Positions 1 through 64,000 of a DNA stretch of 64,000 bases are shown here, one piece after another. Position numbers and translations under genes: made by a program. Origin of the DNA: an uncultured Tateyamaria sp. (GTDB lineage: Bacteria > Pseudomonadota > Alphaproteobacteria > Rhodobacterales > Rhodobacteraceae); NCBI RefSeq assembly GCF_947487805.1, contig NZ_CANKXW010000001.1, forward strand, positions 867,501 to 931,500, given 5' to 3'. How positions within the stretch are numbered: position 1 is the stretch's first letter; each line of letters starts with the position of its first letter. The notes below the pieces were generated by a model. The model searched no databases. It had not been told where the DNA came from and saw only the letters and a program-made list of their open reading frames with translations.

Positions 1-762
1 GATGGCACGGCGCGGGGCCAGACCTATGTGACGGCGAGTGCAGGCAATCACGGGTTGTCGGTGGCGGCGGGGGCGGCGGCCTTTGGCGCGCGTGCGGTGA
101 TATTCCTGGCCGAGACGGTGCCGGAGGCCTTTGCCGACCGGTTGCGCGGGATTGGCGCAGAGGTGGTGCGTGCGGGTGCCGATTACGAGGCGAGCATGGA
201 GGCCGCCATGGCAGAGGCGGAGGCGCGCGGTGCCGTGCTGTTGTCGGACAGTTCGTGGGACGGGTATTTCGTGCGACCGCATCGGTTGATGGAGGGGTAT
301 AACGCGTTGATGGCAGAGGTGTTTGACCAGATGGACGCCCCGCCCACGCATCTGTTCTTGCAGGCAGGTGTTGGTGGTCTGGCGGGTGCCGCGGCGGCGA
401 TGGCGCGGGGCACCTGGGGGGCGGATGTGCATATCACCGTGGTGGAGCCTGCCGCGGCGCCTGCGCTGATGGCGTCGGTGCAGGCGGGCCGCGCGGTGGA
501 GGCACCGGGGCCGGTGTCGGCGATGGGGCGGCTGGACTGCAAGGTGCCGTCGCTGATTGCATTGCGCGGGTTGGCGCGGGATGCGGATGCGTTCATGACC
601 ATCACCGAGGACGAGGGGTTTGCAGGCGCGCAGGCGGCGGCGGATCATGGGTTTGACAGCACGCCGTCCGGGGCGGCGGGGCTGGCCGGGGCGCTGGCGG
701 GGCCGGACCTGCCCGGCGATGCGCGGGTGCTGGTGATCCTGTCGGAGGGGCCCGAGGCATGA
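1..762 (+). CDS. Diaminopropionate ammonia-lyase-like PLP enzyme (5' end outside window)
   Basis: The reading frame is open from base 1, so the N-terminal part with the PLP-binding lysine is missing and about 253 residues remain. The family match rests on an ASAGNHG motif (asparagine loop contacting PLP), SDSSWDGY, which corresponds to the DTAWEGY signature of diaminopropionate ammonia-lyases, PTHLFLQAGVGG (phosphate-binding glycine loop) and a C-terminal SGAAGL. Fold-type II PLP enzymes of this group eliminate ammonia from 2,3-diaminopropionate or related amino acids in the cytoplasm; threonine-dehydratase-like enzymes such as EutB of ectoine degradation are the main alternative. The stop overlaps the next start (ATGA), so the two genes are translationally coupled. 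The true substrate is not shown by the sequence. Confidence 0.8.
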   Translation, partial: DGTARGQTYVTASAGNHGLSVAAGAAAFGARAVIFLAETVPEAFADRLRGIGAEVVRAGADYEASMEAAMAEAEARGAVLLSDSSWDGYFVRPHRLMEGYNALMAEVFDQMDAPPTHLFLQAGVGGLAGAAAAMARGTWGADVHITVVEPAAAPALMASVQAGRAVEAPGPVSAMGRLDCKVPSLIALRGLARDADAFMTITEDEGFAGAQAAADHGFDSTPSGAAGLAGALAGPDLPGDARVLVILSEGPEA

Positions 763-1904
763 CATTCGAGGTTGCCGAATACGAGGCGCGGCTGGCGCGG
801 GCGCAGGGTCTGATGGCGGCGGCGGGGCTGGATGCGCTGATGCTGACGACAGAGCCGGAGGTGCGCTATTTCACCGGGTTCCTGACGCGGTTCTGGGAAA
901 GCCCCACGCGGCCATGGTTCCTGATCGTGCCTGCGCGCGGCAAGCCGGTGGCGGTGATCCCGTCCATCGGTGCGCCGCTGATGGGGGCCACGTGGCTGGA
1001 CGATATCCGCACGTGGCGCAGCCCGGATTACGAGGACGACGGTGTGTCGCTGGTGGCCGCGACGCTGGCCGATCTGGTGCCTGCGGGGGGCGTGATCGGT
1101 GTACCAAGTGGCCCCGAGACGCATTTGCGCCTGCCGCTCGACAGCTGGCACGCGCTGCACGCGGCGCTGCCCGACCGGACGTTTGGGGGTGATGCGGGCG
1201 TGATGCGCCGGTTGCGGATGATCAAGTCGGAGGCCGAGATCGACAGGATCCAGATCGCCTGCGCCATTGCCGATGCGGCCTTTGCCCGCGTGCCGGAGAT
1301 CGCGGCGGAAGGCGTGCCGCTGTCACAGATCTTTCGCCGGTTCCAACTGCTGTGCCTGACCGAGGGGGCCGATTGGGTGTCCTATGTGGCGGGCGGCGCG
1401 GGGCCGGGGGGCTATGGCGATATCATCGCGCCCGCGACGGACGTGCCGCTGGCGGCGGGCGATGTCCTGATGCTGGACACCGGCGTGGTGCGCGACGGGT
1501 ATTTCAGCGATTATGACCGCAACTGGTCCGTTGGCCCGCCCGACGGCCAGACCGCCGAGGCTTATGCACGGCTGATCGACGCCAGCGACAGCTCTCTTGA
1601 GATCGCGCGCCCCGGCATCCGCGCCTGCGACCTGTTTCACGCCATGGACAAGGTGCTGACCGACGGCGCGGGCGGGTCGGACGCCGGGCGCTATGGGCAT
1701 GGGCTGGGCATGCAGTTGACCGAATGGCCGTCGCTGATCCCTGCCGACGAGACGGTGCTGGAGCCGGGCATGGTGCTGACGCTGGAGCCGGGGCTGGAAC
1801 TGGCCCCCGGCCGCACCATGGTGCACGAGGAAAACATCGTGATCACCGATGATGGTGCGGCCTATCTGTCGGTCCCGGCGCCCAGCGAATTGCCGGTGAT
1901 CTGA
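759..1904 (+). CDS. M24 family metallopeptidase / Xaa-Pro aminopeptidase-like hydrolase
   Basis: This 381-residue protein has the creatinase/aminopeptidase ('pita-bread') layout: an N-terminal creatinase-type domain (about 1-155) and a catalytic M24 domain (about 160-375). The expected dimetal ligands are visible as D240 (MLDTG), D251 (FSDYD), H314 (GHGLGMQ), E343 (TLEPG) and E357/E358 (VHEEN). Such enzymes cleave X-Pro peptides, but in amino-acid operons they also act as amidohydrolases, for example ectoine hydrolase (EutD/DoeA). It starts in an ATGA overlap with the PLP enzyme and is followed one base later by a racemase-fold gene, so the three probably act in one pathway. Whether it is a peptidase or a small-amide hydrolase is inference. 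Confidence 0.85.
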   Translation: MTFEVAEYEARLARAQGLMAAAGLDALMLTTEPEVRYFTGFLTRFWESPTRPWFLIVPARGKPVAVIPSIGAPLMGATWLDDIRTWRSPDYEDDGVSLVAATLADLVPAGGVIGVPSGPETHLRLPLDSWHALHAALPDRTFGGDAGVMRRLRMIKSEAEIDRIQIACAIADAAFARVPEIAAEGVPLSQIFRRFQLLCLTEGADWVSYVAGGAGPGGYGDIIAPATDVPLAAGDVLMLDTGVVRDGYFSDYDRNWSVGPPDGQTAEAYARLIDASDSSLEIARPGIRACDLFHAMDKVLTDGAGGSDAGRYGHGLGMQLTEWPSLIPADETVLEPGMVLTLEPGLELAPGRTMVHEENIVITDDGAAYLSVPAPSELPVI

Positions 1905-1905
1905 C

Positions 1906-2637
1906 ATGGCCTATGCCTACACCCGCGCGCCGGAGGAGAGGCCCAAACTGGGGCTGATCGCCCTTCAGGCCGACCGCACGATGGAGGATGACTTTCGCCG
2001 CCTGATGCCCGCCGATGTCAGCGTGCTTGTGTCGCGCGTGCCGTCCGGTCTGGAAGTCACCCCCGACAGCTTGGCAGAGATGGAAGGACACCTGAGCGCC
2101 TCTGCCGCGCTGTTTCCCGATGGCCATGGATTTGACGTGATCGGCTATGGCTGTACCTCGGCCACGGCGCAGATCGGGGCCGCAGCGGTGGCGGATCAGG
2201 TGCGCAAAGGGGCCGAGACGGCGCATGTGACCGACCCGGTTACGGCCCTGATCGCGGCCTGTGCTGCCGCTCAGGCGCGCCGGATCGCCATCCTGTCGCC
2301 CTATGTGGCGTCGGTGTCGGACCGGCTGCGCGATGTGCTGGCGGCGGCAGGCATCGACACGCCGACCTTCGGCAGCTTTGACGAGGCCAACGAGGCAGCG
2401 GTGGCGGGGATCGACGCGGCCTCCATCACCGCGGCGACGCTGGACATGATGCAGGGCGTGCAAGTGGACGCGGTATTTCTGTCCTGCACGAACCTGCGGA
2501 CGCTGGATGTGATTGGCCCGTTGCAGGCGCGGCTGGGCGTGCCGGTGTTGTCCAGCAATCTGGTGCTGGCCTGGCACATGCTGCATCTGGCGTGGCAGGG
2601 CCCGGGGCAGCCGGGTGGTTTGCTGGGCCTGAAATAA
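1906..2637 (+). CDS. Asp/Glu racemase-fold protein, maleate isomerase / arylmalonate decarboxylase-like
   Basis: At 243 residues this fits the Asp/Glu/hydantoin racemase superfamily. Both catalytic-type cysteines are present: C83 in YGCTSA and C194 in LSCTNL, the arrangement of maleate cis-trans isomerases and of EutA of ectoine utilization operons. Family members invert or isomerise acidic substrates by two-cysteine acid-base chemistry in the cytoplasm. The start lies one base after the stop of the M24 gene, so the genes are co-transcribed. The trio of PLP lyase, M24 hydrolase and racemase-fold protein resembles part of eut clusters, but the other eut genes (eutC, eutE) are not seen in this window, so I do not use the eut name. 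Confidence 0.78.
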   Translation: MAYAYTRAPEERPKLGLIALQADRTMEDDFRRLMPADVSVLVSRVPSGLEVTPDSLAEMEGHLSASAALFPDGHGFDVIGYGCTSATAQIGAAAVADQVRKGAETAHVTDPVTALIAACAAAQARRIAILSPYVASVSDRLRDVLAAAGIDTPTFGSFDEANEAAVAGIDAASITAATLDMMQGVQVDAVFLSCTNLRTLDVIGPLQARLGVPVLSSNLVLAWHMLHLAWQGPGQPGGLLGLK

Positions 2638-2713
2638 CGAAATTCGCGCAGCGCCTTGTGTCCGGGGTCGGGTCGGTGTTTTTCTGTGCCCAGATTCAAG
2701 GAGATGACGGTAT

Positions 2714-3946
2714 ATGAAACTGGGTTGTATCGGCGACGATTTCACCGGGTCCAGCGATCTGGCCAATACGCTGGCCAAGGCGGGGATGCGCGCCACGCAG
2801 TACACGGGCGTGCCAGCGGGCGATGCGGACCCATCCGTCGAGGCGGGTGTTGTGGCGCTCAAGACCCGGTCGGTGCCGGTCACTGAGGCGGTCGAGAAAT
2901 CGCTGGCCGCGTTGCGGTGGTTGCAGGCGCAGGGATGCACGCAGTTCTTTTTCAAATATTGCTCGACCTTTGACAGCACCGCAGAGGGCAATATCGGCCC
3001 CGTGGCGGATGCGCTGGCCGAGGCGCTGGAGGCGCACAAGGTCATCGTCTGCCCTGCCTTTCCCGGCACGGGGCGGTCGGTCTATCAGGGGCATCTGTTT
3101 GTGAATGACGTGCTGTTGAACGAAAGCGGGATGCAGAACCATCCGTTGACGCCGATGACCGACCCCGACCTGCGCCGCTGGCTGGCGCCGCAGACACGCT
3201 ACAGCGTGGGCCATGTGGGGCCGGGGCCGGTCTTTGGCGGGGCCGCGGCGATTGCGACGGCGCTGGAGGCGGAACATGGTAAGGGCCATCGTCACATCGT
3301 CGTGGATGCGATCCGCGACGAGGATTTGCGCGCCATCGGGGCCGCGGCGCGGGATCTGCCGTTGATCACCGGGGGATCGGGTGTGGCGCTTGGCCTGCCC
3401 GCAAATTTCGGCTGTGTGGCGGGTGATGTCCCGTGGCAGGGTCAGGGGGGGCGCGCGGTGGCGCTGTCCGGGTCCTGTTCGGTGGCCACGCGGGCGCAGG
3501 TGGCGCGGCACGCCGCCCGGCACCCGGCACGCGAGATCGTCGCGGCGGATGTGATCGAGGGGCGTCTGTCCGCGCAAGACATCGCGACATGGTTGCTGGA
3601 TCAGGACGGCCTGCCGCTGGCCTACAGCTCGGCGGATCCCAACGATGTGCGGGCGGTACAAGAGCAATATGGCCGCGAACGGTCGGCGGCGGCGCTCGAA
3701 GGGGTCTTTGCCGAGGTGGCGCGTCTGGTGCGCGCGGGCGATGTGACGCGGATCATCACGGCCGGGGGCGAGACATCCGGCGCGGTGGTCGAGGCGCTGG
3801 ATCTGGGCACGCTTGAGATCGGGCCAGAGATCGACCCCGGCGTGCCTGCGCTGCGGGCGGGGCCGGACCTGGTGGTGGCGCTGAAATCGGGGAATTTCGG
3901 GGCCGAGGATTTCTTTGAAAAGGCGGACGGGGTGTTGCGCGGATGA
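2714..3946 (+). CDS. otnK: Four-carbon acid sugar kinase family protein (3-oxo-tetronate kinase type)
   Basis: The 410-residue product begins with LGCIGDDFTGSSDLANTL, the hallmark of the DUF1537 four-carbon acid sugar kinase family, and has an N-terminal substrate domain (about 1-240) and a C-terminal nucleotide-binding domain (about 255-405, with GGETSGAVVEAL). OtnK phosphorylates 3-oxo-tetronate at the 4-position with ATP; the immediately downstream aldolase-fold gene matches OtnC, which decarboxylates that product to dihydroxyacetone phosphate. A strong AAGGAG at 2698-2703 precedes the ATG by 10 bases. A 76-base gap separates it from the amino-acid genes upstream. The dehydrogenase and isomerase (OtnI) partners of the known erythronate/threonate routes are not next to it. 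Confidence 0.85.
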   Translation: MKLGCIGDDFTGSSDLANTLAKAGMRATQYTGVPAGDADPSVEAGVVALKTRSVPVTEAVEKSLAALRWLQAQGCTQFFFKYCSTFDSTAEGNIGPVADALAEALEAHKVIVCPAFPGTGRSVYQGHLFVNDVLLNESGMQNHPLTPMTDPDLRRWLAPQTRYSVGHVGPGPVFGGAAAIATALEAEHGKGHRHIVVDAIRDEDLRAIGAAARDLPLITGGSGVALGLPANFGCVAGDVPWQGQGGRAVALSGSCSVATRAQVARHAARHPAREIVAADVIEGRLSAQDIATWLLDQDGLPLAYSSADPNDVRAVQEQYGRERSAAALEGVFAEVARLVRAGDVTRIITAGGETSGAVVEALDLGTLEIGPEIDPGVPALRAGPDLVVALKSGNFGAEDFFEKADGVLRG

Positions 3947-4593
3947 GCACGGAAACCGCATTGCGTGAACAGATGTGCCTGCTGGCCAGGTCGCTGTTCG
4001 ACCGTGGCCTGACCCATGGCAGCACGGGCAATATCTCCGCCCGGACCGAAGATGGCGGGCTGCTGGTGTCGCCCACGGGCACGAGTTTCGGGCGGCTCGA
4101 TCCCGGGCGGTTGAGCCGGTTTGACGCGCGCGGTCAGCATGTGGCGGGCGATGCGCCCACCAAGGAGATGCCGTTGCACAGTGCGTTTTACGACACGCGC
4201 AGCACGGCGGGCGCTGTGGTTCACCTGCACAGCTGCCACTCGGTCGCGCTGTCGATGCTGCCGGTGGAGGATGCGGCGAATTTCCTGCCGCCGCTCACGC
4301 CCTACGGCATCATGAAGCTGGGCAAGGTCCAGCTGTTACCGTTTTTTGTACCCGGCGATCCGGCGATGGGGGCGGCAGTGCGCGGGCTGGCCGGCAAGCG
4401 GTCGGCGGTGATGCTGGCCAATCACGGCCCCGTTGTGGCCGCCAAAGACGTCGAGGCCGCCTGCAATGCCATCGAAGAGTTGGAAGACACCGCGCGCCTG
4501 ACCCTGATGACGCGAGGCATGTCCCCCCAGGGCCTGACAGAGCCCCAGGTGCAGGCCGTGGTGACCAAGTTCGACATCGCCTGGGACGACTGA
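3943..4593 (+). CDS. otnC: Class II aldolase/adducin family protein (3-oxo-tetronate 4-phosphate decarboxylase type)
   Basis: The 216-residue protein has the class II aldolase/adducin fold. Zinc ligands H94, H96 (VVHLHSCHS) and H161 (ANHGPV) and the catalytic-type E75 (KEMPLH) are all present, as is the N-terminal GSTGNISAR phosphate-binding loop at 26-34. OtnC-type members decarboxylate 3-oxo-tetronate 4-phosphate; fuculose-phosphate aldolase and ribulose-5-phosphate epimerase are the related alternatives. The assignment to OtnC leans on its ATGA overlap with the OtnK-type kinase. It is the last gene of the plus-strand operon and converges on the sugar ABC ATPase gene. Confidence 0.82.
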   Translation: MSTETALREQMCLLARSLFDRGLTHGSTGNISARTEDGGLLVSPTGTSFGRLDPGRLSRFDARGQHVAGDAPTKEMPLHSAFYDTRSTAGAVVHLHSCHSVALSMLPVEDAANFLPPLTPYGIMKLGKVQLLPFFVPGDPAMGAAVRGLAGKRSAVMLANHGPVVAAKDVEAACNAIEELEDTARLTLMTRGMSPQGLTEPQVQAVVTKFDIAWDD

Positions 4594-4639
4594 CGGGCGG
4601 TGACGGCTCCGTCATGGGAAAACCAGACCGTCCAACAGT

Positions 4640-4701
4640 GCATATTTTTGGAACAATGAAGGATCAGGCGCGCCTTTGCGTTCATTGTTCTTCAAATATG
4701 C
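4640..4701. repeat. Long inverted repeat between convergent genes, possible bidirectional terminator
   Basis: A 21-bp arm at 4640-4660 is repeated in inverted orientation at 4681-4701, differing only in a few central positions, with a 20-bp spacer. The arms are AT-rich in a GC-rich genome. Sitting between the convergent otnC-type and ugpC-type stop codons, it could fold in transcripts from both sides. It lacks the short GC stem plus U-run of a classic terminator. Confidence 0.55.
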
Positions 4702-4725
4702 AAATCCTACGCAGGCAAGGCAGGG

Positions 4726-5781
4726 TCAGGGTTGGATCGTGTTGCCATCCGCATCAAAGAAGTGGGTGCGGTCGGGATCGAAGCTGAGCCCCATCGTATC
4801 GCCCACCTTGACGTCTGCATCGCCGGAGATTCGGACGTTGATCTGGCCCGCCGCGCCACAGTCGAACAGAACAAATGTGTCCGCACCGAGGTATTCGACC
4901 ACATCGATGCGCCCGTCGCACTGGCCAGTGCCCGCCGCCCCTGCGGTGATGTGTTCGGGGCGGATGCCCATCTGCGTGGCGCCTTGTGCCGAGGCCCGGT
5001 AGGGCCCGGTCCGTCCGCCCGGCACCGTGTAGGTGTCGCCGGAGGCCGATGCAGCAAAGACGTTCATCTTGGGGCTGCCGATGAACTGCGCCACGAACAC
5101 GTTGCCCGGATGATTGTAGAGCTCGCGCGGGGTGCCCACCTGGATGATGCGGCCCGCGTCCAGCACGACGATCCGGTCGGCCAGCGTCATTGCTTCGACC
5201 TGGTCGTGGGTCACGTAGATCATTGTGGCCGACAGCGACTGGTGCAGCTTGGAGATCTCGTGCCGCATTTCCACCCGCAGTGCGGCATCCAGGTTCGACA
5301 GGGGTTCGTCAAAGAGGAACGCTGTGGGGTCCCGCACAATCGACCGGCCAATGGCCACGCGCTGGCGCTGACCGCCTGACAGGTCCTTGGGACGCCGGTC
5401 GAGATACTGGTCCAGCTTGAGCGTGTCCGCCGCCGCATCCACCTTGGCCGTGATCTCGGATTTCGGCGCGCCCGCCGTTTTCAGCGAGAACCCCATGTTG
5501 TCGCGCACCGACATGTGCGGATAAAGCGCATAGGACTGGAACACCATCGACAGCCCGCGTTTGCTGGGCGGCTGGTCGGTCACATCCGTCCCGTCGATGT
5601 CGAGCGACCCGCGGCTGATATCCTCCAACCCGCCGATCATCCGCAGCAAGGTTGACTTGCCGCAGCCCGACGGCCCGACAAACACCACGAATTCGCCGTC
5701 GTGTATGGCAAGGTCGACGCCCTTGATGACCTGCACCTCGCCATACCATTTCTCGACTGCGTTGAGTGTGATCGCGCCCAT
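4726..5781 (-). CDS. ugpC: Sugar ABC transporter ATP-binding protein (UgpC/MsmK type)
   Basis: This 351-residue ATPase carries Walker A GPSGCGKS (36-43), the Q-loop at FQSYALYPH (81-89), signature LSGGQ (134-138), Walker B with catalytic E159 (FLFDEP) and switch H192 (VTHDQ). The C-terminal part (about 235-351) is the TOBE/OB-fold regulatory extension of the MalK/UgpC group. It energises the two permeases encoded upstream in the same minus-strand operon. It is the last gene of the operon and is preceded by a glycosidase gene only 2 bases away. The symbol indicates the family; glycerol-3-phosphate transport is not implied. Confidence 0.92.
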
Positions 5782-5783
5782 GA

Positions 5784-7073
5784 TCAGGCTCCTTCCGTCT
5801 TGTGTGCCCAGCCCAGCCAGATCGCGGCGGTCCAGGTGAACGAACTGCCCCCGGCTGGTGCACCGTCGCGGGGGTCAAAGTATTCTGCAAAGCCGTGATC
5901 GGCGATCAGGTCCGCCGTGGTGCGACGCACAACCTCGCCCTGGGGCAGGCCCATCTCGGTCAGCCCGGTGCCAATCATCATGTTCATCACGCCCCAGACC
6001 GGCCCGCGCCAGTACCGCTTGCCGTCAAAGCGCGGATCGGTCAGCGTCAGCGACGGCACGCCGTATTTGGCCTGCGCCATTACCTCATCCAGACGGGTGC
6101 GCATGTCAGGGTGGTCGATGCCCGCATACCAGCACAGGAAAGACGCGTTGGTCACCGCATTGGCCCAGGTGCCACCCACCGCATCGCGGCCATCGAAACA
6201 GCCGATGTCGGGGTTCCACAGGGTCTGCGCGCCCGCCTCGAGCGTCTCGATCCACTGCTCCAGCTCGCTCACATCCCGGCCCATGTCACGCCCCAGCGCC
6301 GCAAGGTCGCGCGTGGCGCGCAGCAGGGTGAAGGTCATGGTCGGATCGGCCACGCGGAACGGCGTGTTCTCCAACATCGCCGCCTCGTCCCAGCCCAGCC
6401 GCGCCCCGCGCTGGACCAGCCAGATGTACCGGTCATAGTCGTATTTCGTGGGCCGCATCGACCCGTCCACATGGGTGGTGTCGCGCCGGGTGTATTCGCC
6501 CACGCCCTCGGGCGTGATCGCAGCCATTGCCGCATCCCAGTCCGGCGCATTGTCACGCCCTGCTTCCCAGGGATGGGTGATGCACACCGCACCACGGTCC
6601 AGCCGCCAGTCCATGAACCAGCGGTGCCAGCGCACCAACCCGTCATAGATCCCCGCCATGCGCGCAGCACCAAAATCCGGATCCTTGGCCAGCACCATGC
6701 GCGCCATGGTCGCCGCGACGGGCGGCTGGCTGATGCCCGAAGACGGGATCGGCCCGGTGCCCTGCCATACATCATGGTTCGGGAAGTATCCGTCATCGGG
6801 CACGTGGAACAGGATATGCGGCACCATGCCGTTCTCCCACTGGCCCGACATCAGCGTCTCCAGCTCGCGCCACGCGCGGTCCAGATCGAACTCGGCAAAA
6901 CCGATGGCGGCAAAGGCGCTGTCCCAATTCCACTGATAGGGATAAAGCCCCGAGGTCGGGATCGTATAGGCCCCCTTGTCGTTGCGCTGCAAAATGGCGC
7001 GCGCCTCTTCGTCGCGCACTTTCCTGCGCGCATCGATCGTGCGCATGTCTGTGGATGTCATATCTCGCATCAT
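5784..7073 (-). CDS. GH63-like glycoside hydrolase, possibly for glucosyl-/mannosylglycerate-type substrates
   Basis: The 429-residue protein is an (alpha/alpha)6-barrel glycosidase of the GH63/GH37 type: [11 protein letters not shown] near 44-54, [11 protein letters not shown] (167-176) and YWRGPVW (354-360). By position the catalytic acid is D174 (RDN) and the base E397 (FAEYFDP), as in GH63 mannosylglycerate hydrolases. There is no signal peptide, so it would act on an imported sugar in the cytoplasm. It overlaps the permease stop by 4 bases and is 2 bases from the ATPase gene, which ties it to the ABC system. Several in-frame ATGs (7073, 7070, 7061) make the exact start uncertain. Small glucosides such as glucosylglycerate or mannosylglycerate are an inferred substrate; other alpha-glucosides are possible. 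Confidence 0.75.
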
Positions 7074-8284
7074 CCTTTTACCGACCCGGCGGTCAGCCCT
7101 TTCGTCATGAAACGCTCAAGCCCGAGGAACAGGGCCATGATCGGCACGGTGGCGATCACGGCACCGGCCATCAGGTGCTGGCGCGGAATTTCAGAAGAGT
7201 TCAGCATTGCGACACCGCGCGTCAGCGTGAACTTGGACGGATCGTCCAGCAGCATGAAGGCGAGCAGGAATTCGTTCCACGCAATCATGAAGACATAAAG
7301 CGATACCGACACCATCGCAGGCAGAGACAGGGGCAAGGTGATCTTCCAGATCACTTGCAGGCGGCTGAGGCCGTCCATCAGCCCCGCCTCCTCGACCTCG
7401 CCCGGCAGGCCGCGGAAATACCCCTGAAGCATATAAAGGGCCACGGGGATCGTTGTGACCGGATAGATCATCAACAGCCCCGGAATGGTGTTGCGCAGCC
7501 CCGTCATCGAAAAGGCGATGTAGATGGGCAGCGCCAGCACGATCATCGGCACCATGTAGATCAACAGGATCGACCGCGAAAACGCCGCCCGCCCCTTGAA
7601 CCGCAACCGCGCGACCGCATAGGCCCCCGGCACCGAAAAGGCGAGCGTGATCAATACGGTCAGCACCGACACATAAAAGCTGGTCCAGAGGTAGCTGCCA
7701 AAGTTGAACTGCCCAAACAGCTCGAAATAGCTGCGAAAGAGATCCAGCCCCCGGCTCAGATCAATCGAGAAATCGAGCGGGTTCTTCAACAGCGCCTGTT
7801 GAGATTTCAGGCTGGTCATCACCATCACGTAAAACGGGATCAGCACGGCGGCGGTGAACACGATATAGCCAAAGCCGGTCAGAAACCGGATCACGGCATC
7901 CTCGAACGCATGGCGCGTCAGGTCACCGGGATGCGCCTCGACCAGCATCACGCGCATGGGCCACAGGGTGAACACCCCAAACGCCACAACAGACAACAAC
8001 TGCCAGCCCAGCGGCACACCTTCGGTGAATTGCATCGGCGACAGCGGCGTGAACATCAACACCACCGACACCGCCACGAACCCTGCCAGCAAAAACGGCA
8101 CGGCGCGCAGATAAATCAACGCCAGACCGCCGCCCACGCCCAGGATCACACAGCCCAACGCACCGGGCCGAAACCCGAGCCCAGAGGCAAAAGACAAGGT
8201 CACCGCCACAGTGACCGCAATCACAAAGGCCCACAAAAGCCCGATCACACCGGCCGTCACGGCCCCATTGCGCAGGACACTCAT
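7070..8284 (-). CDS. Carbohydrate ABC transporter permease, MalG type with N-terminal membrane extension
   Basis: The C-terminal 270 residues are a standard MalG/UgpE-like permease with the EAA loop EEAGLMDGLSRLQVIWKITL, which docks on the ATPase. Unlike the usual ~280-residue proteins it is 404 residues long: the first ~135 residues add about four extra hydrophobic segments before the canonical first helix (about 133-158, FLTGFGYIVFTAAVLIPFYV). It sits between the MalF-type permease (150-base gap with palindromes) and the glycosidase (4-base overlap). The role of the extension is unknown. Confidence 0.88.
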   Translation of the reverse strand: MSVLRNGAVTAGVIGLLWAFVIAVTVAVTLSFASGLGFRPGALGCVILGVGGGLALIYLRAVPFLLAGFVAVSVVLMFTPLSPMQFTEGVPLGWQLLSVVAFGVFTLWPMRVMLVEAHPGDLTRHAFEDAVIRFLTGFGYIVFTAAVLIPFYVMVMTSLKSQQALLKNPLDFSIDLSRGLDLFRSYFELFGQFNFGSYLWTSFYVSVLTVLITLAFSVPGAYAVARLRFKGRAAFSRSILLIYMVPMIVLALPIYIAFSMTGLRNTIPGLLMIYPVTTIPVALYMLQGYFRGLPGEVEEAGLMDGLSRLQVIWKITLPLSLPAMVSVSLYVFMIAWNEFLLAFMLLDDPSKFTLTRGVAMLNSSEIPRQHLMAGAVIATVPIMALFLGLERFMTKGLTAGSVKG

Positions 8285-8337
8285 GACACTTCCTTTCGCG
8301 TCAAATACCTCGGGGTGAATTGGCCGTCAGGCCAAGA

Positions 8338-8389
8338 GGGGCAGCGCCCCAGGCAGGGGTCGGCCCCCTCGCAGGGGCAGCGCCCCTGC
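8338..8389. repeat. REP-like palindromic element between permease genes
   Basis: Two related GC palindromes share the core GGGGCAGCGCCCC: 8338-8350 and a perfect 8-bp-stem hairpin at 8371-8389. They lie in the 151-base gap between the two permease genes, next to a CCCCGAGGTATTTGA-like stretch (reverse strand, about 8301-8316). From memory, similar palindromes next to a GAGTATTTG-like tail are common extragenic repeats in roseobacters. The hairpins could also protect or attenuate the operon mRNA. Confidence 0.5.
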
Positions 8390-8435
8390 AGCCCGCCCGC
8401 CGCAGGCGAGACGCAAACTTGTTTTGCGGCACCCA

Positions 8436-9668
8436 TCACAGGCCCTCCTCCTGGCTGATGTATTTGAAGAAAAACACCGAGAAAACGAGCAGCGTGGCAA
8501 AGACCACCACCGCCACCGCCGCCCCCGCACCAATGTTGGAGATCGCAAAGGCCTGCTCGTACACGTTCACGGTCAGCGTCCGCGTGCCTGCATTGCCCCC
8601 GGTCAGCAGGAAAATGTCGTCGAACTTGTTGAAGGTCCAGATGAACCGCAACAGGAACAGCACCGACAGGATGCCCAGCAGCATCGGCAGCGACAGATAC
8701 CAGAACTTCTGGAAGGGCGAGGCCCCGTCCATATCGGCGGCCTCGTACATGTCGGTGTCAATCGACTGCATCCGCGCAAGGATGAACAGGAAGGACAGCG
8801 GGAAATAGCGCCAGATCTCGAACACCGTTACCATGATCAACGCCAGAGGTCGCTGGCCAAAGAAATTGATCGGCGCTTCCACCACACCCATCTGGATGAG
8901 CAGCGCGTTGAGCGAGCCGGAAAACGGATCAAACAGCGTGACCCAGGTGAACGCCACCGCGATGATCGGCGACACGTAGGGAAAGAGGTAAAGACCGCGC
9001 AACACACCCTTGCCCGCAAACTCCTTGTTCAGGAGAAGTGCGGCAAAGAGCCCGATGACCAGCGCCCCGATGGTGCCCACCACCGTGTAGAACACCGTGG
9101 CCCAGAGCACCGACAAGAACTCCTTGCTGTCAAAGATGCGGGCAAAGTTGTCGAGCGTGAACTCGGCATTGGTCAGGATGTTGTCGCCCGATCCGGTCGC
9201 GGTCGGTTCCGACCCCTCGACGATGTCCTCAAGCACCTCCGGATCGCCGTCCAGCGTCACAGGGATACGCACGCGTTCGTTGAAGCCGCCGGGCACGTCG
9301 CCGAAATCACAAAACAGCGTGTCACCGGTCAGCGCGCAGACCTGCGGCAGCGCGCCCAGTGTCACCCCGGCGGGGATGGTGTCGGTCAGGGTCAGCCCAC
9401 GCACTTCTTTCTGCTGAGACGAATTGCGCACCCGGTATTCGATGCGGAAATCATCGCCACTGCTGCGCAGGCTTTCGCGGATCACGGGCGCCACGGGGCG
9501 CAGATCGGCAAGGCCCACAGGCTTGAAGCTGATCCAGAAGATGGACAACAGCGGCAGGATGATCACGAGGCTCACGATGGCGATCGTGGGGAAAAGCAAG
9601 CTCCATGCGAGCCGCGCCTCGCGTCGCTCAAGAGCGCCGCGGGTGGTCGGTGGTGTCGAGGCCGTCAT
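8436..9668 (-). CDS. Carbohydrate ABC transporter permease, MalF type with periplasmic insertion
   Basis: This 410-residue permease has a first membrane helix at about 20-48, then an extracytoplasmic stretch of some 110 residues (52-165) and the remaining helices with a MalF-like EAA loop (YEAADMDGASPFQKFWYLSL). The insertion reads like a small beta-sandwich: YRVRNSS, GLTLTDTIPAGVTL and RIPVTLDG resemble DUF11/CARDB-type repeats, and two cysteines (C111, C120) could form a disulfide. E. coli MalF has an unrelated periplasmic P2 loop in the same position that contacts the binding protein, so this domain may do the same job. It is the second gene of the operon after the binding protein. Confidence 0.88.
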   Translation of the reverse strand: MTASTPPTTRGALERREARLAWSLLFPTIAIVSLVIILPLLSIFWISFKPVGLADLRPVAPVIRESLRSSGDDFRIEYRVRNSSQQKEVRGLTLTDTIPAGVTLGALPQVCALTGDTLFCDFGDVPGGFNERVRIPVTLDGDPEVLEDIVEGSEPTATGSGDNILTNAEFTLDNFARIFDSKEFLSVLWATVFYTVVGTIGALVIGLFAALLLNKEFAGKGVLRGLYLFPYVSPIIAVAFTWVTLFDPFSGSLNALLIQMGVVEAPINFFGQRPLALIMVTVFEIWRYFPLSFLFILARMQSIDTDMYEAADMDGASPFQKFWYLSLPMLLGILSVLFLLRFIWTFNKFDDIFLLTGGNAGTRTLTVNVYEQAFAISNIGAGAAVAVVVFATLLVFSVFFFKYISQEEGL

Positions 9669-9701
9669 CGGATGTTCCGATTATGTGAGGATGAAAGGGT
9701 G

Positions 9702-9725
9702 AGGGGGCAGGCGCACCCGCCCCCT
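9702..9725 (-). terminator. Hairpin after the sugar-binding protein gene (attenuator)
   Basis: A 7-bp stem (AGGGGGC paired with GCCCCCT) lies in the 73-base gap between the binding-protein stop and the permease start, without a U-run. Such hairpins commonly make binding proteins more abundant than their permeases by partial termination or 3'-end protection. Confidence 0.5.
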
Positions 9726-9741
9726 GAATGCCCGTCAGGGC

Positions 9742-11100
9742 TTAGTTGATCGACGACAGCTCGTCGTTCATCGCAGCCACGGCTGCGGCGGCATCAATCT
9801 CGTCGTCGATATACTGACGCACGATGCGGTTGATGGCCTGGCTGTTGATCATCTTGGAGGCCAGCGACAGCTGTCCCTCGGCCACGCCCCAGCGCTGGGC
9901 CACTTTCAGACCACCGACGATCTCGTCCAGCATTTCTGCGGAATAGAGGTCTTTCATCGGGGCCTTGCGGTCCACACCCACAGGGATTTCCGACCAACCG
10001 GCCGAGAATTTGCCCGGCTCGTCCGCAGTGCCTGTGCGCACGGGGAACTTGCCCTCGGCCGCGATGGACAGCGTCTGCATGTAGCCGTCATTCATCGAAT
10101 ATTCGACAAAGGCCTGCGCCGTTTCTGTGTCCGCATCCGATGTGATGCCGAAATAGCGGACATCACCCCAGGCCGCGCCATCGGGGTTCGAGGGCCCGGC
10201 AAAGTTGGTCACGATGCCCGTCTTGGCCGCCAGTTCGCGGGTGGTTGGATCATCGTTGATGGTGGGCGCAGCGCTGTCGCGCAGACCGGCCAGTTCATCA
10301 AGGATGAAGGGCGACCAGATGATCATGGCGGCGTCACCGGCGAAATAGATCTCGCGCGATTGCTTCCAGAACAGCTCGCCCGGGGGAGAGGCTTTGGCGA
10401 TGGATTTGTAGAAATCCAGCACTTCGGTGGTTGCGGCCACATCCAGCGGCTGGAACCCGTCGGGACCCACAGGGGAGACGCCGTTGGACAGGAACACGTG
10501 TTCCAGAACCTGAGACATGAAGTTCTCGTCGACCTTGGTTGCCGCGACGAAACCGTACATCTCTGGCGGGTTGTGCAGGGCGTCAAGTGCGGCCTGTACG
10601 TTGGCGTATGTGTTGGGGGCGGCGAGGCCCTTTTCCTCGAACAGGTCGGCACGGTAGACGATCATCTGCGTCCAGCCGTCCACGGGCACGGAGGCCACGT
10701 CGCCGTCATAGTCGGCCATCGCCAGAGGACCGGCGGCAAAGGTGTCGCGGCCCAGGTTTTCCACCACTTCGGTCGCGGCCTCGGTGTCGAGAATGCCGGC
10801 TTCGGCCCAGGGCAGGGCGTATTGCAGTGTGTGATAGATCACGTCGGGCAGGTCACCGGCGGCAAAGGCGGCGGTGGCGCGTGTGCCCAGATCGTTTTCC
10901 GAAACGGGGATCACTTCGACGGTGTTGCCGGTCGCCTTGGCGAACTCTTCGGCCATGGCTTGCTGCTTGGCCAGACGCTCGGGCTGTTCCTCGGTTGTCC
11001 AGAACCGGATATTGTCGGCCATGGCGGCACTTGCACCCAGCACAAGGCCAAGCGCGGACCCCAGCAACAGACGGCCTGTGAGGCCTTTGGTCGGTGTCAT
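9742..11100 (-). CDS. Extracellular sugar-binding protein of ABC transporter
   Basis: The 452-residue protein starts with a Sec signal peptide (basic MTPTKGLTGR, hydrophobic core, cleavage after ASAAMA near residue 28) and continues as a family 1 solute-binding protein (NIRFWTTEEQPERLAKQQ, DLPDVIYHTL). No lipobox cysteine is seen, so it is probably soluble in the periplasm. It captures the sugar for the MalF/MalG-type permeases. It is the first gene of the minus-strand operon and faces the LacI regulator across a 287-base region with two palindromic operators, so the operon is probably induced by its own sugar. Confidence 0.9.
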   Translation of the reverse strand: MTPTKGLTGRLLLGSALGLVLGASAAMADNIRFWTTEEQPERLAKQQAMAEEFAKATGNTVEVIPVSENDLGTRATAAFAAGDLPDVIYHTLQYALPWAEAGILDTEAATEVVENLGRDTFAAGPLAMADYDGDVASVPVDGWTQMIVYRADLFEEKGLAAPNTYANVQAALDALHNPPEMYGFVAATKVDENFMSQVLEHVFLSNGVSPVGPDGFQPLDVAATTEVLDFYKSIAKASPPGELFWKQSREIYFAGDAAMIIWSPFILDELAGLRDSAAPTINDDPTTRELAAKTGIVTNFAGPSNPDGAAWGDVRYFGITSDADTETAQAFVEYSMNDGYMQTLSIAAEGKFPVRTGTADEPGKFSAGWSEIPVGVDRKAPMKDLYSAEMLDEIVGGLKVAQRWGVAEGQLSLASKMINSQAINRIVRQYIDDEIDAAAAVAAMNDELSSIN

Positions 11101-11188
11101 AAGTTTCTCCTCCCTTTAGGAAACTTGTCGTTTTTCGCGGATCCAACCAAGCAGGTTGGGTCGGATGCCGGTCAGCATGCGCGCTTTA

Positions 11189-11202
11189 TTGCATCGTTGC
11201 AA
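11189..11202. promoter_or_regulatory. LacI-family operator, copy 1 (binding-protein side)
   Basis: The 14-bp sequence TTGCATCGTTGCAA is a dyad with TTGCA/TGCAA arms around a CG centre, the usual form of LacI-family operators. It lies 89 bases upstream of the sugar-binding protein start. An identical copy lies 99 bases away. Confidence 0.75.
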
Positions 11203-11287
11203 CAAATTTTTTTGCGAATCTAATTTGACAAAAACTCAATTAAATCCATTGCCTTGCCGCGTTGCAGCGAGAGGCGTGCACAGTTTT

Positions 11288-11301
11288 TTGCATCGTTGCA
11301 A
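11288..11301. promoter_or_regulatory. LacI-family operator, copy 2 (regulator side)
   Basis: Exact second copy of the TTGCATCGTTGCAA dyad, 87 bases upstream of the regulator ATG. Two identical sites 99 bp apart, centre to centre, would allow control of both divergent promoters or looping by a LacI-type tetramer. A third partial half-site (CGTTGCAG) is visible near 11260. Confidence 0.75.
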
Positions 11302-11387
11302 CACGATTCGGAATTGCCTTGTCTGGTCAGGGCTGTACCAATATCACTGTACAAATTTTCAAATCCTTATGCGGGGCACCCCGTCTC

Positions 11388-12401
11388 ATGGCAGGCAAGT
11401 CGAACAAGCCGCCGACGCTGAAAACGATATCGGAGTTGACGGGCCTGAGCCTGTCGACGGTGTCGTTGTCGCTGCGCGATGGCAGTCGTCTGAAGCCCGA
11501 GACCCGTGACAAGATCGCCAAGGCTGCCGCCGAAGTGGGCTATGTGCCGAACCGGGCGGGGGTGCGGTTGCGGACCGGGCAGACCAATGTTCTGACGCTG
11601 GTGCTGTCGCCGGCCAAGAACACGATCGACTATACCCGCCAGTTGATCGAGGGCATCGGCTTACATCTGTCGGGGTCGAAATACCACCTGAACGTCATCC
11701 CGGACCTGCAAGGGGCCACGCCCGAGGAATCGGTGCGCTATGTGTTGCAGAACCGGACGGCGGACGGGATCATCCTGACCCATACCAGCGCGCGGGATCC
11801 GCGGGTGCAGATGCTGATCGACGCGGATTTCCCGTTTGTGTCCCACGGGCGGACGGAATTCTATGCGCGCCATGCGTTCCATGACTTCCATGCCGAGCGG
11901 TTCGTTGAGATGGCGGTGGAGCGGTTGCTTGAAACGGGGCGGCGGCGGTTCGTGCTGGTGGCCGAGGATGACGCGACCACGAACTTTTCCAAGATTGCGA
12001 GCGCGTTTCACCGGACGCTGGGGCGGCATGGGATGACCGGGGAAGTGGCGACGGAGACGGGTATTCTGGTGTCCACCGAAACGGCGCGCGGGTTCGGTTA
12101 TGCGCTGGCGTCGCGGGCCGAGCCGTTTGACGCGGTGATCAGCAACAACGAACTGGCGACGCTGGCCCTGATGGGGGGCATGTCGGATGCGGGTCTTGTG
12201 CAGGGCGAGGACTACGCTCTGATCTGCCGCCAGACGACGCAGATCCTGCCGACGCTTTACCCGACCATCGACACAGTGGCTGAGGATCTGGTGGCGACAG
12301 GCGCGGAACTGGCGCGGCTGCTGATCGGGCGTTTGCAGGGCGATCCGGTGGACAGCCTGCAAACCCTGCACGAGCCGCAGGCCCGGTGGCGCAGCGGTTA
12401 G
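11388..12401 (+). CDS. LacI family transcriptional regulator
   Basis: I start the protein at the ATG at 11388 (337 residues), because the longer frame from 11262 would run through the second operator and adds a sequence unlike the family. The N-terminus is a LacI helix-turn-helix (LKTISELTGLSLSTVSLSLRDG) with hinge helix (PNRAGVRLRTGQTNVL), followed by a periplasmic-binding-protein-like sugar domain (about 60-335). It is divergent from the sugar ABC/glycosidase operon and almost certainly represses it from the two flanking dyads. Its stop overlaps the convergent GMC oxidoreductase stop by 4 bases. Confidence 0.92.
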   Translation: MAGKSNKPPTLKTISELTGLSLSTVSLSLRDGSRLKPETRDKIAKAAAEVGYVPNRAGVRLRTGQTNVLTLVLSPAKNTIDYTRQLIEGIGLHLSGSKYHLNVIPDLQGATPEESVRYVLQNRTADGIILTHTSARDPRVQMLIDADFPFVSHGRTEFYARHAFHDFHAERFVEMAVERLLETGRRRFVLVAEDDATTNFSKIASAFHRTLGRHGMTGEVATETGILVSTETARGFGYALASRAEPFDAVISNNELATLALMGGMSDAGLVQGEDYALICRQTTQILPTLYPTIDTVAEDLVATGAELARLLIGRLQGDPVDSLQTLHEPQARWRSG

Positions 12402-13996
12402 GCCGTGCCGCGGATCAGGTCGGAGGCCTTTTCGCCAATCATGATCGCGGGCGCGTTGGTATTGCCGCTGACGATCTCGGGCATGATCGAACAATCCGCG
12501 ACCCGCAGGCCCGCAATGCCGTGCACGCGCAGCTGATCATCGACCACGGCCATCTTGTCGGACCCCATCTTGCAGGTGCCGGTGGGGTGGTAGATCGAGG
12601 CCGTGTTGTTGCGCGCCCAGTCGAGCGTGGCGTCGTAGTCGTCCATGGGCAGGTCCGCGTGCGGGCGGTATTCCTCGGAGATCTTGGAGGTCAGCGGCGC
12701 GTGGCGCGCGATCTTGCGGGCGATGTTCACCCCATCGACGATGGTGCGGCAATCGGTTTCTGTGCTGAGATAGTTCGGGATGATCTTGGGATAGGCGCGG
12801 CCATCCTTGCTGGACAGGCGAATCTCGCCCTTGGATTCGGGGCGCAGCTGGCACACTGACATGGTGAAGGCGGAAAACGGGTCGGCGCCCTTGCCGGGGT
12901 TCTCGGCCGACAGGGGCTGGACGTGGAACTGGATGTCCGGCGTTTCCAGATCGTCGCGGGTTTTCATGAACCCGGTGGCGAGGCTGGCGGCCATGGTCAT
13001 CGGGCCTGCGCGGAACATCAGGTATTTTAGCCCGATCTTGGCCTGCCCAAAGAGGCTCGAGACCTCATCGTTCAGGGTGGGTTCGTTGCATTTGTAGACA
13101 AGGCGGGCCTGTAGGTGGTCCTGCATGTTCTTGCCCACGCCGGGCAGGTCGGCCACGACGTCGATGCCGTGTTCCTGCAGATGCGCGGCCTCGCCGATGC
13201 CCGACAACATCAATAGCTGTGGCGAGTTGATTGCGCCGCCGGACAGGACGATTTCCTCGCGGGCGGTGACGGTGTGCCAGGCGCCGCCGCGATCCTTGTA
13301 GGTCACACCGGTGGCGCGTTTGTCGGTGATTTCGATCTTTTCGACCTGCGCATGGGTGATGATGTGCAGGTTGCTGCGGTCCTTGACCGGGTTCAGGAAG
13401 GCTACCGCCGACGAGCAGCGCCGCCCGTTGCGCGCGGTCAGCTGGAAGAACCCTACGCCCTCCTGTTCGGCACCGTTGTAGTCTGGGTTGAACTTGTAGC
13501 CCGCCGCCTGGGCCGCCGCGACCCATGCGTCGGTGATCGGGCGCTGGATCCGCATGTTGGAGACGGACAGGTTGCCCTGATCGCCGTGAAACTCATCCGC
13601 GCCACGTTCGTTTTTCTCGGATCGTTTGAACAGGGGCAGCACGTCGTCCCAGGCCCAGCCGCGGTTGCCCATTTGCGCCCAGCGGTCGTAATCCTGTGGC
13701 TGTCCGCGCACATAAAGCAGCCCGTTGAGCGAGGACGACCCGCCCAGAACCTTGCCACGCGGCCACTCGATCGACCGTCCGTTCAGGCCGGGATCGGGTT
13801 CTGTTTTGTAACACCAGTCGACGCTCGGGTTGTGGATTGTCTTGAAATAGCCCACCGGAATGTGGATCCATGGGTTCAGATCTCGCCCGCCCGCTTCGAG
13901 GAGAACGACGGTCTTTGTTGGATCAGCACTCAGCCGATTCGCAATGACACAGCCCGCAGAACCGGCCCCTATAACGATATAATCGGCGTCCACCAC
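12398..13996 (-). CDS. GMC family oxidoreductase (choline/alcohol dehydrogenase-like)
   Basis: The 532-residue flavoprotein has an N-terminal FAD-binding Rossmann motif (VIGAGSAGCVIANRLS, 8-23), the GMC signature around GKVLGGSSSLNG, and C-terminal catalytic H470 (IYHPTGTCKMG) and N514 (SGNTNAPAIMIGE), spaced exactly as H466/N510 of choline oxidase. It oxidises an alcohol, with FAD as cofactor, in the cytoplasm or at the membrane. No ATG is available: start is GTG at 13996 or 13993, the latter better spaced from GGAGG. It is divergent from a TRAP transporter operon, which may import its substrate; the substrate itself (choline, another alcohol, polyethylene glycol) cannot be read. Confidence 0.88.
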   Translation of the reverse strand: MVDADYIVIGAGSAGCVIANRLSADPTKTVVLLEAGGRDLNPWIHIPVGYFKTIHNPSVDWCYKTEPDPGLNGRSIEWPRGKVLGGSSSLNGLLYVRGQPQDYDRWAQMGNRGWAWDDVLPLFKRSEKNERGADEFHGDQGNLSVSNMRIQRPITDAWVAAAQAAGYKFNPDYNGAEQEGVGFFQLTARNGRRCSSAVAFLNPVKDRSNLHIITHAQVEKIEITDKRATGVTYKDRGGAWHTVTAREEIVLSGGAINSPQLLMLSGIGEAAHLQEHGIDVVADLPGVGKNMQDHLQARLVYKCNEPTLNDEVSSLFGQAKIGLKYLMFRAGPMTMAASLATGFMKTRDDLETPDIQFHVQPLSAENPGKGADPFSAFTMSVCQLRPESKGEIRLSSKDGRAYPKIIPNYLSTETDCRTIVDGVNIARKIARHAPLTSKISEEYRPHADLPMDDYDATLDWARNNTASIYHPTGTCKMGSDKMAVVDDQLRVHGIAGLRVADCSIMPEIVSGNTNAPAIMIGEKASDLIRGTA

Positions 13997-14061
13997 GCAT
14001 CCTCCCTCGCATTAAGTGAAAAAAAGACTAGGCAGATTGTCTCGCGTGCGCTAGCCTTTTC

Positions 14062-14078
14062 TGAGATAAAACGTCTCA
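14062..14078. promoter_or_regulatory. Candidate operator upstream of the TRAP operon
   Basis: A dyad TGAGA/TCTCA with a 7-bp centre lies 25 bases before the dctP ATG and in the shared region with the GMC gene. The IclR regulator at the end of the TRAP operon is the likely binder, but no experiment or second copy supports this. Confidence 0.4.
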
Positions 14079-14102
14079 ATAATATGCATCAGGGAGGATA
14101 GC

Positions 14103-15335
14103 ATGGGAATTAGTGACAAAATCAACGGCATTTCCCGCCGGGATTTGTTCAGGGTGGCAGGCCGTTACGGCATGAGCTCCACGCTTTTGGCGGCGAGTGG
14201 TTTTGGTGGGGCGATGAGCCTTGCGAACCTGGCATCGGCGGCAGAATCGACCTACGAAAAGCGCTTTGCCAAGGAAGCCAAGCACACGCTGAAGTTCGGC
14301 GCTGCGGGCTTTAACGCACGCAACCTGCTGATTGAGCGCGCTGGCGCACTGGAATTTGCCCGTGACCTGGAAAGCCGGACAGACGGCGAAATCCGCGTCG
14401 AATTCATCGGCGACAACCAGATCTGTGGTCAGGTGTCCTGCGTTGAGAAAGCCCAGCAAGGTATCGTTGATATCTATGCGGCTTCGACACAGAACTCCGC
14501 CGGTGGTGCACCGTATCTGAACGTGCTGGACTATGCGTACATGTTCCGTAACCGTGCGGACCAATACCACTTCCTGTACTCGCCCAAGTCTCAGGCGCTG
14601 CTGCGCGAGCCCTATGAGCGTCGTCACGGCCTGAAATTCCTGTTCAGCCACGCAGAACTGCGCGGCATCCAGCTGGGTCTGGCATGGGAAGACAAGGAAA
14701 CGGTCACGTCGGTCGAGCAGCTTTTCGGCACGAAAAACCGCGTCACCGGCACCCAGTTGGGCCGGATCGCCATGACCGCCCTGAACCTGAACCCGGTTCC
14801 GGTCGCTTGGGAAGAAACGCTGGATGGTCTGAAGCAGGGCCTGATCGACGGTGCGGAAACATGGGCCTCGGCCGTGGCATATGCCAACATGTCGCCTGTT
14901 GTGTCCCAGTCGGTTCACCTGAACTTCTTCTGCGGTACAGAGCACACAGCCATGAACGCATCCGTGTTCGACGGTCTGAGCGGCGAACTGCAAGACGCTG
15001 TGATGGAATCGTCCTACTGGGCGCAGACACACGTGCAGGCCGCAAACGAAGCCGCACTGGTCAAAACGGTTGGTCAGTCCGACCCGCAGCTGCCGAACAC
15101 GATCTTTGCGCAAAACAACGTGCGCAATGCGTTCCTGTCCGACGCCGAAATCAAGAAGGCCGAGGAAATGTGTTCGCCCGAGTACCAACCACAGCTGTGG
15201 GAAGAATGGCGCGAGCGCATCAACGGCTGGCAGGGTGGCGCAGACACCTATCAGGAAATCTACGACGAGGTCCGCACGATCGACGCGAACACGTTGCCTG
15301 AGAACGTCGAGCCCCGCCGCTGGTGGAAAGCTTAA
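14103..15335 (+). CDS. dctP: TRAP transporter substrate-binding protein DctP
   Basis: This 410-residue protein begins with a twin-arginine signal (SRRDLFRVAG, R12-R13, hydrophobic run, cleavage near LASAAES) and continues as a DctP-family binding protein (FARDLESRTDGEIRVEFIGDN; conserved GAETWASAV). Tat export suggests it folds before secretion. It feeds the DctQ/DctM membrane subunits downstream. A perfect terminator-like hairpin follows the stop, so it is probably made in excess of the membrane subunits. GGGAGG sits just before the ATG. It is long for the family (often ~330). The substrate is unknown; the divergent GMC dehydrogenase hints at an alcohol or its acid product. Confidence 0.92.
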   Translation: MGISDKINGISRRDLFRVAGRYGMSSTLLAASGFGGAMSLANLASAAESTYEKRFAKEAKHTLKFGAAGFNARNLLIERAGALEFARDLESRTDGEIRVEFIGDNQICGQVSCVEKAQQGIVDIYAASTQNSAGGAPYLNVLDYAYMFRNRADQYHFLYSPKSQALLREPYERRHGLKFLFSHAELRGIQLGLAWEDKETVTSVEQLFGTKNRVTGTQLGRIAMTALNLNPVPVAWEETLDGLKQGLIDGAETWASAVAYANMSPVVSQSVHLNFFCGTEHTAMNASVFDGLSGELQDAVMESSYWAQTHVQAANEAALVKTVGQSDPQLPNTIFAQNNVRNAFLSDAEIKKAEEMCSPEYQPQLWEEWRERINGWQGGADTYQEIYDEVRTIDANTLPENVEPRRWWKA

Positions 15336-15354
15336 TCCGCGATTGAGCAACAGG

Positions 15355-15385
15355 AGCCGACCCCGCAACAGGGGTCGGCTTTTTT
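15355..15385 (+). terminator. Intrinsic terminator/attenuator after dctP
   Basis: A perfect 10-bp GC-rich stem (15355-15364 with 15371-15380), 6-base loop and a run of six T. It lies between dctP and dctQ, so it likely lets only part of transcription reach the membrane subunit genes. Confidence 0.85.
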
Positions 15386-15446
15386 GTCATCAGAACGCGA
15401 AAACGCGTCATATTTGACAAACAAGAATCATAGGGAGGGGCGCCAG

Positions 15447-16118
15447 ATGTCAATCTGGGCGGATATGTCCACCATCGTCACAGCGACGGTGAGCGGAGAC
15501 ATCAACTTTAAAGTTGTTCAAGCATACAGATCGGATGCGGCGTGGCTGGTGTTCGGGCCGATCACCGTGATCGGCGCGATTTTCATTTATTACCTGTACA
15601 AGGTCGCCCCATGGCTGGACAAACATCTGGAGCGTACGATTGCGGTTACGGCCTATATCCTGATCGCCACGATCATCTTTGTCGGCGTGATCCAGCGTTT
15701 CGTGTTCTCCTCTCAGGTGCCGTGGTCGACAACGATCCCCCCGCTGATCTTTATGATCATGTCGTGGTACGGGTGTTCGTATAACGTCAAGCTGCGCACC
15801 CACCTCAGCTTTAGCGAATTCCGCTCCAAGATGAGCCACAAGGCCCAGTACTGGTGCCTGGTGATGGACAACGTCCTGTGGTTCATCTTCTGCATCATCT
15901 GCGTGACCACGATGTCGCGTATCACCGTCAACACCTATGACAACTTCGCCATCGTGCTGGGCACCGACGACATCATGCGTTGGTGGTTCATCGTGACCAT
16001 GCCGATCTGTTTCGTGCTGATGGCCGGACGGGTTCTGAGCAATGCGATCATCGATCTGCGCAAGTTCCGCAACAATGAGACACTGATCGAACAAGCCGTG
16101 ATCGGGGGAGACGCGTGA
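15447..16118 (+). CDS. dctQ: TRAP transporter small permease DctQ
   Basis: The start is set at the ATG at 15447, preceded by GGGAGGGG, rather than at the upstream in-frame ATG at 15384 that lies inside the terminator region. The resulting 223-residue protein has four hydrophobic helices (about 30-50, 66-88, 98-115, 130-150, with a further segment near 178) typical of the DctQ subunit, although it is longer than usual (~160-180). It bridges the DctM channel in the inner membrane. Its stop overlaps the dctM start. Confidence 0.88.
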   Translation: MSIWADMSTIVTATVSGDINFKVVQAYRSDAAWLVFGPITVIGAIFIYYLYKVAPWLDKHLERTIAVTAYILIATIIFVGVIQRFVFSSQVPWSTTIPPLIFMIMSWYGCSYNVKLRTHLSFSEFRSKMSHKAQYWCLVMDNVLWFIFCIICVTTMSRITVNTYDNFAIVLGTDDIMRWWFIVTMPICFVLMAGRVLSNAIIDLRKFRNNETLIEQAVIGGDA

Positions 16119-17473
16119 TGACCGATGGAAGCTGGATTACACTGATATCACTGGCGGTGACCGTGCTGTTTATGCTGGGCACGCCCGTGTTGCTGGTCAT
16201 CTTTTACTGGTCCGTGGGCTGTAGCCTCGTGATCGGCCTGACCCTGGATAACGCGGGCAACGAATTGCTGAACGTGTTCAAGGACGGCTTTGCCCTGCTG
16301 GCGATGCCGCTGTTCATTCTGACCGGGGACCTGATCAACAAGTCGGGGATTGCCAAACGCCTGTCCGATTTCGCCTATGCCTGCCTTGGCTGGTTGCGGG
16401 GCGGTCTGGCGATGGCGGCCATCGGGGCCTGCGGTCTCTTTGCCGCGATCTCGGGCTCGAACTCGGCCACGACGGCCACCATCGGGTCGATGCTGCACCC
16501 TGAAATGACCAAGGGCGGATACGACGAACGCTTTTCGGCGGCCACAGCGGCTGCGGGCGGTACGGTCGGGATCATCATCCCGCCGTCGATCATCTTTATC
16601 GTCTACGGCTTCCTGATGAACTTGCCGATTTCGGACCTGTTCATCGCGGGCATCATCCCCGGCTCGCTGATGGTTCTGGCGATGATGGCCATGTGCTTTG
16701 TCGTGTCGACCGTCAACAAGTGGGGTTTCCTGATCAAACTATCGCCGTTCCGGGTCTTCAAGACGGCTGTGGGCGCATGGTTGGGCTTCTTTGCCATCGG
16801 TCTGGTGCTTTGGGGCATCTACACCGGCAAGTTCTCTCCGACCGAAGCGGCGGGTGTGACCGTGGGCTTTGGGATCATCGTGGGCGTGATCAGCTATCCG
16901 CTGAACAAGCTGATGGGGACGGATCAGAACACGGCCGTGGATGAAAAACCCTTTGCCGCGATGGTTGTGGTCGAAGGGTTCCGCCTGCGCGATGTGCCGA
17001 ATGTCGTCATGCGGTCGGCCCAGATTGCGGGCATTCTGACGCCCCTGATTGCCGTGTCCATCGTGATGCAGCAGGTGCTGGGTGCGCTGGGCGCGTCCGA
17101 GGTGATTGGTGATCTGTTGCGCAGCATGGGGGGCTACTTCCCCGTTCTGTTCACATCGATGGCCATCGTCTTTGTGGCGGGCATGATCCTGGAATCGCTG
17201 CCGGTGACGATCATCCTTGCGCCTATTCTTGCGCCGATTGCGGCGAGTGTGGGCATCGATCCGATCCACTTCTCGGTTGTGTTCCTCGTTGGGGCTTCCA
17301 TTGGCTTCATCACGCCGCCATATGGTCTGAACCTTTACGTGGCGTCCGGGGTGACGGGTGTTCCATACTTCCGGCTGCTGCGGTATTCGACGATGTATCT
17401 TGCGTCACTCATTGCTGTTTGGGTACTCGTGGCGCTGACACCTAACCTGGCACTGATGTTGCTGCCCAACTAA
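16118..17473 (+). CDS. dctM: TRAP transporter large permease DctM
   Basis: The 451-residue protein is a 12-helix DctM-family (ion transporter superfamily) permease with FALLAMPLFILTGDLI, GSNSATTATIGSMLHPEM and IIIPPSIIFIVYG, the conserved loops of the sodium/substrate pathway. It uses the sodium gradient to carry the substrate delivered by DctP. The ATG at 16118 has GGGGGAG 7 bases upstream; a GTG three bases earlier is the alternative. The stop of dctQ overlaps this start. Confidence 0.93.
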   Translation: MTDGSWITLISLAVTVLFMLGTPVLLVIFYWSVGCSLVIGLTLDNAGNELLNVFKDGFALLAMPLFILTGDLINKSGIAKRLSDFAYACLGWLRGGLAMAAIGACGLFAAISGSNSATTATIGSMLHPEMTKGGYDERFSAATAAAGGTVGIIIPPSIIFIVYGFLMNLPISDLFIAGIIPGSLMVLAMMAMCFVVSTVNKWGFLIKLSPFRVFKTAVGAWLGFFAIGLVLWGIYTGKFSPTEAAGVTVGFGIIVGVISYPLNKLMGTDQNTAVDEKPFAAMVVVEGFRLRDVPNVVMRSAQIAGILTPLIAVSIVMQQVLGALGASEVIGDLLRSMGGYFPVLFTSMAIVFVAGMILESLPVTIILAPILAPIAASVGIDPIHFSVVFLVGASIGFITPPYGLNLYVASGVTGVPYFRLLRYSTMYLASLIAVWVLVALTPNLALMLLPN

Positions 17474-17484
17474 GGCGAGAGGCT

Positions 17485-18264
17485 ATGCCGGACGATCACC
17501 GCTCCCGTAAGGAACACCAGATCCCCACCAATCTGCGACTGCTGATGGTGATGGAGGAGGTGGCCAAGCGCGGGGTGGCGGTCAAGCCCACGGATCTGAT
17601 CGATGCGCTGGGTCTGCCGAAACCAACCGTGCACAGGCTGTTGCAAACAGCCGAAGCCGAGGGGTTTTTGCAGCGTGATCTGGATGGCCGCAGCTATGGC
17701 CCGGGCCCGCGATTGCGGGCCCTTGCCGTGTCCACCATGTCGTCCGAACATCTGCGCACCGCGCGTCTGACCATCCTGCGCGGCGTGGCCGAAGAGATCG
17801 GCGAGACCTGCAACCTGGCCACACCGGACCGCGAGGGGATGACCTATCTTGACAGGGTGGAGACCGAGTGGCCGCTGCGCATCCAGTTGCCCATTGGCAC
17901 GCAGGTGCCGTTCCACTGCACTGCGTCGGGCAAGATGTACCTGTCGACGCTAAGGCCGCATGTTCTGAATTCGATCCTGACGGCGCGGCCATTGGAGCAG
18001 CGCACCGAGGCAACGCTGACCGGGATTGACGCGATCCGCGAGGAGCTGGAGCTGACGCGCACGCGCGGGTATTCGACGGATAACGAGGAATTCATGTCCG
18101 GCATGACCGCCGTAGCCGTGCCGATCTGGGACGGAAACGGCAAGTTGCTGGCGACCCTGTCGGCCCACGCGCCGATGCAGCGGCGCTCACTTGCGCAGCT
18201 CAAGGACTATTTGCCGGCGCTGCGCCGCGGTGCGGATGATCTGACGGCCCTGCACCGGGGCTGA
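17485..18264 (+). CDS. IclR family transcriptional regulator
   Basis: The 259-residue protein has an N-terminal winged helix (about 15-75, KPTDLIDALGLPKPTVHRLLQT) and the IclR effector-binding domain (about 90-255) with the conserved FHCTASGKMYLS and GYSTDNEEF. It follows dctM by 11 bases and is probably co-transcribed with the TRAP genes, which it is likely to control along with the divergent GMC oxidoreductase. The effector is probably the TRAP substrate or its oxidation product. It converges on the GntR gene with only a few bases between stops. Confidence 0.92.
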   Translation: MPDDHRSRKEHQIPTNLRLLMVMEEVAKRGVAVKPTDLIDALGLPKPTVHRLLQTAEAEGFLQRDLDGRSYGPGPRLRALAVSTMSSEHLRTARLTILRGVAEEIGETCNLATPDREGMTYLDRVETEWPLRIQLPIGTQVPFHCTASGKMYLSTLRPHVLNSILTARPLEQRTEATLTGIDAIREELELTRTRGYSTDNEEFMSGMTAVAVPIWDGNGKLLATLSAHAPMQRRSLAQLKDYLPALRRGADDLTALHRG

Positions 18265-18927
18265 TCAGAGCCCGTGGAACTGGTGCTTTTCCAGCAGTGC
18301 GACCAGCATGTCCCGCGCGGCGCGCCGGTGCGAGTGGTGCGTGTCATGTGCGGTGGCCGCGTCGCCGTCCGCGATGGCCCGAAACACCGCGCGGTGGTCG
18401 GCGTTCGATTGCGAGGGGCGGGGCCTGATAAAGAGGGTCGTCGCCCGCGCGCGGCGCACCTGGTCACGCATGACGGAGACGATCATGCTCAGCCGGGCAT
18501 TGCGGCCCAGCCGTACCAGTTCGCGGTGAAACCTGTCGTCGGCGTCGGCCCAGGCGCGCAGATCGTCCGCGCCCAGTGCTGTGTCCATGTCGGCAATGGC
18601 TGCCGCCAGCGTTTCAAGATCGGTGGCGGAGTATCCTGCCTGTGCGGCGCGTTTCGCGGCCAAGCTCTCGAGCTCGGTCAGGATGTCGTAGATGTCGGCC
18701 ATGTCCTGCGCCGAGACGGGGCTTATCCGGATACCGCGCCGGGGCCGCATCTCGACCAGCCCCTGTGCCTGTAGCATCAGGGCAGCCTCGCGGATGGGCG
18801 TGCGGGACATGCCCAGTTTTTCCGCCAGTTCGGTTTCGAGGTGGTCCGAGCCGGGTGTCAGTTCGCCGGTAAAGATCATCTGGCGCAGGGCTGATACGGC
18901 CCGGTCCACATTTGTCATGGCACCCAT
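18265..18927 (-). CDS. GntR family transcriptional regulator, FCD (FadR) subfamily
   Basis: A winged helix (about 5-70; LAEKLGMSRTPIREAALMLQ) is followed by an FCD ligand domain with the metal-binding-type residues D...H in ADDRFHRELV and the C-terminal H-rich helix. I chose the ATG at 18927, 7 bases after GGAGG; GTG 18930 and ATG 18918 are alternatives. It overlaps the stop of the Gfo/Idh/MocA gene (TGATG), so it is the last gene of a three-gene operon and probably regulates it. FCD regulators usually sense carboxylates or sugar acids. Confidence 0.9.
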   Translation of the reverse strand: MGAMTNVDRAVSALRQMIFTGELTPGSDHLETELAEKLGMSRTPIREAALMLQAQGLVEMRPRRGIRISPVSAQDMADIYDILTELESLAAKRAAQAGYSATDLETLAAAIADMDTALGADDLRAWADADDRFHRELVRLGRNARLSMIVSVMRDQVRRARATTLFIRPRPSQSNADHRAVFRAIADGDAATAHDTHHSHRRAARDMLVALLEKHQFHGL

Positions 18928-19946
18928 CACCCGTCCTCCAGCGCCAGCTTTTGCCCCGTCTCGGCAGAGGCATAGATGGCGTCCTTGATCTCGATCACCC
19001 GCAGATAGTCGCGGGCGGTGTTCTCGACCCCGCCGCGCCCTTCAACCGCGTCAATAACGTGCTCTTGCAGGGCGTGCACGCAGTCGCCGCCAAATCCCTG
19101 CCACCTGTCGGGGCCGCGCAGCGTCTCTGCCTCGGTCGCGCCAAAGCGGCGCAGGGCGACTGATCCGTCGCCCGACAGCGTGATCACGCCCTCGGTCCCT
19201 TCGATCTGTGCCTCGCCCATGGTGCGGCGCAGGTTGTCGGCCACGTGGTCGAGGTGCCTGTTGCCGTCAAAAAGCGCGCGCACGCCGCTGGCGTGGTCAA
19301 AGAGGACGTGGCCCGCATCCTCGCCCGAAATCACCGGGTTGATGCGGCGCAGATCGGCATAGACATGGGTAGCGGGGCCAAAGAGGTACTGGAACGTGTC
19401 CACCCAGTGCACCGCCGTTTCGTGGATGAGAAAGCGGGGCATTTGCTGGAAATAGGGTTGGCGGTCGAGATAGGCGTCGGGCCCCTGGCCGTCGCCGGGC
19501 CGCAGGCGGAAGGTCGCGTTGAGCACCGTGCCGATGCGGCGTGCGTCCAGCGCGGCCTTGATTGTGCGGTACCATGGCTGGAACCGGAAGTTTTCGTGCA
19601 CCACGATGGTGGCGCCCGCAGCCTCGGCTTCGGCCACTATGGCGCGGGCCTCGGCCAGGTCGGTGCAGAACGGTTTCTGGCAGATGATCCAGCGGACGCC
19701 TGCGGTCAGGGCCGTGCGGATGGCTGCCGCATGGGCGGGGGGCGGCAGGATGATGTCCAGAAGGTCGGGCGTGGTCTGGGCCAGCATCCCGGGCAGGTTG
19801 TCAAAGGCGGGCAGGCCGGTGGCTTGCGCGCGGGCCAGATCGTGATCGCAGGCGGCCACGACCTCTGCGTACGGTATGCGGGCCCACGCGCCATAGTGGA
19901 ACTGGCTGAAATAGCCCGCGCCCAGACAGGCGACGCGCACGGTCAT
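18927..19946 (-). CDS. Gfo/Idh/MocA family oxidoreductase
   Basis: Starting at the ATG at 19946 (overlapping the stop of the upstream dehydrogenase as ATGA), the protein has 339 residues. The N-terminal Rossmann domain shows VACLGAGYFSQFH and the C-terminal domain the substrate face with HETAVHWVDTF. The usual EKP motif reads QKP (CQKPFCTDL): the lysine is kept but the glutamate is replaced by glutamine. Family members oxidise or reduce sugars and cyclitols with NAD(P). A longer frame exists upstream but it is arginine/histidine-rich shadow sequence. It probably acts with the isopropylmalate-dehydrogenase-like enzyme. Confidence 0.88.
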   Translation of the reverse strand: MTVRVACLGAGYFSQFHYGAWARIPYAEVVAACDHDLARAQATGLPAFDNLPGMLAQTTPDLLDIILPPPAHAAAIRTALTAGVRWIICQKPFCTDLAEARAIVAEAEAAGATIVVHENFRFQPWYRTIKAALDARRIGTVLNATFRLRPGDGQGPDAYLDRQPYFQQMPRFLIHETAVHWVDTFQYLFGPATHVYADLRRINPVISGEDAGHVLFDHASGVRALFDGNRHLDHVADNLRRTMGEAQIEGTEGVITLSGDGSVALRRFGATEAETLRGPDRWQGFGGDCVHALQEHVIDAVEGRGGVENTARDYLRVIEIKDAIYASAETGQKLALEDG

Positions 19947-21019
19947 GCCAGCGCGTCCTTGACGGCCGTGGCGACCTGCACCGTGCCTGCGGTGCCGCCC
20001 AGATCGCGGCTGCGGGTGGTGCCGGCGGCGATGACCGTGTCCACCGCGTCGCGCAGGCGCGCGCCGTCGGCGGCCATGTCGGGCCGGTCGTGCCGCCCGC
20101 CCAGCCATTCGAGCATCATGGCCGCCGACAGGATCATCGCCATCGGGTTGGCCACGCCCTGGCCCGCGATGTCGGGGGCCGAGCCATGGCAGGGTTGGAA
20201 CACCGCGTGGTCGTGCCCGATATCTGCCGAAGGTGCGAGGCCCAAGCCCCCCATCAGCCCGGCGCCCAGATCCGACAGGATGTCGCCGAACATGTTTTCG
20301 GTGACCATCACGTCAAAGGACCACGGCCGTTCCACCATCCACAGCGCGGTGGCATCGACATAGGCGTGATCGGCGGTGATGTCGGGGTGTTTGGCGGCCT
20401 CGGCGTCGAACATCTCGCGGAAAAAGGCGAAGGCGCGAAACACGTTGGCCTTGTCCACGCAGGTGACCTTGCCCGGACCCCGCCCAGCGGCCTTGCGCGA
20501 TTTGGCAAGGTCAAAGGCGAATTTGAACAGTGGCTCGGAAATGGCGCGGGTGATCAGCAGCGTTTCGCGCGCCTCGTCCGCCGTGACCTCGCCGCGGCCC
20601 TGGGTGTGGAACAGCCCCTCGGTGCTTTCGCGGATCAGGACGAAATCGATGGGCTCGTCGGTGGCCAGTGGCGTCGGCTGACCGGGCCGGATGGTGACGG
20701 GGCGCACCCCGGCAAAGAGCGTCAGCGCCTTGCGCAGGTCGATCTGGGGCGAGATCTCGGTCCCGTCGGGATAGCGTACGTCCGGCAGGCCCATGGCCGA
20801 CAGCAGGATCGCATCCGCCCGGCGGGCGGTGTCCATGGACGCCTTTGGAAAGCTTTCACCCGTGCGCGCATAGTGCGCCGCCCCCGCAGGCGCATCGACA
20901 AAGCGCAGGTCATAGTCGCTCGGCCCGGCCAGCGTTTGCAAAATGTCGACCGTTGGGGCCATGATCTCGGGGCCGATCCCGTCGCCATCGAACACTGCGA
21001 TTTCAAATGTGGTTTTCAT
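19943..21019 (-). CDS. Isocitrate/isopropylmalate dehydrogenase family protein (tartrate dehydrogenase-like)
   Basis: The 358-residue enzyme starts FEIAVFDGDGIGPEIMAP and carries the family's substrate loop (LRKALTLFAGVRP, R residues for the carboxylate), the metal-binding aspartates (MVTENMFGDILSDLGAGL) and the NAD loop (PCHGSAPDIAGQGVANP). It would oxidatively decarboxylate a 2-hydroxy-3-substituted acid. Chromosomal context with a sugar oxidoreductase and an FCD regulator, away from leuCD, argues for a catabolic role such as tartrate or a related hydroxyacid. It is the first gene of the minus-strand operon; GTATAC at 21081-21086 in the leader is a possible half-operator. Confidence 0.87.
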   Translation of the reverse strand: MKTTFEIAVFDGDGIGPEIMAPTVDILQTLAGPSDYDLRFVDAPAGAAHYARTGESFPKASMDTARRADAILLSAMGLPDVRYPDGTEISPQIDLRKALTLFAGVRPVTIRPGQPTPLATDEPIDFVLIRESTEGLFHTQGRGEVTADEARETLLITRAISEPLFKFAFDLAKSRKAAGRGPGKVTCVDKANVFRAFAFFREMFDAEAAKHPDITADHAYVDATALWMVERPWSFDVMVTENMFGDILSDLGAGLMGGLGLAPSADIGHDHAVFQPCHGSAPDIAGQGVANPMAMILSAAMMLEWLGGRHDRPDMAADGARLRDAVDTVIAAGTTRSRDLGGTAGTVQVATAVKDALA

Positions 21020-21148
21020 GGGCGCGGCTCCGTTCTTGGCCTTGGAAAAGGAAAGCTCTCGCCATCCGGTATGCGATAACGTATACATTAAAGAATGCAC
21101 ATGTAAATTCCCAAACGCGCTTACGCGCCCAAAGAAAGACACCGCACC

Positions 21149-21442
21149 ATGCCTTATGCCGTCACGGTCACCTTTGATATCAAACCGGGCAAGCTTGACG
21201 ATTTCATGCCCCACATTCTGGCCAATGCGCGTGCCTCGCTGGCCAATGAACCGGGGTGCCAGCAGTTTGACGTCTGCACTGACCCCGCGTTGCCTGACAC
21301 TGTGTTCCTGTACGAACTTTATGATGATCTGGCGGCATTCGAGGCGCACCAAACCATGCCGCATTACATCGCCACGGGGCCGCGCATTGCCGATCTGGTG
21401 GCCGACAAGACCCTGCGCACCTTTGAGCGGGTCGACAGATGA
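21149..21442 (+). CDS. Antibiotic biosynthesis monooxygenase (ABM) domain protein
   Basis: The 97-residue single-domain protein has the dimeric alpha/beta-barrel ABM pattern: N-terminal strand VTVTFDIKPGK, GCQQFDVCTD, VFLYELYDDLAAFEAHQ and the HY pair in MPHYIATG. Relatives are cofactor-free quinol monooxygenases (YgiN-like) or small isomerases. It is coupled by an ATGA overlap to the MBL hydrolase gene and divergent from the dehydrogenase operon. No specific substrate can be assigned. Confidence 0.85.
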   Translation: MPYAVTVTFDIKPGKLDDFMPHILANARASLANEPGCQQFDVCTDPALPDTVFLYELYDDLAAFEAHQTMPHYIATGPRIADLVADKTLRTFERVDR

Positions 21443-22242
21443 GCAGCGACGCCTGGGAGGTCTATGCGATCAAATACGCGGACCGGAACGCGCGGACGCG
21501 CGCCGACAGTTTCATCTTTGACGACAACCACGACGCGCCCCATGCGATGGATTATTTCATGTGGCTGATCCGCGGGCAGGGGCGGGTGATTCTGGTCGAC
21601 ACCGGCTATGATGCAGATGAGGCCGCGGCGCGGGATCGGCCCATCCGGCTTGACCCGGCGGAGGCGTTGCGCCCCTTTGGGCTGGCGCCCGAAGACGTGA
21701 CCGAGATCATCGTGACCCACCTGCACTACGATCACGCGGGCGGGCTGCACCTGTTTCCCAACGCGCAGCTGCATTTGCAGGCAGCCGAGATGGCCTATGC
21801 CACGGGGCCGTGCATGTGCCATGACACGCTGCGGATGCCATTCACGGCAGGCCATGTCTGCGAGGCGATCAAGCGGCTCTATTCCGGCAAGGTCACGTTT
21901 CACCAGGGCGCAGCAGAGATTGCCGAAGGCGTGACGGTGCACTGCATTGGCGGCCATTCGCGCGGGTTGCAGGCGGTGCGGGTGCGCACGTTGGCGGGGT
22001 GGATGGTGCTGGCCTCGGATGCCGCGCATTTCTACGAGAATTTTGCCGCGCAAAAGCCATTTCCGATCGTGGTCGACTTGCAGGACATGCTGGACGGGTT
22101 TGCCACGCTGCGCCGATTGGCGAGCAGCCCGCAACTGATCGTGCCGGGGCATGACCCGTTGGTGCGCGCGCATTTCGACACGGTGCTGGCACCGCATATA
22201 CATCGGCTGGATGTGGGCCCTGCGTCGATCATCCCGATGTAG
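21439..22242 (+). CDS. MBL fold metallo-hydrolase (N-acyl homoserine lactonase-like family)
   Basis: The 267-residue protein has the full dinuclear-zinc motif set: H94, H96, D98, H99 (THLHYDHAGG), H173 (GGHSRG), D194 (ASDAAH) and H238 (VPGHDP). This is the AttM/AiiA-like lactonase branch of the metallo-beta-lactamase fold, but the same branch contains hydrolases of other lactones and esters, so quorum-quenching is only one possibility. Cytoplasmic, no signal peptide. It is coupled to the ABM gene upstream, which suggests oxidation followed by lactone or ester hydrolysis. Confidence 0.87.
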   Translation: MSSDAWEVYAIKYADRNARTRADSFIFDDNHDAPHAMDYFMWLIRGQGRVILVDTGYDADEAAARDRPIRLDPAEALRPFGLAPEDVTEIIVTHLHYDHAGGLHLFPNAQLHLQAAEMAYATGPCMCHDTLRMPFTAGHVCEAIKRLYSGKVTFHQGAAEIAEGVTVHCIGGHSRGLQAVRVRTLAGWMVLASDAAHFYENFAAQKPFPIVVDLQDMLDGFATLRRLASSPQLIVPGHDPLVRAHFDTVLAPHIHRLDVGPASIIPM

Positions 22243-22321
22243 CCATTGCTGCGGTGCCGCATCGCGCGTAGCCTGTGGCGGCCGGGCCATCACGGTCCGG
22301 CCCGCGCAGGGAGATCAGCAC

Positions 22322-23416
22322 ATGTCCAAGGCAGAGGGCCGCGCCAAGCGGCACGAGAAGTCGGTGAACCTTGCGCTTCAGGGTGGCGGGTCACATGGCG
22401 CGTTCACCTGGGGTGTGCTGGACCGGATGTTCGAGGAAGACCGGCTGTGGATCGAGGGGATCAGCGGCACGTCCGCCGGGGCCATGAACGCGGTGGTCGC
22501 GACCCAAGGCATGTACGATGCCGGGGCGCAGGGCGCGCGGCAGGCGCTGGAGGATTTCTGGCGCGCGGTCAGTGTCGCGGGGCAGGCCAGCCCGATCCAG
22601 CGCACACCGTTTGAAAAGATGATGGGATCGTGGTCGCTCGACCTTAATCCCGGTTATGCGATGATGGACATGATGAGCCGCATGGCGTCGCCCTATGATC
22701 TGAACCCGCTTGGCCTGAACCCGCTGCGCGATGTGGTGGAAGGGTTCATCGATTTCGACAAGGTCGCCAATTGCGCCGATATGGGCCTGTTCATTTCGGC
22801 CACCAATGTGGAGACGGGCCGCGCGCGGGTATTCCACCGCGAGGAGGTGAGCCTTGATGTGGTGATGGCCTCGGCCTGTTTGCCGTCGATGTTCAAGGCG
22901 GTCGAGATCGACGGCGTGCCCTATTGGGACGGCGGGTTCATGGGCAACCCGGTGCTGTTTCCTTTCATCGACCATTCGCCGTCGCCGGATATCGTGATCG
23001 TGCAGATCAACCCCCTGCGGCGGCCCGGCACCCCACGGCGGGCGCGCGACATCCAGAACCGCGTGAACGAGATCACGTTCAATGCCTCGCTTTTGCGGGA
23101 TCTGCGGACGATCGATCTGATCCACCCGCTGATCGAAGATGGCGCTCTGTCGGACCAGCAGTACCGGCGGATGCACATGCACCTGATCGACGGGTGCGAC
23201 GACATGCTGGCGCTGGATGCGTCGTCCAAGCTGAATTCCGAATGGGCGTTTCTGGTGCACCTGCGCGATCTGGGCCGGTCCCATGCGGATCGCTGGCTGG
23301 CGGCGCATTTCGACAGTATCGAGCGGGAAAGCACGCTGGATCTGCGGGCGCTGTTTGATGATTTCGGGGCACCTCACGGGGCCAATGCCATCGGTTTGCC
23401 CGCCTACGAGGTATAG
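22322..23416 (+). CDS. Patatin-like phospholipase family protein
   Basis: With the start at the ATG at 22322 the protein has 364 residues. Patatin motifs are complete: oxyanion loop GGGSHG (21-26), nucleophile elbow GTSAG with S51, and the dyad aspartate D203 (YWDGGF). It is a Ser-Asp acyl hydrolase of phospholipids or related esters. No signal peptide is seen. An 79-base gap separates it from the MBL gene; the longer frame from 22151 overlaps that gene and looks like shadow sequence. Convergent with the dipeptide ABC operon. Confidence 0.9.
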   Translation: MSKAEGRAKRHEKSVNLALQGGGSHGAFTWGVLDRMFEEDRLWIEGISGTSAGAMNAVVATQGMYDAGAQGARQALEDFWRAVSVAGQASPIQRTPFEKMMGSWSLDLNPGYAMMDMMSRMASPYDLNPLGLNPLRDVVEGFIDFDKVANCADMGLFISATNVETGRARVFHREEVSLDVVMASACLPSMFKAVEIDGVPYWDGGFMGNPVLFPFIDHSPSPDIVIVQINPLRRPGTPRRARDIQNRVNEITFNASLLRDLRTIDLIHPLIEDGALSDQQYRRMHMHLIDGCDDMLALDASSKLNSEWAFLVHLRDLGRSHADRWLAAHFDSIERESTLDLRALFDDFGAPHGANAIGLPAYEV

Positions 23417-23422
23417 GCGCGG

Positions 23423-24385
23423 TCAGTCGACCATGTGGCAGGCCACGCGGGCATTGCCGACGGTGCGCAGCTCGGGCCGTTTGGTGCGGCAGATGTCCTG
23501 CGCCAGCGGGCAGCGCGGGTTGTAGGCGCAGCCGGGCGGCGGGTTGATCGGGTCGGGGATTTCGCCGGTGGGCGGTGCGATTTCGCGCCCGAACCCGTCG
23601 AGTTTCGGCGCCGCGGCCAGCAGCATCTGCGTATAGGGGTGTTTGGGCGCATCAAAGAGCGTGTCGGGGTCCGCCTCTTCGACCAAGCGGCCCAAGTACA
23701 ATACGCCGATACGGTCGGCCATGTGCTGCACCACGGTCAGGTCGTGGCTGATGAAGAGGTATGTGAGGCCAAATTCGTCCTTGAGGTCGCTCATCAGGTT
23801 GAGCACCTGCGCCTGCACGCTGACGTCGAGCGCGCTGGTGGGTTCGTCGCAGACGATCAGCTTGGGTTCCGAGGCCAGCGCGCGGGCGATGCAGATCCTT
23901 TGGCGTTGGCCGCCGGAGAATTCGTGCGGGAACTTGCCTGCGTCGCGGGCGGCGAGGCCCACCTGTTCCAGCAGCTTTTCGGCCAGCCCCTTGGTGTCAT
24001 CGCCGCGCGCGGCCACAGGTTCGGCGATGATATCGCGCACCCGCCAGCGCGGGTTGAGCGAGGCGTAGGGGTCCTGAAAGATCATCTGGATATCCGAGCG
24101 GATGCTGTCGATCTTGGCCGCGTCGGTTTCGCGGGCAAGGTCGATGTCGCGGATTTCCACGGCCCCTTCGGAGGGGGGAAGCAGGCCCACCAGCATCTTG
24201 CCGATGGTCGATTTGCCCGACCCGGATTCGCCGACGAGGGCATAAACGGTCTTTTCCTCGATCTCGAACGACACGTCCGACACAGCGGTCAGCAGCGCCT
24301 TGGGGCGGCGTTCGATGACCCGGTTCAGCCAGGGTTTGGAGACGTCGAAGATGCGGGTGAGGTTGCGGATATTGACGAGGGGCAT
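23423..24385 (-). CDS. dppF: Dipeptide/oligopeptide ABC transporter ATP-binding protein (DppF type)
   Basis: The 320-residue ATPase has Walker A GESGSGKST, signature FSGGQRQR, Walker B LIVCDEPTSALD and switch histidine FISHDLT, then the C-terminal oligopeptide-ABC extension with clustered cysteines (CAYNPRCPLAQDIC) that in this family can bind an iron-sulfur cluster. It pairs with the DppD-type ATPase, whose stop overlaps its start by one base (TGATG). It is the last gene of the minus-strand peptide operon. The gene symbol marks the family; the actual cargo (peptide, nickel, opine, glycoside) is not determined. Confidence 0.92.
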   Translation of the reverse strand: MPLVNIRNLTRIFDVSKPWLNRVIERRPKALLTAVSDVSFEIEEKTVYALVGESGSGKSTIGKMLVGLLPPSEGAVEIRDIDLARETDAAKIDSIRSDIQMIFQDPYASLNPRWRVRDIIAEPVAARGDDTKGLAEKLLEQVGLAARDAGKFPHEFSGGQRQRICIARALASEPKLIVCDEPTSALDVSVQAQVLNLMSDLKDEFGLTYLFISHDLTVVQHMADRIGVLYLGRLVEEADPDTLFDAPKHPYTQMLLAAAPKLDGFGREIAPPTGEIPDPINPPPGCAYNPRCPLAQDICRTKRPELRTVGNARVACHMVD

Positions 24386-25365
24386 CAGGCGACGGCCTCG
24401 CGCGTGATAGGGTGGAAACAGGCGGCGCGCCCTGCGCCATCGGCGATCCGTGGGCCGGGGTCTTGCGTGCAGTCGTCCTGCGCACGTGGGCAGCGGGGGT
24501 GAAAGGCGCAGCCCGTGGGCAGCGCGTCCAGCCGCGGCATCGCGCCGGGGATCTGGTGCAGCCGGTCCTTGCCGCGCGAGGCCAGCGGGGTCGAGCCCAT
24601 CAGCCCGTCGGTATAGGGGTGTACGGGGGCGGCCAGCACCTCGCGCACGGGGCCAAGTTCGGCCAGTTGGCCTGCATACATGACGGCTACGCGGTCGGCG
24701 GCCTCGGCGATCACGCCCATGTCGTGGGTGATCAGCATGACGGCGGTGCCGCGTTCGCGGCAGAGTTTTTTCAGCAGGGCGATGATTTGCGCCTGCACGG
24801 ACACGTCGAGCGCGGTGGTCGGCTCATCCGCGATGATGAGGCTGGGTTCGGCGCACAGAGCGAGCGCAATCACCACGCGCTGCCGCATCCCGCCGGAGAA
24901 CTCGTGCGGGTAGCTGTCGACGCGCTGGGCGGCACCGGGGATGCCGACCTCTTCGAGTGCTGCGATGGCGCGTTTGCGCGCGTCCTGGGCCGAGATGTCG
25001 AGGTGGGCGAGCATGGTTTCGGTCAACTGGTCGCCGATCTTTAAGAGCGGGTTGAGCGAGGTCAGAGGGTCCTGAAAGACCATGCCGATGTCCTTGCCCC
25101 TCAGCCTGCGCATGGCGTCGCCCTTGAGGTGGTCGATGCGGGTGCCGTTGAGGTGGATTTCCCCGGAGGCGATATGGGCGGGCGGATTGAGCAGGCCGAT
25201 CACCGCATTGCCCGCCATGGACTTGCCCGCCCCGGATTCGCCCACCACGCCCAGGATTTCACCGGGCGCGATATCGTAGGACACACCATTGACGGGCCGC
25301 AGCACGCCGTGGCGGGTGGGGATGTCGACGGTGAGGTCGCGGATGGAGAGGGTGGGGGTGGTCAT
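24385..25365 (-). CDS. dppD: Dipeptide/oligopeptide ABC transporter ATP-binding protein (DppD type)
   Basis: The 326-residue ATPase shows Walker A GESGAGKS, signature FSGGMRQR, Walker B LIIADEPTTALD, switch LITHDMG and the C-terminal cysteine-bearing oligopeptide extension (GCAFHPRCPRAQDDC). The start at 25365 overlaps the stop of the small secreted-protein gene by 4 bases (ATGA), and its own stop overlaps dppF. It forms the asymmetric ATPase dimer with DppF. Confidence 0.92.
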   Translation of the reverse strand: MTTPTLSIRDLTVDIPTRHGVLRPVNGVSYDIAPGEILGVVGESGAGKSMAGNAVIGLLNPPAHIASGEIHLNGTRIDHLKGDAMRRLRGKDIGMVFQDPLTSLNPLLKIGDQLTETMLAHLDISAQDARKRAIAALEEVGIPGAAQRVDSYPHEFSGGMRQRVVIALALCAEPSLIIADEPTTALDVSVQAQIIALLKKLCRERGTAVMLITHDMGVIAEAADRVAVMYAGQLAELGPVREVLAAPVHPYTDGLMGSTPLASRGKDRLHQIPGAMPRLDALPTGCAFHPRCPRAQDDCTQDPGPRIADGAGRAACFHPITREAVA

Positions 25366-25784
25366 AGGCACGGGTTCCAAAGAGGCTTGCGGTCCACCGA
25401 GAGAATCTCGTCTATCTCGGCGCGATAGGACATCGGGTCGCTTTCGATGTCTTCGACCATGCGCAACCAGCCTTCAGTTTCGAGTGTCTGGCAACTGGTG
25501 CCCTGCAAGTCGGTTTGCTGCGCCTCGAACGCCGCCAAGGATGCTTTTGTCTCGCTTGTGTTGCGCCGAACAAACGCGCGATGCTTGGCCAAGCTGTCCG
25601 CCAGCGATGCCTTGGCTGTGGCGTGGTCGGGTAGGCAGGTCTCTTGGACTTTGCCAAGCATGGCTGTGATGACATAGGTGCACCAAACAGCGCCACGCGG
25701 ATCCCATTCGGGGATGGGTTGCTGCGCAGCAAGTGCAGACGGGTGAACCAGTGTTGCGATCAGCAATAGTGCCTTGGGTCTCAT
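25362..25784 (-). CDS. Small secreted protein of unknown function inside the peptide ABC operon
   Basis: I do not recognise this 140-residue protein. It begins with a plausible Sec signal (KALLLIATLV..., cleavage near ALAA, residue 20), followed by a mature part rich in helix formers (60-110) with four cysteines (C35, C50, C98, C139), suggesting two disulfides in the periplasm. It is translationally coupled on both sides: its ATG overlaps the DppC-type stop (TGATG) and its stop overlaps the DppD-type start (ATGA). The base composition is lower in GC than its neighbours. The tight fit argues that it is a real gene and perhaps an accessory of the transporter, or a recent insertion that kept the coupling. 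Confidence 0.7.
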   Translation of the reverse strand: MRPKALLLIATLVHPSALAAQQPIPEWDPRGAVWCTYVITAMLGKVQETCLPDHATAKASLADSLAKHRAFVRRNTSETKASLAAFEAQQTDLQGTSCQTLETEGWLRMVEDIESDPMSYRAEIDEILSVDRKPLWNPCL

Positions 25785-26725
25785 CACCGCAACCTCGGGT
25801 TCAACGCGTCGCGCAGCCAGTCGCCCAGCAGGTTGACGCTGAGCGCGAGGGCCAGCAGCGTCACGGCGGGGAACAGGAGGATCCACCATTCGCCGGAGAA
25901 CAGGAACCCTTGGCCGATGCGGATCAGGGTGCCCAGCGAGGGTTGTGTGGGGGGCGCGCCGACGCCGAGGAAGCTGAGTGTGGCTTCGGCGATGATGGCG
26001 AGGGCCAGTGAGATGGTGGCGATCACCAGCACTGGCGACAGCACGTTGGGCAGGATGTGGCGCACCATGATGGCAGGCCCCGTGCGGCCAATCAGTTTGG
26101 CGGCGGCCACGTATTCCTTGTTCTTTTCCACCAGTGTCGCGCCGCGCACGACGCGGGCGAACTGGACCCAGTCCGACAGGCCAATGGCGATGATCAGCAC
26201 CCAGATCGCCATTTGGTCGCGGTATTCCACCGGGGTCACGCCCTTGGCCACGCCAAAGATCAGCATCGCCACGAGGATCGAGGGGAAGGTCAGCTGCACA
26301 TCGGCGATGCGCATGATGATCGTTTCGGTCCAGCCACCCACATAGCCTGCCAGCAGGCCCAGCGTGATGCCCAGCACCATCGCAAAGGCCACGGCCGCCG
26401 CCCCCACAAAGAGCGAAATCCGCATCCCGTAGAGGATGGTGGAGAACACGTCGCGCCCCTGGTCATCGGTGCCGAGCCAGAAGCTGTCGCCGGTGAAGGC
26501 ATTGGGCGTCATGGGCCGCGAGAACCCGTTCATCAGGTTCAGCGAGGCCGGATCAAACGGGTTGTAGGGTGCGATCAGTGGGGCAAAGACGGCCCCCAGC
26601 ACGAGGATCAGCGTTATGGCAAAGCTGACCACCGCGACGGGCGAGCGTTTGAACTGGTAGACAAAGTCCGATTGCAGCGCGAGCGACAGGCGGGACGGGT
26701 CCTTGGGCGGGGTGATGTCGGTCAT
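25784..26725 (-). CDS. dppC: Dipeptide ABC transporter permease (DppC type)
   Basis: The 313-residue permease starts at the ATG at 26725, directly after the DppB stop. It has the DppC layout: an N-terminal cytoplasmic arm, first helix (about 30-55, VVSFAITLILVLGAVFAPL) followed by the conserved APYNPFDP and GTDDQGRDVFS, five more helices and the EAA loop (YVAAAKLIGRTGPAIMVRHI). It forms the membrane channel with DppB. Confidence 0.92.
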   Translation of the reverse strand: MTDITPPKDPSRLSLALQSDFVYQFKRSPVAVVSFAITLILVLGAVFAPLIAPYNPFDPASLNLMNGFSRPMTPNAFTGDSFWLGTDDQGRDVFSTILYGMRISLFVGAAAVAFAMVLGITLGLLAGYVGGWTETIIMRIADVQLTFPSILVAMLIFGVAKGVTPVEYRDQMAIWVLIIAIGLSDWVQFARVVRGATLVEKNKEYVAAAKLIGRTGPAIMVRHILPNVLSPVLVIATISLALAIIAEATLSFLGVGAPPTQPSLGTLIRIGQGFLFSGEWWILLFPAVTLLALALSVNLLGDWLRDALNPRLR

Positions 26726-26726
26726 C

Positions 26727-27707
26727 TTAGTGGCCCCCGGTCCGGTCCACGCGCAGGCGCGGGTCGATGGCGAAATAGAGCAGGTCAACGATCAGGTTGA
26801 TGCCGACGAACATGACCGAGATCAGCATGAGGTAAGCTGCCATGACGGGGATATCGACAAACTGGATCGCGTTGATGAACAGAAGGCCCACGCCGGGCCA
26901 CTGAAACACCGTTTCGGTGATGATCGCAAAGGCGATGATCGAGCCCAGTTGCAGGCCCGTCACGGTGATCACCGGCACCAGCGTGTTTTTCAGCGCATGG
27001 CGGAAGTTGACCGCCCGTTCGCGCAGGCCGCGGGCGCGGGCAAAGCGGATATAGTCCTGACGCAGCACTTCGAGCATTTCGGACCGGACAAGGCGCATGA
27101 TCAGCGTCATCTGGTAGAGGCCGAGCGTGATGGAGGGCAGGATCAGGGCCTTGAGCCCCGAGGCGGTCAGAAATCCGGTGGACCAGGCCCCTATGTCGAC
27201 GGTCTCACCCCGTCCGAAACTGGGCAGCCAGCCCAGTTCGACCGAGAACAGGTAGATGAGCAATATCCCGATCAGGAAGGTGGGCAGGGACACCCCTATG
27301 AGGGAGGCTGACATGATGACATTTGCGCCGATTCCGTTGCGCCGGATGGCGGTGAACACGCCCAGCCCGATGCCGATGGAAATGGCGAGAAAACCGCTGA
27401 CCGCGGCGAGTTCCAGCGTGGCGGGCGCGCGTTCGATCAGGATGTCGGAGACGGGGCGGCCCTGGCGGTAGCTGACGCCGAAATTGCCCTGCACCGCGCC
27501 TTCGAGGAATTTGTAGTACTGCACGACAAAGGGTTGATCGAGACCCAACACCACGCGCAGGCGTTCGATGTCGGCCTGGGTGCGTTCCTGTCCCAGCATG
27601 TTGTCGATGGGATCGCCGACAAAGCGGAACATGGAAAAGGCGACAAGGCCCACGACCAGCAGAACCAGGGCGGATTGCGCAACACGTTGGATGACATAGG
27701 CGAGCAT
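26727..27707 (-). CDS. dppB: Dipeptide ABC transporter permease (DppB type)
   Basis: The 326-residue permease starts at 27707 (MLAYVIQRVAQS...), the typical N-terminus of DppB/OppB proteins, rather than at the much longer upstream frame. It shows FRFVGDPIDNML, GQPFV-type loop (LGLDQPFVVQYYKFL), and the EAA loop near DYIRFARARGLRERAVNF. It lies one base upstream of dppC. The gap to the methyltransferase gene is 77 bases. Confidence 0.92.
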   Translation of the reverse strand: MLAYVIQRVAQSALVLLVVGLVAFSMFRFVGDPIDNMLGQERTQADIERLRVVLGLDQPFVVQYYKFLEGAVQGNFGVSYRQGRPVSDILIERAPATLELAAVSGFLAISIGIGLGVFTAIRRNGIGANVIMSASLIGVSLPTFLIGILLIYLFSVELGWLPSFGRGETVDIGAWSTGFLTASGLKALILPSITLGLYQMTLIMRLVRSEMLEVLRQDYIRFARARGLRERAVNFRHALKNTLVPVITVTGLQLGSIIAFAIITETVFQWPGVGLLFINAIQFVDIPVMAAYLMLISVMFVGINLIVDLLYFAIDPRLRVDRTGGH

Positions 27708-27784
27708 TTGCCCAGCAGATAACGCGCGGGCAGTGGGGTCAAGCGGAAAGCGGCGCGTGTTGTGCCCCAATGCGGGCGCTGCCG

Positions 27785-28555
27785 TTATTCTGGCTTTTGC
27801 AGGTGCCAGACATGTTCGACCGGGTACTCTTTGGCCCAGTCGGCGGGAATGGCCGCGCGGGTGCCACCCGCATGTTCCGGCGCATAGAGTTCCTGATACC
27901 TTGTGACCGCAAATCCGATCTCGGCAAAGAGGTCCATCCAGCCGGATGTGGTCAGGTTGAAGCACACGCCTGTGGGTTCAAACTCTACCTCGGTCCAGTC
28001 GGCGCCCCACATGTTGCGATAGGGGCGGTGCAGTGCGTTGTCAGCTGGCGATCCGTCGAGCGGTGCGCAGATCAGCGACAGGGGGTGATTGCCTAGAAAC
28101 TCCAGCCGCCCACCGGGGCGCAGCAGGCGCCATGCCTCGCGCAGCCATGTGTCGGGCGGGCACCAGATGGACGCGCCGTATTCCGAGATGGCAAAGTCAA
28201 AGCTGGCGTCCGGCAGGCCGGTGGCTTCGGCGTTGCCATGGATGAACGTAATTGGGGCGTCGTGATCGGTGGCGAGTTTTCGTGCGGTTGCCAGTTGCTC
28301 GGCCGAGATGTCGATGGCTGTTACCCGCGCGCCGCGTTTGTGCATCCACCACGACACGTAGCCCGTGCCGCAGCCCAATTCGACGGCGTCCATCCCCTGC
28401 ATGTCTGCGGGCAGCATGGCGACGGTGGTTTCGGAGTTGCCCCAGGTGCCCCACTCGGGCGTCTCAAGGCCCCACAGGCGGTGGGCGACGCCGACCCAAT
28501 TGGGGGCGTCCTCGTTCCAGATGTCTGTGTTGATCGAAAGGTAGTTGCGTTCCAT
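27785..28555 (-). CDS. Class I SAM-dependent methyltransferase
   Basis: The 256-residue protein has the SAM-binding glycine loop VELGCGTGY (58-66), an acidic residue ending strand 2 (D82) and post-motif LRPGGRLEFLG, typical of the methyltransferase 11/25 group. It sits between the binding-protein and permease genes of the peptide ABC operon on the same strand, an unusual place; whether it modifies a transported molecule or is a passenger is unknown. Soluble and cytoplasmic. Confidence 0.87.
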   Translation of the reverse strand: MERNYLSINTDIWNEDAPNWVGVAHRLWGLETPEWGTWGNSETTVAMLPADMQGMDAVELGCGTGYVSWWMHKRGARVTAIDISAEQLATARKLATDHDAPITFIHGNAEATGLPDASFDFAISEYGASIWCPPDTWLREAWRLLRPGGRLEFLGNHPLSLICAPLDGSPADNALHRPYRNMWGADWTEVEFEPTGVCFNLTTSGWMDLFAEIGFAVTRYQELYAPEHAGGTRAAIPADWAKEYPVEHVWHLQKPE

Positions 28556-28605
28556 GGCCGTGAAATCCCGCGCTGCGTTTGCGGCAGTCTAGCATGGAAC
28601 GCGGT

Positions 28606-28631
28606 CCGTGGGCCGTCTTTCAGGCCCACGG
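28606..28631 (-). terminator. Hairpin after binding-protein gene 1 (attenuator)
   Basis: A perfect 9-bp stem (28606-28614 with 28623-28631) and 8-base loop follow the stop of the binding-protein gene at 28638. There is no U-run, so partial termination or mRNA protection is more likely than full termination. Confidence 0.55.
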
Positions 28632-28637
28632 TGTTGA

Positions 28638-30197
28638 TCAGTTCACGGTGACCCAGCGCAGGATAAAGAAGTTGTCCGGGCGTTGGGTCAGGTCCACGTT
28701 GGATTTCGCGCCCCAGACCAGCGGTTGGACATACATCGGCACATAGGCCACTTCGTCCTGCAGGATGCCTGTGACTTCATCCAGCATCGCCTGGCGTTTG
28801 CTGTCGTCGATCTCGGATTGGATCATGGGCAGCAATTCATCCACACGGGCGTTGGAGAACCCGCCAAAGTTCCACGAGCCCAGCTTTTTCTCGGCATTGG
28901 GGGTGGAAGCGAGGAAGCGAATAGGGTGTTCAGCGTCGAAGGTGCCCGGCGACCAGCCCAGCAGGTACATGTCGTAGTTGTCGGCGCGCAGTTCGGGCCA
29001 GTAGTTCTGGACCGGCATCGCGTCGAGCACGGCAGTGATGCCCACCTGCGCCAGCATGCCGGTGACCGCCTGACAGACGGCTTCGTCGTTCAGGTAGCGG
29101 TCGTTGGGGCATTTGAGACCGAACGAGAACCCGTCGGCATAGCCTGCCTCGGCCAGCAGGGCCTTGGCCGCGTCGGGGTCATAGGCCGGGCGGTCGGACA
29201 GAGCGGCGGAGTAGCCGCGCATCGCAGGGCTGACCAATTGGCTGGCGGGTTCGGCATTGCCGCGCATGATGGTTTGCAGGATCGCGGGCACATTCACCGC
29301 CTGCGCCACGGCGCGGCGCACGCGGGCGTCGGCAAAGGGGTTGGCGTCGGTGGTCTCGGCCGAATATTTCAGCGCGTCCGCTTCGTGTGGGAAGCCAAGC
29401 ATGATCACGCGCGCCTCGATGCCCTGGATCACCTTGACCGCGTCATTGCCGGCCAGACGCGCCGCGTCCTGGATCGGCACGGGGTTGATCAGGTCAACGT
29501 CACCGGACAGCAGGGCGGCCACGGCGGTCGCCGGGTTCTGGATCGGGGTCAGTTCGGCGCGGGTGATGTTGTGAGTCGCCTCACCCCACCAGCCCGCATG
29601 GGGTTCCAGCACGGTGCGCAGGCCCGGTTCGCGCGCGGTGACCATGAACGCGCCGGTGCCGTTGGTGTTCAGCGTGGCGTAGTTGCCGTTTTCCTTGTCG
29701 GGCAGGGCGGTGCCGTTGGCCTCGGCCCAGCCGCTGTCCATCATCATCCAGTTGGCGATGCTGTCGGGAAAGATCGGGTTGGGCGCGGATGTCATGATGT
29801 CGACGGTGTAGTCGTCGACCTTGACCACCTCGGAGACGGGCGCGAACCAGCTGCGGGTGTCCGACGCCTCGTCGCTGGCGCGTTGGTAGGAGAACACCAC
29901 GTCATCGGCGTTGAAGGCCTCGCCGCCATGGAACGTCACGCCCTGGCGCAGCGTGAACCGCCAACCTTCGCCGTCGCCGATGGGTTCCCAACCCGTGGCC
30001 AGCGCAGGCTCGATCGCCATGTCCTTGCCGCGGCGCACGAGGCCTTCGTAGACGTTGTTGAGAAAGCCCAGAACCGGAGCGGAGTTTACCGCGTGCGGGT
30101 CCATGGTCTGGGGATCGGTGGTTTCGGCCCAGCGGAATTCTTCGGCAAAGGCAGGGGCGGCCAGAACGGTGCTGGCCAACAAAAAGGCGCGTATCAT
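28638..30197 (-). CDS. Peptide-type ABC transporter substrate-binding protein (first of two)
   Basis: The 519-residue family 5 binding protein starts at the ATG at 30197 with a signal peptide (MIRAFLLASTVLAAPAFA, cleavage near 18) and contains the family landmarks TTDPQTMDPHAVN, FTLRQGVTFHGGEAFNADDVVFS and LISP-type loops. It lies downstream of a second, clearly related binding-protein gene with a hairpin between them; the two share the same layout (for example the INPVPIQD/IQDVPVQD region) but have diverged. It delivers ligands to the DppB/C channel. Confidence 0.92.
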   Translation of the reverse strand: MIRAFLLASTVLAAPAFAEEFRWAETTDPQTMDPHAVNSAPVLGFLNNVYEGLVRRGKDMAIEPALATGWEPIGDGEGWRFTLRQGVTFHGGEAFNADDVVFSYQRASDEASDTRSWFAPVSEVVKVDDYTVDIMTSAPNPIFPDSIANWMMMDSGWAEANGTALPDKENGNYATLNTNGTGAFMVTAREPGLRTVLEPHAGWWGEATHNITRAELTPIQNPATAVAALLSGDVDLINPVPIQDAARLAGNDAVKVIQGIEARVIMLGFPHEADALKYSAETTDANPFADARVRRAVAQAVNVPAILQTIMRGNAEPASQLVSPAMRGYSAALSDRPAYDPDAAKALLAEAGYADGFSFGLKCPNDRYLNDEAVCQAVTGMLAQVGITAVLDAMPVQNYWPELRADNYDMYLLGWSPGTFDAEHPIRFLASTPNAEKKLGSWNFGGFSNARVDELLPMIQSEIDDSKRQAMLDEVTGILQDEVAYVPMYVQPLVWGAKSNVDLTQRPDNFFILRWVTVN

Positions 30198-30271
30198 CTG
30201 TGCGGTCCTTGGGTTGGTGTCGGTATGGTAGAACTGTAGGATAGACCGCCCGGCGCGCATACGGGGGCAAA

Positions 30272-30294
30272 TGGGGGCCGACGTGCGGCCCCCA
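30272..30294 (-). terminator. Hairpin between the two binding-protein genes
   Basis: A perfect 9-bp GC stem (30272-30280 with 30286-30294) with a 5-base loop follows the stop of the upstream binding-protein gene (30301) and is followed on the minus strand by a short T-run. Likely partial terminator that raises the level of the first binding protein. Confidence 0.65.
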
Positions 30295-30300
30295 TCACGT

Positions 30301-31878
30301 TTAGTTGATCTCGAAATATTTGATCTTGGGCGAGTCCTCGGCCTCGACAACGGTGCCGACGCTGGATTTCATCCCCCAGTTCAGCACTTGGTGGTGCAGC
30401 GGGATGTAGATCGCCTCTTCCTGAACCGCTTCCCAAATCGACGCGATGTCCGCGTTGCGGGCCTCAAGATCGGTGTTGCCTGCGAGGCTCACGATCTTTT
30501 CGTTGAGTCCGTCGTTGGTAAAGCGCGTGGCGTTCCAGGAGCCATACTTGTCCGTACGGCCATGTACGAGGAAGTTAAAGATGTACTCGGAATCGTAGGT
30601 CGGCACACCCCAGCCCAGCATGTAGAAATCCGTTTCCAGATTGCTGAGCAGCGGGAAGTGCTGGGCCTTGGGCTTGGCATCGAGGTTCACGGTGATGCCG
30701 ATTTGGGCGAGCATTCCGACGGACGCCTGACAGATCGCTTCGTCGTTGATGTAGCGGTCATTGGGGCAGTCGAGCTGAATCGAGAAGCCGTCGCCATAGC
30801 CTGCCTCTTCCATCAGGGCCTTGGCGCCTTCGATGTCAGTCTTGGATGAGGCATCCATGGTTTCGTCCCAGCCGTTGACGAAAGGTGGGGCGATCATGCC
30901 TGCCGGTTGGCTTTGGCCGCGCATCACGATCTGCTTGATCGCGTCACGGTTGATCGCCATGGACATCGCGCGGCGCACACGGACATCCGCCAGCGGGTTC
31001 TTGCCCTCGACATTGTCATTGGCCAGATCGGCGTCACCTGCGTTCAGACCAAAGAAGATCACCCGGTTCTGCGGTGCCGTGCGTACGTCCAGACCGTCGG
31101 TCGAGGCCACACGCTCAAGGTCCTGAACCGGCACGTCCTGGATAAAGTCGACCTCGCCCGACAGGAGCGCCGCGACGCGGGTGGCTGCGTTCTGGATCGG
31201 CGTGTATTCGATGGTCGTATAGGCCAGCGGGAACTCGTCCGCGCCCCAATAGCCGTCATAGGCCTCGAGCACGGTTTTCACGTCCGGTTCGCGGCTGACC
31301 AGCTTGTAGGGGCCGGTACCATTGGCATTCTTGGCGGCGAATGTGTCCTCGCCCCCTTCGTAGTCCTGAACCTTGACCGCGCCATTTGCCTCGGCCCAAC
31401 CTTTGTCCATGATGAACATGTTGGTCAGGTTGTTGGGCATGATCGGGTTCGGACCATCGGTCTCGATCTCGATGGTGTAATCGCCGACGGCGCGGACTTC
31501 TTTGACCGATGCCAGCAGTTCCTTGTAATCGCTGTCGGGCGTCATCGCACGGTTGAGCGAGAACACGACGTCCTCGGCATTAAAGGCGGATCCGTCGTGG
31601 TAGGTCACCCCTTCGCGCAGGGTGAACGTCCAGACGTTCGGATTGTCTGTCGAGGGCGCCCATTCGGTCGCCAGCGCGGGCACAAGCGCGCCGGAGTGGT
31701 CGCGCATGACCAGCGGTTCCATGATCTGGTGCGCCAGCGTGCTTGTGGGGCCTTCGTTCTGGGCGTGTGGATCCAGCGTCAGCGAATCGCCGGCGCGGGC
31801 CCATTTCAGCGTCTCGGCGCTGACCAGCGACGTGCTGGACAGCAGCACAGCGGTGGCAATCAGTGATCTCATTTTCAT
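30301..31878 (-). CDS. Peptide-type ABC transporter substrate-binding protein (second of two, operon leader)
   Basis: The 525-residue family 5 binding protein has a Sec signal (MKMRSLIATAVLLSSTSLVSA) and the conserved LTLDPHAQNEG, FTLREGVTYHDGSAFNAEDVVFS and CPNDRYINDEAICQA segments. It is the first gene of the minus-strand operon that continues through the second binding protein, methyltransferase, permeases and ATPases. Two binding proteins for one channel suggest a wider ligand range. An ATG at 31872 is an alternative start. Confidence 0.92.
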   Translation of the reverse strand: MKMRSLIATAVLLSSTSLVSAETLKWARAGDSLTLDPHAQNEGPTSTLAHQIMEPLVMRDHSGALVPALATEWAPSTDNPNVWTFTLREGVTYHDGSAFNAEDVVFSLNRAMTPDSDYKELLASVKEVRAVGDYTIEIETDGPNPIMPNNLTNMFIMDKGWAEANGAVKVQDYEGGEDTFAAKNANGTGPYKLVSREPDVKTVLEAYDGYWGADEFPLAYTTIEYTPIQNAATRVAALLSGEVDFIQDVPVQDLERVASTDGLDVRTAPQNRVIFFGLNAGDADLANDNVEGKNPLADVRVRRAMSMAINRDAIKQIVMRGQSQPAGMIAPPFVNGWDETMDASSKTDIEGAKALMEEAGYGDGFSIQLDCPNDRYINDEAICQASVGMLAQIGITVNLDAKPKAQHFPLLSNLETDFYMLGWGVPTYDSEYIFNFLVHGRTDKYGSWNATRFTNDGLNEKIVSLAGNTDLEARNADIASIWEAVQEEAIYIPLHHQVLNWGMKSSVGTVVEAEDSPKIKYFEIN

Positions 31879-31950
31879 GATGGTCTCCCCGTTATCAATC
31901 TATGCGCGAGTGTTGGACAGTCTGCGCGGATTGGCAAGGAGGTAGATGAC

Positions 31951-31979
31951 TGCGCCGCCCGGCCAAGGCGGGCGGCGCA
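31951..31979 (-). terminator. GC-rich hairpin after the RND permease gene
   Basis: A perfect 11-bp stem (31951-31961 with 31969-31979) and 7-base loop lie 19 bases past the RND permease stop. It separates the efflux operon from the peptide ABC operon on the same strand. It has no clear U-run. Confidence 0.6.
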
Positions 31980-31997
31980 TATTTTGGGGGCAAGTGA

Positions 31998-34900
31998 TTA
32001 TTCGGCGGCCTGACCGTAAGGCGCGCGCAGCACCAGTGGCACAGGCTTGGGCGCAGGGCGGTGCGTGGTTTGCGCAGGTGCGCGGCGCACACGGTGGATC
32101 AGCGAAAAGACCGGTGGGGTAAAGTAGAAGCTGACCACGGTAGACAGCAGCACACCGCCTGCGACCGACATCGCAAAGGGGGGCCAGAACCCACCCCCGG
32201 CAAGGATCAGTGGCAGGAAACCGCCGAAGGTGGTGATCGTCGTCGACACGATGTGGCGGCTTGACCCCATGACAACATCGACCATGGCGTCGCGGTCGCC
32301 CGAGGCTGCGGCGTCGTCCTCTTGCAGGCCAGTCAGTATGATGATGGCGGCGTTGATCGACACGCCGATGGACCCGATCACCCCGATGATGGCGTTGATG
32401 CCAAACGGGTATTGGAACACGGCCAGCGCCAGCAGCGACAGACCCGCCGACAGGGCCGACACGACCAGCACCACGCCCGTCAGCCGGAAGCTGTTGAAGG
32501 TCAGCGCGATGGCTGCGATGGACAGCGTCACGATCAGGCCCAGCGAGGCGAGCAGGTCCGACAGGGTGTCGGCCCGTGCGTCGCTGTCGCCGCCGAGTTC
32601 GAGTCGCATGCCCGTGGGCACGGCAAAGCCCTGCGCATCAAGCGCGGCCTGGACATCGACCAGCGCCTCTTCGGGCAGGACGTCGCGCAGGATGAACGCC
32701 TGGACCGTGTTCACACGTTCGCCGTTGCGGCGGGTGATGCTGCCTGCGGCGGGTTCCAGCGCGATGGTGGACACGGCCGAGAGCGGCAGGGCGGGCCAGC
32801 GGCCCTGATCGGTCAGCGCCTGCGCGTCGGGGCGCAGGATTGGCAGGTCGCGGATGGCTTGCATCGATCCGCGCGTTTCATCCCCCAGACGGACCCGGAT
32901 GGGCAGCTCTTCGTCGCCCTCGACCATGGACCCGCCCGTGACCCCTTCGAGTGCGGCTTGCAACTGGCCGGAGATCTGGCCGAGATCGAGGCCCAGCAGC
33001 TGTGCCTGCGCCTCGTTCACGGTGACCACGGCCTTGGGCGCGCCGCCTCCGATGGTGCTGCGGGTGACAAGGACGGGATCGACCTCTGTGATGATGCGGC
33101 GGATTTCGTCACCGGTCTCGCGCAGCGCGGTCAGGTCATTGCCCACAAGGCGGATCTCAACGGGCGCATTCACCGGCGGGCCTTGTACAAGGCCGCGGAC
33201 GAGGATCTCGGCCTCGGGCGCGACAAGGGCCAGCGTGCGTTGCAAATCGCGCAGGACCTCTTCGGTTGCGGCGGGCGATTGTGTGGTCAGCAGGGCCTGC
33301 GCGTGGCCCGGCGCGTTGTCGCGGGCTCCCACGATGTTGTAGTAGAACGCAGGGGCCGAGCGGCCCACTACCCACATGACCTGCTCAATCCGGTCATCCG
33401 CGCCGAGGCGTGCATTCAGCCGGTCCACCACATCCTGCGTGTCGGCAATACCTGCGCCGGGGGCCAGGTCGACCTCGATATAGAACTGATCGCGGTCTAC
33501 GCCGGGGAAGAACTGCGCCGTGAGGGTCGGCATTGACAGGAACCCCGTGACGGGAAGGACCAGCGCCAGCGCGATGGAGCGGACAGGGTTGCGCACCGAC
33601 CAGCGCAGCGAGGCGGCAAAGGCGCGGGCCAGGGCCCCGCCCGAAATGCCGCCCCGTTTGCCGCCCGCAGGCAGCAGGTGGGCTGCAATCGCGGGCGTCA
33701 GTGTGACAGCGACCACGAAAGACCAGCCCAGCATGATGACCACCGCGATCGCGATGGAGCCTACGAAATCACCCGCTGGCCCCGGCAGTAGGATCAGCGG
33801 TGTGAAGGACAGCGCCGTCGTCACCGTGGAGGCCAGAAGCGGCGCGAAGAGCCGCTTGACGGATTGCCCGGCGGCTTTGACCCGGCTCAGGCCCTTTTCC
33901 AGACGTTGGCCAACCTCGTCCGTCATCACGATGCCCGCATCAACCAGCAGTCCGAGCGCCACGATCAGACCTGTCACGCTCATCTGATGGATGGCCAGTC
34001 CGATGAAATTCATGGTGAACAGCGTGGCGAGGGTCACCACGGGCAGGATCAGCGCCACGATCATCGCCGACCGCAGGCCAAGAGTCAGAAGGAGAACGCC
34101 CACGACGAGGCTGACTCCGATGGCCATGTTCATGCCCACCTCGGTCAGACGGTCCGCAGTATAGCGCGACTGATCAAAGGTCAGGTCGAGCGAGAGGCCG
34201 ACGGGGAGGGTGTCGCGGTAGGATGCGATCTCGTCGCGGACAAACCCGGCCCAGACATCCACCTGCAACCCGCTTTCCAGCTTGGCCCCGAGCAGCACAG
34301 CGGGCTTGCCATTGTAGATCGCCAGTTCCGATTGCGGCATGCGCGGGCCACGGGTGATGTCGGCCACCTGATCCAAATATGTCACCGCGCCGTCGTCCGA
34401 GCGGCGGATGACAATCTCGGCCAGTCGGTCCAGTGCCTCGACTTCGCCTGCAACGGAAATCAGCAGGTCGGACCCCGCCGGGCGCACGCGTCCGGCAGGG
34501 CCTTTTGCATCAGCCTGAGCAATCGCGCGGGAGATATCGCGGGCGGTCAGGCCGAGGGCGGCGGTGGCGACGGGGTCGAGTGTCACCAGCACCTCATCCT
34601 CGGGCGCACCAAACACCTCAACAAGTTCGGTGCCGGGGATGTTTCGCATGTCCTGGGCCAAATCGCGTGCATAGCGGCCCAGAATGGTCGGTGGGACGTT
34701 TGCATCGGCCGAAAAGGCGGCAATGGCGGCAAAGGCGCTGCCGCCGTCGGTGTCGAATTCCGGCTCCTGGGCGTCGGCGGGCAGGGTCGGGGCTAGCTCT
34801 GACAGGTCATCGCGGATCTCGGCCCAGACCCCTTCGATGCGGTCGTTGGGCACGGTCACGCCCAGTTCGACCGAAACGATAGAGATGCCCGTAGCAGAAG

Positions 34901-35141
34901 TGCTTTCGATCACGTCGACCTCGGCCACTTCGCGCAGCGCGTCCTCGATCGGTTGGGTCACCAGTGCCTCGATCCGGGCCGGATCCGCGCCCGGCACGAC
35001 CGTGGTGACCGTACCGAAGAGGTTGGTGATCGTTGGGTCCTCTTGCCGGCCGATGGCCAGCAGAGACGACAACCCGGCGGCGATGATCACCAGCAGCGCA
35101 AGCGCGACAAGGCGGGGTTGGCGAAAGGTCAGCGTTTCCAT
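31998..35141 (-). CDS. RND efflux transporter permease subunit
   Basis: The 1047-residue protein is an AcrB-type (HAE1 superfamily) inner-membrane pump: N-terminal helix, long periplasmic loop 1 with the porter domain (PGADPARIEALVTQPIEDAL), helices 2-6, second porter loop and helices 8-12. In helix 4 the usual VDDAIV reads VDAGIVMTDEV: one of the two proton-relay aspartates is kept, the second is alanine, and an extra Asp follows. I start at the ATG at 35141, 7 bases after GGAGG and overlapping the adaptor stop (TGATG). It exports unknown compounds with the adaptor encoded upstream; no outer-membrane channel gene is adjacent. Confidence 0.92.
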   Translation of the reverse strand: METLTFRQPRLVALALLVIIAAGLSSLLAIGRQEDPTITNLFGTVTTVVPGADPARIEALVTQPIEDALREVAEVDVIESTSATGISIVSVELGVTVPNDRIEGVWAEIRDDLSELAPTLPADAQEPEFDTDGGSAFAAIAAFSADANVPPTILGRYARDLAQDMRNIPGTELVEVFGAPEDEVLVTLDPVATAALGLTARDISRAIAQADAKGPAGRVRPAGSDLLISVAGEVEALDRLAEIVIRRSDDGAVTYLDQVADITRGPRMPQSELAIYNGKPAVLLGAKLESGLQVDVWAGFVRDEIASYRDTLPVGLSLDLTFDQSRYTADRLTEVGMNMAIGVSLVVGVLLLTLGLRSAMIVALILPVVTLATLFTMNFIGLAIHQMSVTGLIVALGLLVDAGIVMTDEVGQRLEKGLSRVKAAGQSVKRLFAPLLASTVTTALSFTPLILLPGPAGDFVGSIAIAVVIMLGWSFVVAVTLTPAIAAHLLPAGGKRGGISGGALARAFAASLRWSVRNPVRSIALALVLPVTGFLSMPTLTAQFFPGVDRDQFYIEVDLAPGAGIADTQDVVDRLNARLGADDRIEQVMWVVGRSAPAFYYNIVGARDNAPGHAQALLTTQSPAATEEVLRDLQRTLALVAPEAEILVRGLVQGPPVNAPVEIRLVGNDLTALRETGDEIRRIITEVDPVLVTRSTIGGGAPKAVVTVNEAQAQLLGLDLGQISGQLQAALEGVTGGSMVEGDEELPIRVRLGDETRGSMQAIRDLPILRPDAQALTDQGRWPALPLSAVSTIALEPAAGSITRRNGERVNTVQAFILRDVLPEEALVDVQAALDAQGFAVPTGMRLELGGDSDARADTLSDLLASLGLIVTLSIAAIALTFNSFRLTGVVLVVSALSAGLSLLALAVFQYPFGINAIIGVIGSIGVSINAAIIILTGLQEDDAAASGDRDAMVDVVMGSSRHIVSTTITTFGGFLPLILAGGGFWPPFAMSVAGGVLLSTVVSFYFTPPVFSLIHRVRRAPAQTTHRPAPKPVPLVLRAPYGQAAE

Positions 35142-36307
35142 CACCCAGCCTCCGCCAGTCGGACCCGGTCACCGGGGACAAGGCGGTGCGTGCCGTCGGG
35201 AACGATCAGTGCGTCACCGGTCAATGTGCCACGGACAAAGGCGCGGTCGCCCTCGATGCGCAGAACCTCGACCGCGGCGGCTTTGACCTGTGCCAGCCCA
35301 TCCGCATCTGGAATCAGCACCAGGATCGTCCACAGGCCGCGCACCCCGTCGCGCAGGGCGCGCAGCGGTATTTCGTAGCCCTGTTGCGCCCGCTGCGTTT
35401 GCAGTGTCAGCGTGCCGGAGGAAAGGTAGGGCGCGGTCGCAGTGTCCACTTCGAACAGAGCCGTGCGGGTGCGCGTTTGCGCGTCCAGATCCGGGCGGAA
35501 CCCGACAAAGCGGGCAGGGAAGGTGATGCCGTCCATGTCAATCGTTGCGGGACTGTCCGACACGAGCGCCGCCAGTTTCGGGTCCAGCCCGACGCGGAAC
35601 ACGGGCGCCGCGTCCTGCCGTATGTCGACCACCGGCTGACCGGGCGACATGATCGCGCCGGTGTCGGCCAGGCGCGCGCCGATGATCCCGTCAAAGGGCG
35701 CGGTCAGTTCCGTTTGGCTCAGTTCCACATCGATCCGCACCAGCGCGGCATCGACTTCGGCAATCTGCGCCTCGGCGGCGGCGAGGTTCAGAGCCACGTT
35801 GTCGACCGCCTGGTCCGAGACATGCCCACGGGCGCGCAGCGCGGTCTGCCGTTCGGTTGTGCGGCGCGACAGCTCTGCCTGCGCTTCGAGTGCGTCGCGC
35901 GATGCCAGCAGGCGGGTGCGCTCGGCAGTCAGGATGCGGGTGTCGAGGCGGGCAATGACGTCGCCCTTTCGAACGCGGTCGCCTTCATCCACGGTCAGGA
36001 TGTTCAGGCGACCGCTCTGCTCGAACCCGAGGGAAACGGTCTGGGCGGCCTCGAGCTGGCCGTGAAATTGGCGGGTGACCGTCATGGTGTCTTGCGGTGC
36101 AATCTGCAGGGCGGACACGCTGCGGATCGGCGCGGCGGCGGGTGCCTCGACTGCGGCGGCACGGGTGGCGAGTGTGGATGTGCCCATCCACACCGCCGCC
36201 GCTGCCAAGGCCAGGACAGATGCGGTGCCCGTGAGTGTGACGCCCCGACGCAAAGCGCGCTTCCATAGCGGGGGTTTGGGTGTATCCTTGGTCCGATCCT
36301 GGGGCAT
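35141..36307 (-). CDS. RND efflux periplasmic adaptor subunit (HlyD/MFP family)
   Basis: The 388-residue protein has a cytoplasmic basic arm, one membrane helix (about 22-48), a split biotinyl-lipoyl-like domain (LEAAQTVSLGFEQSGRL and TAPFDGIIGARLADTGA), a coiled-coil hairpin between them (about 125-185), and C-terminal beta-barrel and membrane-proximal domains. It joins the RND permease to an outer-membrane channel. It is the first gene of the operon and is divergent from the TetR regulator. Confidence 0.92.
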   Translation of the reverse strand: MPQDRTKDTPKPPLWKRALRRGVTLTGTASVLALAAAAVWMGTSTLATRAAAVEAPAAAPIRSVSALQIAPQDTMTVTRQFHGQLEAAQTVSLGFEQSGRLNILTVDEGDRVRKGDVIARLDTRILTAERTRLLASRDALEAQAELSRRTTERQTALRARGHVSDQAVDNVALNLAAAEAQIAEVDAALVRIDVELSQTELTAPFDGIIGARLADTGAIMSPGQPVVDIRQDAAPVFRVGLDPKLAALVSDSPATIDMDGITFPARFVGFRPDLDAQTRTRTALFEVDTATAPYLSSGTLTLQTQRAQQGYEIPLRALRDGVRGLWTILVLIPDADGLAQVKAAAVEVLRIEGDRAFVRGTLTGDALIVPDGTHRLVPGDRVRLAEAG

Positions 36308-36326
36308 TCATCCGCTCCTTGACATA

Positions 36327-36345
36327 AAGTGAGTGGTGCTTACTT
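36327..36345. promoter_or_regulatory. TetR operator candidate 1
   Basis: A 19-bp imperfect dyad (AAGTGAG/CTTACTT, one mismatch) lies 20 bases before the adaptor start, where a bound repressor would block the efflux operon. It shares CTTACTT with a second dyad 33 bp away. Confidence 0.55.
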
Positions 36346-36369
36346 GTTGTCAGAGAGATATGTAATAGC

Positions 36370-36387
36370 CACTTACTTTGACAAGTG
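36370..36387. promoter_or_regulatory. TetR operator candidate 2
   Basis: An 18-bp dyad with CACTT/AAGTG arms overlaps a TTGACA promoter-like hexamer (36378-36383), close to the TetR start. It repeats the CTTACTT element of the first site. Confidence 0.5.
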
Positions 36388-36413
36388 CGCGGGCAAGAAA
36401 AAGGTGAAAAAAG

Positions 36414-37025
36414 TTGGAGCAGGCGGAAAATTCTACGACGCGCGGCCAATATCACCATGGTGATCTGCGGGCGCATCTTATTGAAACTGTTCGTATTTTG
36501 GTTGAGGAAAAGGGCGCTGACGGTTTCTCCATCTCAGAGGCTGCGCGCAGGGCTGGTGTCAGCTCGGCGGCGCCGTACAAGCACTTCAATGACCGAAATG
36601 AGATTGTGCGCCACGTCGCCTTGGCGGGAATCGACCGGATGCGGGATCAGATGGATGAGGCCGCGCTTGGCGCACGGGGCGCGCCGCTGGGTCCGATCAT
36701 TGCACTGGGCATGTGCTATGCAAATTTCGCCCGCACAGAGCCGGGTGTTTTCCGTCTGATGTTCGGCCTCACGGACAGTCACGAAGGGGATCAGGAGATC
36801 AAGGAACGCGGCGACGCATGTGCCGAGATCGTGCGCCGCGAAGTCCGTCTGATCCTGCCGCAGGGCACCCCTGAACTGGAAATTGCGCGCCGCGCCCACA
36901 TGCTGCACATGTTCGTGCACGGGCATGCGTTTCTGGAGATCGATGGCAAGAACGATTTCGATCTGACACCGGAGCAAGAGCACGGATTGATGGTCGACAT
37001 CGCGGCACGGATCATGCGGGATTGA
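36414..37025 (+). CDS. TetR/AcrR family transcriptional regulator
   Basis: The 203-residue protein has a TetR helix-turn-helix at about 16-62 (HHGDLRAHLIETVRILVEE, ISEAARRAGVSSAAPYKHF) and a C-terminal WHG/TetR_C-like ligand domain. No ATG or GTG is in frame before the domain, so it most likely starts at TTG 36414, with an AAGG about 9 bases upstream. It is divergent from the RND efflux genes and two dyads lie in the 106-base gap, so it probably represses the pump and itself. Confidence 0.88.
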   Translation: MEQAENSTTRGQYHHGDLRAHLIETVRILVEEKGADGFSISEAARRAGVSSAAPYKHFNDRNEIVRHVALAGIDRMRDQMDEAALGARGAPLGPIIALGMCYANFARTEPGVFRLMFGLTDSHEGDQEIKERGDACAEIVRREVRLILPQGTPELEIARRAHMLHMFVHGHAFLEIDGKNDFDLTPEQEHGLMVDIAARIMRD

Positions 37026-37042
37026 TCTGGCCGCTCGGATTC

Positions 37043-37060
37043 GGTATACAATGGTATACA
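37043..37060. promoter_or_regulatory. Tandem GGTATACA elements upstream of the 2-hydroxyacid dehydrogenase operon
   Basis: Two copies of GGTATACA, exactly 10 bp apart (37043-37050, 37053-37060), lie just before the ribosome binding site of the small gene. They resemble the half-site of the GntR operator at 39935-39956 and may be bound by the same regulator. Confidence 0.4.
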
Positions 37061-37077
37061 TTCTGGAGGAGCGGCCG

Positions 37078-37320
37078 ATGATGGAAGAAACCTATGCCGA
37101 GTGCGTGATTGCGGCGCGTGCAGAATTGCGGGCCGCGCGCCAACTGCTGAGCGCGGAGATTTCCGCTTATCCTACGCCAATCTCGGGCTGCGATGCCCAG
37201 TTCAATCACCTGCTGGCCGAACGGACACGGGTGACGGATGCGCTGTCTCAGCTTGATGCATCGATCTTTGTCCCGACACCGCGGATGCCCACACCGGACA
37301 GCCGGATTGAAAGCAGATGA
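37078..37320 (+). CDS. Small protein of unknown function, coupled to 2-hydroxyacid dehydrogenase
   Basis: I do not recognise this 80-residue protein. It starts at the ATG at 37078 (GGAGGAG upstream) rather than the in-frame ATG at 37051, which lies inside the tandem GGTATACA elements. The first 60 residues look helical (ECVIAARAELRAARQLLSAE), with a proline-rich tail (FVPTPRMPTPDS). Its stop overlaps the dehydrogenase start (ATGA), indicating coupled translation. Confidence 0.6.
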   Translation: MMEETYAECVIAARAELRAARQLLSAEISAYPTPISGCDAQFNHLLAERTRVTDALSQLDASIFVPTPRMPTPDSRIESR

Positions 37321-38282
37321 AGGTCCATATCCTTGACGACTGGTTCGACACCCTGCGCGGGCTGCCGTGTTTTGCCAAGTTGGCGGGGCACGATGTCACC
37401 GTCTGGACAGATCACGAACCTGACCCCGCTGCGCTTGCCGAGCGGGTGGCGGATGCCGACTGCCTTGTCCTTTTTCGCGAACGCACGCGGATCGGTGCGG
37501 ACCTTTTGGACCGTTTGCCTAACCTCAGGCTGATCAGTCAGCGCAGTGTGTACCCGCATGTGGACGTCGCCGCCTGTACCCGCAATGGCGTCATGCTGTG
37601 TTCCAACATGCATGCCGATGCGCCGTCCTATGCGGCGGCCGAGATGACACTGGCCCTAATCCTCGCCCACTACCGTCAGATACCGCAACAAGCGGCATCG
37701 CTGCGGGCAGGGGACTGGCAGATGGGCGTTGGGCGTACGTTGCGGGGGCGGACGCTCGGGCTCTATGGCTATGGCCGGATCGCGGGGGCTGTGGCGACAT
37801 ATGCGGCGGCGCTTGGCCTTAATGTCCAGTGGTGGGCGTCAGAGGCGGGCCGGGCGCGGGCCGCAGTGGATGGGGCGACCCTGGCCGCCAGCCGGGCGGC
37901 GTTCTTTTCCACCAGCGACATCGTCAGCCTGCATGTCCGGCTGAAGCCGGAAACGCGCGGCATCATCACCGCCGAGGACCTTGCCGCGATGACCCCGCGT
38001 GCACTGTTGGTCAACACATCGCGGTCCGGACTGATTGCGCCCGGCGTGCTTGAGGCCGAGATTGCCAAGGGCAGCCTGTGCGCCGCAGTCGATGTGTTCG
38101 ATACCGAACCGATGACCGACGGCACGGATATTCTGGCGACCCACCCCAACGTGCTGGCCACCCCGCATATCGGCTATGTCACCGAGGACGAATTCGACCT
38201 GCAATTCTCGGACATTTTCGATCAGGTCAACGCCTATGCCGAAGGCGCGCCCATTCACGTGATCAACCCGGAGGTCGGTTGA
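37317..38282 (+). CDS. D-2-hydroxyacid dehydrogenase family protein
   Basis: The 321-residue enzyme has the NAD Rossmann motif GYGRIAG (151-157) and the catalytic triad of the family: R236 (NTSRSGLI), E264 (DTEP) and H284 (TPHIGYVTED). Relatives include glyoxylate/hydroxypyruvate reductases and phosphoglycerate dehydrogenase. It lacks the regulatory ACT domain of SerA. It follows the small gene with an ATGA overlap and its 3' end overlaps the convergent AbrB gene by 20 bases. Confidence 0.9.
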   Translation: MKVHILDDWFDTLRGLPCFAKLAGHDVTVWTDHEPDPAALAERVADADCLVLFRERTRIGADLLDRLPNLRLISQRSVYPHVDVAACTRNGVMLCSNMHADAPSYAAAEMTLALILAHYRQIPQQAASLRAGDWQMGVGRTLRGRTLGLYGYGRIAGAVATYAAALGLNVQWWASEAGRARAAVDGATLAASRAAFFSTSDIVSLHVRLKPETRGIITAEDLAAMTPRALLVNTSRSGLIAPGVLEAEIAKGSLCAAVDVFDTEPMTDGTDILATHPNVLATPHIGYVTEDEFDLQFSDIFDQVNAYAEGAPIHVINPEVG

Positions 38283-39288
38283 ACAATCGCGCGAAAAGCG
38301 GCGCGCCCAGGATGACGACGAAAATGCGCAACACGTGATGCGCGATGACAAAGGCGACATCCGCCCCCACGATCAGCGCCAGCACGGTCAGCTCGGCCTG
38401 CCCACCGGGGGCAAAGGCCAAAAGCGCCTCCATCCCCGGGGCGAGGCCGGTGCCATAGACCAGTTCAACAAAGATCAGCGTCAGCACGATCAGGATGCCG
38501 CAAAACCCAAGGCCCGCCGCCAAATCGCGGCGCACCTCGGCCATGGTGATCCCGGTATATTTCACCCCGACCGTCATCCCGATAAAGAATTGTGCGGCCC
38601 AGATCGCCTCGGCCGGGGGGCGATGGTGCAGCCCGCCCACCAGCGCCAGCGCCGCAGCCGCGATGAGCGGCCCGAGGATCGAGGCGCCAAACATGCCGAT
38701 GGCCTTGGCCCCTTGCCAGCCGATCAGCGCACAGGCCACCATGAGCGCCAATTGCATAGGTGGAATACTGGACGCCGGCGCGCCGGGCGGGTTGCTCAGG
38801 TCTGCGTCCCACAGCCCTTGCAGGATGAATGGCAGGGCCACCACGATGACCAGCACACGGGTGGCATGGATCAGCGACAGCGCGCGAGGATTGCCGCCTG
38901 CCTCTTCGCCAAAGACCAGCATGTCCTGCAACCCGCCGGGCATCGTCGAATAGTAGCTGGTGGCAAAGTCATACCCCCAGAGCCGCTGGAAATAGGGCAC
39001 GCCGATCAGGCCGATGGTCAGCACCATCAGCGGGATCATCAGCAGAGTGGGCCACATGCCCACCATCGATGCGAGCAACACCGGGGTGAAGGTTGCGCCG
39101 ACAGCGACGCCCAGTACGGTGCGCATCGCCTCGTTCACTGGTTTGATGCCCTGCATCCGCACGCCCGCCAGTGCACAGAACAGGCAGGCAAAGATCGGAC
39201 CCAGCAGCCATGGCAGCGGCATGCCTGTTGCATGAAACACCGCCACGCCAATCAGCGCGATGGCAAAGGTCAGGGCGACACGTATCAC
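38263..39288 (-). CDS. AbrB family membrane transporter-like protein
   Basis: The 341-residue membrane protein has about ten hydrophobic helices in two similar halves, each with a P(L/A)xWLLGP- or TMPGGLQDM-type loop (FATSYYSTMPGGLQDMLVFG; FAPGGQAELTVLA), the AbrB/AmoA duplication family (COG3180). Some members have been linked to ammonia oxidation genes or regulation, but their transport substrate is poorly known. It starts in an ATGA overlap with the GntR gene, so the regulator and transporter form an operon behind the palindromic operator. Confidence 0.88.
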   Translation of the reverse strand: MIRVALTFAIALIGVAVFHATGMPLPWLLGPIFACLFCALAGVRMQGIKPVNEAMRTVLGVAVGATFTPVLLASMVGMWPTLLMIPLMVLTIGLIGVPYFQRLWGYDFATSYYSTMPGGLQDMLVFGEEAGGNPRALSLIHATRVLVIVVALPFILQGLWDADLSNPPGAPASSIPPMQLALMVACALIGWQGAKAIGMFGASILGPLIAAAALALVGGLHHRPPAEAIWAAQFFIGMTVGVKYTGITMAEVRRDLAAGLGFCGILIVLTLIFVELVYGTGLAPGMEALLAFAPGGQAELTVLALIVGADVAFVIAHHVLRIFVVILGAPLFARLFNRPPG

Positions 39289-39920
39289 CGGCCCAGCCCG
39301 CGCAGGCGATGGCGCAGCGAAGTCTGCAAATGGGCCTCGGCGGCGTCACCTGCGGCCACGGGGGCGCGCGCCTCGATCGCATCGAGGATGTCGGTATGCT
39401 GCGACACCACTACGGCCACACGCTCTGCATCGTCCAGCGTGGTTGGCCCCATCAGCATCAACGCATTGTTGAGCGCACGCGCGCTGTCGCGCAGGAACCG
39501 GTTGCGGGTCGCCAGATAGATGCCGCGATGGAAGTCCTGATTGAGTGCGGCGGCCTTTGCCGGTTCCGATTTGCCAATCCGCATGTTGAGTGCACGCAGC
39601 GTGTCGATTTCGGCCTGTGCGGCATGTTTGGTCGCCATTTGCGCCGCTGTACGTTCGAGAACGATCCGCATCTCGTAAAGCTCGACCAGTTCGCTGTGGC
39701 TGAGCTTGCGGATAACTGCGCCCAGCCGGGGACGGTGTTCGACGATCCCGTCCGCCTCAAGCTTGCGGAGCGCCTCGCGGACAGGCGTGCGGGACAGGCC
39801 AAGTCGGGTGGCCACATCGGTTTCGCGCAGCCTGTCGCCCGGGGCGAATTCACCGCTGCGAATGGCGGTCAGCAAGCGGTCGTAAGCGGTTTCGCCCTGA
39901 GATTTTTCGGTGTCTGACAT
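39285..39920 (-). CDS. GntR family transcriptional regulator, FCD (FadR) subfamily
   Basis: The 211-residue protein has a GntR winged helix (about 10-75; VATRLGLSRTPVREALRKLE) and an FCD all-helical ligand domain with the conserved D/H metal-type residues (NQDFHRGIYL, VVSQHTDILDAI). It is the first gene of the operon with the AbrB-type transporter. A perfect 22-bp inverted repeat begins 15 bases before its ATG, so it is probably autoregulated and may also control the convergent 2-hydroxyacid dehydrogenase genes. Confidence 0.92.
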   Translation of the reverse strand: MSDTEKSQGETAYDRLLTAIRSGEFAPGDRLRETDVATRLGLSRTPVREALRKLEADGIVEHRPRLGAVIRKLSHSELVELYEMRIVLERTAAQMATKHAAQAEIDTLRALNMRIGKSEPAKAAALNQDFHRGIYLATRNRFLRDSARALNNALMLMGPTTLDDAERVAVVVSQHTDILDAIEARAPVAAGDAAEAHLQTSLRHRLRGLGR

Positions 39921-39934
39921 GCGGCTTGTTTATC

Positions 39935-39956
39935 ATTGTATCCAGTTGGATACAAT
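39935..39956. promoter_or_regulatory. GntR (FCD) operator, perfect 22-bp dyad
   Basis: ATTGTATCC (39935-39943) and its exact inverse GGATACAAT (39948-39956) flank a 4-bp centre. The position just before the GntR start, and the TTGTATaC-type arms common for FCD regulators, make this a convincing autoregulatory site. Confidence 0.75.
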
Positions 39957-39996
39957 TTCCATTTGCATGAAAATTCCCGCCGAACAAAGCGCCGCG

Positions 39997-42900
39997 TCAG
40001 TAGTCTTTTTCGATGAATATCCCGATGCCGGTGTTGCTGTCCGCGCCAACGGTGCCGCGCACGGTCACGTTGGGCGTCAGATCGATGTTCAGCGACACCT
40101 CTGCCCCATCCGATCCGCCCACGGTCACATCCGTATAGACATTGTCTGAGATATACTTGCCCGCGCGCACGGCGGCGTTGCCTTCTTCGTCCGTTGTCAC
40201 GTCGAGATCGTCTAGGTCAAAGGATCCTCGCAGTTGCGACACGATCCCCTCGCCACCGCTCCCGGCCAGCGAGGCCACGGCGGAGGCCAGTTGCAACGCC
40301 TGAAAGGCGGATAGTTGCGAGATGTCGCGGCCAAAGAAGATCTGGGCAAGCACCTGATCCTGCGGCGATTCCGGTGTGGATTCGAAGGTGACCTCGGGGT
40401 CGTCCGCAGGCCCTTCGAGGATGATGCGGGCAGTGCCCGTCGACGTGGTCGTGGCGACCACAAAGCGCAGGTAGGGGTCAAAACGCCCTTGCAACTGTAC
40501 CCGGCCTTCGTCCAGCTCGAACCTCTTTGCCAGAATGTCGAGCCGCCCGCGGATCAGGTCGAATTGCCCGGTGGAAAACGTATCCGAACTGGTTCCCGTC
40601 AGCCTGAGGCTGCCGCCAAGCTCTGCGTCGAGGCCGCGCCCACGGACAAAGATGCGCGAGGGCGCGTTGATCGTGATGTCGAGCGGATAGGCGGGGCCAG
40701 AGCCGCTGCTGTTTTCGGAAGGTTGGGTCAGACCGGCACGTTCCCGGGTGCGCATCACCGGCCGCGTGGCGCCGATATGTGTGATCTCGGGGATTGCGCC
40801 AAAGGTCGAAATCCCGCTTTCCGGAACGCGTACCGTCGTCTCACCGACATTGATTGTGCCGGCAATGCGCGCGCCGCCGGTCAGCGGACCACGCAGCGAC
40901 ACTTGACCGTTCACCGTGCTGGTATACAGCGCCGGATCCACCACGGCCACTTGATCAAGTGCCACGTCGATCTGTGCCGGAAAGGCGCCGCTGAGCGTCA
41001 TGGGCCCGGAGATGCGGATCACCCCGCCCTCGGTCACGCCCGCATTCAGCGCCAGCGTCGCCTGACCATCCGCAAGCGCCACGTTGCCTGAGATATCGTT
41101 GAAGGACAGCGGCAGATTGGGCGCGGCAAGGCGCGTGCCTTGCGTCGTGATCCGGCCCGCAACCGACCCAAGCGCGGGGGGGCCGTCGATGGTCAGGTCG
41201 AAATTGGCGATACCTGCGATATTGCGCGGCTCAAGTATTGGGTTGATCAGGCCAAGCTGTGCGGACCCCGTGGCGTCCAGCGCCAGCTGGCCGTCACTGC
41301 CCACCAGCCCGGAGACCTGCGCGCGCGTGCCCGCCGGACCATCCAGCGTGGCCGCGATATCAAAGCCGCGGGGCACTTGCGTTGCCGTCCCGGTGACGGC
41401 GGCGGCGCCAGAGATCTGCGGCACCAACGCGCCAATATTCGGCACGCGCACTGCATAACGTGCGGCAAGCGCATCGGGCGCATAGGTGCCTGTGACAGTC
41501 GCGGTACTCGCGTAAGGCCCGCGCGCATCCGCTGTCAGCGCCCATCCGCTTTGCAACTGACGTACGCTGCCCGAAAGCGCCAGCGCACCGTTGATGCCCG
41601 GTGCCAGCGGCGCAACGTTGGGGATGTCGAGGGTATAGCGCGCCTGTGTGTCGTCCGAGGAATACGTGCCGGTGACTGTGGCCGTGCTCGCATAGGGACC
41701 CGCGGCGCGGGTGTCGATGGCCCAGCCCTGATCGGTTTGATCCAACGTGCCGCTGAGGTCCAGCGCGCCGGTAAGGCCGGGCACAACGCGGGCGATATTG
41801 GGCAGAACTAGTTCAAATTCCGTGCTCAGCCGCGCGTCGACAAAGCGGCCCGATACGGTGCCCGCGCTGGCAAAGGGGCCAGTCACCTTGGTGTTGAATT
41901 GCCAGTCCGATGCGCTTTGGACAACCGTGCCATCCAGGCCCAGCGGGCCATCAACGCCGGGTGCAAGTGGGGCCAGATCCGGGATTTCCACGAGGTAGCG
42001 TGCGGTCAACGTCTCATCATAGGTGCCCGCGACGTCTGCGGTCGCCTGATGCGGGCCGGACAGGGAAGTGGAAAAGGCCCAGACACCATCCTCTTGCACC
42101 GCAGACACGGTGACATTCGCGGCACCGGCCAGTTGCGGGACCACAGGCGCGAGGTCGGGCACATCGGCGTTCAGGTCAATTGTGATCCGATCTGGGGCCA
42201 CCTGTGCGGTGGTGCGCGCCGTGGCGTCGAAGGGACCTGCCACATTTCCTGCCAGATCCCAGACCTCACCTGTTTGTTCGGCCTGTCCGTTGACCGTCAG
42301 CGGACCGGACAGCGCCTCCGTGATCTGTCCCACATCTTCGAGGCGGAAGGCAAAGCGTGCGGTGGATGCGCCGGTCTGCAACTGTGCCGTGGCATCCGCG
42401 CTCAGGGCTGCGTTTTGCAGGACCAGCCGGTCGAGGAAGGTGCCTGTCTCATCCCGGCGCGCGGCCAGGGTCAAGTCGGTTGGCCCAGCCAGCAGAGTAT
42501 CGGCTTGCTCAACGCCGATGGCCAGATCGCGCGTCTGGCCAGAGACTGTTACGTCAAAGAACCCGCCCAGAGCGGCGGTACCGGTGGCCGACACTTCGCC
42601 CGCGCCGCTCAGGTTCAGGCCGACCAGTGCGGCAAACGCAGCCAGGTTGGGCGTGTTCACGGCGATATCGAAATTTGTTGCAAAGTCATCCGCAAAGCCG
42701 TCGATCCCGACATCGCCCCGCAGCTCCCATTCGGCCCCTGTCAGCGCCAGGTCCCGCAGTTGCAGCGGTGTGCCCTCGGTATAGTCCACGGCCAGCCGTC
42801 CCGACACGGCGCGCCCCACTGCATCGGCCAGGCCCGGATCTTCGAACTGTAATCCGTCCGCTGTCAGAGCGATCCCAAGCGCCAGCGCGCCAACGCCCGC

Positions 42901-44115
42901 CGTTGATCCCGTGAGTGTTCCGTCCAGTCCGAGTGCCAGATCCTGCGCCTGCAATCCCGATGTATCAAGGCCGTCCAGATCGATATCCGCGGTGATCGCA
43001 TCGCCGTCTGACGCGTCAAAGGCCACGGTGAGCCGCGCGCCGTCGATCCGCGTGGCATCCGCGCCAAAGGGCAACAAAACGGGCGTGCCAGCTGTATCCG
43101 CAAGAGTGCCGCTTATATCGAGCAGAGTGGGCCAGCCATCGGGACCCAGTGCCGCGCGTCCCGACATCTGCATGGCGCGCGTGTCGAGCGCAAAGCCATC
43201 CAGCGTCAGCGCGCCATCAGTCGTCTGGTTGCCATTTGCCACCAGCGACACGTCAGGGCCAAAGAACGCTGCATATTCCGGCAGGAACAGGGCCGTCACG
43301 TCTCCACTCAAATCCACGTCAAAGGCCATTGGCCCGGCCTCTTCGGATTGCAGATCAAGCGTGCCCGACAGCCGCGGTGCGCCGTCAGTCCGGAGATCCA
43401 GCCATGCGGCAAAATCGCTAAGTAGCCCGTCGCCCTTGATGGTCAGATCAACGCTGGGTCGGCCCGGGATATTCAGAAGGTCGGAGATCAAACCATTCGC
43501 GCTTTCCACCAGTCCCAGATCAATCGAGAGGGCGCGGGTGTCGTTGGCATAGCTGGCGGTTACGTCAAACCGCGCTTGGGGACCATCGATCCGCTGTGCC
43601 ACGATCTGCGCGTCCCCGGCCCCCCCGGCGAGCGAGGCAGAGCCTGCCAGCGAAAAGGTTGCCGCCTCTCCCAGAACGGGCGCGCCCAATGATATGGCGT
43701 CAATCGCCATTTGTTCGATGCGCAGCGATGCGGGCAGGTCCGGCAGGGAAAAGGGGGCGGCCTCGGGCGAGGGCACGTCGCTTGGGGTGGGCAGGGGCAG
43801 GCGCGGCAGGTCGATCTGCGCGGCCTTGAGGTCTGCAATCTCGATCGCGCCGCGCAAAAGTGCACTGCGGTTCCAGCCGATCTCGACCTGGTTCAGCGTC
43901 AGCCATATGCCGTCCGTGTCTGCCACGGTGATCTGATCGATGCGCGCCGTGCTGGAGAGGACACCGGAAAATCCGTTGATCCGAACCGTGCGCCCGTCGC
44001 CACCCAGCGACCGTTCGAGCAGTCCGATCAGGAACCCGCGATCTTCATCCGCCTCTTGCGCGGTGAGCGCGAGGGGCCAGAGGAGGCAAAGCAGAGTAGC
44101 GAGAACCCGGAACAT
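39997..44115 (-). CDS. tamB: Translocation and assembly module protein TamB
   Basis: At 1372 residues this is a TamB/AsmA-like bridge protein: an N-terminal signal/anchor (FRVLATLLCLLWPLALTAQE), a very long beta-taco body, and the C-terminal DUF490 domain (TamB_C, about 1030-1372; SRIFVRGRGLDAELGGSLRL, FGRDISQLSAFQALQLASAVA, NVTVRGTVGADSNTGIGIF). It spans the periplasm and works with TamA in outer-membrane protein insertion and lipid homeostasis. The body holds about five copies of a ~60-residue unit (GPYASTATVTGTY ... PNVAPLAPGINGALALSG). The ATG at 44115 overlaps the TamA stop (TGATG). Confidence 0.92.
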   Translation of the reverse strand: MFRVLATLLCLLWPLALTAQEADEDRGFLIGLLERSLGGDGRTVRINGFSGVLSSTARIDQITVADTDGIWLTLNQVEIGWNRSALLRGAIEIADLKAAQIDLPRLPLPTPSDVPSPEAAPFSLPDLPASLRIEQMAIDAISLGAPVLGEAATFSLAGSASLAGGAGDAQIVAQRIDGPQARFDVTASYANDTRALSIDLGLVESANGLISDLLNIPGRPSVDLTIKGDGLLSDFAAWLDLRTDGAPRLSGTLDLQSEEAGPMAFDVDLSGDVTALFLPEYAAFFGPDVSLVANGNQTTDGALTLDGFALDTRAMQMSGRAALGPDGWPTLLDISGTLADTAGTPVLLPFGADATRIDGARLTVAFDASDGDAITADIDLDGLDTSGLQAQDLALGLDGTLTGSTAGVGALALGIALTADGLQFEDPGLADAVGRAVSGRLAVDYTEGTPLQLRDLALTGAEWELRGDVGIDGFADDFATNFDIAVNTPNLAAFAALVGLNLSGAGEVSATGTAALGGFFDVTVSGQTRDLAIGVEQADTLLAGPTDLTLAARRDETGTFLDRLVLQNAALSADATAQLQTGASTARFAFRLEDVGQITEALSGPLTVNGQAEQTGEVWDLAGNVAGPFDATARTTAQVAPDRITIDLNADVPDLAPVVPQLAGAANVTVSAVQEDGVWAFSTSLSGPHQATADVAGTYDETLTARYLVEIPDLAPLAPGVDGPLGLDGTVVQSASDWQFNTKVTGPFASAGTVSGRFVDARLSTEFELVLPNIARVVPGLTGALDLSGTLDQTDQGWAIDTRAAGPYASTATVTGTYSSDDTQARYTLDIPNVAPLAPGINGALALSGSVRQLQSGWALTADARGPYASTATVTGTYAPDALAARYAVRVPNIGALVPQISGAAAVTGTATQVPRGFDIAATLDGPAGTRAQVSGLVGSDGQLALDATGSAQLGLINPILEPRNIAGIANFDLTIDGPPALGSVAGRITTQGTRLAAPNLPLSFNDISGNVALADGQATLALNAGVTEGGVIRISGPMTLSGAFPAQIDVALDQVAVVDPALYTSTVNGQVSLRGPLTGGARIAGTINVGETTVRVPESGISTFGAIPEITHIGATRPVMRTRERAGLTQPSENSSGSGPAYPLDITINAPSRIFVRGRGLDAELGGSLRLTGTSSDTFSTGQFDLIRGRLDILAKRFELDEGRVQLQGRFDPYLRFVVATTTSTGTARIILEGPADDPEVTFESTPESPQDQVLAQIFFGRDISQLSAFQALQLASAVASLAGSGGEGIVSQLRGSFDLDDLDVTTDEEGNAAVRAGKYISDNVYTDVTVGGSDGAEVSLNIDLTPNVTVRGTVGADSNTGIGIFIEKDY

Positions 44116-45908
44116 CAAAACGCCTGTCCAATCCCGATGTAGATTTCGAGGCCGGAACTGTCGCCGGGGCCTGAGCCGGGCAGCGCCATGTCAAAGCGGA
44201 TCGGGCCAATACCAGTGTCGTACCGGATGCCTGCGCCGTAGCCGGTATGCCATTCGCCCGAGCCATCGATAAAGCTTTCTGCGCCGATATAGCCCGCATC
44301 GTAAAAGGCAACGAGCGATAGCGCCTCACGCGAGGTTTGCACGCGCACCTCGCCCGACAGGCCAAGGAAAGACCGGCCTCCAATTGTCGTCGTGGGCGTC
44401 AGATCCACGCCAAGCGATTGGTAATCCTGGCCGCGTACCGTGCCACTGCCCCCCGAAAAGAACAGGTAGTCGGCCGGAGCCACGTCTAGGTCCGGACCCG
44501 CGACCGATCCCAGCAGGCCGCGAAAGGCCAGTGTCACGCGGTCACTCACTTGCCGATAGGTGCGCAGATCCAGCGTGGTCACGACGCCATTTTCTGTGCC
44601 GTCGATGTTGAAGAACGGGGTCACGGCGGCCTGTGCATAGTATCCTGCCGTTGCATTCAGCGGGTCATTGCGCCGGTCAAATGTAAAGGTGAACGGAAAG
44701 GTCAGAATGGTATAATCCCGCTCGCCAAGATCATCACGCGTCTTGGACCGACGCAGGCCAACGCCGTAACTGTATTCCCGGTCTTCGGAGGCGAAATAAA
44801 GCGTTCCGAACTCGAGCACACCGGTGCGGGCAAACAGGTTGGGATCGTCGCGTTGTTCGATCTCGGCGCGGATGAACGCTTCGAGATCGGTGCGCCATGT
44901 GGCGGGGCGGGACAATTTCGCACCCAGCCTGAAATCCACCCCTTCCGTATCGCCGCCGACGCCCTTGATCTCGCCTTCGATCTGCAACCGTTCGGCACCA
45001 CCAAAAATGTTGCGGTGCAGCCAGAGAGCGCTGGCGCTGAACCCATCGAGCGTTCCGTATTCCGCGCCAAAACTGTAGCGGCGGGGCAGTTGGTCCGTGA
45101 TCGTGGCCGTCACATCCAGAGTGCCATCCGGATTGGCCGTTTCGGCCTCGGTCAGCGCGGCCGACGCAAAGGTTCCAGTGCGGCGCAGGCGGGTTTCGAC
45201 CTTGTCCAGCGTATCGGGGTCAAACACCTCGCCCGAGGGCCACCCGGCGATTTGGCGGATGCGCCGTTCGCGCACCGCACTTTCGCCCGTAATGGTCAGG
45301 CGACCCAACCGTAGGCGGGGGCCGGGCTCCAGCGTCACGGCGGCGTTCAGCGTGCCGTCGGGATGGCGGGCGGTGATGCGCTGACCTGCCACGGCGGCCT
45401 TGGCATGCCCCGCCTGACGCCACCCTTCGATCTCGGCGCGCGTCGCGTCGCGCAGGACGGACACGCGCGCCGTCTCGCCGCGGGCAAAGCCCGATGTGGG
45501 TTCCGTTTCTGGTGCTTTCGGCGTTATCGACAGATCGCCAAAGGTAAACACCTTGCCGGGGTTGACGGTCACGACTACGTTCGACACGGCCCGCGGTGCC
45601 GCAATCGGCGCGATGGACGCAGCCTCTCGACCATCCAGCGTGATGCTGATCTGGGGCCCGAAGTACCCCTGATCATAAAGCAGGGCGATGATCCGGCCGT
45701 AATCGGCCTGTGCCGCACTCAGGATGTCGATAGGCAGGGGGGCTTCTTCGGCTTCGGTATCGGCAAGCGTTGCGGTCAGCGATGCCGCGCGAATGTCATC
45801 CTGCAGCGGGTCTGGAGCCTGCACGTCCAGCGTCAACGCCAGCCCTTGCCCGGCCAGCCAGATCACGGAAAAAGCGGCTGCCAATACGCGGCAGAAGGGG
45901 TTTGACAT
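44115..45908 (-). CDS. tamA: Outer membrane assembly protein TamA
   Basis: Starting at the ATG at 45908 (GGAG 8 bases upstream), the 597-residue protein has a signal peptide ending near GQGLA, three POTRA-type domains (about 30-270; ILSAAQADYGRIIALLYDQGYFG, PNPGKVFTFGDL-like, TITGESAVRERRIRQIAGW) and a C-terminal 16-stranded Omp85 barrel with the lid motif VRGQDYQS and the terminal GIGQAF aromatic end. It is the outer-membrane partner of TamB, which is coupled downstream. Confidence 0.92.
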   Translation of the reverse strand: MSNPFCRVLAAAFSVIWLAGQGLALTLDVQAPDPLQDDIRAASLTATLADTEAEEAPLPIDILSAAQADYGRIIALLYDQGYFGPQISITLDGREAASIAPIAAPRAVSNVVVTVNPGKVFTFGDLSITPKAPETEPTSGFARGETARVSVLRDATRAEIEGWRQAGHAKAAVAGQRITARHPDGTLNAAVTLEPGPRLRLGRLTITGESAVRERRIRQIAGWPSGEVFDPDTLDKVETRLRRTGTFASAALTEAETANPDGTLDVTATITDQLPRRYSFGAEYGTLDGFSASALWLHRNIFGGAERLQIEGEIKGVGGDTEGVDFRLGAKLSRPATWRTDLEAFIRAEIEQRDDPNLFARTGVLEFGTLYFASEDREYSYGVGLRRSKTRDDLGERDYTILTFPFTFTFDRRNDPLNATAGYYAQAAVTPFFNIDGTENGVVTTLDLRTYRQVSDRVTLAFRGLLGSVAGPDLDVAPADYLFFSGGSGTVRGQDYQSLGVDLTPTTTIGGRSFLGLSGEVRVQTSREALSLVAFYDAGYIGAESFIDGSGEWHTGYGAGIRYDTGIGPIRFDMALPGSGPGDSSGLEIYIGIGQAF

Positions 45909-46026
45909 CGGCAGCACTCCGCCGCGCGCAGCGCACGGCTCTGTACACGAATGCCAAAACTTTGCCAAAGGTTCCAGCAGTTATCTGTGTTCTGTGGATA
46001 ACGCCCGCGTGACGGCGTAAATCGGC

Positions 46027-49000
46027 TCAGGTCTTGACGTAACCCGCGACCACCTGAAGCAGCCGGAACGCCGTCGCGGCGTCGTTCTCAACCACGGAAA
46101 TGAACTCTTCCTCACCGATGCGCAGGCAGGACAGCTCGGACTTGGCACGCATATCGAGTGCGCGCGGTTCGCTGCGGATCAGGCCCAATTCACCCACCAG
46201 CGCACCGGCACCAACGGTGGCGATCAGCGTGTCGTCCTGACCTTCGACGGGCAGCAGCAGGTCGGCCTCACCGTCAAGGATCATGTAGGCGCCGTCCTTG
46301 GGGTCGTCGTTTTTGTGGAACACGTATTCACCGGGGGCGGCCTTGTACCAACGCGCGCCAAAGGCCAGAAGGCGCAGCTGTTTGCGTTTGAGACCTGAAA
46401 AGAGCGGCGCGCTGCTCAGTGCCTCCAGCTTGCGGGCAAGGTCCGCGCCGACCTCGCTGTCGGCCTCGGCGCGCGCGCCTTCTGCCCCCACCAGACGGCC
46501 CTGTTGCACCTCGACATGCATGTCGAAAATGTCCTCGTTTTCAAAGCTTTCGGCCAGGAAAATCAACACCGCATCCGGCAAGAGCGCGCGCAGGTTCGCC
46601 ACCAGCGCGTCCTGTACCTCGGCGTCATAGCTGGCCATCGCCTTGTCGAGGATGAGGATGTCGGGGCGTTTGATCGTGGCGCGGCTGATCGACAGCGGCT
46701 CTGCAAAGAGCGCGGGCAGGTTGGCACCACCCAAGGCGATCGGCACGTCAAAGACCAGTTCCAGCACCAGCTGGCTGATGCCCTCATCGGCCAGGACCTG
46801 ACCCACCACGCGGCGCAACTCTTCGCCGCGGGTGCCCGCGCTGTCGGACACTTTGCCATAGAGCGCGTTTTCCAGAACTGTCAGCCCGTGCACATATTGA
46901 TCCGGCACGATCGGCACAAACAGCGGGTCCATCTGCGCGCGCAGCATCTCCGCGTGATCGCGGCGCATGTCCAGAACGCGCGCCTTGACCTCGTCCGGGA
47001 ACGACGGCCCGACCTGTTCGGCGGTCACACTGGTCGGGACGCTCAGCAACAAGGCCAGTTCGCCGTCGGAAATCTCGCTGCCCGCGGGTTTGCGGTTCAC
47101 CAGATCCAACGCGGCCTCGTAGACTTCGACCTCAAGGCCCACCTTGCGGAAAAGGGGGTGATCCGTGCCCGTTGCGCCAAAGATCTGGCGCAGCATTTCG
47201 ATGATGTTGCGCGCCAGCGTCTCGAGGTTCGACGCCAGTTTGAGGTCATGCAGCAGGCGCAGGAACTCCAGCTTGGCCTCGATGATCTCAGGCGTGATTT
47301 TCTCGCGCGGGGTGGCAAACAGCAGGTTTTCCGCGACCGGCAGGGCGGGGTTGTAGGCCTCTGGATCGAAACCGTGCACAAAGCGCGACAGGCCAGCATC
47401 CCCGATGGCGGCGGCCACTTTGGGACGCACCGAGACCAGCGCCGCGGTCAACTCGGGATGGGCCTCGGCGTCATAGGTCTGGTCCATGGTGCGGCGGGTC
47501 AGCACCTCGCCACTGCCGGACCGTTCGATCAACGTGTACCACCAGCGCCGCAGCGCATCGCGGTCCTCCACCCCGGCAATGCCTGGATCCAGCCAATGGG
47601 CCTTGAGCATGTCCGCCGAATTGCCCGCGCGCACGGCCTCGCGGAAAAAGTCGTTGTCCTCGCCGGGGGCCACAGGTGCCACGCGCATCGGCATCATCAC
47701 GTTCTGGCCATAGCTGCCCTTGAACAGGATGGGACGTGAATTGGCGTGGCCGATGCGTCGGGCGATTGTTGCTTGGTGCAAGCTGCGAATGTCCTCGCCC
47801 GCCAATGTGACGGTGCCGGATGTGGACAGTGTCTCGCGTGTCAGCACCTCGGCCAGCGCGCGGCGGTCCTCGTCATTGGGGGCAGTGATCCCTACGGTGC
47901 TGCCGGCCGGGAAGGTGACCGTGATGTCTTCGAGTACGGGGTTGCCATCGCCATCGCGCACCGTGACCTGATCCAGTGCCACGGGGCCCTTCAATTCGGG
48001 GATGGTGTCGACTGGGCCATAAAACAGATCGTCGTCGATCATGCCCTCCGGCGCAAATCGTTCGGTAATGGTGTCCCAGCGCAGCGACATGTCAGCGGTC
48101 TGGTTGTAGTAGGCCAGCAACTCTTTCCATGGGCTGGACAGATCCTTGTAGGCCGCCAGCGCCGCCACCAGCGCACCAATGGTCACATCACCCTGAATGA
48201 CCAGATAGCCACCGATGGAAAAGAAGAAGAACGGCGTTAGCTGCGTGATGAAGTTATTGAGGAACTTCATGAAGAATTTCTTTTGGTAGATCTGGAAACG
48301 GATCGCAAAGAGCTGGCCCAGCCGGTCTCCGATCATCGCCATCCGGTAGCGCCAGCCTCCGTTGACCCGCAACGTGCCTGCCCCCGCTGCCCCTTCGCCG
48401 ATCTCTGCGGCAAGTGCGCGGACCTGTACCACGCGTTTCTTGTTCAACTGGTTGATCTGGCGTTGTAATTTCGGGATCAGCCATGCCTGCAAGGGGATCA
48501 GAGCGATGGCCGCGAACCCGAAGGCGATGGACTGAAAGAACAAGAAGCCCAGGATTGTCAGCATCTGTCCCGCTTGCAACACCGGCTGGGCCACCGCATC
48601 GCCCATCAGCCCACCCATTGGCTCGCTTTCGGCGGTCACCATGCTGACCAACTCGCCCTGGCTCGTACGTTCAAAATAGGGCTGCGGAAAGCGCAGGATG
48701 CGCGCGATCAGCGTATAGCGAAACCGCCTCAGGAGGCGCTCGGCCAGCACACCTTTCATGGTGTTGATCCGCATCTTCATCAGACCGTGCAGCAGCACCG
48801 CCACAAGAAAAGCGCCGCACAGGATCATCAGGTAGGTGATCTGGTCAAACTCGAACCCATATGCGGAAATCGTCGATGATCCGGAGCCGATGGCGTCATT
48901 GATGATCTGCTTGGGCAGTTCCAGCGTCAGGTACAAAAGTGGGAACAGTGACAGCGTCACAACCAGCAAGATCAGCTGATCGCGTTTCGAATATTTCCAG

Positions 49001-49077
49001 ATGAAGGCAAAGAGGCTGCGTTCGATTGGGATCTTCCAATTTTTTGTTGCCCGCGATACACCGGCGTCCGGTGCAAT
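46027..49077 (-). CDS. ABC exporter-like protein with degenerate ATPase motifs and cyclic nucleotide-binding domain
   Basis: Residue numbers are from TTG 48969 (980 residues). Residues 1-300 form an exporter-type membrane domain. The nucleotide-binding domain (about 325-840) is recognisable but lacks key motifs: the Walker A position reads VGITAPNDEDRRAL (no GKS/T), the signature is SISRA in place of LSGGQ, and Walker B ILILDKAMASYD has K where the catalytic Glu belongs. Some 250 extra helical residues (about 430-690) are inserted. Residues 855-970 are a cNMP-binding domain with an intact phosphate cassette (GELGLIRSEPRA; E927, R936). The frame upstream of 48969 encodes a family-like start (SLFAFIWKYSKRDQL) but has only ATT (49077) after the in-frame stop, so the start is unresolved. 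Probably a regulated, ATPase-dead membrane protein. Confidence 0.8.
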   Translation of the reverse strand: MAPDAGVSRATKNWKIPIERSLFAFIWKYSKRDQLILLVVTLSLFPLLYLTLELPKQIINDAIGSGSSTISAYGFEFDQITYLMILCGAFLVAVLLHGLMKMRINTMKGVLAERLLRRFRYTLIARILRFPQPYFERTSQGELVSMVTAESEPMGGLMGDAVAQPVLQAGQMLTILGFLFFQSIAFGFAAIALIPLQAWLIPKLQRQINQLNKKRVVQVRALAAEIGEGAAGAGTLRVNGGWRYRMAMIGDRLGQLFAIRFQIYQKKFFMKFLNNFITQLTPFFFFSIGGYLVIQGDVTIGALVAALAAYKDLSSPWKELLAYYNQTADMSLRWDTITERFAPEGMIDDDLFYGPVDTIPELKGPVALDQVTVRDGDGNPVLEDITVTFPAGSTVGITAPNDEDRRALAEVLTRETLSTSGTVTLAGEDIRSLHQATIARRIGHANSRPILFKGSYGQNVMMPMRVAPVAPGEDNDFFREAVRAGNSADMLKAHWLDPGIAGVEDRDALRRWWYTLIERSGSGEVLTRRTMDQTYDAEAHPELTAALVSVRPKVAAAIGDAGLSRFVHGFDPEAYNPALPVAENLLFATPREKITPEIIEAKLEFLRLLHDLKLASNLETLARNIIEMLRQIFGATGTDHPLFRKVGLEVEVYEAALDLVNRKPAGSEISDGELALLLSVPTSVTAEQVGPSFPDEVKARVLDMRRDHAEMLRAQMDPLFVPIVPDQYVHGLTVLENALYGKVSDSAGTRGEELRRVVGQVLADEGISQLVLELVFDVPIALGGANLPALFAEPLSISRATIKRPDILILDKAMASYDAEVQDALVANLRALLPDAVLIFLAESFENEDIFDMHVEVQQGRLVGAEGARAEADSEVGADLARKLEALSSAPLFSGLKRKQLRLLAFGARWYKAAPGEYVFHKNDDPKDGAYMILDGEADLLLPVEGQDDTLIATVGAGALVGELGLIRSEPRALDMRAKSELSCLRIGEEEFISVVENDAATAFRLLQVVAGYVKT

Positions 49078-49207
49078 CTACCAAGGCGTTTCGCTTGAAA
49101 TCAATGGCCCGCGCTGAATCGTTTGGGCCGGATGGTGCATCAGACGCATTGCGGCATTCGATTTGCCCGCCTAGGATGCAGGTAATCGCCAGCGCAGAGG
49201 ACCTTCC

Positions 49208-49588
49208 TTGGCCGATCCTGTTACATTCGTAATCGTGTTGCTGTTTCTGTTGCAAACCAAGCATCTGTTTGCGGACTTCTACTTGCAAACGCCCCGGATG
49301 CTCCGGGATAGGGGGCGGTATCTGCACTTTGGCAGGGTGCAGCACGCGGGATTGCATGCTGTTGGATCACTGGTTGCGATGGTCGTGGTGGGTGTGCCCG
49401 TGCCGTTGGCACTGGTCGTGGCCGTGGCGGAATGGGTTGTGCATTTCCACATCGATTTCGGCAAAGGTCGGTGGTCGGACCGTACGGGTCACGGACCGCA
49501 TCAGGCAGGGTACTGGCGTGCCTTCGGCGTCGACCAGGCGCTGCATCAGTGGACCTATCTGCTCATGGTGTTGGCGGTGCTGCCCTGA
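49208..49588 (+). CDS. DUF3307 domain-containing membrane protein
   Basis: The 126-residue protein matches the small DUF3307 family: first helix (FVIVLLFLLQTKHLFADFYLQ) with the conserved KHxxxDF/YLQ, HAGLHAV, then AVAEWVVHFHIDFGK and DQALHQWTYLL. About three to four helices; the conserved His/Asp residues suggest metal or proton chemistry in the membrane, function unknown. The start is TTG 49208 with AGAGGA upstream. It lies alone on the plus strand between the adenylate cyclase gene (adjoining stop) and the degenerate ABC gene (divergent). Confidence 0.82.
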   Translation: MADPVTFVIVLLFLLQTKHLFADFYLQTPRMLRDRGRYLHFGRVQHAGLHAVGSLVAMVVVGVPVPLALVVAVAEWVVHFHIDFGKGRWSDRTGHGPHQAGYWRAFGVDQALHQWTYLLMVLAVLP

Positions 49589-51316
49589 TCATTCGGCTGC
49601 GGCACGTTGCGCGCTGAGTGCTGCGAAATTCGGCACCGGGTCGGCATAGCCTTTCAACGGGATCGGATCGAGCGTTTCGAAAACCACATCATCCAAACCT
49701 TCGCCTGCCTCCCGCGTAGCACGATCGATCAGCACCTGACCGGGATCGGCTTTGGAACACAGCCGCGCGGACAGGTTCACAGTCGAACCCAGCACGGTAT
49801 AGTCCATCCGGCTGGCCGCCCCCATCGCGCCCATGACAACCTCGCCCGAGGCCACGCCGATGCCTACGTGTAGGTTGTAATCGGGGAATTTCTCCAGCAG
49901 GGCCTGCATGGCATCGATGATCTGAACAGAACAGCAAATGGCGCGCCGTTCCATGTTCTCCCCTTCAAACACGGCAACAAGGGCGTCGCCGATGAACTTG
50001 TCGACATCGCCTTCGTGCTGCACCACGATCTTGTTCTGCGCCTCGAAATATTCGTTGAGCGCCTCGATCACCACCTCCGGGGCAACCCTTTCGGAAAACT
50101 CGGTATAGCCCCGGATATCGGTAAAGATCACTGACACCTTCTTGCGGACGCCGCCCCTCTCCATCCCCTCACCGGAGCTTTGGATGGCTGACATGGTGCC
50201 GTGGCTGACGAACTTCATCAGCTCCAGCCGTTCGCCCAGTTCGGCGATCATCCTGTTCACCCGCGTCGACAGCTGGCCCAGTTCGTCGCGCGATTTGACA
50301 TTTGTGACCCGCGCGGCGAAGTCACCGGTGCCCACCTTTTCCACAGCCTCGCCGATACGCAGGATCGGACCGGTCAGGCGGCGGGCAAAGATCAGCGCGC
50401 CGACACTCGCCAGCGCAAAGCCAATCGAGCCGATGATCAGGATCTGCCGCGTGATGGCATTCACCACCGCATAGGCGCTTTCCTCGGTCAGTTCGGTGAT
50501 GACAGCCCATGGAAACCAGTCGGGAAAGGCATAGGCCCCCAACACGTCGGTCCCGTCGGGGCGGGTATAGGTCTGGAGCGCATTGGCCCGTGCACCGGCC
50601 ACGATCAGCGGCAGTGCCGATTGAACGATTTCGCGTTCGAGGATCAGTTCAGGGTCCGGCCCCAGCACCGTGCGCCCGGCCTGGTCGATTACGGTGATGT
50701 CGCCACGTTGTGCAAACGGGTGCTGCTGCACCAGCCGCGACAGAGATGACAGTTCGATCCGCGCGGTCAGCGTCACCTGCCGCCCCGCGATCTTGGTGTT
50801 GAGAGGCAGCGCGAGCGTTGCGATCCAGTTGCCGGTCTCTTCGAGCCGGGAAATCAGCGGGCGGCCGAACTGTCCGGTTTCGGCAATGTTGGTGATCAGG
50901 TCCGAGGACACTGTCAGCACCTGCACAGGATCAAGACCGGCATCCTCCAACCGCTGCGAAAACGCCTGATCGGTTGCCATGATGGGCAGGTTGCTGCCCG
51001 CGACGGCCAGCTGCATCGACACCACGTCCGGCAACTCTTGCAGGCCCAGCGTCAGCAGCGACACCTTTTGCGGCACATCCAGATCGTCGCTGTCGATCCC
51101 GTTGCGGATCACCATCAGGGGTGACAGCCAGCGCCCTTGATAGGTCGTGTCGAACTGCCCCTGCAATTGCGCGGCCACCGTCGTCAGATCCTCGTTCGCG
51201 GCCGACTTCAGCTCATCCCGGCTGAGGCGTTCGAGGTTCTGGCCCACGATCGCCAGCGGCGCCACGGCAAGCAGCGTTGCAAACAGGAAGAATTTGAGAC
51301 GCAAGGGGAACCACAT
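49589..51316 (-). CDS. Membrane-bound class III adenylate cyclase with sensor and HAMP domains
   Basis: The 575-residue protein has a first helix (8-26), a ~260-residue extracytoplasmic sensor of the dCache type (30-288), a second helix (290-312), HAMP (312-365) and a class III cyclase domain (390-560). Metal-binding D400 (FTDIRGYT) and D444 (FIGDALV), substrate-specifying K440 and D505 (the adenine pair), and transition-state N514 and R518 (STVNLSARL) are all present, so it should make cAMP. It follows the giant PKD protein by 55 bases on the same strand, and probably senses an envelope or small-molecule signal. Confidence 0.93.
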   Translation of the reverse strand: MWFPLRLKFFLFATLLAVAPLAIVGQNLERLSRDELKSAANEDLTTVAAQLQGQFDTTYQGRWLSPLMVIRNGIDSDDLDVPQKVSLLTLGLQELPDVVSMQLAVAGSNLPIMATDQAFSQRLEDAGLDPVQVLTVSSDLITNIAETGQFGRPLISRLEETGNWIATLALPLNTKIAGRQVTLTARIELSSLSRLVQQHPFAQRGDITVIDQAGRTVLGPDPELILEREIVQSALPLIVAGARANALQTYTRPDGTDVLGAYAFPDWFPWAVITELTEESAYAVVNAITRQILIIGSIGFALASVGALIFARRLTGPILRIGEAVEKVGTGDFAARVTNVKSRDELGQLSTRVNRMIAELGERLELMKFVSHGTMSAIQSSGEGMERGGVRKKVSVIFTDIRGYTEFSERVAPEVVIEALNEYFEAQNKIVVQHEGDVDKFIGDALVAVFEGENMERRAICCSVQIIDAMQALLEKFPDYNLHVGIGVASGEVVMGAMGAASRMDYTVLGSTVNLSARLCSKADPGQVLIDRATREAGEGLDDVVFETLDPIPLKGYADPVPNFAALSAQRAAAE

Positions 51317-51371
51317 GGGCGGACCTTAGCCGATTCAGAGGGCCAACGATATGGCGGTATTGCAGACCTTT

Positions 51372-54300
51372 TCAGTTCCCCCGCGCGCGTGCATTGACTG
51401 TTGCGGTGTCGACACTTGAGCCGCTGGACAGGCCCGTCGTGTCGCTGGCCGTGACCGTCACCGTATAGGATCCCGGCGCGGAATATGCGTGGCGCACGAT
51501 GGCCCCCGACGCGGTTGTCCCGTCGCCAAAGTCCCACTGAATGCTCAGCCCATGGCCATCCGCGTCCACTGCGTCGCTTGCATCAAAGACCACCACGTCA
51601 TGGGCGGCCCCCACCGGTACATCGCGGTCCGGGCCCGCATCGACCGATGGGCTGGAGTTGACCAGCACGCGCAGCGTATCGGTGTCGGTGGCGCAGGCCG
51701 ATCCGCTGTCATCGCGGGCCGAAAGTTCCACCGTGACCGGGCCACTGGCGTCAAAGCTACGCTCGACCTGCGCGCCGTTGAGGGTCACGCCGTCACTGAA
51801 GGTCCAGACATAGTCGATCAGCGCGCCATCGAGATCACCGGACGCCGAGGCGTCAAACTGCACCGCCTCGCCGGGATTGACGATCTGGTCCGGTCCCGCA
51901 ATCGCGGTGGGTGTCGCGTTCACCCGCACATAGACTTCTTCGCTGCGACGGCTGTTGAGCAACCCCTTGCCGTCATCCAGCGACACCGTAACAGGATAGA
52001 GACCCGGCGCGCCAAAGCTGTGGGAGACCGAGGCCCCCGTGGCCGTCGTACCGTCACCAAAGCGCCAGGAGACGCTGGTGGTTTCGTCCACCGATACGGA
52101 CCACGGCGTGGCAATGCCGGTGCAAATCTGTTGCGTGACCTCCAGTCCCACGGACGGGGCCGGGTTGACGGTAATCATCCGTTCGACCGTCACAGCAGAG
52201 TTGCCGACGCCCGCGTCGTCCATCACCGTCAGACGCAAGGTGTAGGTGCCCGGCGTGTTATAGGCATGTGCCACGGCCACACCGCTGGCGGTGGTCCCGT
52301 CGCCAAAGTCCCATGCGAACCCGGTAAGCGCACCGTCCGCATCGACGGACGCAGAGGCATCGAACACCGCCGCGGCGCCAACCGCAATCCGGTCAGGGCC
52401 ATCAAGGCCCGCCATCGGCGCTTCGTTCACGATCACCTTGCGCCGGGTTTCCACCTTGTCGAGACCCGAGCTCAACCCTTCGAGACGTGTCACGAGGTTG
52501 GCAAAGTAGATGCCCGGTTCGGCAAAGACGTAGTCGACGCTGTCCCCCGTCGCCGTGCCGCCATCGGAGAATGTCCATTCCTGCGCCGTCACGGTTGCCC
52601 CGTCCAGATCGGTGACCTGCGCCACGAAAGTGGCGGGCAGGCCAGCTGCGGCGCGGTCCTCTGCGACAATCACCTGTTCCGGGGCTGGCAGGACCTGCAC
52701 ATTTGCGGTGTCGGTGTCGAGCGGGCTGCAATCACCCACGGCCTCGCCCTGAATGGTCAGGGTCACGGGATAATTGCCGGGGTTCTTGAACCGGTATTCG
52801 GGCCGTTCACCGCTGGCCGTGCCGCCGTCGCCCATGGTCCAGCTGAACGCGTTGACCGCGCCATCCGCATCCGTGGATCCCGAGCCGTCAAAGCGGACGG
52901 GCTGGTTGGTATAGACCACGAGGTCCTCGCCTGCGTTGGCAATCGGGCCTTCGCGCACCAGAACGGCAATGCGGTCCACGTCGCTGCCCCATTCGGTGCC
53001 CTTGCCGTTACGCACGCGCAGGGTCACAGGGTAGGCGCCGGGATTTTCATAGATCTTGGTTGGGTTGATCAGGTCAGAGGTACTGCCATCCCCGAAGTCC
53101 CAGGAATAGAGCAACAGACCGCCATCCGGATCGACACTGTCGGAGGCGTCAAACAGAATGGACTCGCCCGAGCACACATCCCGGTTGCCACCTGCATCCG
53201 CGAGGGGGCGCGCATTGACGACAACGGTGGTCGCATCAATGGCCGTCGCGTTGCTGAGGCCGGTGCCGTCGTTCACGCGCAGCGTGACCGGGAATTTGCC
53301 GGACCGGGGATACACATGCGTGACCGTGCGGCCCATGCGCGGCGCGGAGCCATCACCCATGTCCCAAGTATAGACCAGCGCGTCGCCATCCGCGTCGGCA
53401 GAGGCGGACGCGTCCACCGTCACCTGCAACACGTCGGTTTCGATGTTTGGCCCTGCTTCGGCCACGGGGGCGGCGTTCACGCGCACCGTCATGTCGTCGG
53501 CATCGGTGGAATTGGCCACGCCCGCCTGATCCGTGACAACCAGCTGCACGGACCATGTGCCCGGCGTGTCATAGCTGCGCGTGACCTGCGGTGTGGTCTG
53601 GGCGGGGAACCCGTCGTCGAATTCCCAAAGGTAGCTGACGATCTGGCCGTCGATGTCAAAGCTCTGGCTGGCATCCAGCACAACCGGATCACCCGGCGCG
53701 ACCAGCAGGTTTGCACCCGCCTCGGCCACGGGGGCCGCATTTACAGTGATCAGGACATCGTCGTCGTCACGGGCCGCACCACCGGTAAAGCTGTCAAAGA
53801 CCGACAGACCGATACGGTAGGTGCCCGGCTCGGAAATGGCGTAGCCGATCCGTTCCTGGTCCATGGTCGCTCCGCTGGGCAACTGCCATTCATATGCGCT
53901 GATCGCGCCATCGGGGTCGAGCGAGGACCGCGCGCTGAGCACGAATTCCTCGTCCGGGGCCACGACCTGCGGCGGGCCAGCATCGGCGATAGGTGTGGCG
54001 TTGACCGTCACCAGCATCGTGTCGCGGTTGGAATTGAGCGGCGCGCCGCTGGCGTCACGCACAACAAGCGCAACCTCGTAGATGCCGGGACGCGCAAAGG
54101 CGTGCACAGGGCGCGGACCGGTGGCCGTGCCACCATCGCCGAACCGCCATTCATAGGCCGAGATCGTGCCATCGGGGTCGACCGACCCGGTGCCATCGAA
54201 TTGCACTTCGGACGCGGTCACGTATTGATCGGGGCCCGCATTGGCCACAGGCGCTGCGTCGATCACGATCTGCCGCGTGGTGCGCTGCGTGGCGGACGCC

Positions 54301-56225
54301 GTGCCGCTGTTGTCTGTCACGGTCAGGGCGACGGTATAGACGCCGGGCGCGGTCCACGCATAGCTGACAGCCTCCCCTTCGCCCATTGCGCCGTCACCGA
54401 ATTCCCACAGATAGGACAGGATCACCCCATCGGCGTCGGTGCTACCCGACCCGTCAAGCAGTGCGGCCTCGCCCACGGATGCGGGGCGGTCGGGGATGAC
54501 AATGGCCGGTTCTGGGGGCGAGTTGACGCCAATGACCAGCGTGTCGGAGGCCTGCGCATTGGCGACACCACTGTCATCCGTGACAGTCAGTGCAACGGTA
54601 TAGCGGCCCGGTTCGGCGTATTGGTGCTGTACGGCGACACCGTTCAGCGTGGTGCCGTCGCCCATGTCCCAAACATAGGCGCCGACATTGCCGTCCACGT
54701 CATAGCTGGCCGATCCGTTGAGCGATACGGTCTGACCCACCTTGGCGGTCTGATCCGTGCCGGCCTCGGCCACGGGGGAGAAGTTCACCGTGATGTCGCG
54801 TGTTGCCACCCCAAAGTTACACGGATGCAGGCTGTCATCGCTGACGCGCAGGACCACGCGGTAGGCACCGGGTTGGGCATATTGCTTTTGCGCCAAGGGA
54901 CCTTCGACCTGTTCGCCATCGCCAAAGGACCAGACATAGCGGGTGATCGGGCTGTCCGAGGGCTGCGACGCGGTGCCGTCAAAGGGGATCACCTCGCCCG
55001 GGGCCACGACAATGGCTGCACCCGGCTGGGCGACGGGGGCCGCGCGCACATGCACCGGCACCTCGACAGAGGCACCCGCACCGGGGCGGCCGCCCTCTTC
55101 GAGCACCTTAAGAATGGCGGTGTAGCGACCGGGCTGGTCATAAAGATGTGCGATCACCGGCTCGGCGGCGCTGTTGCCGTCGCCGAATTCCCAGACATAG
55201 GATAACGGATCGCGGCCGATCGACCGGCTGCCGTCAAAGGCGACTGACTGGCAATTGGCAAGCGGGCGGCCCGTGCCAACGGCAGTGGGGCGCGCGGGAT
55301 CCAGCGTGCGGCGCGGCGGCATGTTCAGCGCAACGGGCGCGCCTGTGCCATCAAACACGGCGACGGTCACATCATTGGGCGTCTCGAACCCTTCGGCAAG
55401 GCTAAGCGCGAGGTTGTCCTCGCTGGTGTCGACGCTGTCGACGGTCCAGAAATCCTGACCCGAGACCTGCACGCGCAGGTCCTCGTAGTCGGTGACGATC
55501 GCGATGTCGCCATTTGCGGCATCGAAGCTCTGGACCGAATAGGGCCCCTGGGTGCCTTCAAAACCCACGCGGGTCGCGGTGCCTGCGCGGGTCCAGCGGA
55601 TCGTCGGCTGATAGGAAAACAGTTGCAGACCATCAGGCGCGCGATCCCGGTCACGGGCGCGGCTGACATTTACAGAGAACCCGTTGCCGTCATTGCCGCG
55701 TGTGCCCTCAACATCGATGCGGAAATAAGACCGCCCGCCTAGTTGCTCGCCCTGCCGGGCGCGGACGGCGCCCAGCGTGACCCAGCGCCCATCGGTATTG
55801 CGGTCACTGTCATATGCGCGTTCAAGCACGACGCGGCCGGGGCCTGTTACGGGGAAATCAGGGCGCGCACGGTCGGCACGCGCGCGGTCTTCGACCATCT
55901 CCGGCCGGTCGGCTGCTGAAAACGCACCATCGGCGCCAAAAACACGGAAGGTGGTGACCGAATCGCGCGGCCCGCCATAGGTGAAATCATCCTGACCGAA
56001 GATCTCGGGGTCAAACAGGCGCACGAACACACGCCCCGACGTGTCAGACGGGATGGAAAAGAAGATCTGCTCGCGCCGATCCACGTCACCCTCGCGGGTC
56101 TGCGCCTGGGCGCCATAGACGACGATCAAGCCCTCATCGACGGACTGGGCCGCCGCAGGCAAGGCCGTCACCATCAACATCATGGCCAAAACACGCCCAA
56201 TACTGCGCATCGCAATCCCCATCAT
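51372..56225 (-). CDS. Giant secreted/periplasmic PKD-repeat protein
   Basis: The ATG at 56225 has GGAGG 7 bases upstream, giving 1617 residues. A signal peptide (VLAMMLMVTALPAAAQS) is followed by a ~300-residue N-terminal region (SIPSDTSGRVFVRLFDPE, DNLALSLAEGFETPNDVTV) and then about 15 PKD beta-sandwich repeats of ~85-90 residues to the C-terminus. Most carry the W-x-F/M-G-DG core (YVWEFGDG, YTWDMGDG); one copy reads EWQLPSG. No catalytic domain, LPXTG, or membrane anchor is seen. PKD repeats mediate protein or polysaccharide contacts at surfaces. The gene lies between the LysM/FecR gene (52-base gap) and the adenylate cyclase gene. Confidence 0.88.
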   Translation of the reverse strand: MMGIAMRSIGRVLAMMLMVTALPAAAQSVDEGLIVVYGAQAQTREGDVDRREQIFFSIPSDTSGRVFVRLFDPEIFGQDDFTYGGPRDSVTTFRVFGADGAFSAADRPEMVEDRARADRARPDFPVTGPGRVVLERAYDSDRNTDGRWVTLGAVRARQGEQLGGRSYFRIDVEGTRGNDGNGFSVNVSRARDRDRAPDGLQLFSYQPTIRWTRAGTATRVGFEGTQGPYSVQSFDAANGDIAIVTDYEDLRVQVSGQDFWTVDSVDTSEDNLALSLAEGFETPNDVTVAVFDGTGAPVALNMPPRRTLDPARPTAVGTGRPLANCQSVAFDGSRSIGRDPLSYVWEFGDGNSAAEPVIAHLYDQPGRYTAILKVLEEGGRPGAGASVEVPVHVRAAPVAQPGAAIVVAPGEVIPFDGTASQPSDSPITRYVWSFGDGEQVEGPLAQKQYAQPGAYRVVLRVSDDSLHPCNFGVATRDITVNFSPVAEAGTDQTAKVGQTVSLNGSASYDVDGNVGAYVWDMGDGTTLNGVAVQHQYAEPGRYTVALTVTDDSGVANAQASDTLVIGVNSPPEPAIVIPDRPASVGEAALLDGSGSTDADGVILSYLWEFGDGAMGEGEAVSYAWTAPGVYTVALTVTDNSGTASATQRTTRQIVIDAAPVANAGPDQYVTASEVQFDGTGSVDPDGTISAYEWRFGDGGTATGPRPVHAFARPGIYEVALVVRDASGAPLNSNRDTMLVTVNATPIADAGPPQVVAPDEEFVLSARSSLDPDGAISAYEWQLPSGATMDQERIGYAISEPGTYRIGLSVFDSFTGGAARDDDDVLITVNAAPVAEAGANLLVAPGDPVVLDASQSFDIDGQIVSYLWEFDDGFPAQTTPQVTRSYDTPGTWSVQLVVTDQAGVANSTDADDMTVRVNAAPVAEAGPNIETDVLQVTVDASASADADGDALVYTWDMGDGSAPRMGRTVTHVYPRSGKFPVTLRVNDGTGLSNATAIDATTVVVNARPLADAGGNRDVCSGESILFDASDSVDPDGGLLLYSWDFGDGSTSDLINPTKIYENPGAYPVTLRVRNGKGTEWGSDVDRIAVLVREGPIANAGEDLVVYTNQPVRFDGSGSTDADGAVNAFSWTMGDGGTASGERPEYRFKNPGNYPVTLTIQGEAVGDCSPLDTDTANVQVLPAPEQVIVAEDRAAAGLPATFVAQVTDLDGATVTAQEWTFSDGGTATGDSVDYVFAEPGIYFANLVTRLEGLSSGLDKVETRRKVIVNEAPMAGLDGPDRIAVGAAAVFDASASVDADGALTGFAWDFGDGTTASGVAVAHAYNTPGTYTLRLTVMDDAGVGNSAVTVERMITVNPAPSVGLEVTQQICTGIATPWSVSVDETTSVSWRFGDGTTATGASVSHSFGAPGLYPVTVSLDDGKGLLNSRRSEEVYVRVNATPTAIAGPDQIVNPGEAVQFDASASGDLDGALIDYVWTFSDGVTLNGAQVERSFDASGPVTVELSARDDSGSACATDTDTLRVLVNSSPSVDAGPDRDVPVGAAHDVVVFDASDAVDADGHGLSIQWDFGDGTTASGAIVRHAYSAPGSYTVTVTASDTTGLSSGSSVDTATVNARARGN

Positions 56226-56277
56226 TCTTCGTCCTCCAAGGTTCGGCGCCGCGCAGATGCGGCACCGTCCCACCCAG

Positions 56278-58641
56278 TCACCGGAACGCAGCGTTCCCGG
56301 CGTAATCTTCAATCACCACTTCGATCAGTTGCAGCGCGCCCGGCTCCGGCGGCAGGGCCGCCCGGCACACGCCAGACGTCGCATCGCAGCGCAGGAACCC
56401 TTCGCGTTCGGCGTCGCCCACCTGCAGCAAGTAGGATGCCGCCTGCCGCAGCCCGCTGGCATCGCTGGCCACGACCGTGATTTCGATCGGGCCGCCTGCG
56501 CCATTTGGCCGACCGACATTGACCGATTGCACTTCGGGCGGATCAATGTCGTAGAGCGTCTGTAAGCGCGAGGCGCTGACATTGCCCACGGCATCCGTCG
56601 CCACGAGGTCAAACAGGTTCAAGCCCGGTGCGAGGCTGAGCGAAAAGGCAAAGCGCCCCGCGTCCATCGGCACATCCACCCCGTTGATCGTCAATTCGGT
56701 CGCATCACCGGCGCTGCCGATCAGCTCAATCTCGTCCTGATCCGTGGCCTTGGGCGGCGGACTATCCAAGGCGGTTTCGGGCGCTGTCCGGTCACGAACG
56801 GCCTCAAAGTCGAGCCGCCCTTCGATCAGGCCCGTGGGCCCGAGCACCGCAATCGTGTAGCCGCGCGGCGTTTCCTCGGCGGGAACCGAAAAACTGATCG
56901 CGCCGGCAGCAGCAACCACGGTCCGCAGGATCTCTGTGCCACCACTTTGCACCAGTACGTCCGCCCCCTGTGCCGCATTCGAGGCCGCGAAGACCGACAG
57001 TTCGGCAGACCGCGTCGCCAGAGCAGGGCCAACACGGGGCAGAGCAGGGGACAGGCTGACGTCGATCTGTGCAGCGGGGCGGTACACGACTGTCTGCGCG
57101 GTCGCACTTTCGTTGCCCGCGGGATCAATTGCCCGCAAGGTCAGGATGTTGGGCCCAGGCGTCAAAGCTGTATCGAGGATAAAGCTGCCATCAGAACCCA
57201 GCGGCACGGGCGTGCCATTCAACTCGACCACCGCATCGGGTTCGGAGGCCCCGAAAATCTCGATCCGCGGTTCTGTCACGATCTCCCCGTCACCGGGGGC
57301 AAGCAAGGTCAGGAACGGCGGCGTCTTGTCCACGCGCAGGGTGAAAGATTGCGGCACGCTCCATTGTCCGGGCAGACCCAGACGGTCCAGCGCGGCGACA
57401 CGCCAGTGATAGGTGCGCGGCGGCAGGGCCTCGGTGTCAAAGGTGGTCCCGCGCACGCCCCATTCGGACACCTGCATCTGGTTAAAGCCGGGATCCAGCG
57501 CGACTTCGACCCAATAGGCCTCGGCGTCGGCAAATGCCGACCAGCCCAGCGGTGCAAACCCGTCATAAAGGATCGCGCCCAAATCGGGTGAAACCAGCGA
57601 TGGTGCGTCCAGCACCGCGGCGCGCTCCGCGCCGGACGCAGTCAACACCAGCCCCTCGTTTTCATTGACCTGGATAGTCTCGTTGCCGTCCTTGATCTCG
57701 AGCGCGGGCGTGTCGTAGTTGACGAAACGCGCGCCGCTGGAATCGTTCTTGATCCAGAAATCGCCGGAATTGGTTGTCGTCTCCACGCCGGGTACATCGA
57801 CCTCAAAGGCGGTCTTTTCCGACAATTGGTTGAGCAACGCATAAAAATCCCCGTTCACGAGGCTCACCTTGGTCACTTCGGTTCCGGTCAACGGGTCTGA
57901 ACGCATTCGCTGGATCGTGGCGTTTGAATTGGCGTTCAGCCGCAATCGGCTGAGGTCCCGGAATGTGACCTGTGTGGTACTGTCGGACAGGGTGCGTACG
58001 CGTTCGAATTCGACCAGCACATCGTTCAGGCCACGCCCGCTCCAGCGGGGTTCCTGCGGCGCGCGCCCTTCGACATCGCCTTGCACATCCGACACGACCG
58101 CCTCGGCGGACCGGTCCCGCTGCGCGATCGAGATATCGAGCGCCTCCATCGCCAGCAATGTGGCAATGTCCGACAGGTCGACGACCTCGACCCATGCGCC
58201 GACCTCGCGCCGCCCCACAGCCGCTTCGCGATTCTCCAGTGCTTCGCCGATTTCCTGCGGCGCGAACACCTGCGCGCCTTCCGCGTTGGCGGCCTGGATG
58301 GCGGCCAGTGCCTCGGCCAAGGCCGCATCTGCCGCGCGGACCTGCTTCACCGGCAGTTGGAGTGCAGTACCTGGCACGACGGCCGCCGGAGATGAGATTG
58401 CGTTCAACTCAAGTACATAAGGCCACAGATCGGGATCATTCAGGAAATCTCCCACGATGCCGCGTAGCGTGTCATTCTCTCCGAAAACCACCGTCTCCAA
58501 TGGCGCGTTCAGATCTGCGGATTGCGCGACGCCTTGCGCTGCAACGGCAGAAAATACGCCGGCAAACAGAACGCGTTTCAGCGCTGAAATCGCTTGTTCA
58601 AAACCACGCAAACCGTTTCCCCCAGTTTTTAGGCGTGACAA
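56278..58641 (-). CDS. LysM/FecR domain-containing envelope protein
   Basis: Up to 787 residues: signal peptide (LFAGVFSAVAAQGVAQS), a LysM-like region (about 47-98; VVFGENDTLRGIVGDFLNDPDLWPYV, PGTALQLP), a helical linker, a FecR-type domain (about 180-300; VVSDVQGDVEGR, LRLNANSNATIQRM), then several Ig-like/glucodextranase-type beta modules (PPFLTLLAPGDGEI; FGASEPDAVVELNGTPV). No ATG is available; the start is TTG 58641 or, with a better GGGGGA spacing, TTG 58611. LysM would hold it to peptidoglycan. FecR-type proteins are often encoded beside membrane cyclases, and here it leads the row with the PKD protein and the adenylate cyclase. Confidence 0.82.
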   Translation of the reverse strand: MSRLKTGGNGLRGFEQAISALKRVLFAGVFSAVAAQGVAQSADLNAPLETVVFGENDTLRGIVGDFLNDPDLWPYVLELNAISSPAAVVPGTALQLPVKQVRAADAALAEALAAIQAANAEGAQVFAPQEIGEALENREAAVGRREVGAWVEVVDLSDIATLLAMEALDISIAQRDRSAEAVVSDVQGDVEGRAPQEPRWSGRGLNDVLVEFERVRTLSDSTTQVTFRDLSRLRLNANSNATIQRMRSDPLTGTEVTKVSLVNGDFYALLNQLSEKTAFEVDVPGVETTTNSGDFWIKNDSSGARFVNYDTPALEIKDGNETIQVNENEGLVLTASGAERAAVLDAPSLVSPDLGAILYDGFAPLGWSAFADAEAYWVEVALDPGFNQMQVSEWGVRGTTFDTEALPPRTYHWRVAALDRLGLPGQWSVPQSFTLRVDKTPPFLTLLAPGDGEIVTEPRIEIFGASEPDAVVELNGTPVPLGSDGSFILDTALTPGPNILTLRAIDPAGNESATAQTVVYRPAAQIDVSLSPALPRVGPALATRSAELSVFAASNAAQGADVLVQSGGTEILRTVVAAAGAISFSVPAEETPRGYTIAVLGPTGLIEGRLDFEAVRDRTAPETALDSPPPKATDQDEIELIGSAGDATELTINGVDVPMDAGRFAFSLSLAPGLNLFDLVATDAVGNVSASRLQTLYDIDPPEVQSVNVGRPNGAGGPIEITVVASDASGLRQAASYLLQVGDAEREGFLRCDATSGVCRAALPPEPGALQLIEVVIEDYAGNAAFR

Positions 58642-59014
58642 AAATCGTAATATTCTTGGTTAATGACGAAAGTGTCGTAGGGGCAGGCACACCTGGCAAG
58701 TCATTATTTCATGACTTGCAGTTCACTGTCGCGTGACGTGCAACGTGCAGACGAAAAGACGTCAAATTGTATCAAATTGACGAACAGTTCCCGCATGAGG
58801 TGTGAGCCGGCAGGTCAAGTCGTATGAAGCACGCGTCCGCGTGCAGGTGGGTTTTCTACCCATGATTGGTGGCGAAACCGCGGAACTTCAATCTGAGTCG
58901 ACGATTTCAAAAGGGAATTTCTGGTCCATATTTTTCCACGGCAAGGCTGCAAACCATTGACACATGCGGCGCGCATTGCCCTTGATGCGGACAAAGGAAC
59001 AGGGAGACAATGGC
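58642..59014. other. 373-base divergent intergenic region (LysM/FecR and formaldehyde dehydrogenase promoters)
   Basis: No gene is seen here. It holds a perfect 9-bp inverted repeat (58696-58719), a pair of TCAAATTG direct repeats 10 bp apart inside a CGTCAA/TTGACG dyad (58760-58782), and a 7-bp hairpin (58829-58844). The region is AT-richer than its surroundings and must contain both promoters. Confidence 0.6.
58696..58719. promoter_or_regulatory. Perfect palindrome upstream of the LysM/FecR gene
   Basis: GCAAGTCAT and its exact inverse ATGACTTGC flank a 6-bp AT-rich centre, 55 bases before the TTG at 58641. The form suits a dimeric regulator. No regulator gene is adjacent. Confidence 0.5.
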
Positions 59015-60130
59015 ATGATGAAAACCCGCGCCGCCGTAGCCGTCGAGGCTGGCAAACCGCTCGAAATCATGGAGGTCAATCTGGATGGCCCCCGCAAGGG
59101 AGAGGTTCTGGTCGAGATCAAGGCGACCGGATTGTGCCATACGGATGAGTTTACCCGGTCGGGTGCGGATCCCGAGGGGATCTTTCCGGCTATTCTGGGC
59201 CATGAAGGCGCGGGCGTCGTGATCGAGGTTGGCGAGGGCGTCACGACGCTCGAAGTCGGGGACCACGTCATCCCGCTTTACACGCCGGAATGTCGCGAAT
59301 GCGAATACTGCCTGAACCCCAAGACGAACCTGTGCCAGAAGGTGCGCGCGACCCAAGGGCAGGGGCTCTTGCCCGATGGCTCTACCCGGTTCTCCATGCT
59401 CGATGGCACGCCCATTCACCACTACATGGGCTGTTCGACCTTTGCCAATCACACGGTGGTTCCGGAAATCGCTCTGGCCAAGGTCCGCAAGGACGCGCCG
59501 TTCGACAAGATCTGCTACATCGGTTGTGGCGTGACCACCGGCATCGGGGCGGTGATCAACACGGCCAAGGTCGAAATCGGCAGCCGGTGCATCGTGTTCG
59601 GTCTCGGCGGCATCGGTCTCAACGTCATTCAGGGGCTGAAACTGGCAGGCTGCGACCAGATCGTCGGTGTCGACCTCAATGACGGCAAGGTCGAGATGGC
59701 CGAGCATTTCGGCATGACCGATTTCGTGAACCCTTCGAAAGTCGACGGCGACATGGTGGCTCATCTGGTCGAACTGACCGGGGGCGGGGCCGACTATACC
59801 TTTGATGCGACGGGCAACGTCGACGTCATGCGCACGGCGCTCGAGGCCGCGCACAAAGGCTGGGGCGAGAGCATCATCATCGGCGTGGCACCCGCAGGCG
59901 CCGAAATCTCGACCCGTCCCTTCCAGCTGGTCACAGGCCGCGTCTGGCGCGGCACGGCCTTTGGCGGGGCCAAGGGCCGCACTGACGTGCCCAAGATCGT
60001 GGACTGGTACATGGACGGCAAGATCGAGATTGACCCGATGATCACCCACAAACTGACCCTCGACGAGATTAATCACGGCTTTGATCTGATGCACGAGGGC
60101 AAATCGATCCGCGCGGTTGTCGAATTTTGA
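59015..60130 (+). CDS. adhC: S-(hydroxymethyl)glutathione dehydrogenase / class III alcohol dehydrogenase
   Basis: The 371-residue enzyme carries catalytic zinc ligands C41 (GLCHTD), H63 (GHEGAG) and C171 (GCGVTTG), structural zinc ligands C93, C96, C99 and C107, and the NAD loop GLGGIG (196-201) with D220. TGGGADYTFDATGN and GRVWRGTAFGG are typical of class III enzymes. It oxidises S-hydroxymethylglutathione from formaldehyde to S-formylglutathione. GGGAG lies 8 bases before the ATG at 59015; ATG 59018 is equally possible. The usual S-formylglutathione hydrolase gene is not next to it; a beta-propeller gene is coupled instead. Confidence 0.93.
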   Translation: MMKTRAAVAVEAGKPLEIMEVNLDGPRKGEVLVEIKATGLCHTDEFTRSGADPEGIFPAILGHEGAGVVIEVGEGVTTLEVGDHVIPLYTPECRECEYCLNPKTNLCQKVRATQGQGLLPDGSTRFSMLDGTPIHHYMGCSTFANHTVVPEIALAKVRKDAPFDKICYIGCGVTTGIGAVINTAKVEIGSRCIVFGLGGIGLNVIQGLKLAGCDQIVGVDLNDGKVEMAEHFGMTDFVNPSKVDGDMVAHLVELTGGGADYTFDATGNVDVMRTALEAAHKGWGESIIIGVAPAGAEISTRPFQLVTGRVWRGTAFGGAKGRTDVPKIVDWYMDGKIEIDPMITHKLTLDEINHGFDLMHEGKSIRAVVEF

Positions 60131-60972
60131 CACCGCAAAGCTTTGTCGTCCTGCATGACGTGGTGACAGGCGACGAAGAGGTCGTGTACGAAACGCCCGA
60201 TCTGATCGAGGCGCCGAACTGGTCCCCCTGCGGGACCTTTTTGGTGCTTAACGGGTCGGGCCGGGTGTTCCGCTTTGATCTGGGCACGGGGCGGGTGCAG
60301 CCTATCGACACCGGGCCGTTGACCCACCTGAATAACGATCACGGGATTTCGCCGGACGGCACGACGCTGCTGGTCAGCGAAAGCCCCGCACGCGGCACTT
60401 CCTGTATCTATGCGCTGCCTATTACCGGCGGCACACCGCGCCGCATCACGGATCTGGTCCCGTCTTATTTCCACGGCTGGTCGCCAGATGGCGCGACGAT
60501 CACCTATACAGCGCGCCGGAATGGCGTGTTCCACATCTGCACCTGTCCACTCGCGGGCGGGGCCGAGACGCGGCTGACCGGCGGGCCCGGGCATCGCGAC
60601 GGCCCTGATTACGCCGCGGATGGGCAGTGGATCTGGTTCAACTCCGACCACCACGGGCAGACGCCGGACATCTGGCGCATCCGGACCGACGGGCGCGATC
60701 TGCAACAGATTACCGACGACGCCCTGGTAAACTGGTTTCCGCATCCGTCCCCTGACGGGCAACATGTGCTGTACCTGGCGTATCCCAAAGACGTGCTGGG
60801 CCACCCCCGCGGGCAGGAGGTCTCGCTGAACCTGATGCCCCAATCCGGTGGAGCCGCGCGAACGGTCGCGGCCTTTTACGGTGGGCAGGGATCGATCAAT
60901 GTTCCCAACTGGTCGCCCGACGCACGCCACTTTGCCTATGTCCGATACGCACGACCTGACGTCACTTCGTAG
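60127..60972 (+). CDS. TolB-like (WD40/PD40) beta-propeller protein
   Basis: The 281-residue protein consists of repeated propeller blades with the PD40 pattern (APNWSPCGTFLVLN, NNDHGISPDGTTLLV, YFHGWSPDGATITYT, GPDYAADGQWIWFNS, WFPHPSPDGQHVLYL, VPNWSPDARHFAYV). No signal peptide is evident, so unlike TolB it may stay in the cytoplasm. It starts with TTG at 60127, overlapping the formaldehyde dehydrogenase stop as TTGA, which implies coupled translation. Whether it acts on glutathione adducts or is a structural partner is not known. Confidence 0.82.
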   Translation: MTPQSFVVLHDVVTGDEEVVYETPDLIEAPNWSPCGTFLVLNGSGRVFRFDLGTGRVQPIDTGPLTHLNNDHGISPDGTTLLVSESPARGTSCIYALPITGGTPRRITDLVPSYFHGWSPDGATITYTARRNGVFHICTCPLAGGAETRLTGGPGHRDGPDYAADGQWIWFNSDHHGQTPDIWRIRTDGRDLQQITDDALVNWFPHPSPDGQHVLYLAYPKDVLGHPRGQEVSLNLMPQSGGAARTVAAFYGGQGSINVPNWSPDARHFAYVRYARPDVTS

Positions 60973-61068
60973 GCGTGGCGCGATTTTCATGTCCATTGGC
61001 GCGATCCGCGACTTTTGACTTTGTTTCCGGGTGTTATCTGTCAGCCGAGGCAGTCAACCGAGGGCAAA

Positions 61069-61533
61069 ATGAAGCTGAACGTCAATGGCCGTGACCACGA
61101 AGTCGATGTCGAACCGGACATGCCCCTGTTGTGGGTGCTGCGGGACGAGCTGAAAATCAAGGGCGTCAAATACGGGTGCGGGGTCTCCCAATGCGGGGCG
61201 TGCACGGTGCACATCGACGGAGAGGCCGTCCGGTCCTGCCAGACCGCTGCCGCGGATGTCTGGGACCCGGTCACCACGATCGAAGGGCTGGGCAACCCTG
61301 AAAACCTGCACGCGGTTCAGGCCGCGTGGCTGTCGCATCAGGTTGCGCAATGCGGGTACTGTCAGGCGGGCCAGATGATGCAGGCCGCCGCCCTGCTGGC
61401 GGAAAATCCTGCGCCCACGGATGACGACATCGACACCGCCATGTCTGGCAACCTGTGCCGCTGCGGCACCTATCCCCGCATCCGCGCCGCGATCAAGACC
61501 GCCGCCGCGGCAATCGCGGAGGCCAGGGAATGA
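61069..61533 (+). CDS. iorA: (2Fe-2S)-binding subunit of a molybdenum hydroxylase (isoquinoline 1-oxidoreductase alpha type)
   Basis: The 154-residue protein has the plant-type ferredoxin cluster ligands C37, C42, C45 and C57 and the second helical-domain cluster ligands C95, C98, C130 and C132 ([19 protein letters not shown]). It passes electrons from the molybdopterin subunit encoded downstream (ATGA overlap). The start at 61069 follows a GAGGG; the in-frame ATG at 61015 would add a non-family tail. The symbol denotes family only. Confidence 0.9.
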
Positions 61534-63770
61534 GCCGCGTAGGAACCATCGCCCGCCGCAGCTTTCTGATCGGATCGGTCGCCGTTGCAGGTGGCGTCGC
61601 CTTTGGGGCCTACGCCTACCGCCGCCCGGTCCCGAACCCGCTGCTGGACCAGATTGGCCCCGAAAGTGCTGCGATCACGCCCTATGTGCGCATTGATGCG
61701 GGCGGGATCACCCTGATCACGCCACGTGCGGACAGCGGGCAGGGGGCCTATTCGGTGCAAGCCGCCCTGATCGCCGAAGAACTGGATGTCACCCTCGACC
61801 AGATCACCGCGGACCCCGGCTTGCCCGGCCCGGCCTATTACAACACTGCGCTGGCCAATGACGCGGCACCCTTCGCGGCCACGGATGACGGGCTGGTCGC
61901 TAACTCGGCTCGCGGCTTCATGGATGTGATGATCAAACTTCTGGGCCTGCAAATCACCGGCGGCTCGACCACGGTGCCCGACAGTTTCGAAAAACTGCGC
62001 ATGGCCGGGGCTGTGGCGCGCGAGACACTCAAGGCAGCGGCCGCACGACAAACAGGTATCCCCGTCGGCGACCTGCGCACACAGGACGGCGCCGTGCTGC
62101 TGCCCGATGGGCAGGCTTTGCCCTATACGACCCTAGCGCCCGTGGCCGCGGACATTGACCCGGTCACGGATGTCACCCTGCGGGATCCGTCGCAATGGCG
62201 GCTTGTCGGCCGTGCTGTAACACGGCTGGACATGGTCGCGAAATCAACCGGCACCCAAGCCTATGGCATCGACCTCGAACTGGACGGCATGGTGCACGCA
62301 ACGGTGCGCACGAACCCGCGGCGCGGGGGGGCGATGTTGGACTTTGACGCGACAGCGGCGGAAACCATGCGCGGGGTCAGGGCCGTTCTGCCCATCACGG
62401 GCGGCGTCGCGGTTGTGGCCGACAACACGTGGCGCGCGATTCAGGCCGTGAATGCCATCGACATCACCTGGGGCGACGCGCCCTATCCGCCAGAGATGGA
62501 CGCACATTGGGCCGCGCTGGAAAACAGCTTTGACGAAAGCGCCCGCGACAGTCGCAGGCGCGATGACGGCGACGTCGATGCGGCATTGGCCAAAGGTCCC
62601 GTTGTCTCCGCCACCTACCGCGCTCCCTATCTGGCCCACGCCCCGCTCGAGCCGATCTCGGCCACCGTGCAGGTCACGCCCGACCGCGTCGATGTCTGGA
62701 CCGGCACACAGATTCCCCGCTTTGTGCAGACCAACGTGGCGCGCATCGTCAACAGGGACCCCGATCAGGTCTTTGTCCACGTGCAGATGATGGGCGGCAG
62801 CTTCGGGCACCGCCTCGAAGACCGCGTCGTGCGCGAGGCCGCCGAGATTGCCGCGCAACTGCCCGGCACGCCGGTCAAGCTGACCTACAGCCGCGAAGAG
62901 GACATGACCCATGACGACACCCGCCAGATCGCCATGGCGCGCGGGCGCGGAACGGTCCGCGACGGTCGGGTCGAGACGATGGACCTGGGCATCGCCATGC
63001 CCTCGATCATCGCAAGCCAGATGGGCCGCCAGGGCCTGCCCGTGCCTGGCCCCGACATGCAGATCGTCGCAGGCGCTTGGGACCAGCCAATGCGCATCCC
63101 CAATTGCCGCGTGACCGGTTACCGCGCACCCGAACTCGCACCTATCAGTTCCTGGCGGTCGGTCGGGGCATCTACGAATGGGTTCTTCCACGACGTATTC
63201 CTTGATGAATTGATCCACGCCGCGGGCGCGGACCCGATGGAGGAACGCTTGCGCCTGTGCTGGCATGACCCCTCGCGCAAAACGCTGGAGGCCGTGGCAG
63301 AGATGTCGAACTGGGGTGCGCCACCCGCGCCGGGCGTGGGCCGCGGTGTCGCCTTCTGCATGTCCTTTGGCGTGCCCGCGGCCGAAGTCATCGAGGTGAC
63401 CCAGACGACAGATGGCATCCGCATCGACAATGTCTGGGCCGCGCTGGATGTGGGTCGGGTCGTCGATCCGGTCAATTTCGAAAACAACGTGCAGGGCGGT
63501 GTGGTCTGGGCGCTGGGTCACGCGATCAACTCGGAAATTACCTATGCCGACGGCCAGGTCGAGCAGGTGAATTATTACGACGCAGAAGGGATGCGGATGT
63601 ATCAAGCGCCGAACATAATGGTGCGCGGGCTGGAAAACGGCGACCAGGTCCGTGGGGTCGGGGAACCGATGGTGCCCCCTGCGGCGGCGGCCTTGTCCAA
63701 TGCGATCTTTGCCGCGACCGGCCAACGCATCCGCGAAATGCCAATGAACCGGTTCATCGATTTCGTCTAG
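61530..63770 (+). CDS. iorB: Molybdopterin-binding subunit of aldehyde/xanthine dehydrogenase family (isoquinoline 1-oxidoreductase beta type)
   Basis: The 746-residue subunit begins with a twin-arginine signal ([20 protein letters not shown]), so the complex probably works in the periplasm, with the small subunit carried along. Moco-binding loops are visible ([33 protein letters not shown]) and the catalytic glutamate is E712 (GVGEPMVPP). As in IorB, no FAD subunit is encoded nearby, so electrons would go to a cytochrome. It is coupled to the 2Fe-2S subunit by ATGA. The substrate is an aldehyde or N-heterocycle, not determined. Confidence 0.9.
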
Positions 63771-63809
63771 TCGCGCGGGAAGAACGGACTCGCACCGTCG
63801 GTATTTGGT

Positions 63810-63830
63810 TTGTATACAATATGTATGCAA
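63810..63830. promoter_or_regulatory. GntR-type operator overlapping the regulator start
   Basis: TTGTATACA (63810-63818) and TGTATGCAA (63822-63830) form a dyad with one mismatch around ATA. The arms match the TTGTAT-type sites of FCD GntR regulators, and the ATG of the GntR gene (63825) lies inside the site. Confidence 0.6.
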
Positions 63831-64000
63831 GCTGATTCTTCACCCAAGGATCGCGTCTACGCGACACTCGTCTCAAACATCCTGACCCTGGACCTGCGCC
63901 CCGGTGCCGATCTGGACGAAACGCGCCTGTGCGCCGAATTCGGCCTGTCCCGCACCCCGATGCGCGAGGTGCTGCGCCAGCTGGCGGGCGAGGGCTATGT
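63825..64000 (+). CDS. GntR family transcriptional regulator (3' end outside window)
   Basis: The first 58 residues are visible: MQADSSPKDRVYATLVSNIL, then the winged-helix core LDLRPGADLDETRLCAEFGL and SRTPMREVLRQLAGEGYV, a clear GntR/FadR-type DNA-binding domain. The ligand-binding part lies beyond the window. There is no Shine-Dalgarno sequence before the ATG, and a TATACAAT-like -10 element ends only a few bases upstream, so the mRNA may be leaderless. It follows the molybdenum hydroxylase genes on the same strand and may regulate them or a downstream operon. Confidence 0.8.
   Translation, partial: MQADSSPKDRVYATLVSNILTLDLRPGADLDETRLCAEFGLSRTPMREVLRQLAGEGY

Follow-up and report, generated by a model that had tools for sequence, protein, structure and literature searches.

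What can a protein that is built like an ABC exporter do for its cell if its ATPase motifs are gone? The question is raised by a gene in the 64,000-nucleotide stretch that we analyzed (the window), which comes from an uncultured Tateyamaria sp. As the initial annotation had claimed, the frame is intact: positions 46027-49077 of the minus strand form one stop-to-stop frame of 1016 codons, with zero internal stops on translation. We propose a coding sequence at 46027..49026 (-), which gives a protein of 999 amino acids, and the homolog alignments begin at about the same place. The protein has, in order, an exporter-type transmembrane domain (TMD), a nucleotide-binding domain (NBD) that is broken by an insertion, and a C-terminal cNMP-binding domain. 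Our best explanation is that an ABC exporter has turned into an ATP-independent, cNMP-sensing membrane component of one glycan pathway and that it is translated from a weak start. We hold this tentatively, as having a little less than an even chance. The family and the start codon are well supported, and we infer the mechanism (no ATPase, cNMP control, a role with a glycan, and sensitivity to IF3).

A Pfam run on the 980-aa ORF of this gene confirmed the exporter-like membrane domain of the initial annotation: ABC_membrane matched with 63.5 bits (3.3e-17), against a cut-off of 28. The TMD lies at 48001..49023 (-) and is the best-conserved region of the protein. In an alignment of 170 sequences, 83 of its 341 columns are at least 90% identical, and many of these columns are charged. 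The match to ABC_tran (19 bits) is under the cut-off of 25 and covers positions 1-79 of 137; this match and a structure model give the first part of the NBD, to the Q-loop position, at 47737..48000 (-). The last part, at 46483..46752 (-), holds the signature, Walker B, and H-loop positions, each of which is altered according to the sequence and the ortholog alignments. The predicted fold of the NBD, which follows the TMD, is intact in the structure model (2.3 Å over 222 residues versus the NBD of ComA). The model of the full protein has a mean pLDDT of 75.7 and a pTM of 0.56, and parts of the TMD are below 50. Among the best 25 of 87 NCBIfam matches, none was above its own cut-off; Pfam gave no match to an N-terminal C39 peptidase at E values of up to 1 in the 980-aa ORF; and there were zero Rfam matches at the gathering score within 45900-51400.

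In the window, the Walker A region is GITAPNDEDRRAL and GK(S/T) is absent, the signature region is ALGGANLPA and LSGGQ is absent, Walker B is ILILDK with the catalytic Glu replaced by Lys, and the H-loop position is Glu, with His absent. We aligned these motifs across 170 distinct sequences (82 roseobacter orthologs, 4 paralogs, and 84 others), and none of them has the complete set of GK(S/T), LSGG, and catalytic Glu. LSGG is present in 0/170, the Walker A Lys plus Ser or Thr in 3/170 (0/82 roseobacter orthologs, 0/4 paralogs, and 3/84 others), and the Walker B Asp together with the catalytic Glu in 10/170. In roseobacters, Walker A has been replaced by a conserved string, APSEEDRRA, and the Lys position is Arg in 82/82 orthologs; the corresponding string of the window, GITAPNDEDRRA at 47857..47892 (-), is kept in orthologs. 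The catalytic position of Walker B in roseobacters is mostly Asn, Ser, Lys, or Gln, with Glu in 7/82. So the missing GK(S/T) and the replaced signature had been read correctly from the window, and the change of the Walker B Glu to Lys is real there but is not a family trait, as the Lys is not conserved among roseobacters.

Outside of the roseobacters, GKD or GKE is the usual form of Walker A (Lys in 48/84, Asp or Glu at the S/T position in 70/84), so the loss of Walker A is graded across the family. The members that keep this Lys count against our best explanation because they could still bind nucleotide. They would fit with an NBD that binds ATP or ADP without hydrolyzing it and senses the energy state, in addition to cNMP sensing, somewhat as in CFTR or SUR. 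But a regulator of this kind is hard to reconcile with the uniform change from Lys to Arg in roseobacters and with how rarely the Walker B Asp and Glu are found together, and we think that it is very unlikely.

Might the gene simply be decaying, given that its ATPase motifs are lost? Scanning a single genome from each species, we confirmed 406 relatives and kept the best 80 (L016-L095), nearly all of which are titled roseobacters or Rhodobacteraceae. In 79 of these 80 roseobacter loci, one long frame of at least 950 aa runs from the conserved start, and L043 alone is interrupted (a 543-aa piece). The best relative in our genome collection is 89% identical. Comparing the window to six congeners gave dN/dS of 0.04-0.08 for the TMD, 0.09-0.18 for the start of the NBD, 0.11-0.23 for the insertion, 0.10-0.28 for the part with the signature, and 0.04-0.14 for the cNMP domain; these values are rough because dS is near saturation. 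Purifying selection acts on all of the domains, and even the replaced Walker A is conserved. With dN/dS of at most 0.28 and a loss of motifs that is family wide (0/170), a pseudogene or a decaying copy is hardly conceivable. The same results support the view in the initial annotation that this is a maintained protein and not a pump, which would have been refuted by homologs whose Walker and signature motifs are intact; none of the 170 has the full set.

Of the 385 alphaproteobacterial genomes that we sampled, 129 contain a relative of the ABC protein at 1e-40; within the window's family, 31 of 149 genomes have a match at 1e-60. In a sample of Pseudomonadota, 32 of 398 genomes had a match; 31 of these belong to the window's class and the other match is a short frame that resembles the TMD only. 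The genome that contains the window also holds a paralog that is 52% identical. (In Ruegeria sp. AD91A, the roseobacter paralog is next to accD and a gene for folylpolyglutamate synthase.) We also note two oddities in the deposited records. First, the copy from S. meliloti 1021 pSymB is in two pieces and is apparently frame-disrupted near its start, unlike several other S. meliloti records, in which the ABC match is in one piece. Second, a record that is titled Nocardioides marinus has a Leisingera-like copy in our tree, and this record is probably mislabelled or contaminated.

Some relatives have no NBD, so this TMD lineage carries a dead NBD in some proteins and lacks the domain altogether in others. 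A 434-aa protein that has the same TMD and lacks the NBD is encoded on Phaeobacter plasmid pP66_b (L156:7659-8963). Four further genomes have similar frames (L289-L292) of about 400-425 aa, which is too short for an NBD, with about 40-44% identity to the TMD of the window. (Cupredoxin and multicopper-oxidase-like genes are near 4 of 5 NBD-less loci, and cytochrome c is near four; at L290, the oxidase match is weak and distant only.) The existence of these relatives, the lost catalytic motifs, and the conserved columns of the TMD, whose many charged residues could form a docking surface, are what one might expect of a scaffold or sensor only; a membrane scaffold was also what the initial annotation had suggested. 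Its TMD would move nothing, and as a membrane anchor it would assemble glycosyltransferases and report cNMP to them. Against this, the TMD retains the signature of the exporter family, and we see the scaffold as a possibility of some weight that we nevertheless doubt.

Alternatively, the dead protein could be one half of a hetero-oligomer, whose active half-exporter is encoded elsewhere. Heterodimers with a degenerate site are known among ABC exporters, and there are 119 ABC_tran matches in the genome. However, the composite sites would not receive an LSGGQ from the dead subunit. Also, we noticed no adjoining half-exporter in the annotated neighborhoods that we looked through (non-systematically), and a nearby ATPase with two NBDs, together with the two permeases and the binding protein that accompany it, looks like a full importer. 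This pairing seems to us quite unlikely.

The NBD is not only dead but expanded. From the Q-loop region to the signature there are 328 residues, as compared to roughly 60 in a canonical exporter, so about 270 residues have been inserted (the post-Q-loop region is 46753..47736, minus strand). The insertion is mostly helical in the structure models, which agrees with the roughly 250 helical residues that the initial annotation had described. Modelled alone, 46756-47718 has a pLDDT of 86.9 and a pTM of 0.79. With this model, Foldseek found 0 matches in the PDB at E of 0.001 or below, ABC exporters included (the best E was 1.3), and a profile of the insertion alignment matched none of the PDB sequences at E of 1. 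This does not prove that the fold is new. By sequence profile, the insertion seems to consist of repeats of the NBD's own post-Q-loop module: module 2 (47308..47457, minus strand; FDPEAYN..ENLLF) and module 3 (46849..46995, minus strand; VPDQYVHGLTVLENALYG) share a pattern of helix, strand, helix, strand and match each other in hhalign with a probability of 98.8%. The case for this origin is made from the profiles, as the insertion model alone had no Foldseek match. In three other copies (G267:C5, G705:C15, and G708:C3), the match is split in two at the insertion and the frame is open, which suggests that they may be length variants.

The cNMP-binding domain is at 46081..46338 (-), with a match to PF00027 in the 980-aa ORF at 1.2e-13 (51.3 bits, cut-off 27.5). 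Its phosphate-binding cassette, GELGLIRSEPRAL at 46156..46194 (-), keeps the Glu and Arg that had been noticed in the window; both are invariant in 51 aligned orthologs, and they are present in 81 of 81 roseobacter sequences (77 by pattern and 4 by eye). In roseobacters, the domain is fused to the ABC protein. We also considered 82 diverse loci, among which L136-L140 are from the window's family. A cNMP match is present in 77 of the 82, within the frame of the ABC gene at 10 loci and in a separate nearby gene at 67. For example, RL_RS29990 adjoins RL_RS29995 in the annotation of Rhizobium johnstonii, and Q1M62_09080 adjoins Q1M62_09075 in that of S. meliloti R28. The Glu/Arg pattern of the cassette is found in 72 of the 82 diverse loci; 3 have no hit and 7 others deviate. 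Given that roseobacters keep the Glu and Arg and that most diverse loci have a separate cNMP gene, it is plausible that the ABC protein is regulated by cNMP, as the initial annotation had suggested. In five diverse loci, including three roseobacter paralogs (L137, L139, and L140), Asp takes the place of the Glu, and this counts against our best explanation.

Which cellular process might this protein serve? In the diverse loci, where we looked at about 10 kb per side if the contig allowed, a conserved GT4 glycosyltransferase gene is present in 57 of 82, and it is on the opposite strand in 52. Its surroundings include two GT28-C type proteins, another GT4, a histidine phosphatase, and two proteins that Pfam does not recognize. 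The protein that carried the guessed label PSdeac has zero matches in either Pfam or NCBIfam. Some genomes also have an importer with a family 5 solute-binding protein near the GT4 cluster, and a Methyltransf_17 relative is in 40 of the 82 diverse loci. In roseobacters, the GT4 gene is not beside the ABC gene (except at 1 of 80 loci), which weakens our best explanation; in the window's genome, the two are 489 kb apart. Nevertheless, they occur together. Among the 385 alphaproteobacterial genomes, 123 have both, 6 have only the ABC gene, 4 have only the GT4 gene, and 252 have neither. In other words, 123 of the 133 genomes that have either gene have both (phi = 0.94), including genomes where the genes are unlinked. 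The 8 of 8 ABC-positive roseobacter genomes have the GT4 at 1.7e-128 or better, and the 20 genomes of the window's family without an ABC match have none of ortholog grade, just one weak relative (37%, 9.5e-66). On the other hand, this co-occurrence is confounded by shared ancestry: the counts are not independent, and phaC, which we chose as an unrelated patchy gene, has a phi of 0.38 and not 0.

A neighboring gene at 49589..51316 (-) encodes a dCache-HAMP-class III cyclase (dCache is below its Pfam cut-off), whose catalytic residues look intact by eye. Its linkage is weak, as only 14 of the 80 roseobacter loci have the cyclase near the ABC gene, and this too is a point against our best explanation. 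Between the cyclase and the ABC gene is a divergent DUF3307-like gene (49208..49588, plus strand; Pfam on the ortholog at L095), which has a tblastn match in 80/80 roseobacter loci. Upstream of the cyclase, 51372-56312 (-) encodes a 1646-aa protein with 15 PKD stretches. We set aside smb20804 and smb20805, which affect KPS according to PMC5539429, as we could not assign them a position relative to the ABC locus.

From comparison across species, the roseobacter gene appears to start at AUA or AUC. We studied 82 roseobacter sequences (the window, L016-L095 minus the interrupted L043, L096, and L097). The codon that precedes the conserved N-terminus ERSLFxFIWK is ATA in 60, ATC in 19, and ATG in 3, so it is near cognate in 79 of 82; ATA makes up 3.5% of the Ile codons within these genes. 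In the window, the proposed start is the ATC at 49024..49026 (-), and 6 nt before it is a Shine-Dalgarno-like GGAAG (49033..49037, minus strand); G is conserved at -11 in 78/82 and at -10 in 77/82. The first ATG, GTG, or TTG of the window's frame is a TTG at 48967-48969, which is inside TM1. The paralogs start with ATG (4/4; L010/L015, L137, L139, L140, and L298). Among the 84 non-roseobacter members, 81 have an ATG, GTG, or TTG no more than 14 codons upstream of the aligned Phe. The three start states require 17 changes on a FastTree tree, and ATG versus non-ATG requires 4.

Could translation begin at a standard codon elsewhere? An upstream in-frame start is ruled out for 47 of 78 ATA/ATC sequences, which have no ATG, GTG, or TTG between the upstream stop and the N-terminus. 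The other 31 could still have one, and what bears on them is that the upstream positions show little conservation, except in the Shine-Dalgarno and in a C-rich stretch that directly precedes the start. A downstream TTG, such as the RefSeq start of the Ruegeria sp. TM1040 protein (17 codons past the conserved ATA), can be rejected: this position is TTG in only 19 of 82 sequences, and in the 18 preceding codons, variation is much greater at the third position (0.39) than at the first (0.12) or the second (0.05). A canonical start is missing in 46 of 81 sequences of this gene, as compared to 72 of the 734 sequences that make up 31 other gene groups from the same loci. Of these 72 control cases, 51 are from three groups (24/29, 15/16, and 12/13) whose first block was misplaced by the test, and an ATG or TTG start was visible in these groups wherever the conserved N-terminus was displayed.

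Another gene with such starts in these bacteria is infC. In the window's family, the conserved N-terminus of infC begins with ATA or ATC in 29 of 30 loci (the best 30 of 57 genomes; one was not read), and in genomes that carry the ABC/cNMP gene, in 39 of 40 (again, one was not read). (Our infC loci are L220-L288, and that of the window's genome is L240.) In the 39 genomes that were read, the starts of the two genes do not co-vary: the pairs (ABC/cNMP gene, then infC) are ATA/ATC in 15, ATC/ATA in 12, ATA/ATA in 5, and ATC/ATC in 5, with ATG in 2. So shared control by IF3 is something that we infer. According to PMC13009471, ribosome profiling found conserved AUA or AUU starts in ccpN and cvfC1 of S. 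aureus; such starts hold expression at a low level, and IF3 modulates them. The genes infC, ccpN, and cvfC1 resemble our gene in having a conserved non-canonical start behind a Shine-Dalgarno; in contrast, our gene encodes a membrane protein of about 1,000 aa in roseobacters, and its start was found by comparison and not by ribosome profiling.

To return to our best explanation, the TMD dimer would carry or organize a glycan or its lipid-linked precursor; the NBD, being expanded and dead, would no longer drive the TMD and might instead relay the state of the cNMP domain; and the AUA or AUC start would keep synthesis low and sensitive to IF3. A more specific version, in which a cNMP-gated, ATP-independent conduit serves a specific alphaproteobacterial glycan, the NBD module has multiplied into a relay, and the start is tied to IF3, strikes us as rather unlikely.

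How does this compare to known systems? CFTR and SUR are exporter folds that serve something besides ATP-driven pumping, as may be the case here, but they keep at least one site that hydrolyzes ATP and have no cNMP domain. The type IV ABC exporters (MsbA, PCAT1, TM287/288, and ComA) share the family and fold of the TMD and the fold of the NBD. Unlike them, our family lacks the full set of GK(S/T), LSGG, and catalytic Glu in 170 of 170 members and adds both the insertion and a cNMP domain, which is fused at the C terminus or encoded nearby. The nearest described protein that we found with both a cNMP domain and an exporter is HetC of Nostoc (PMC10986499). Its cNMP domain is N-terminal and binds ppGpp in vitro; HetC also has a C39 peptidase, and one of its ATPase catalytic residues is essential. 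Our family differs in its C-terminal or separate cNMP domain, its lack of a C39 match, and its lost ATPase motifs. The Methylobacterium ABC/cNMP genes in PMC6858071 have a different layout (two ABC genes of about 540 aa beside cytochrome bd genes), and we do not consider them to be the same system. We found no paper on this family in the open-access literature, and it may be described in subscription papers or preprints. The plasmid records that we examined simply name these proteins ABC transporters.

Beyond the initial annotation, we have added the linkage to glycan genes, the origin of the insertion from repeats, the NBD-less relatives, and the start codon. If the start is as we propose, then a large membrane protein joins the few genes with a conserved near-cognate start, and annotated N-termini can be wrong, as in Ruegeria sp. 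TM1040, the one case that we checked. More broadly, across much of one class of bacteria there is a family of exporter-fold proteins that, by their motifs, cannot be ordinary ATP-driven exporters, and yet they are conserved and linked to a single glycan pathway. This makes it testable whether the TMD of an exporter can function without ATP and under the control of cNMP.
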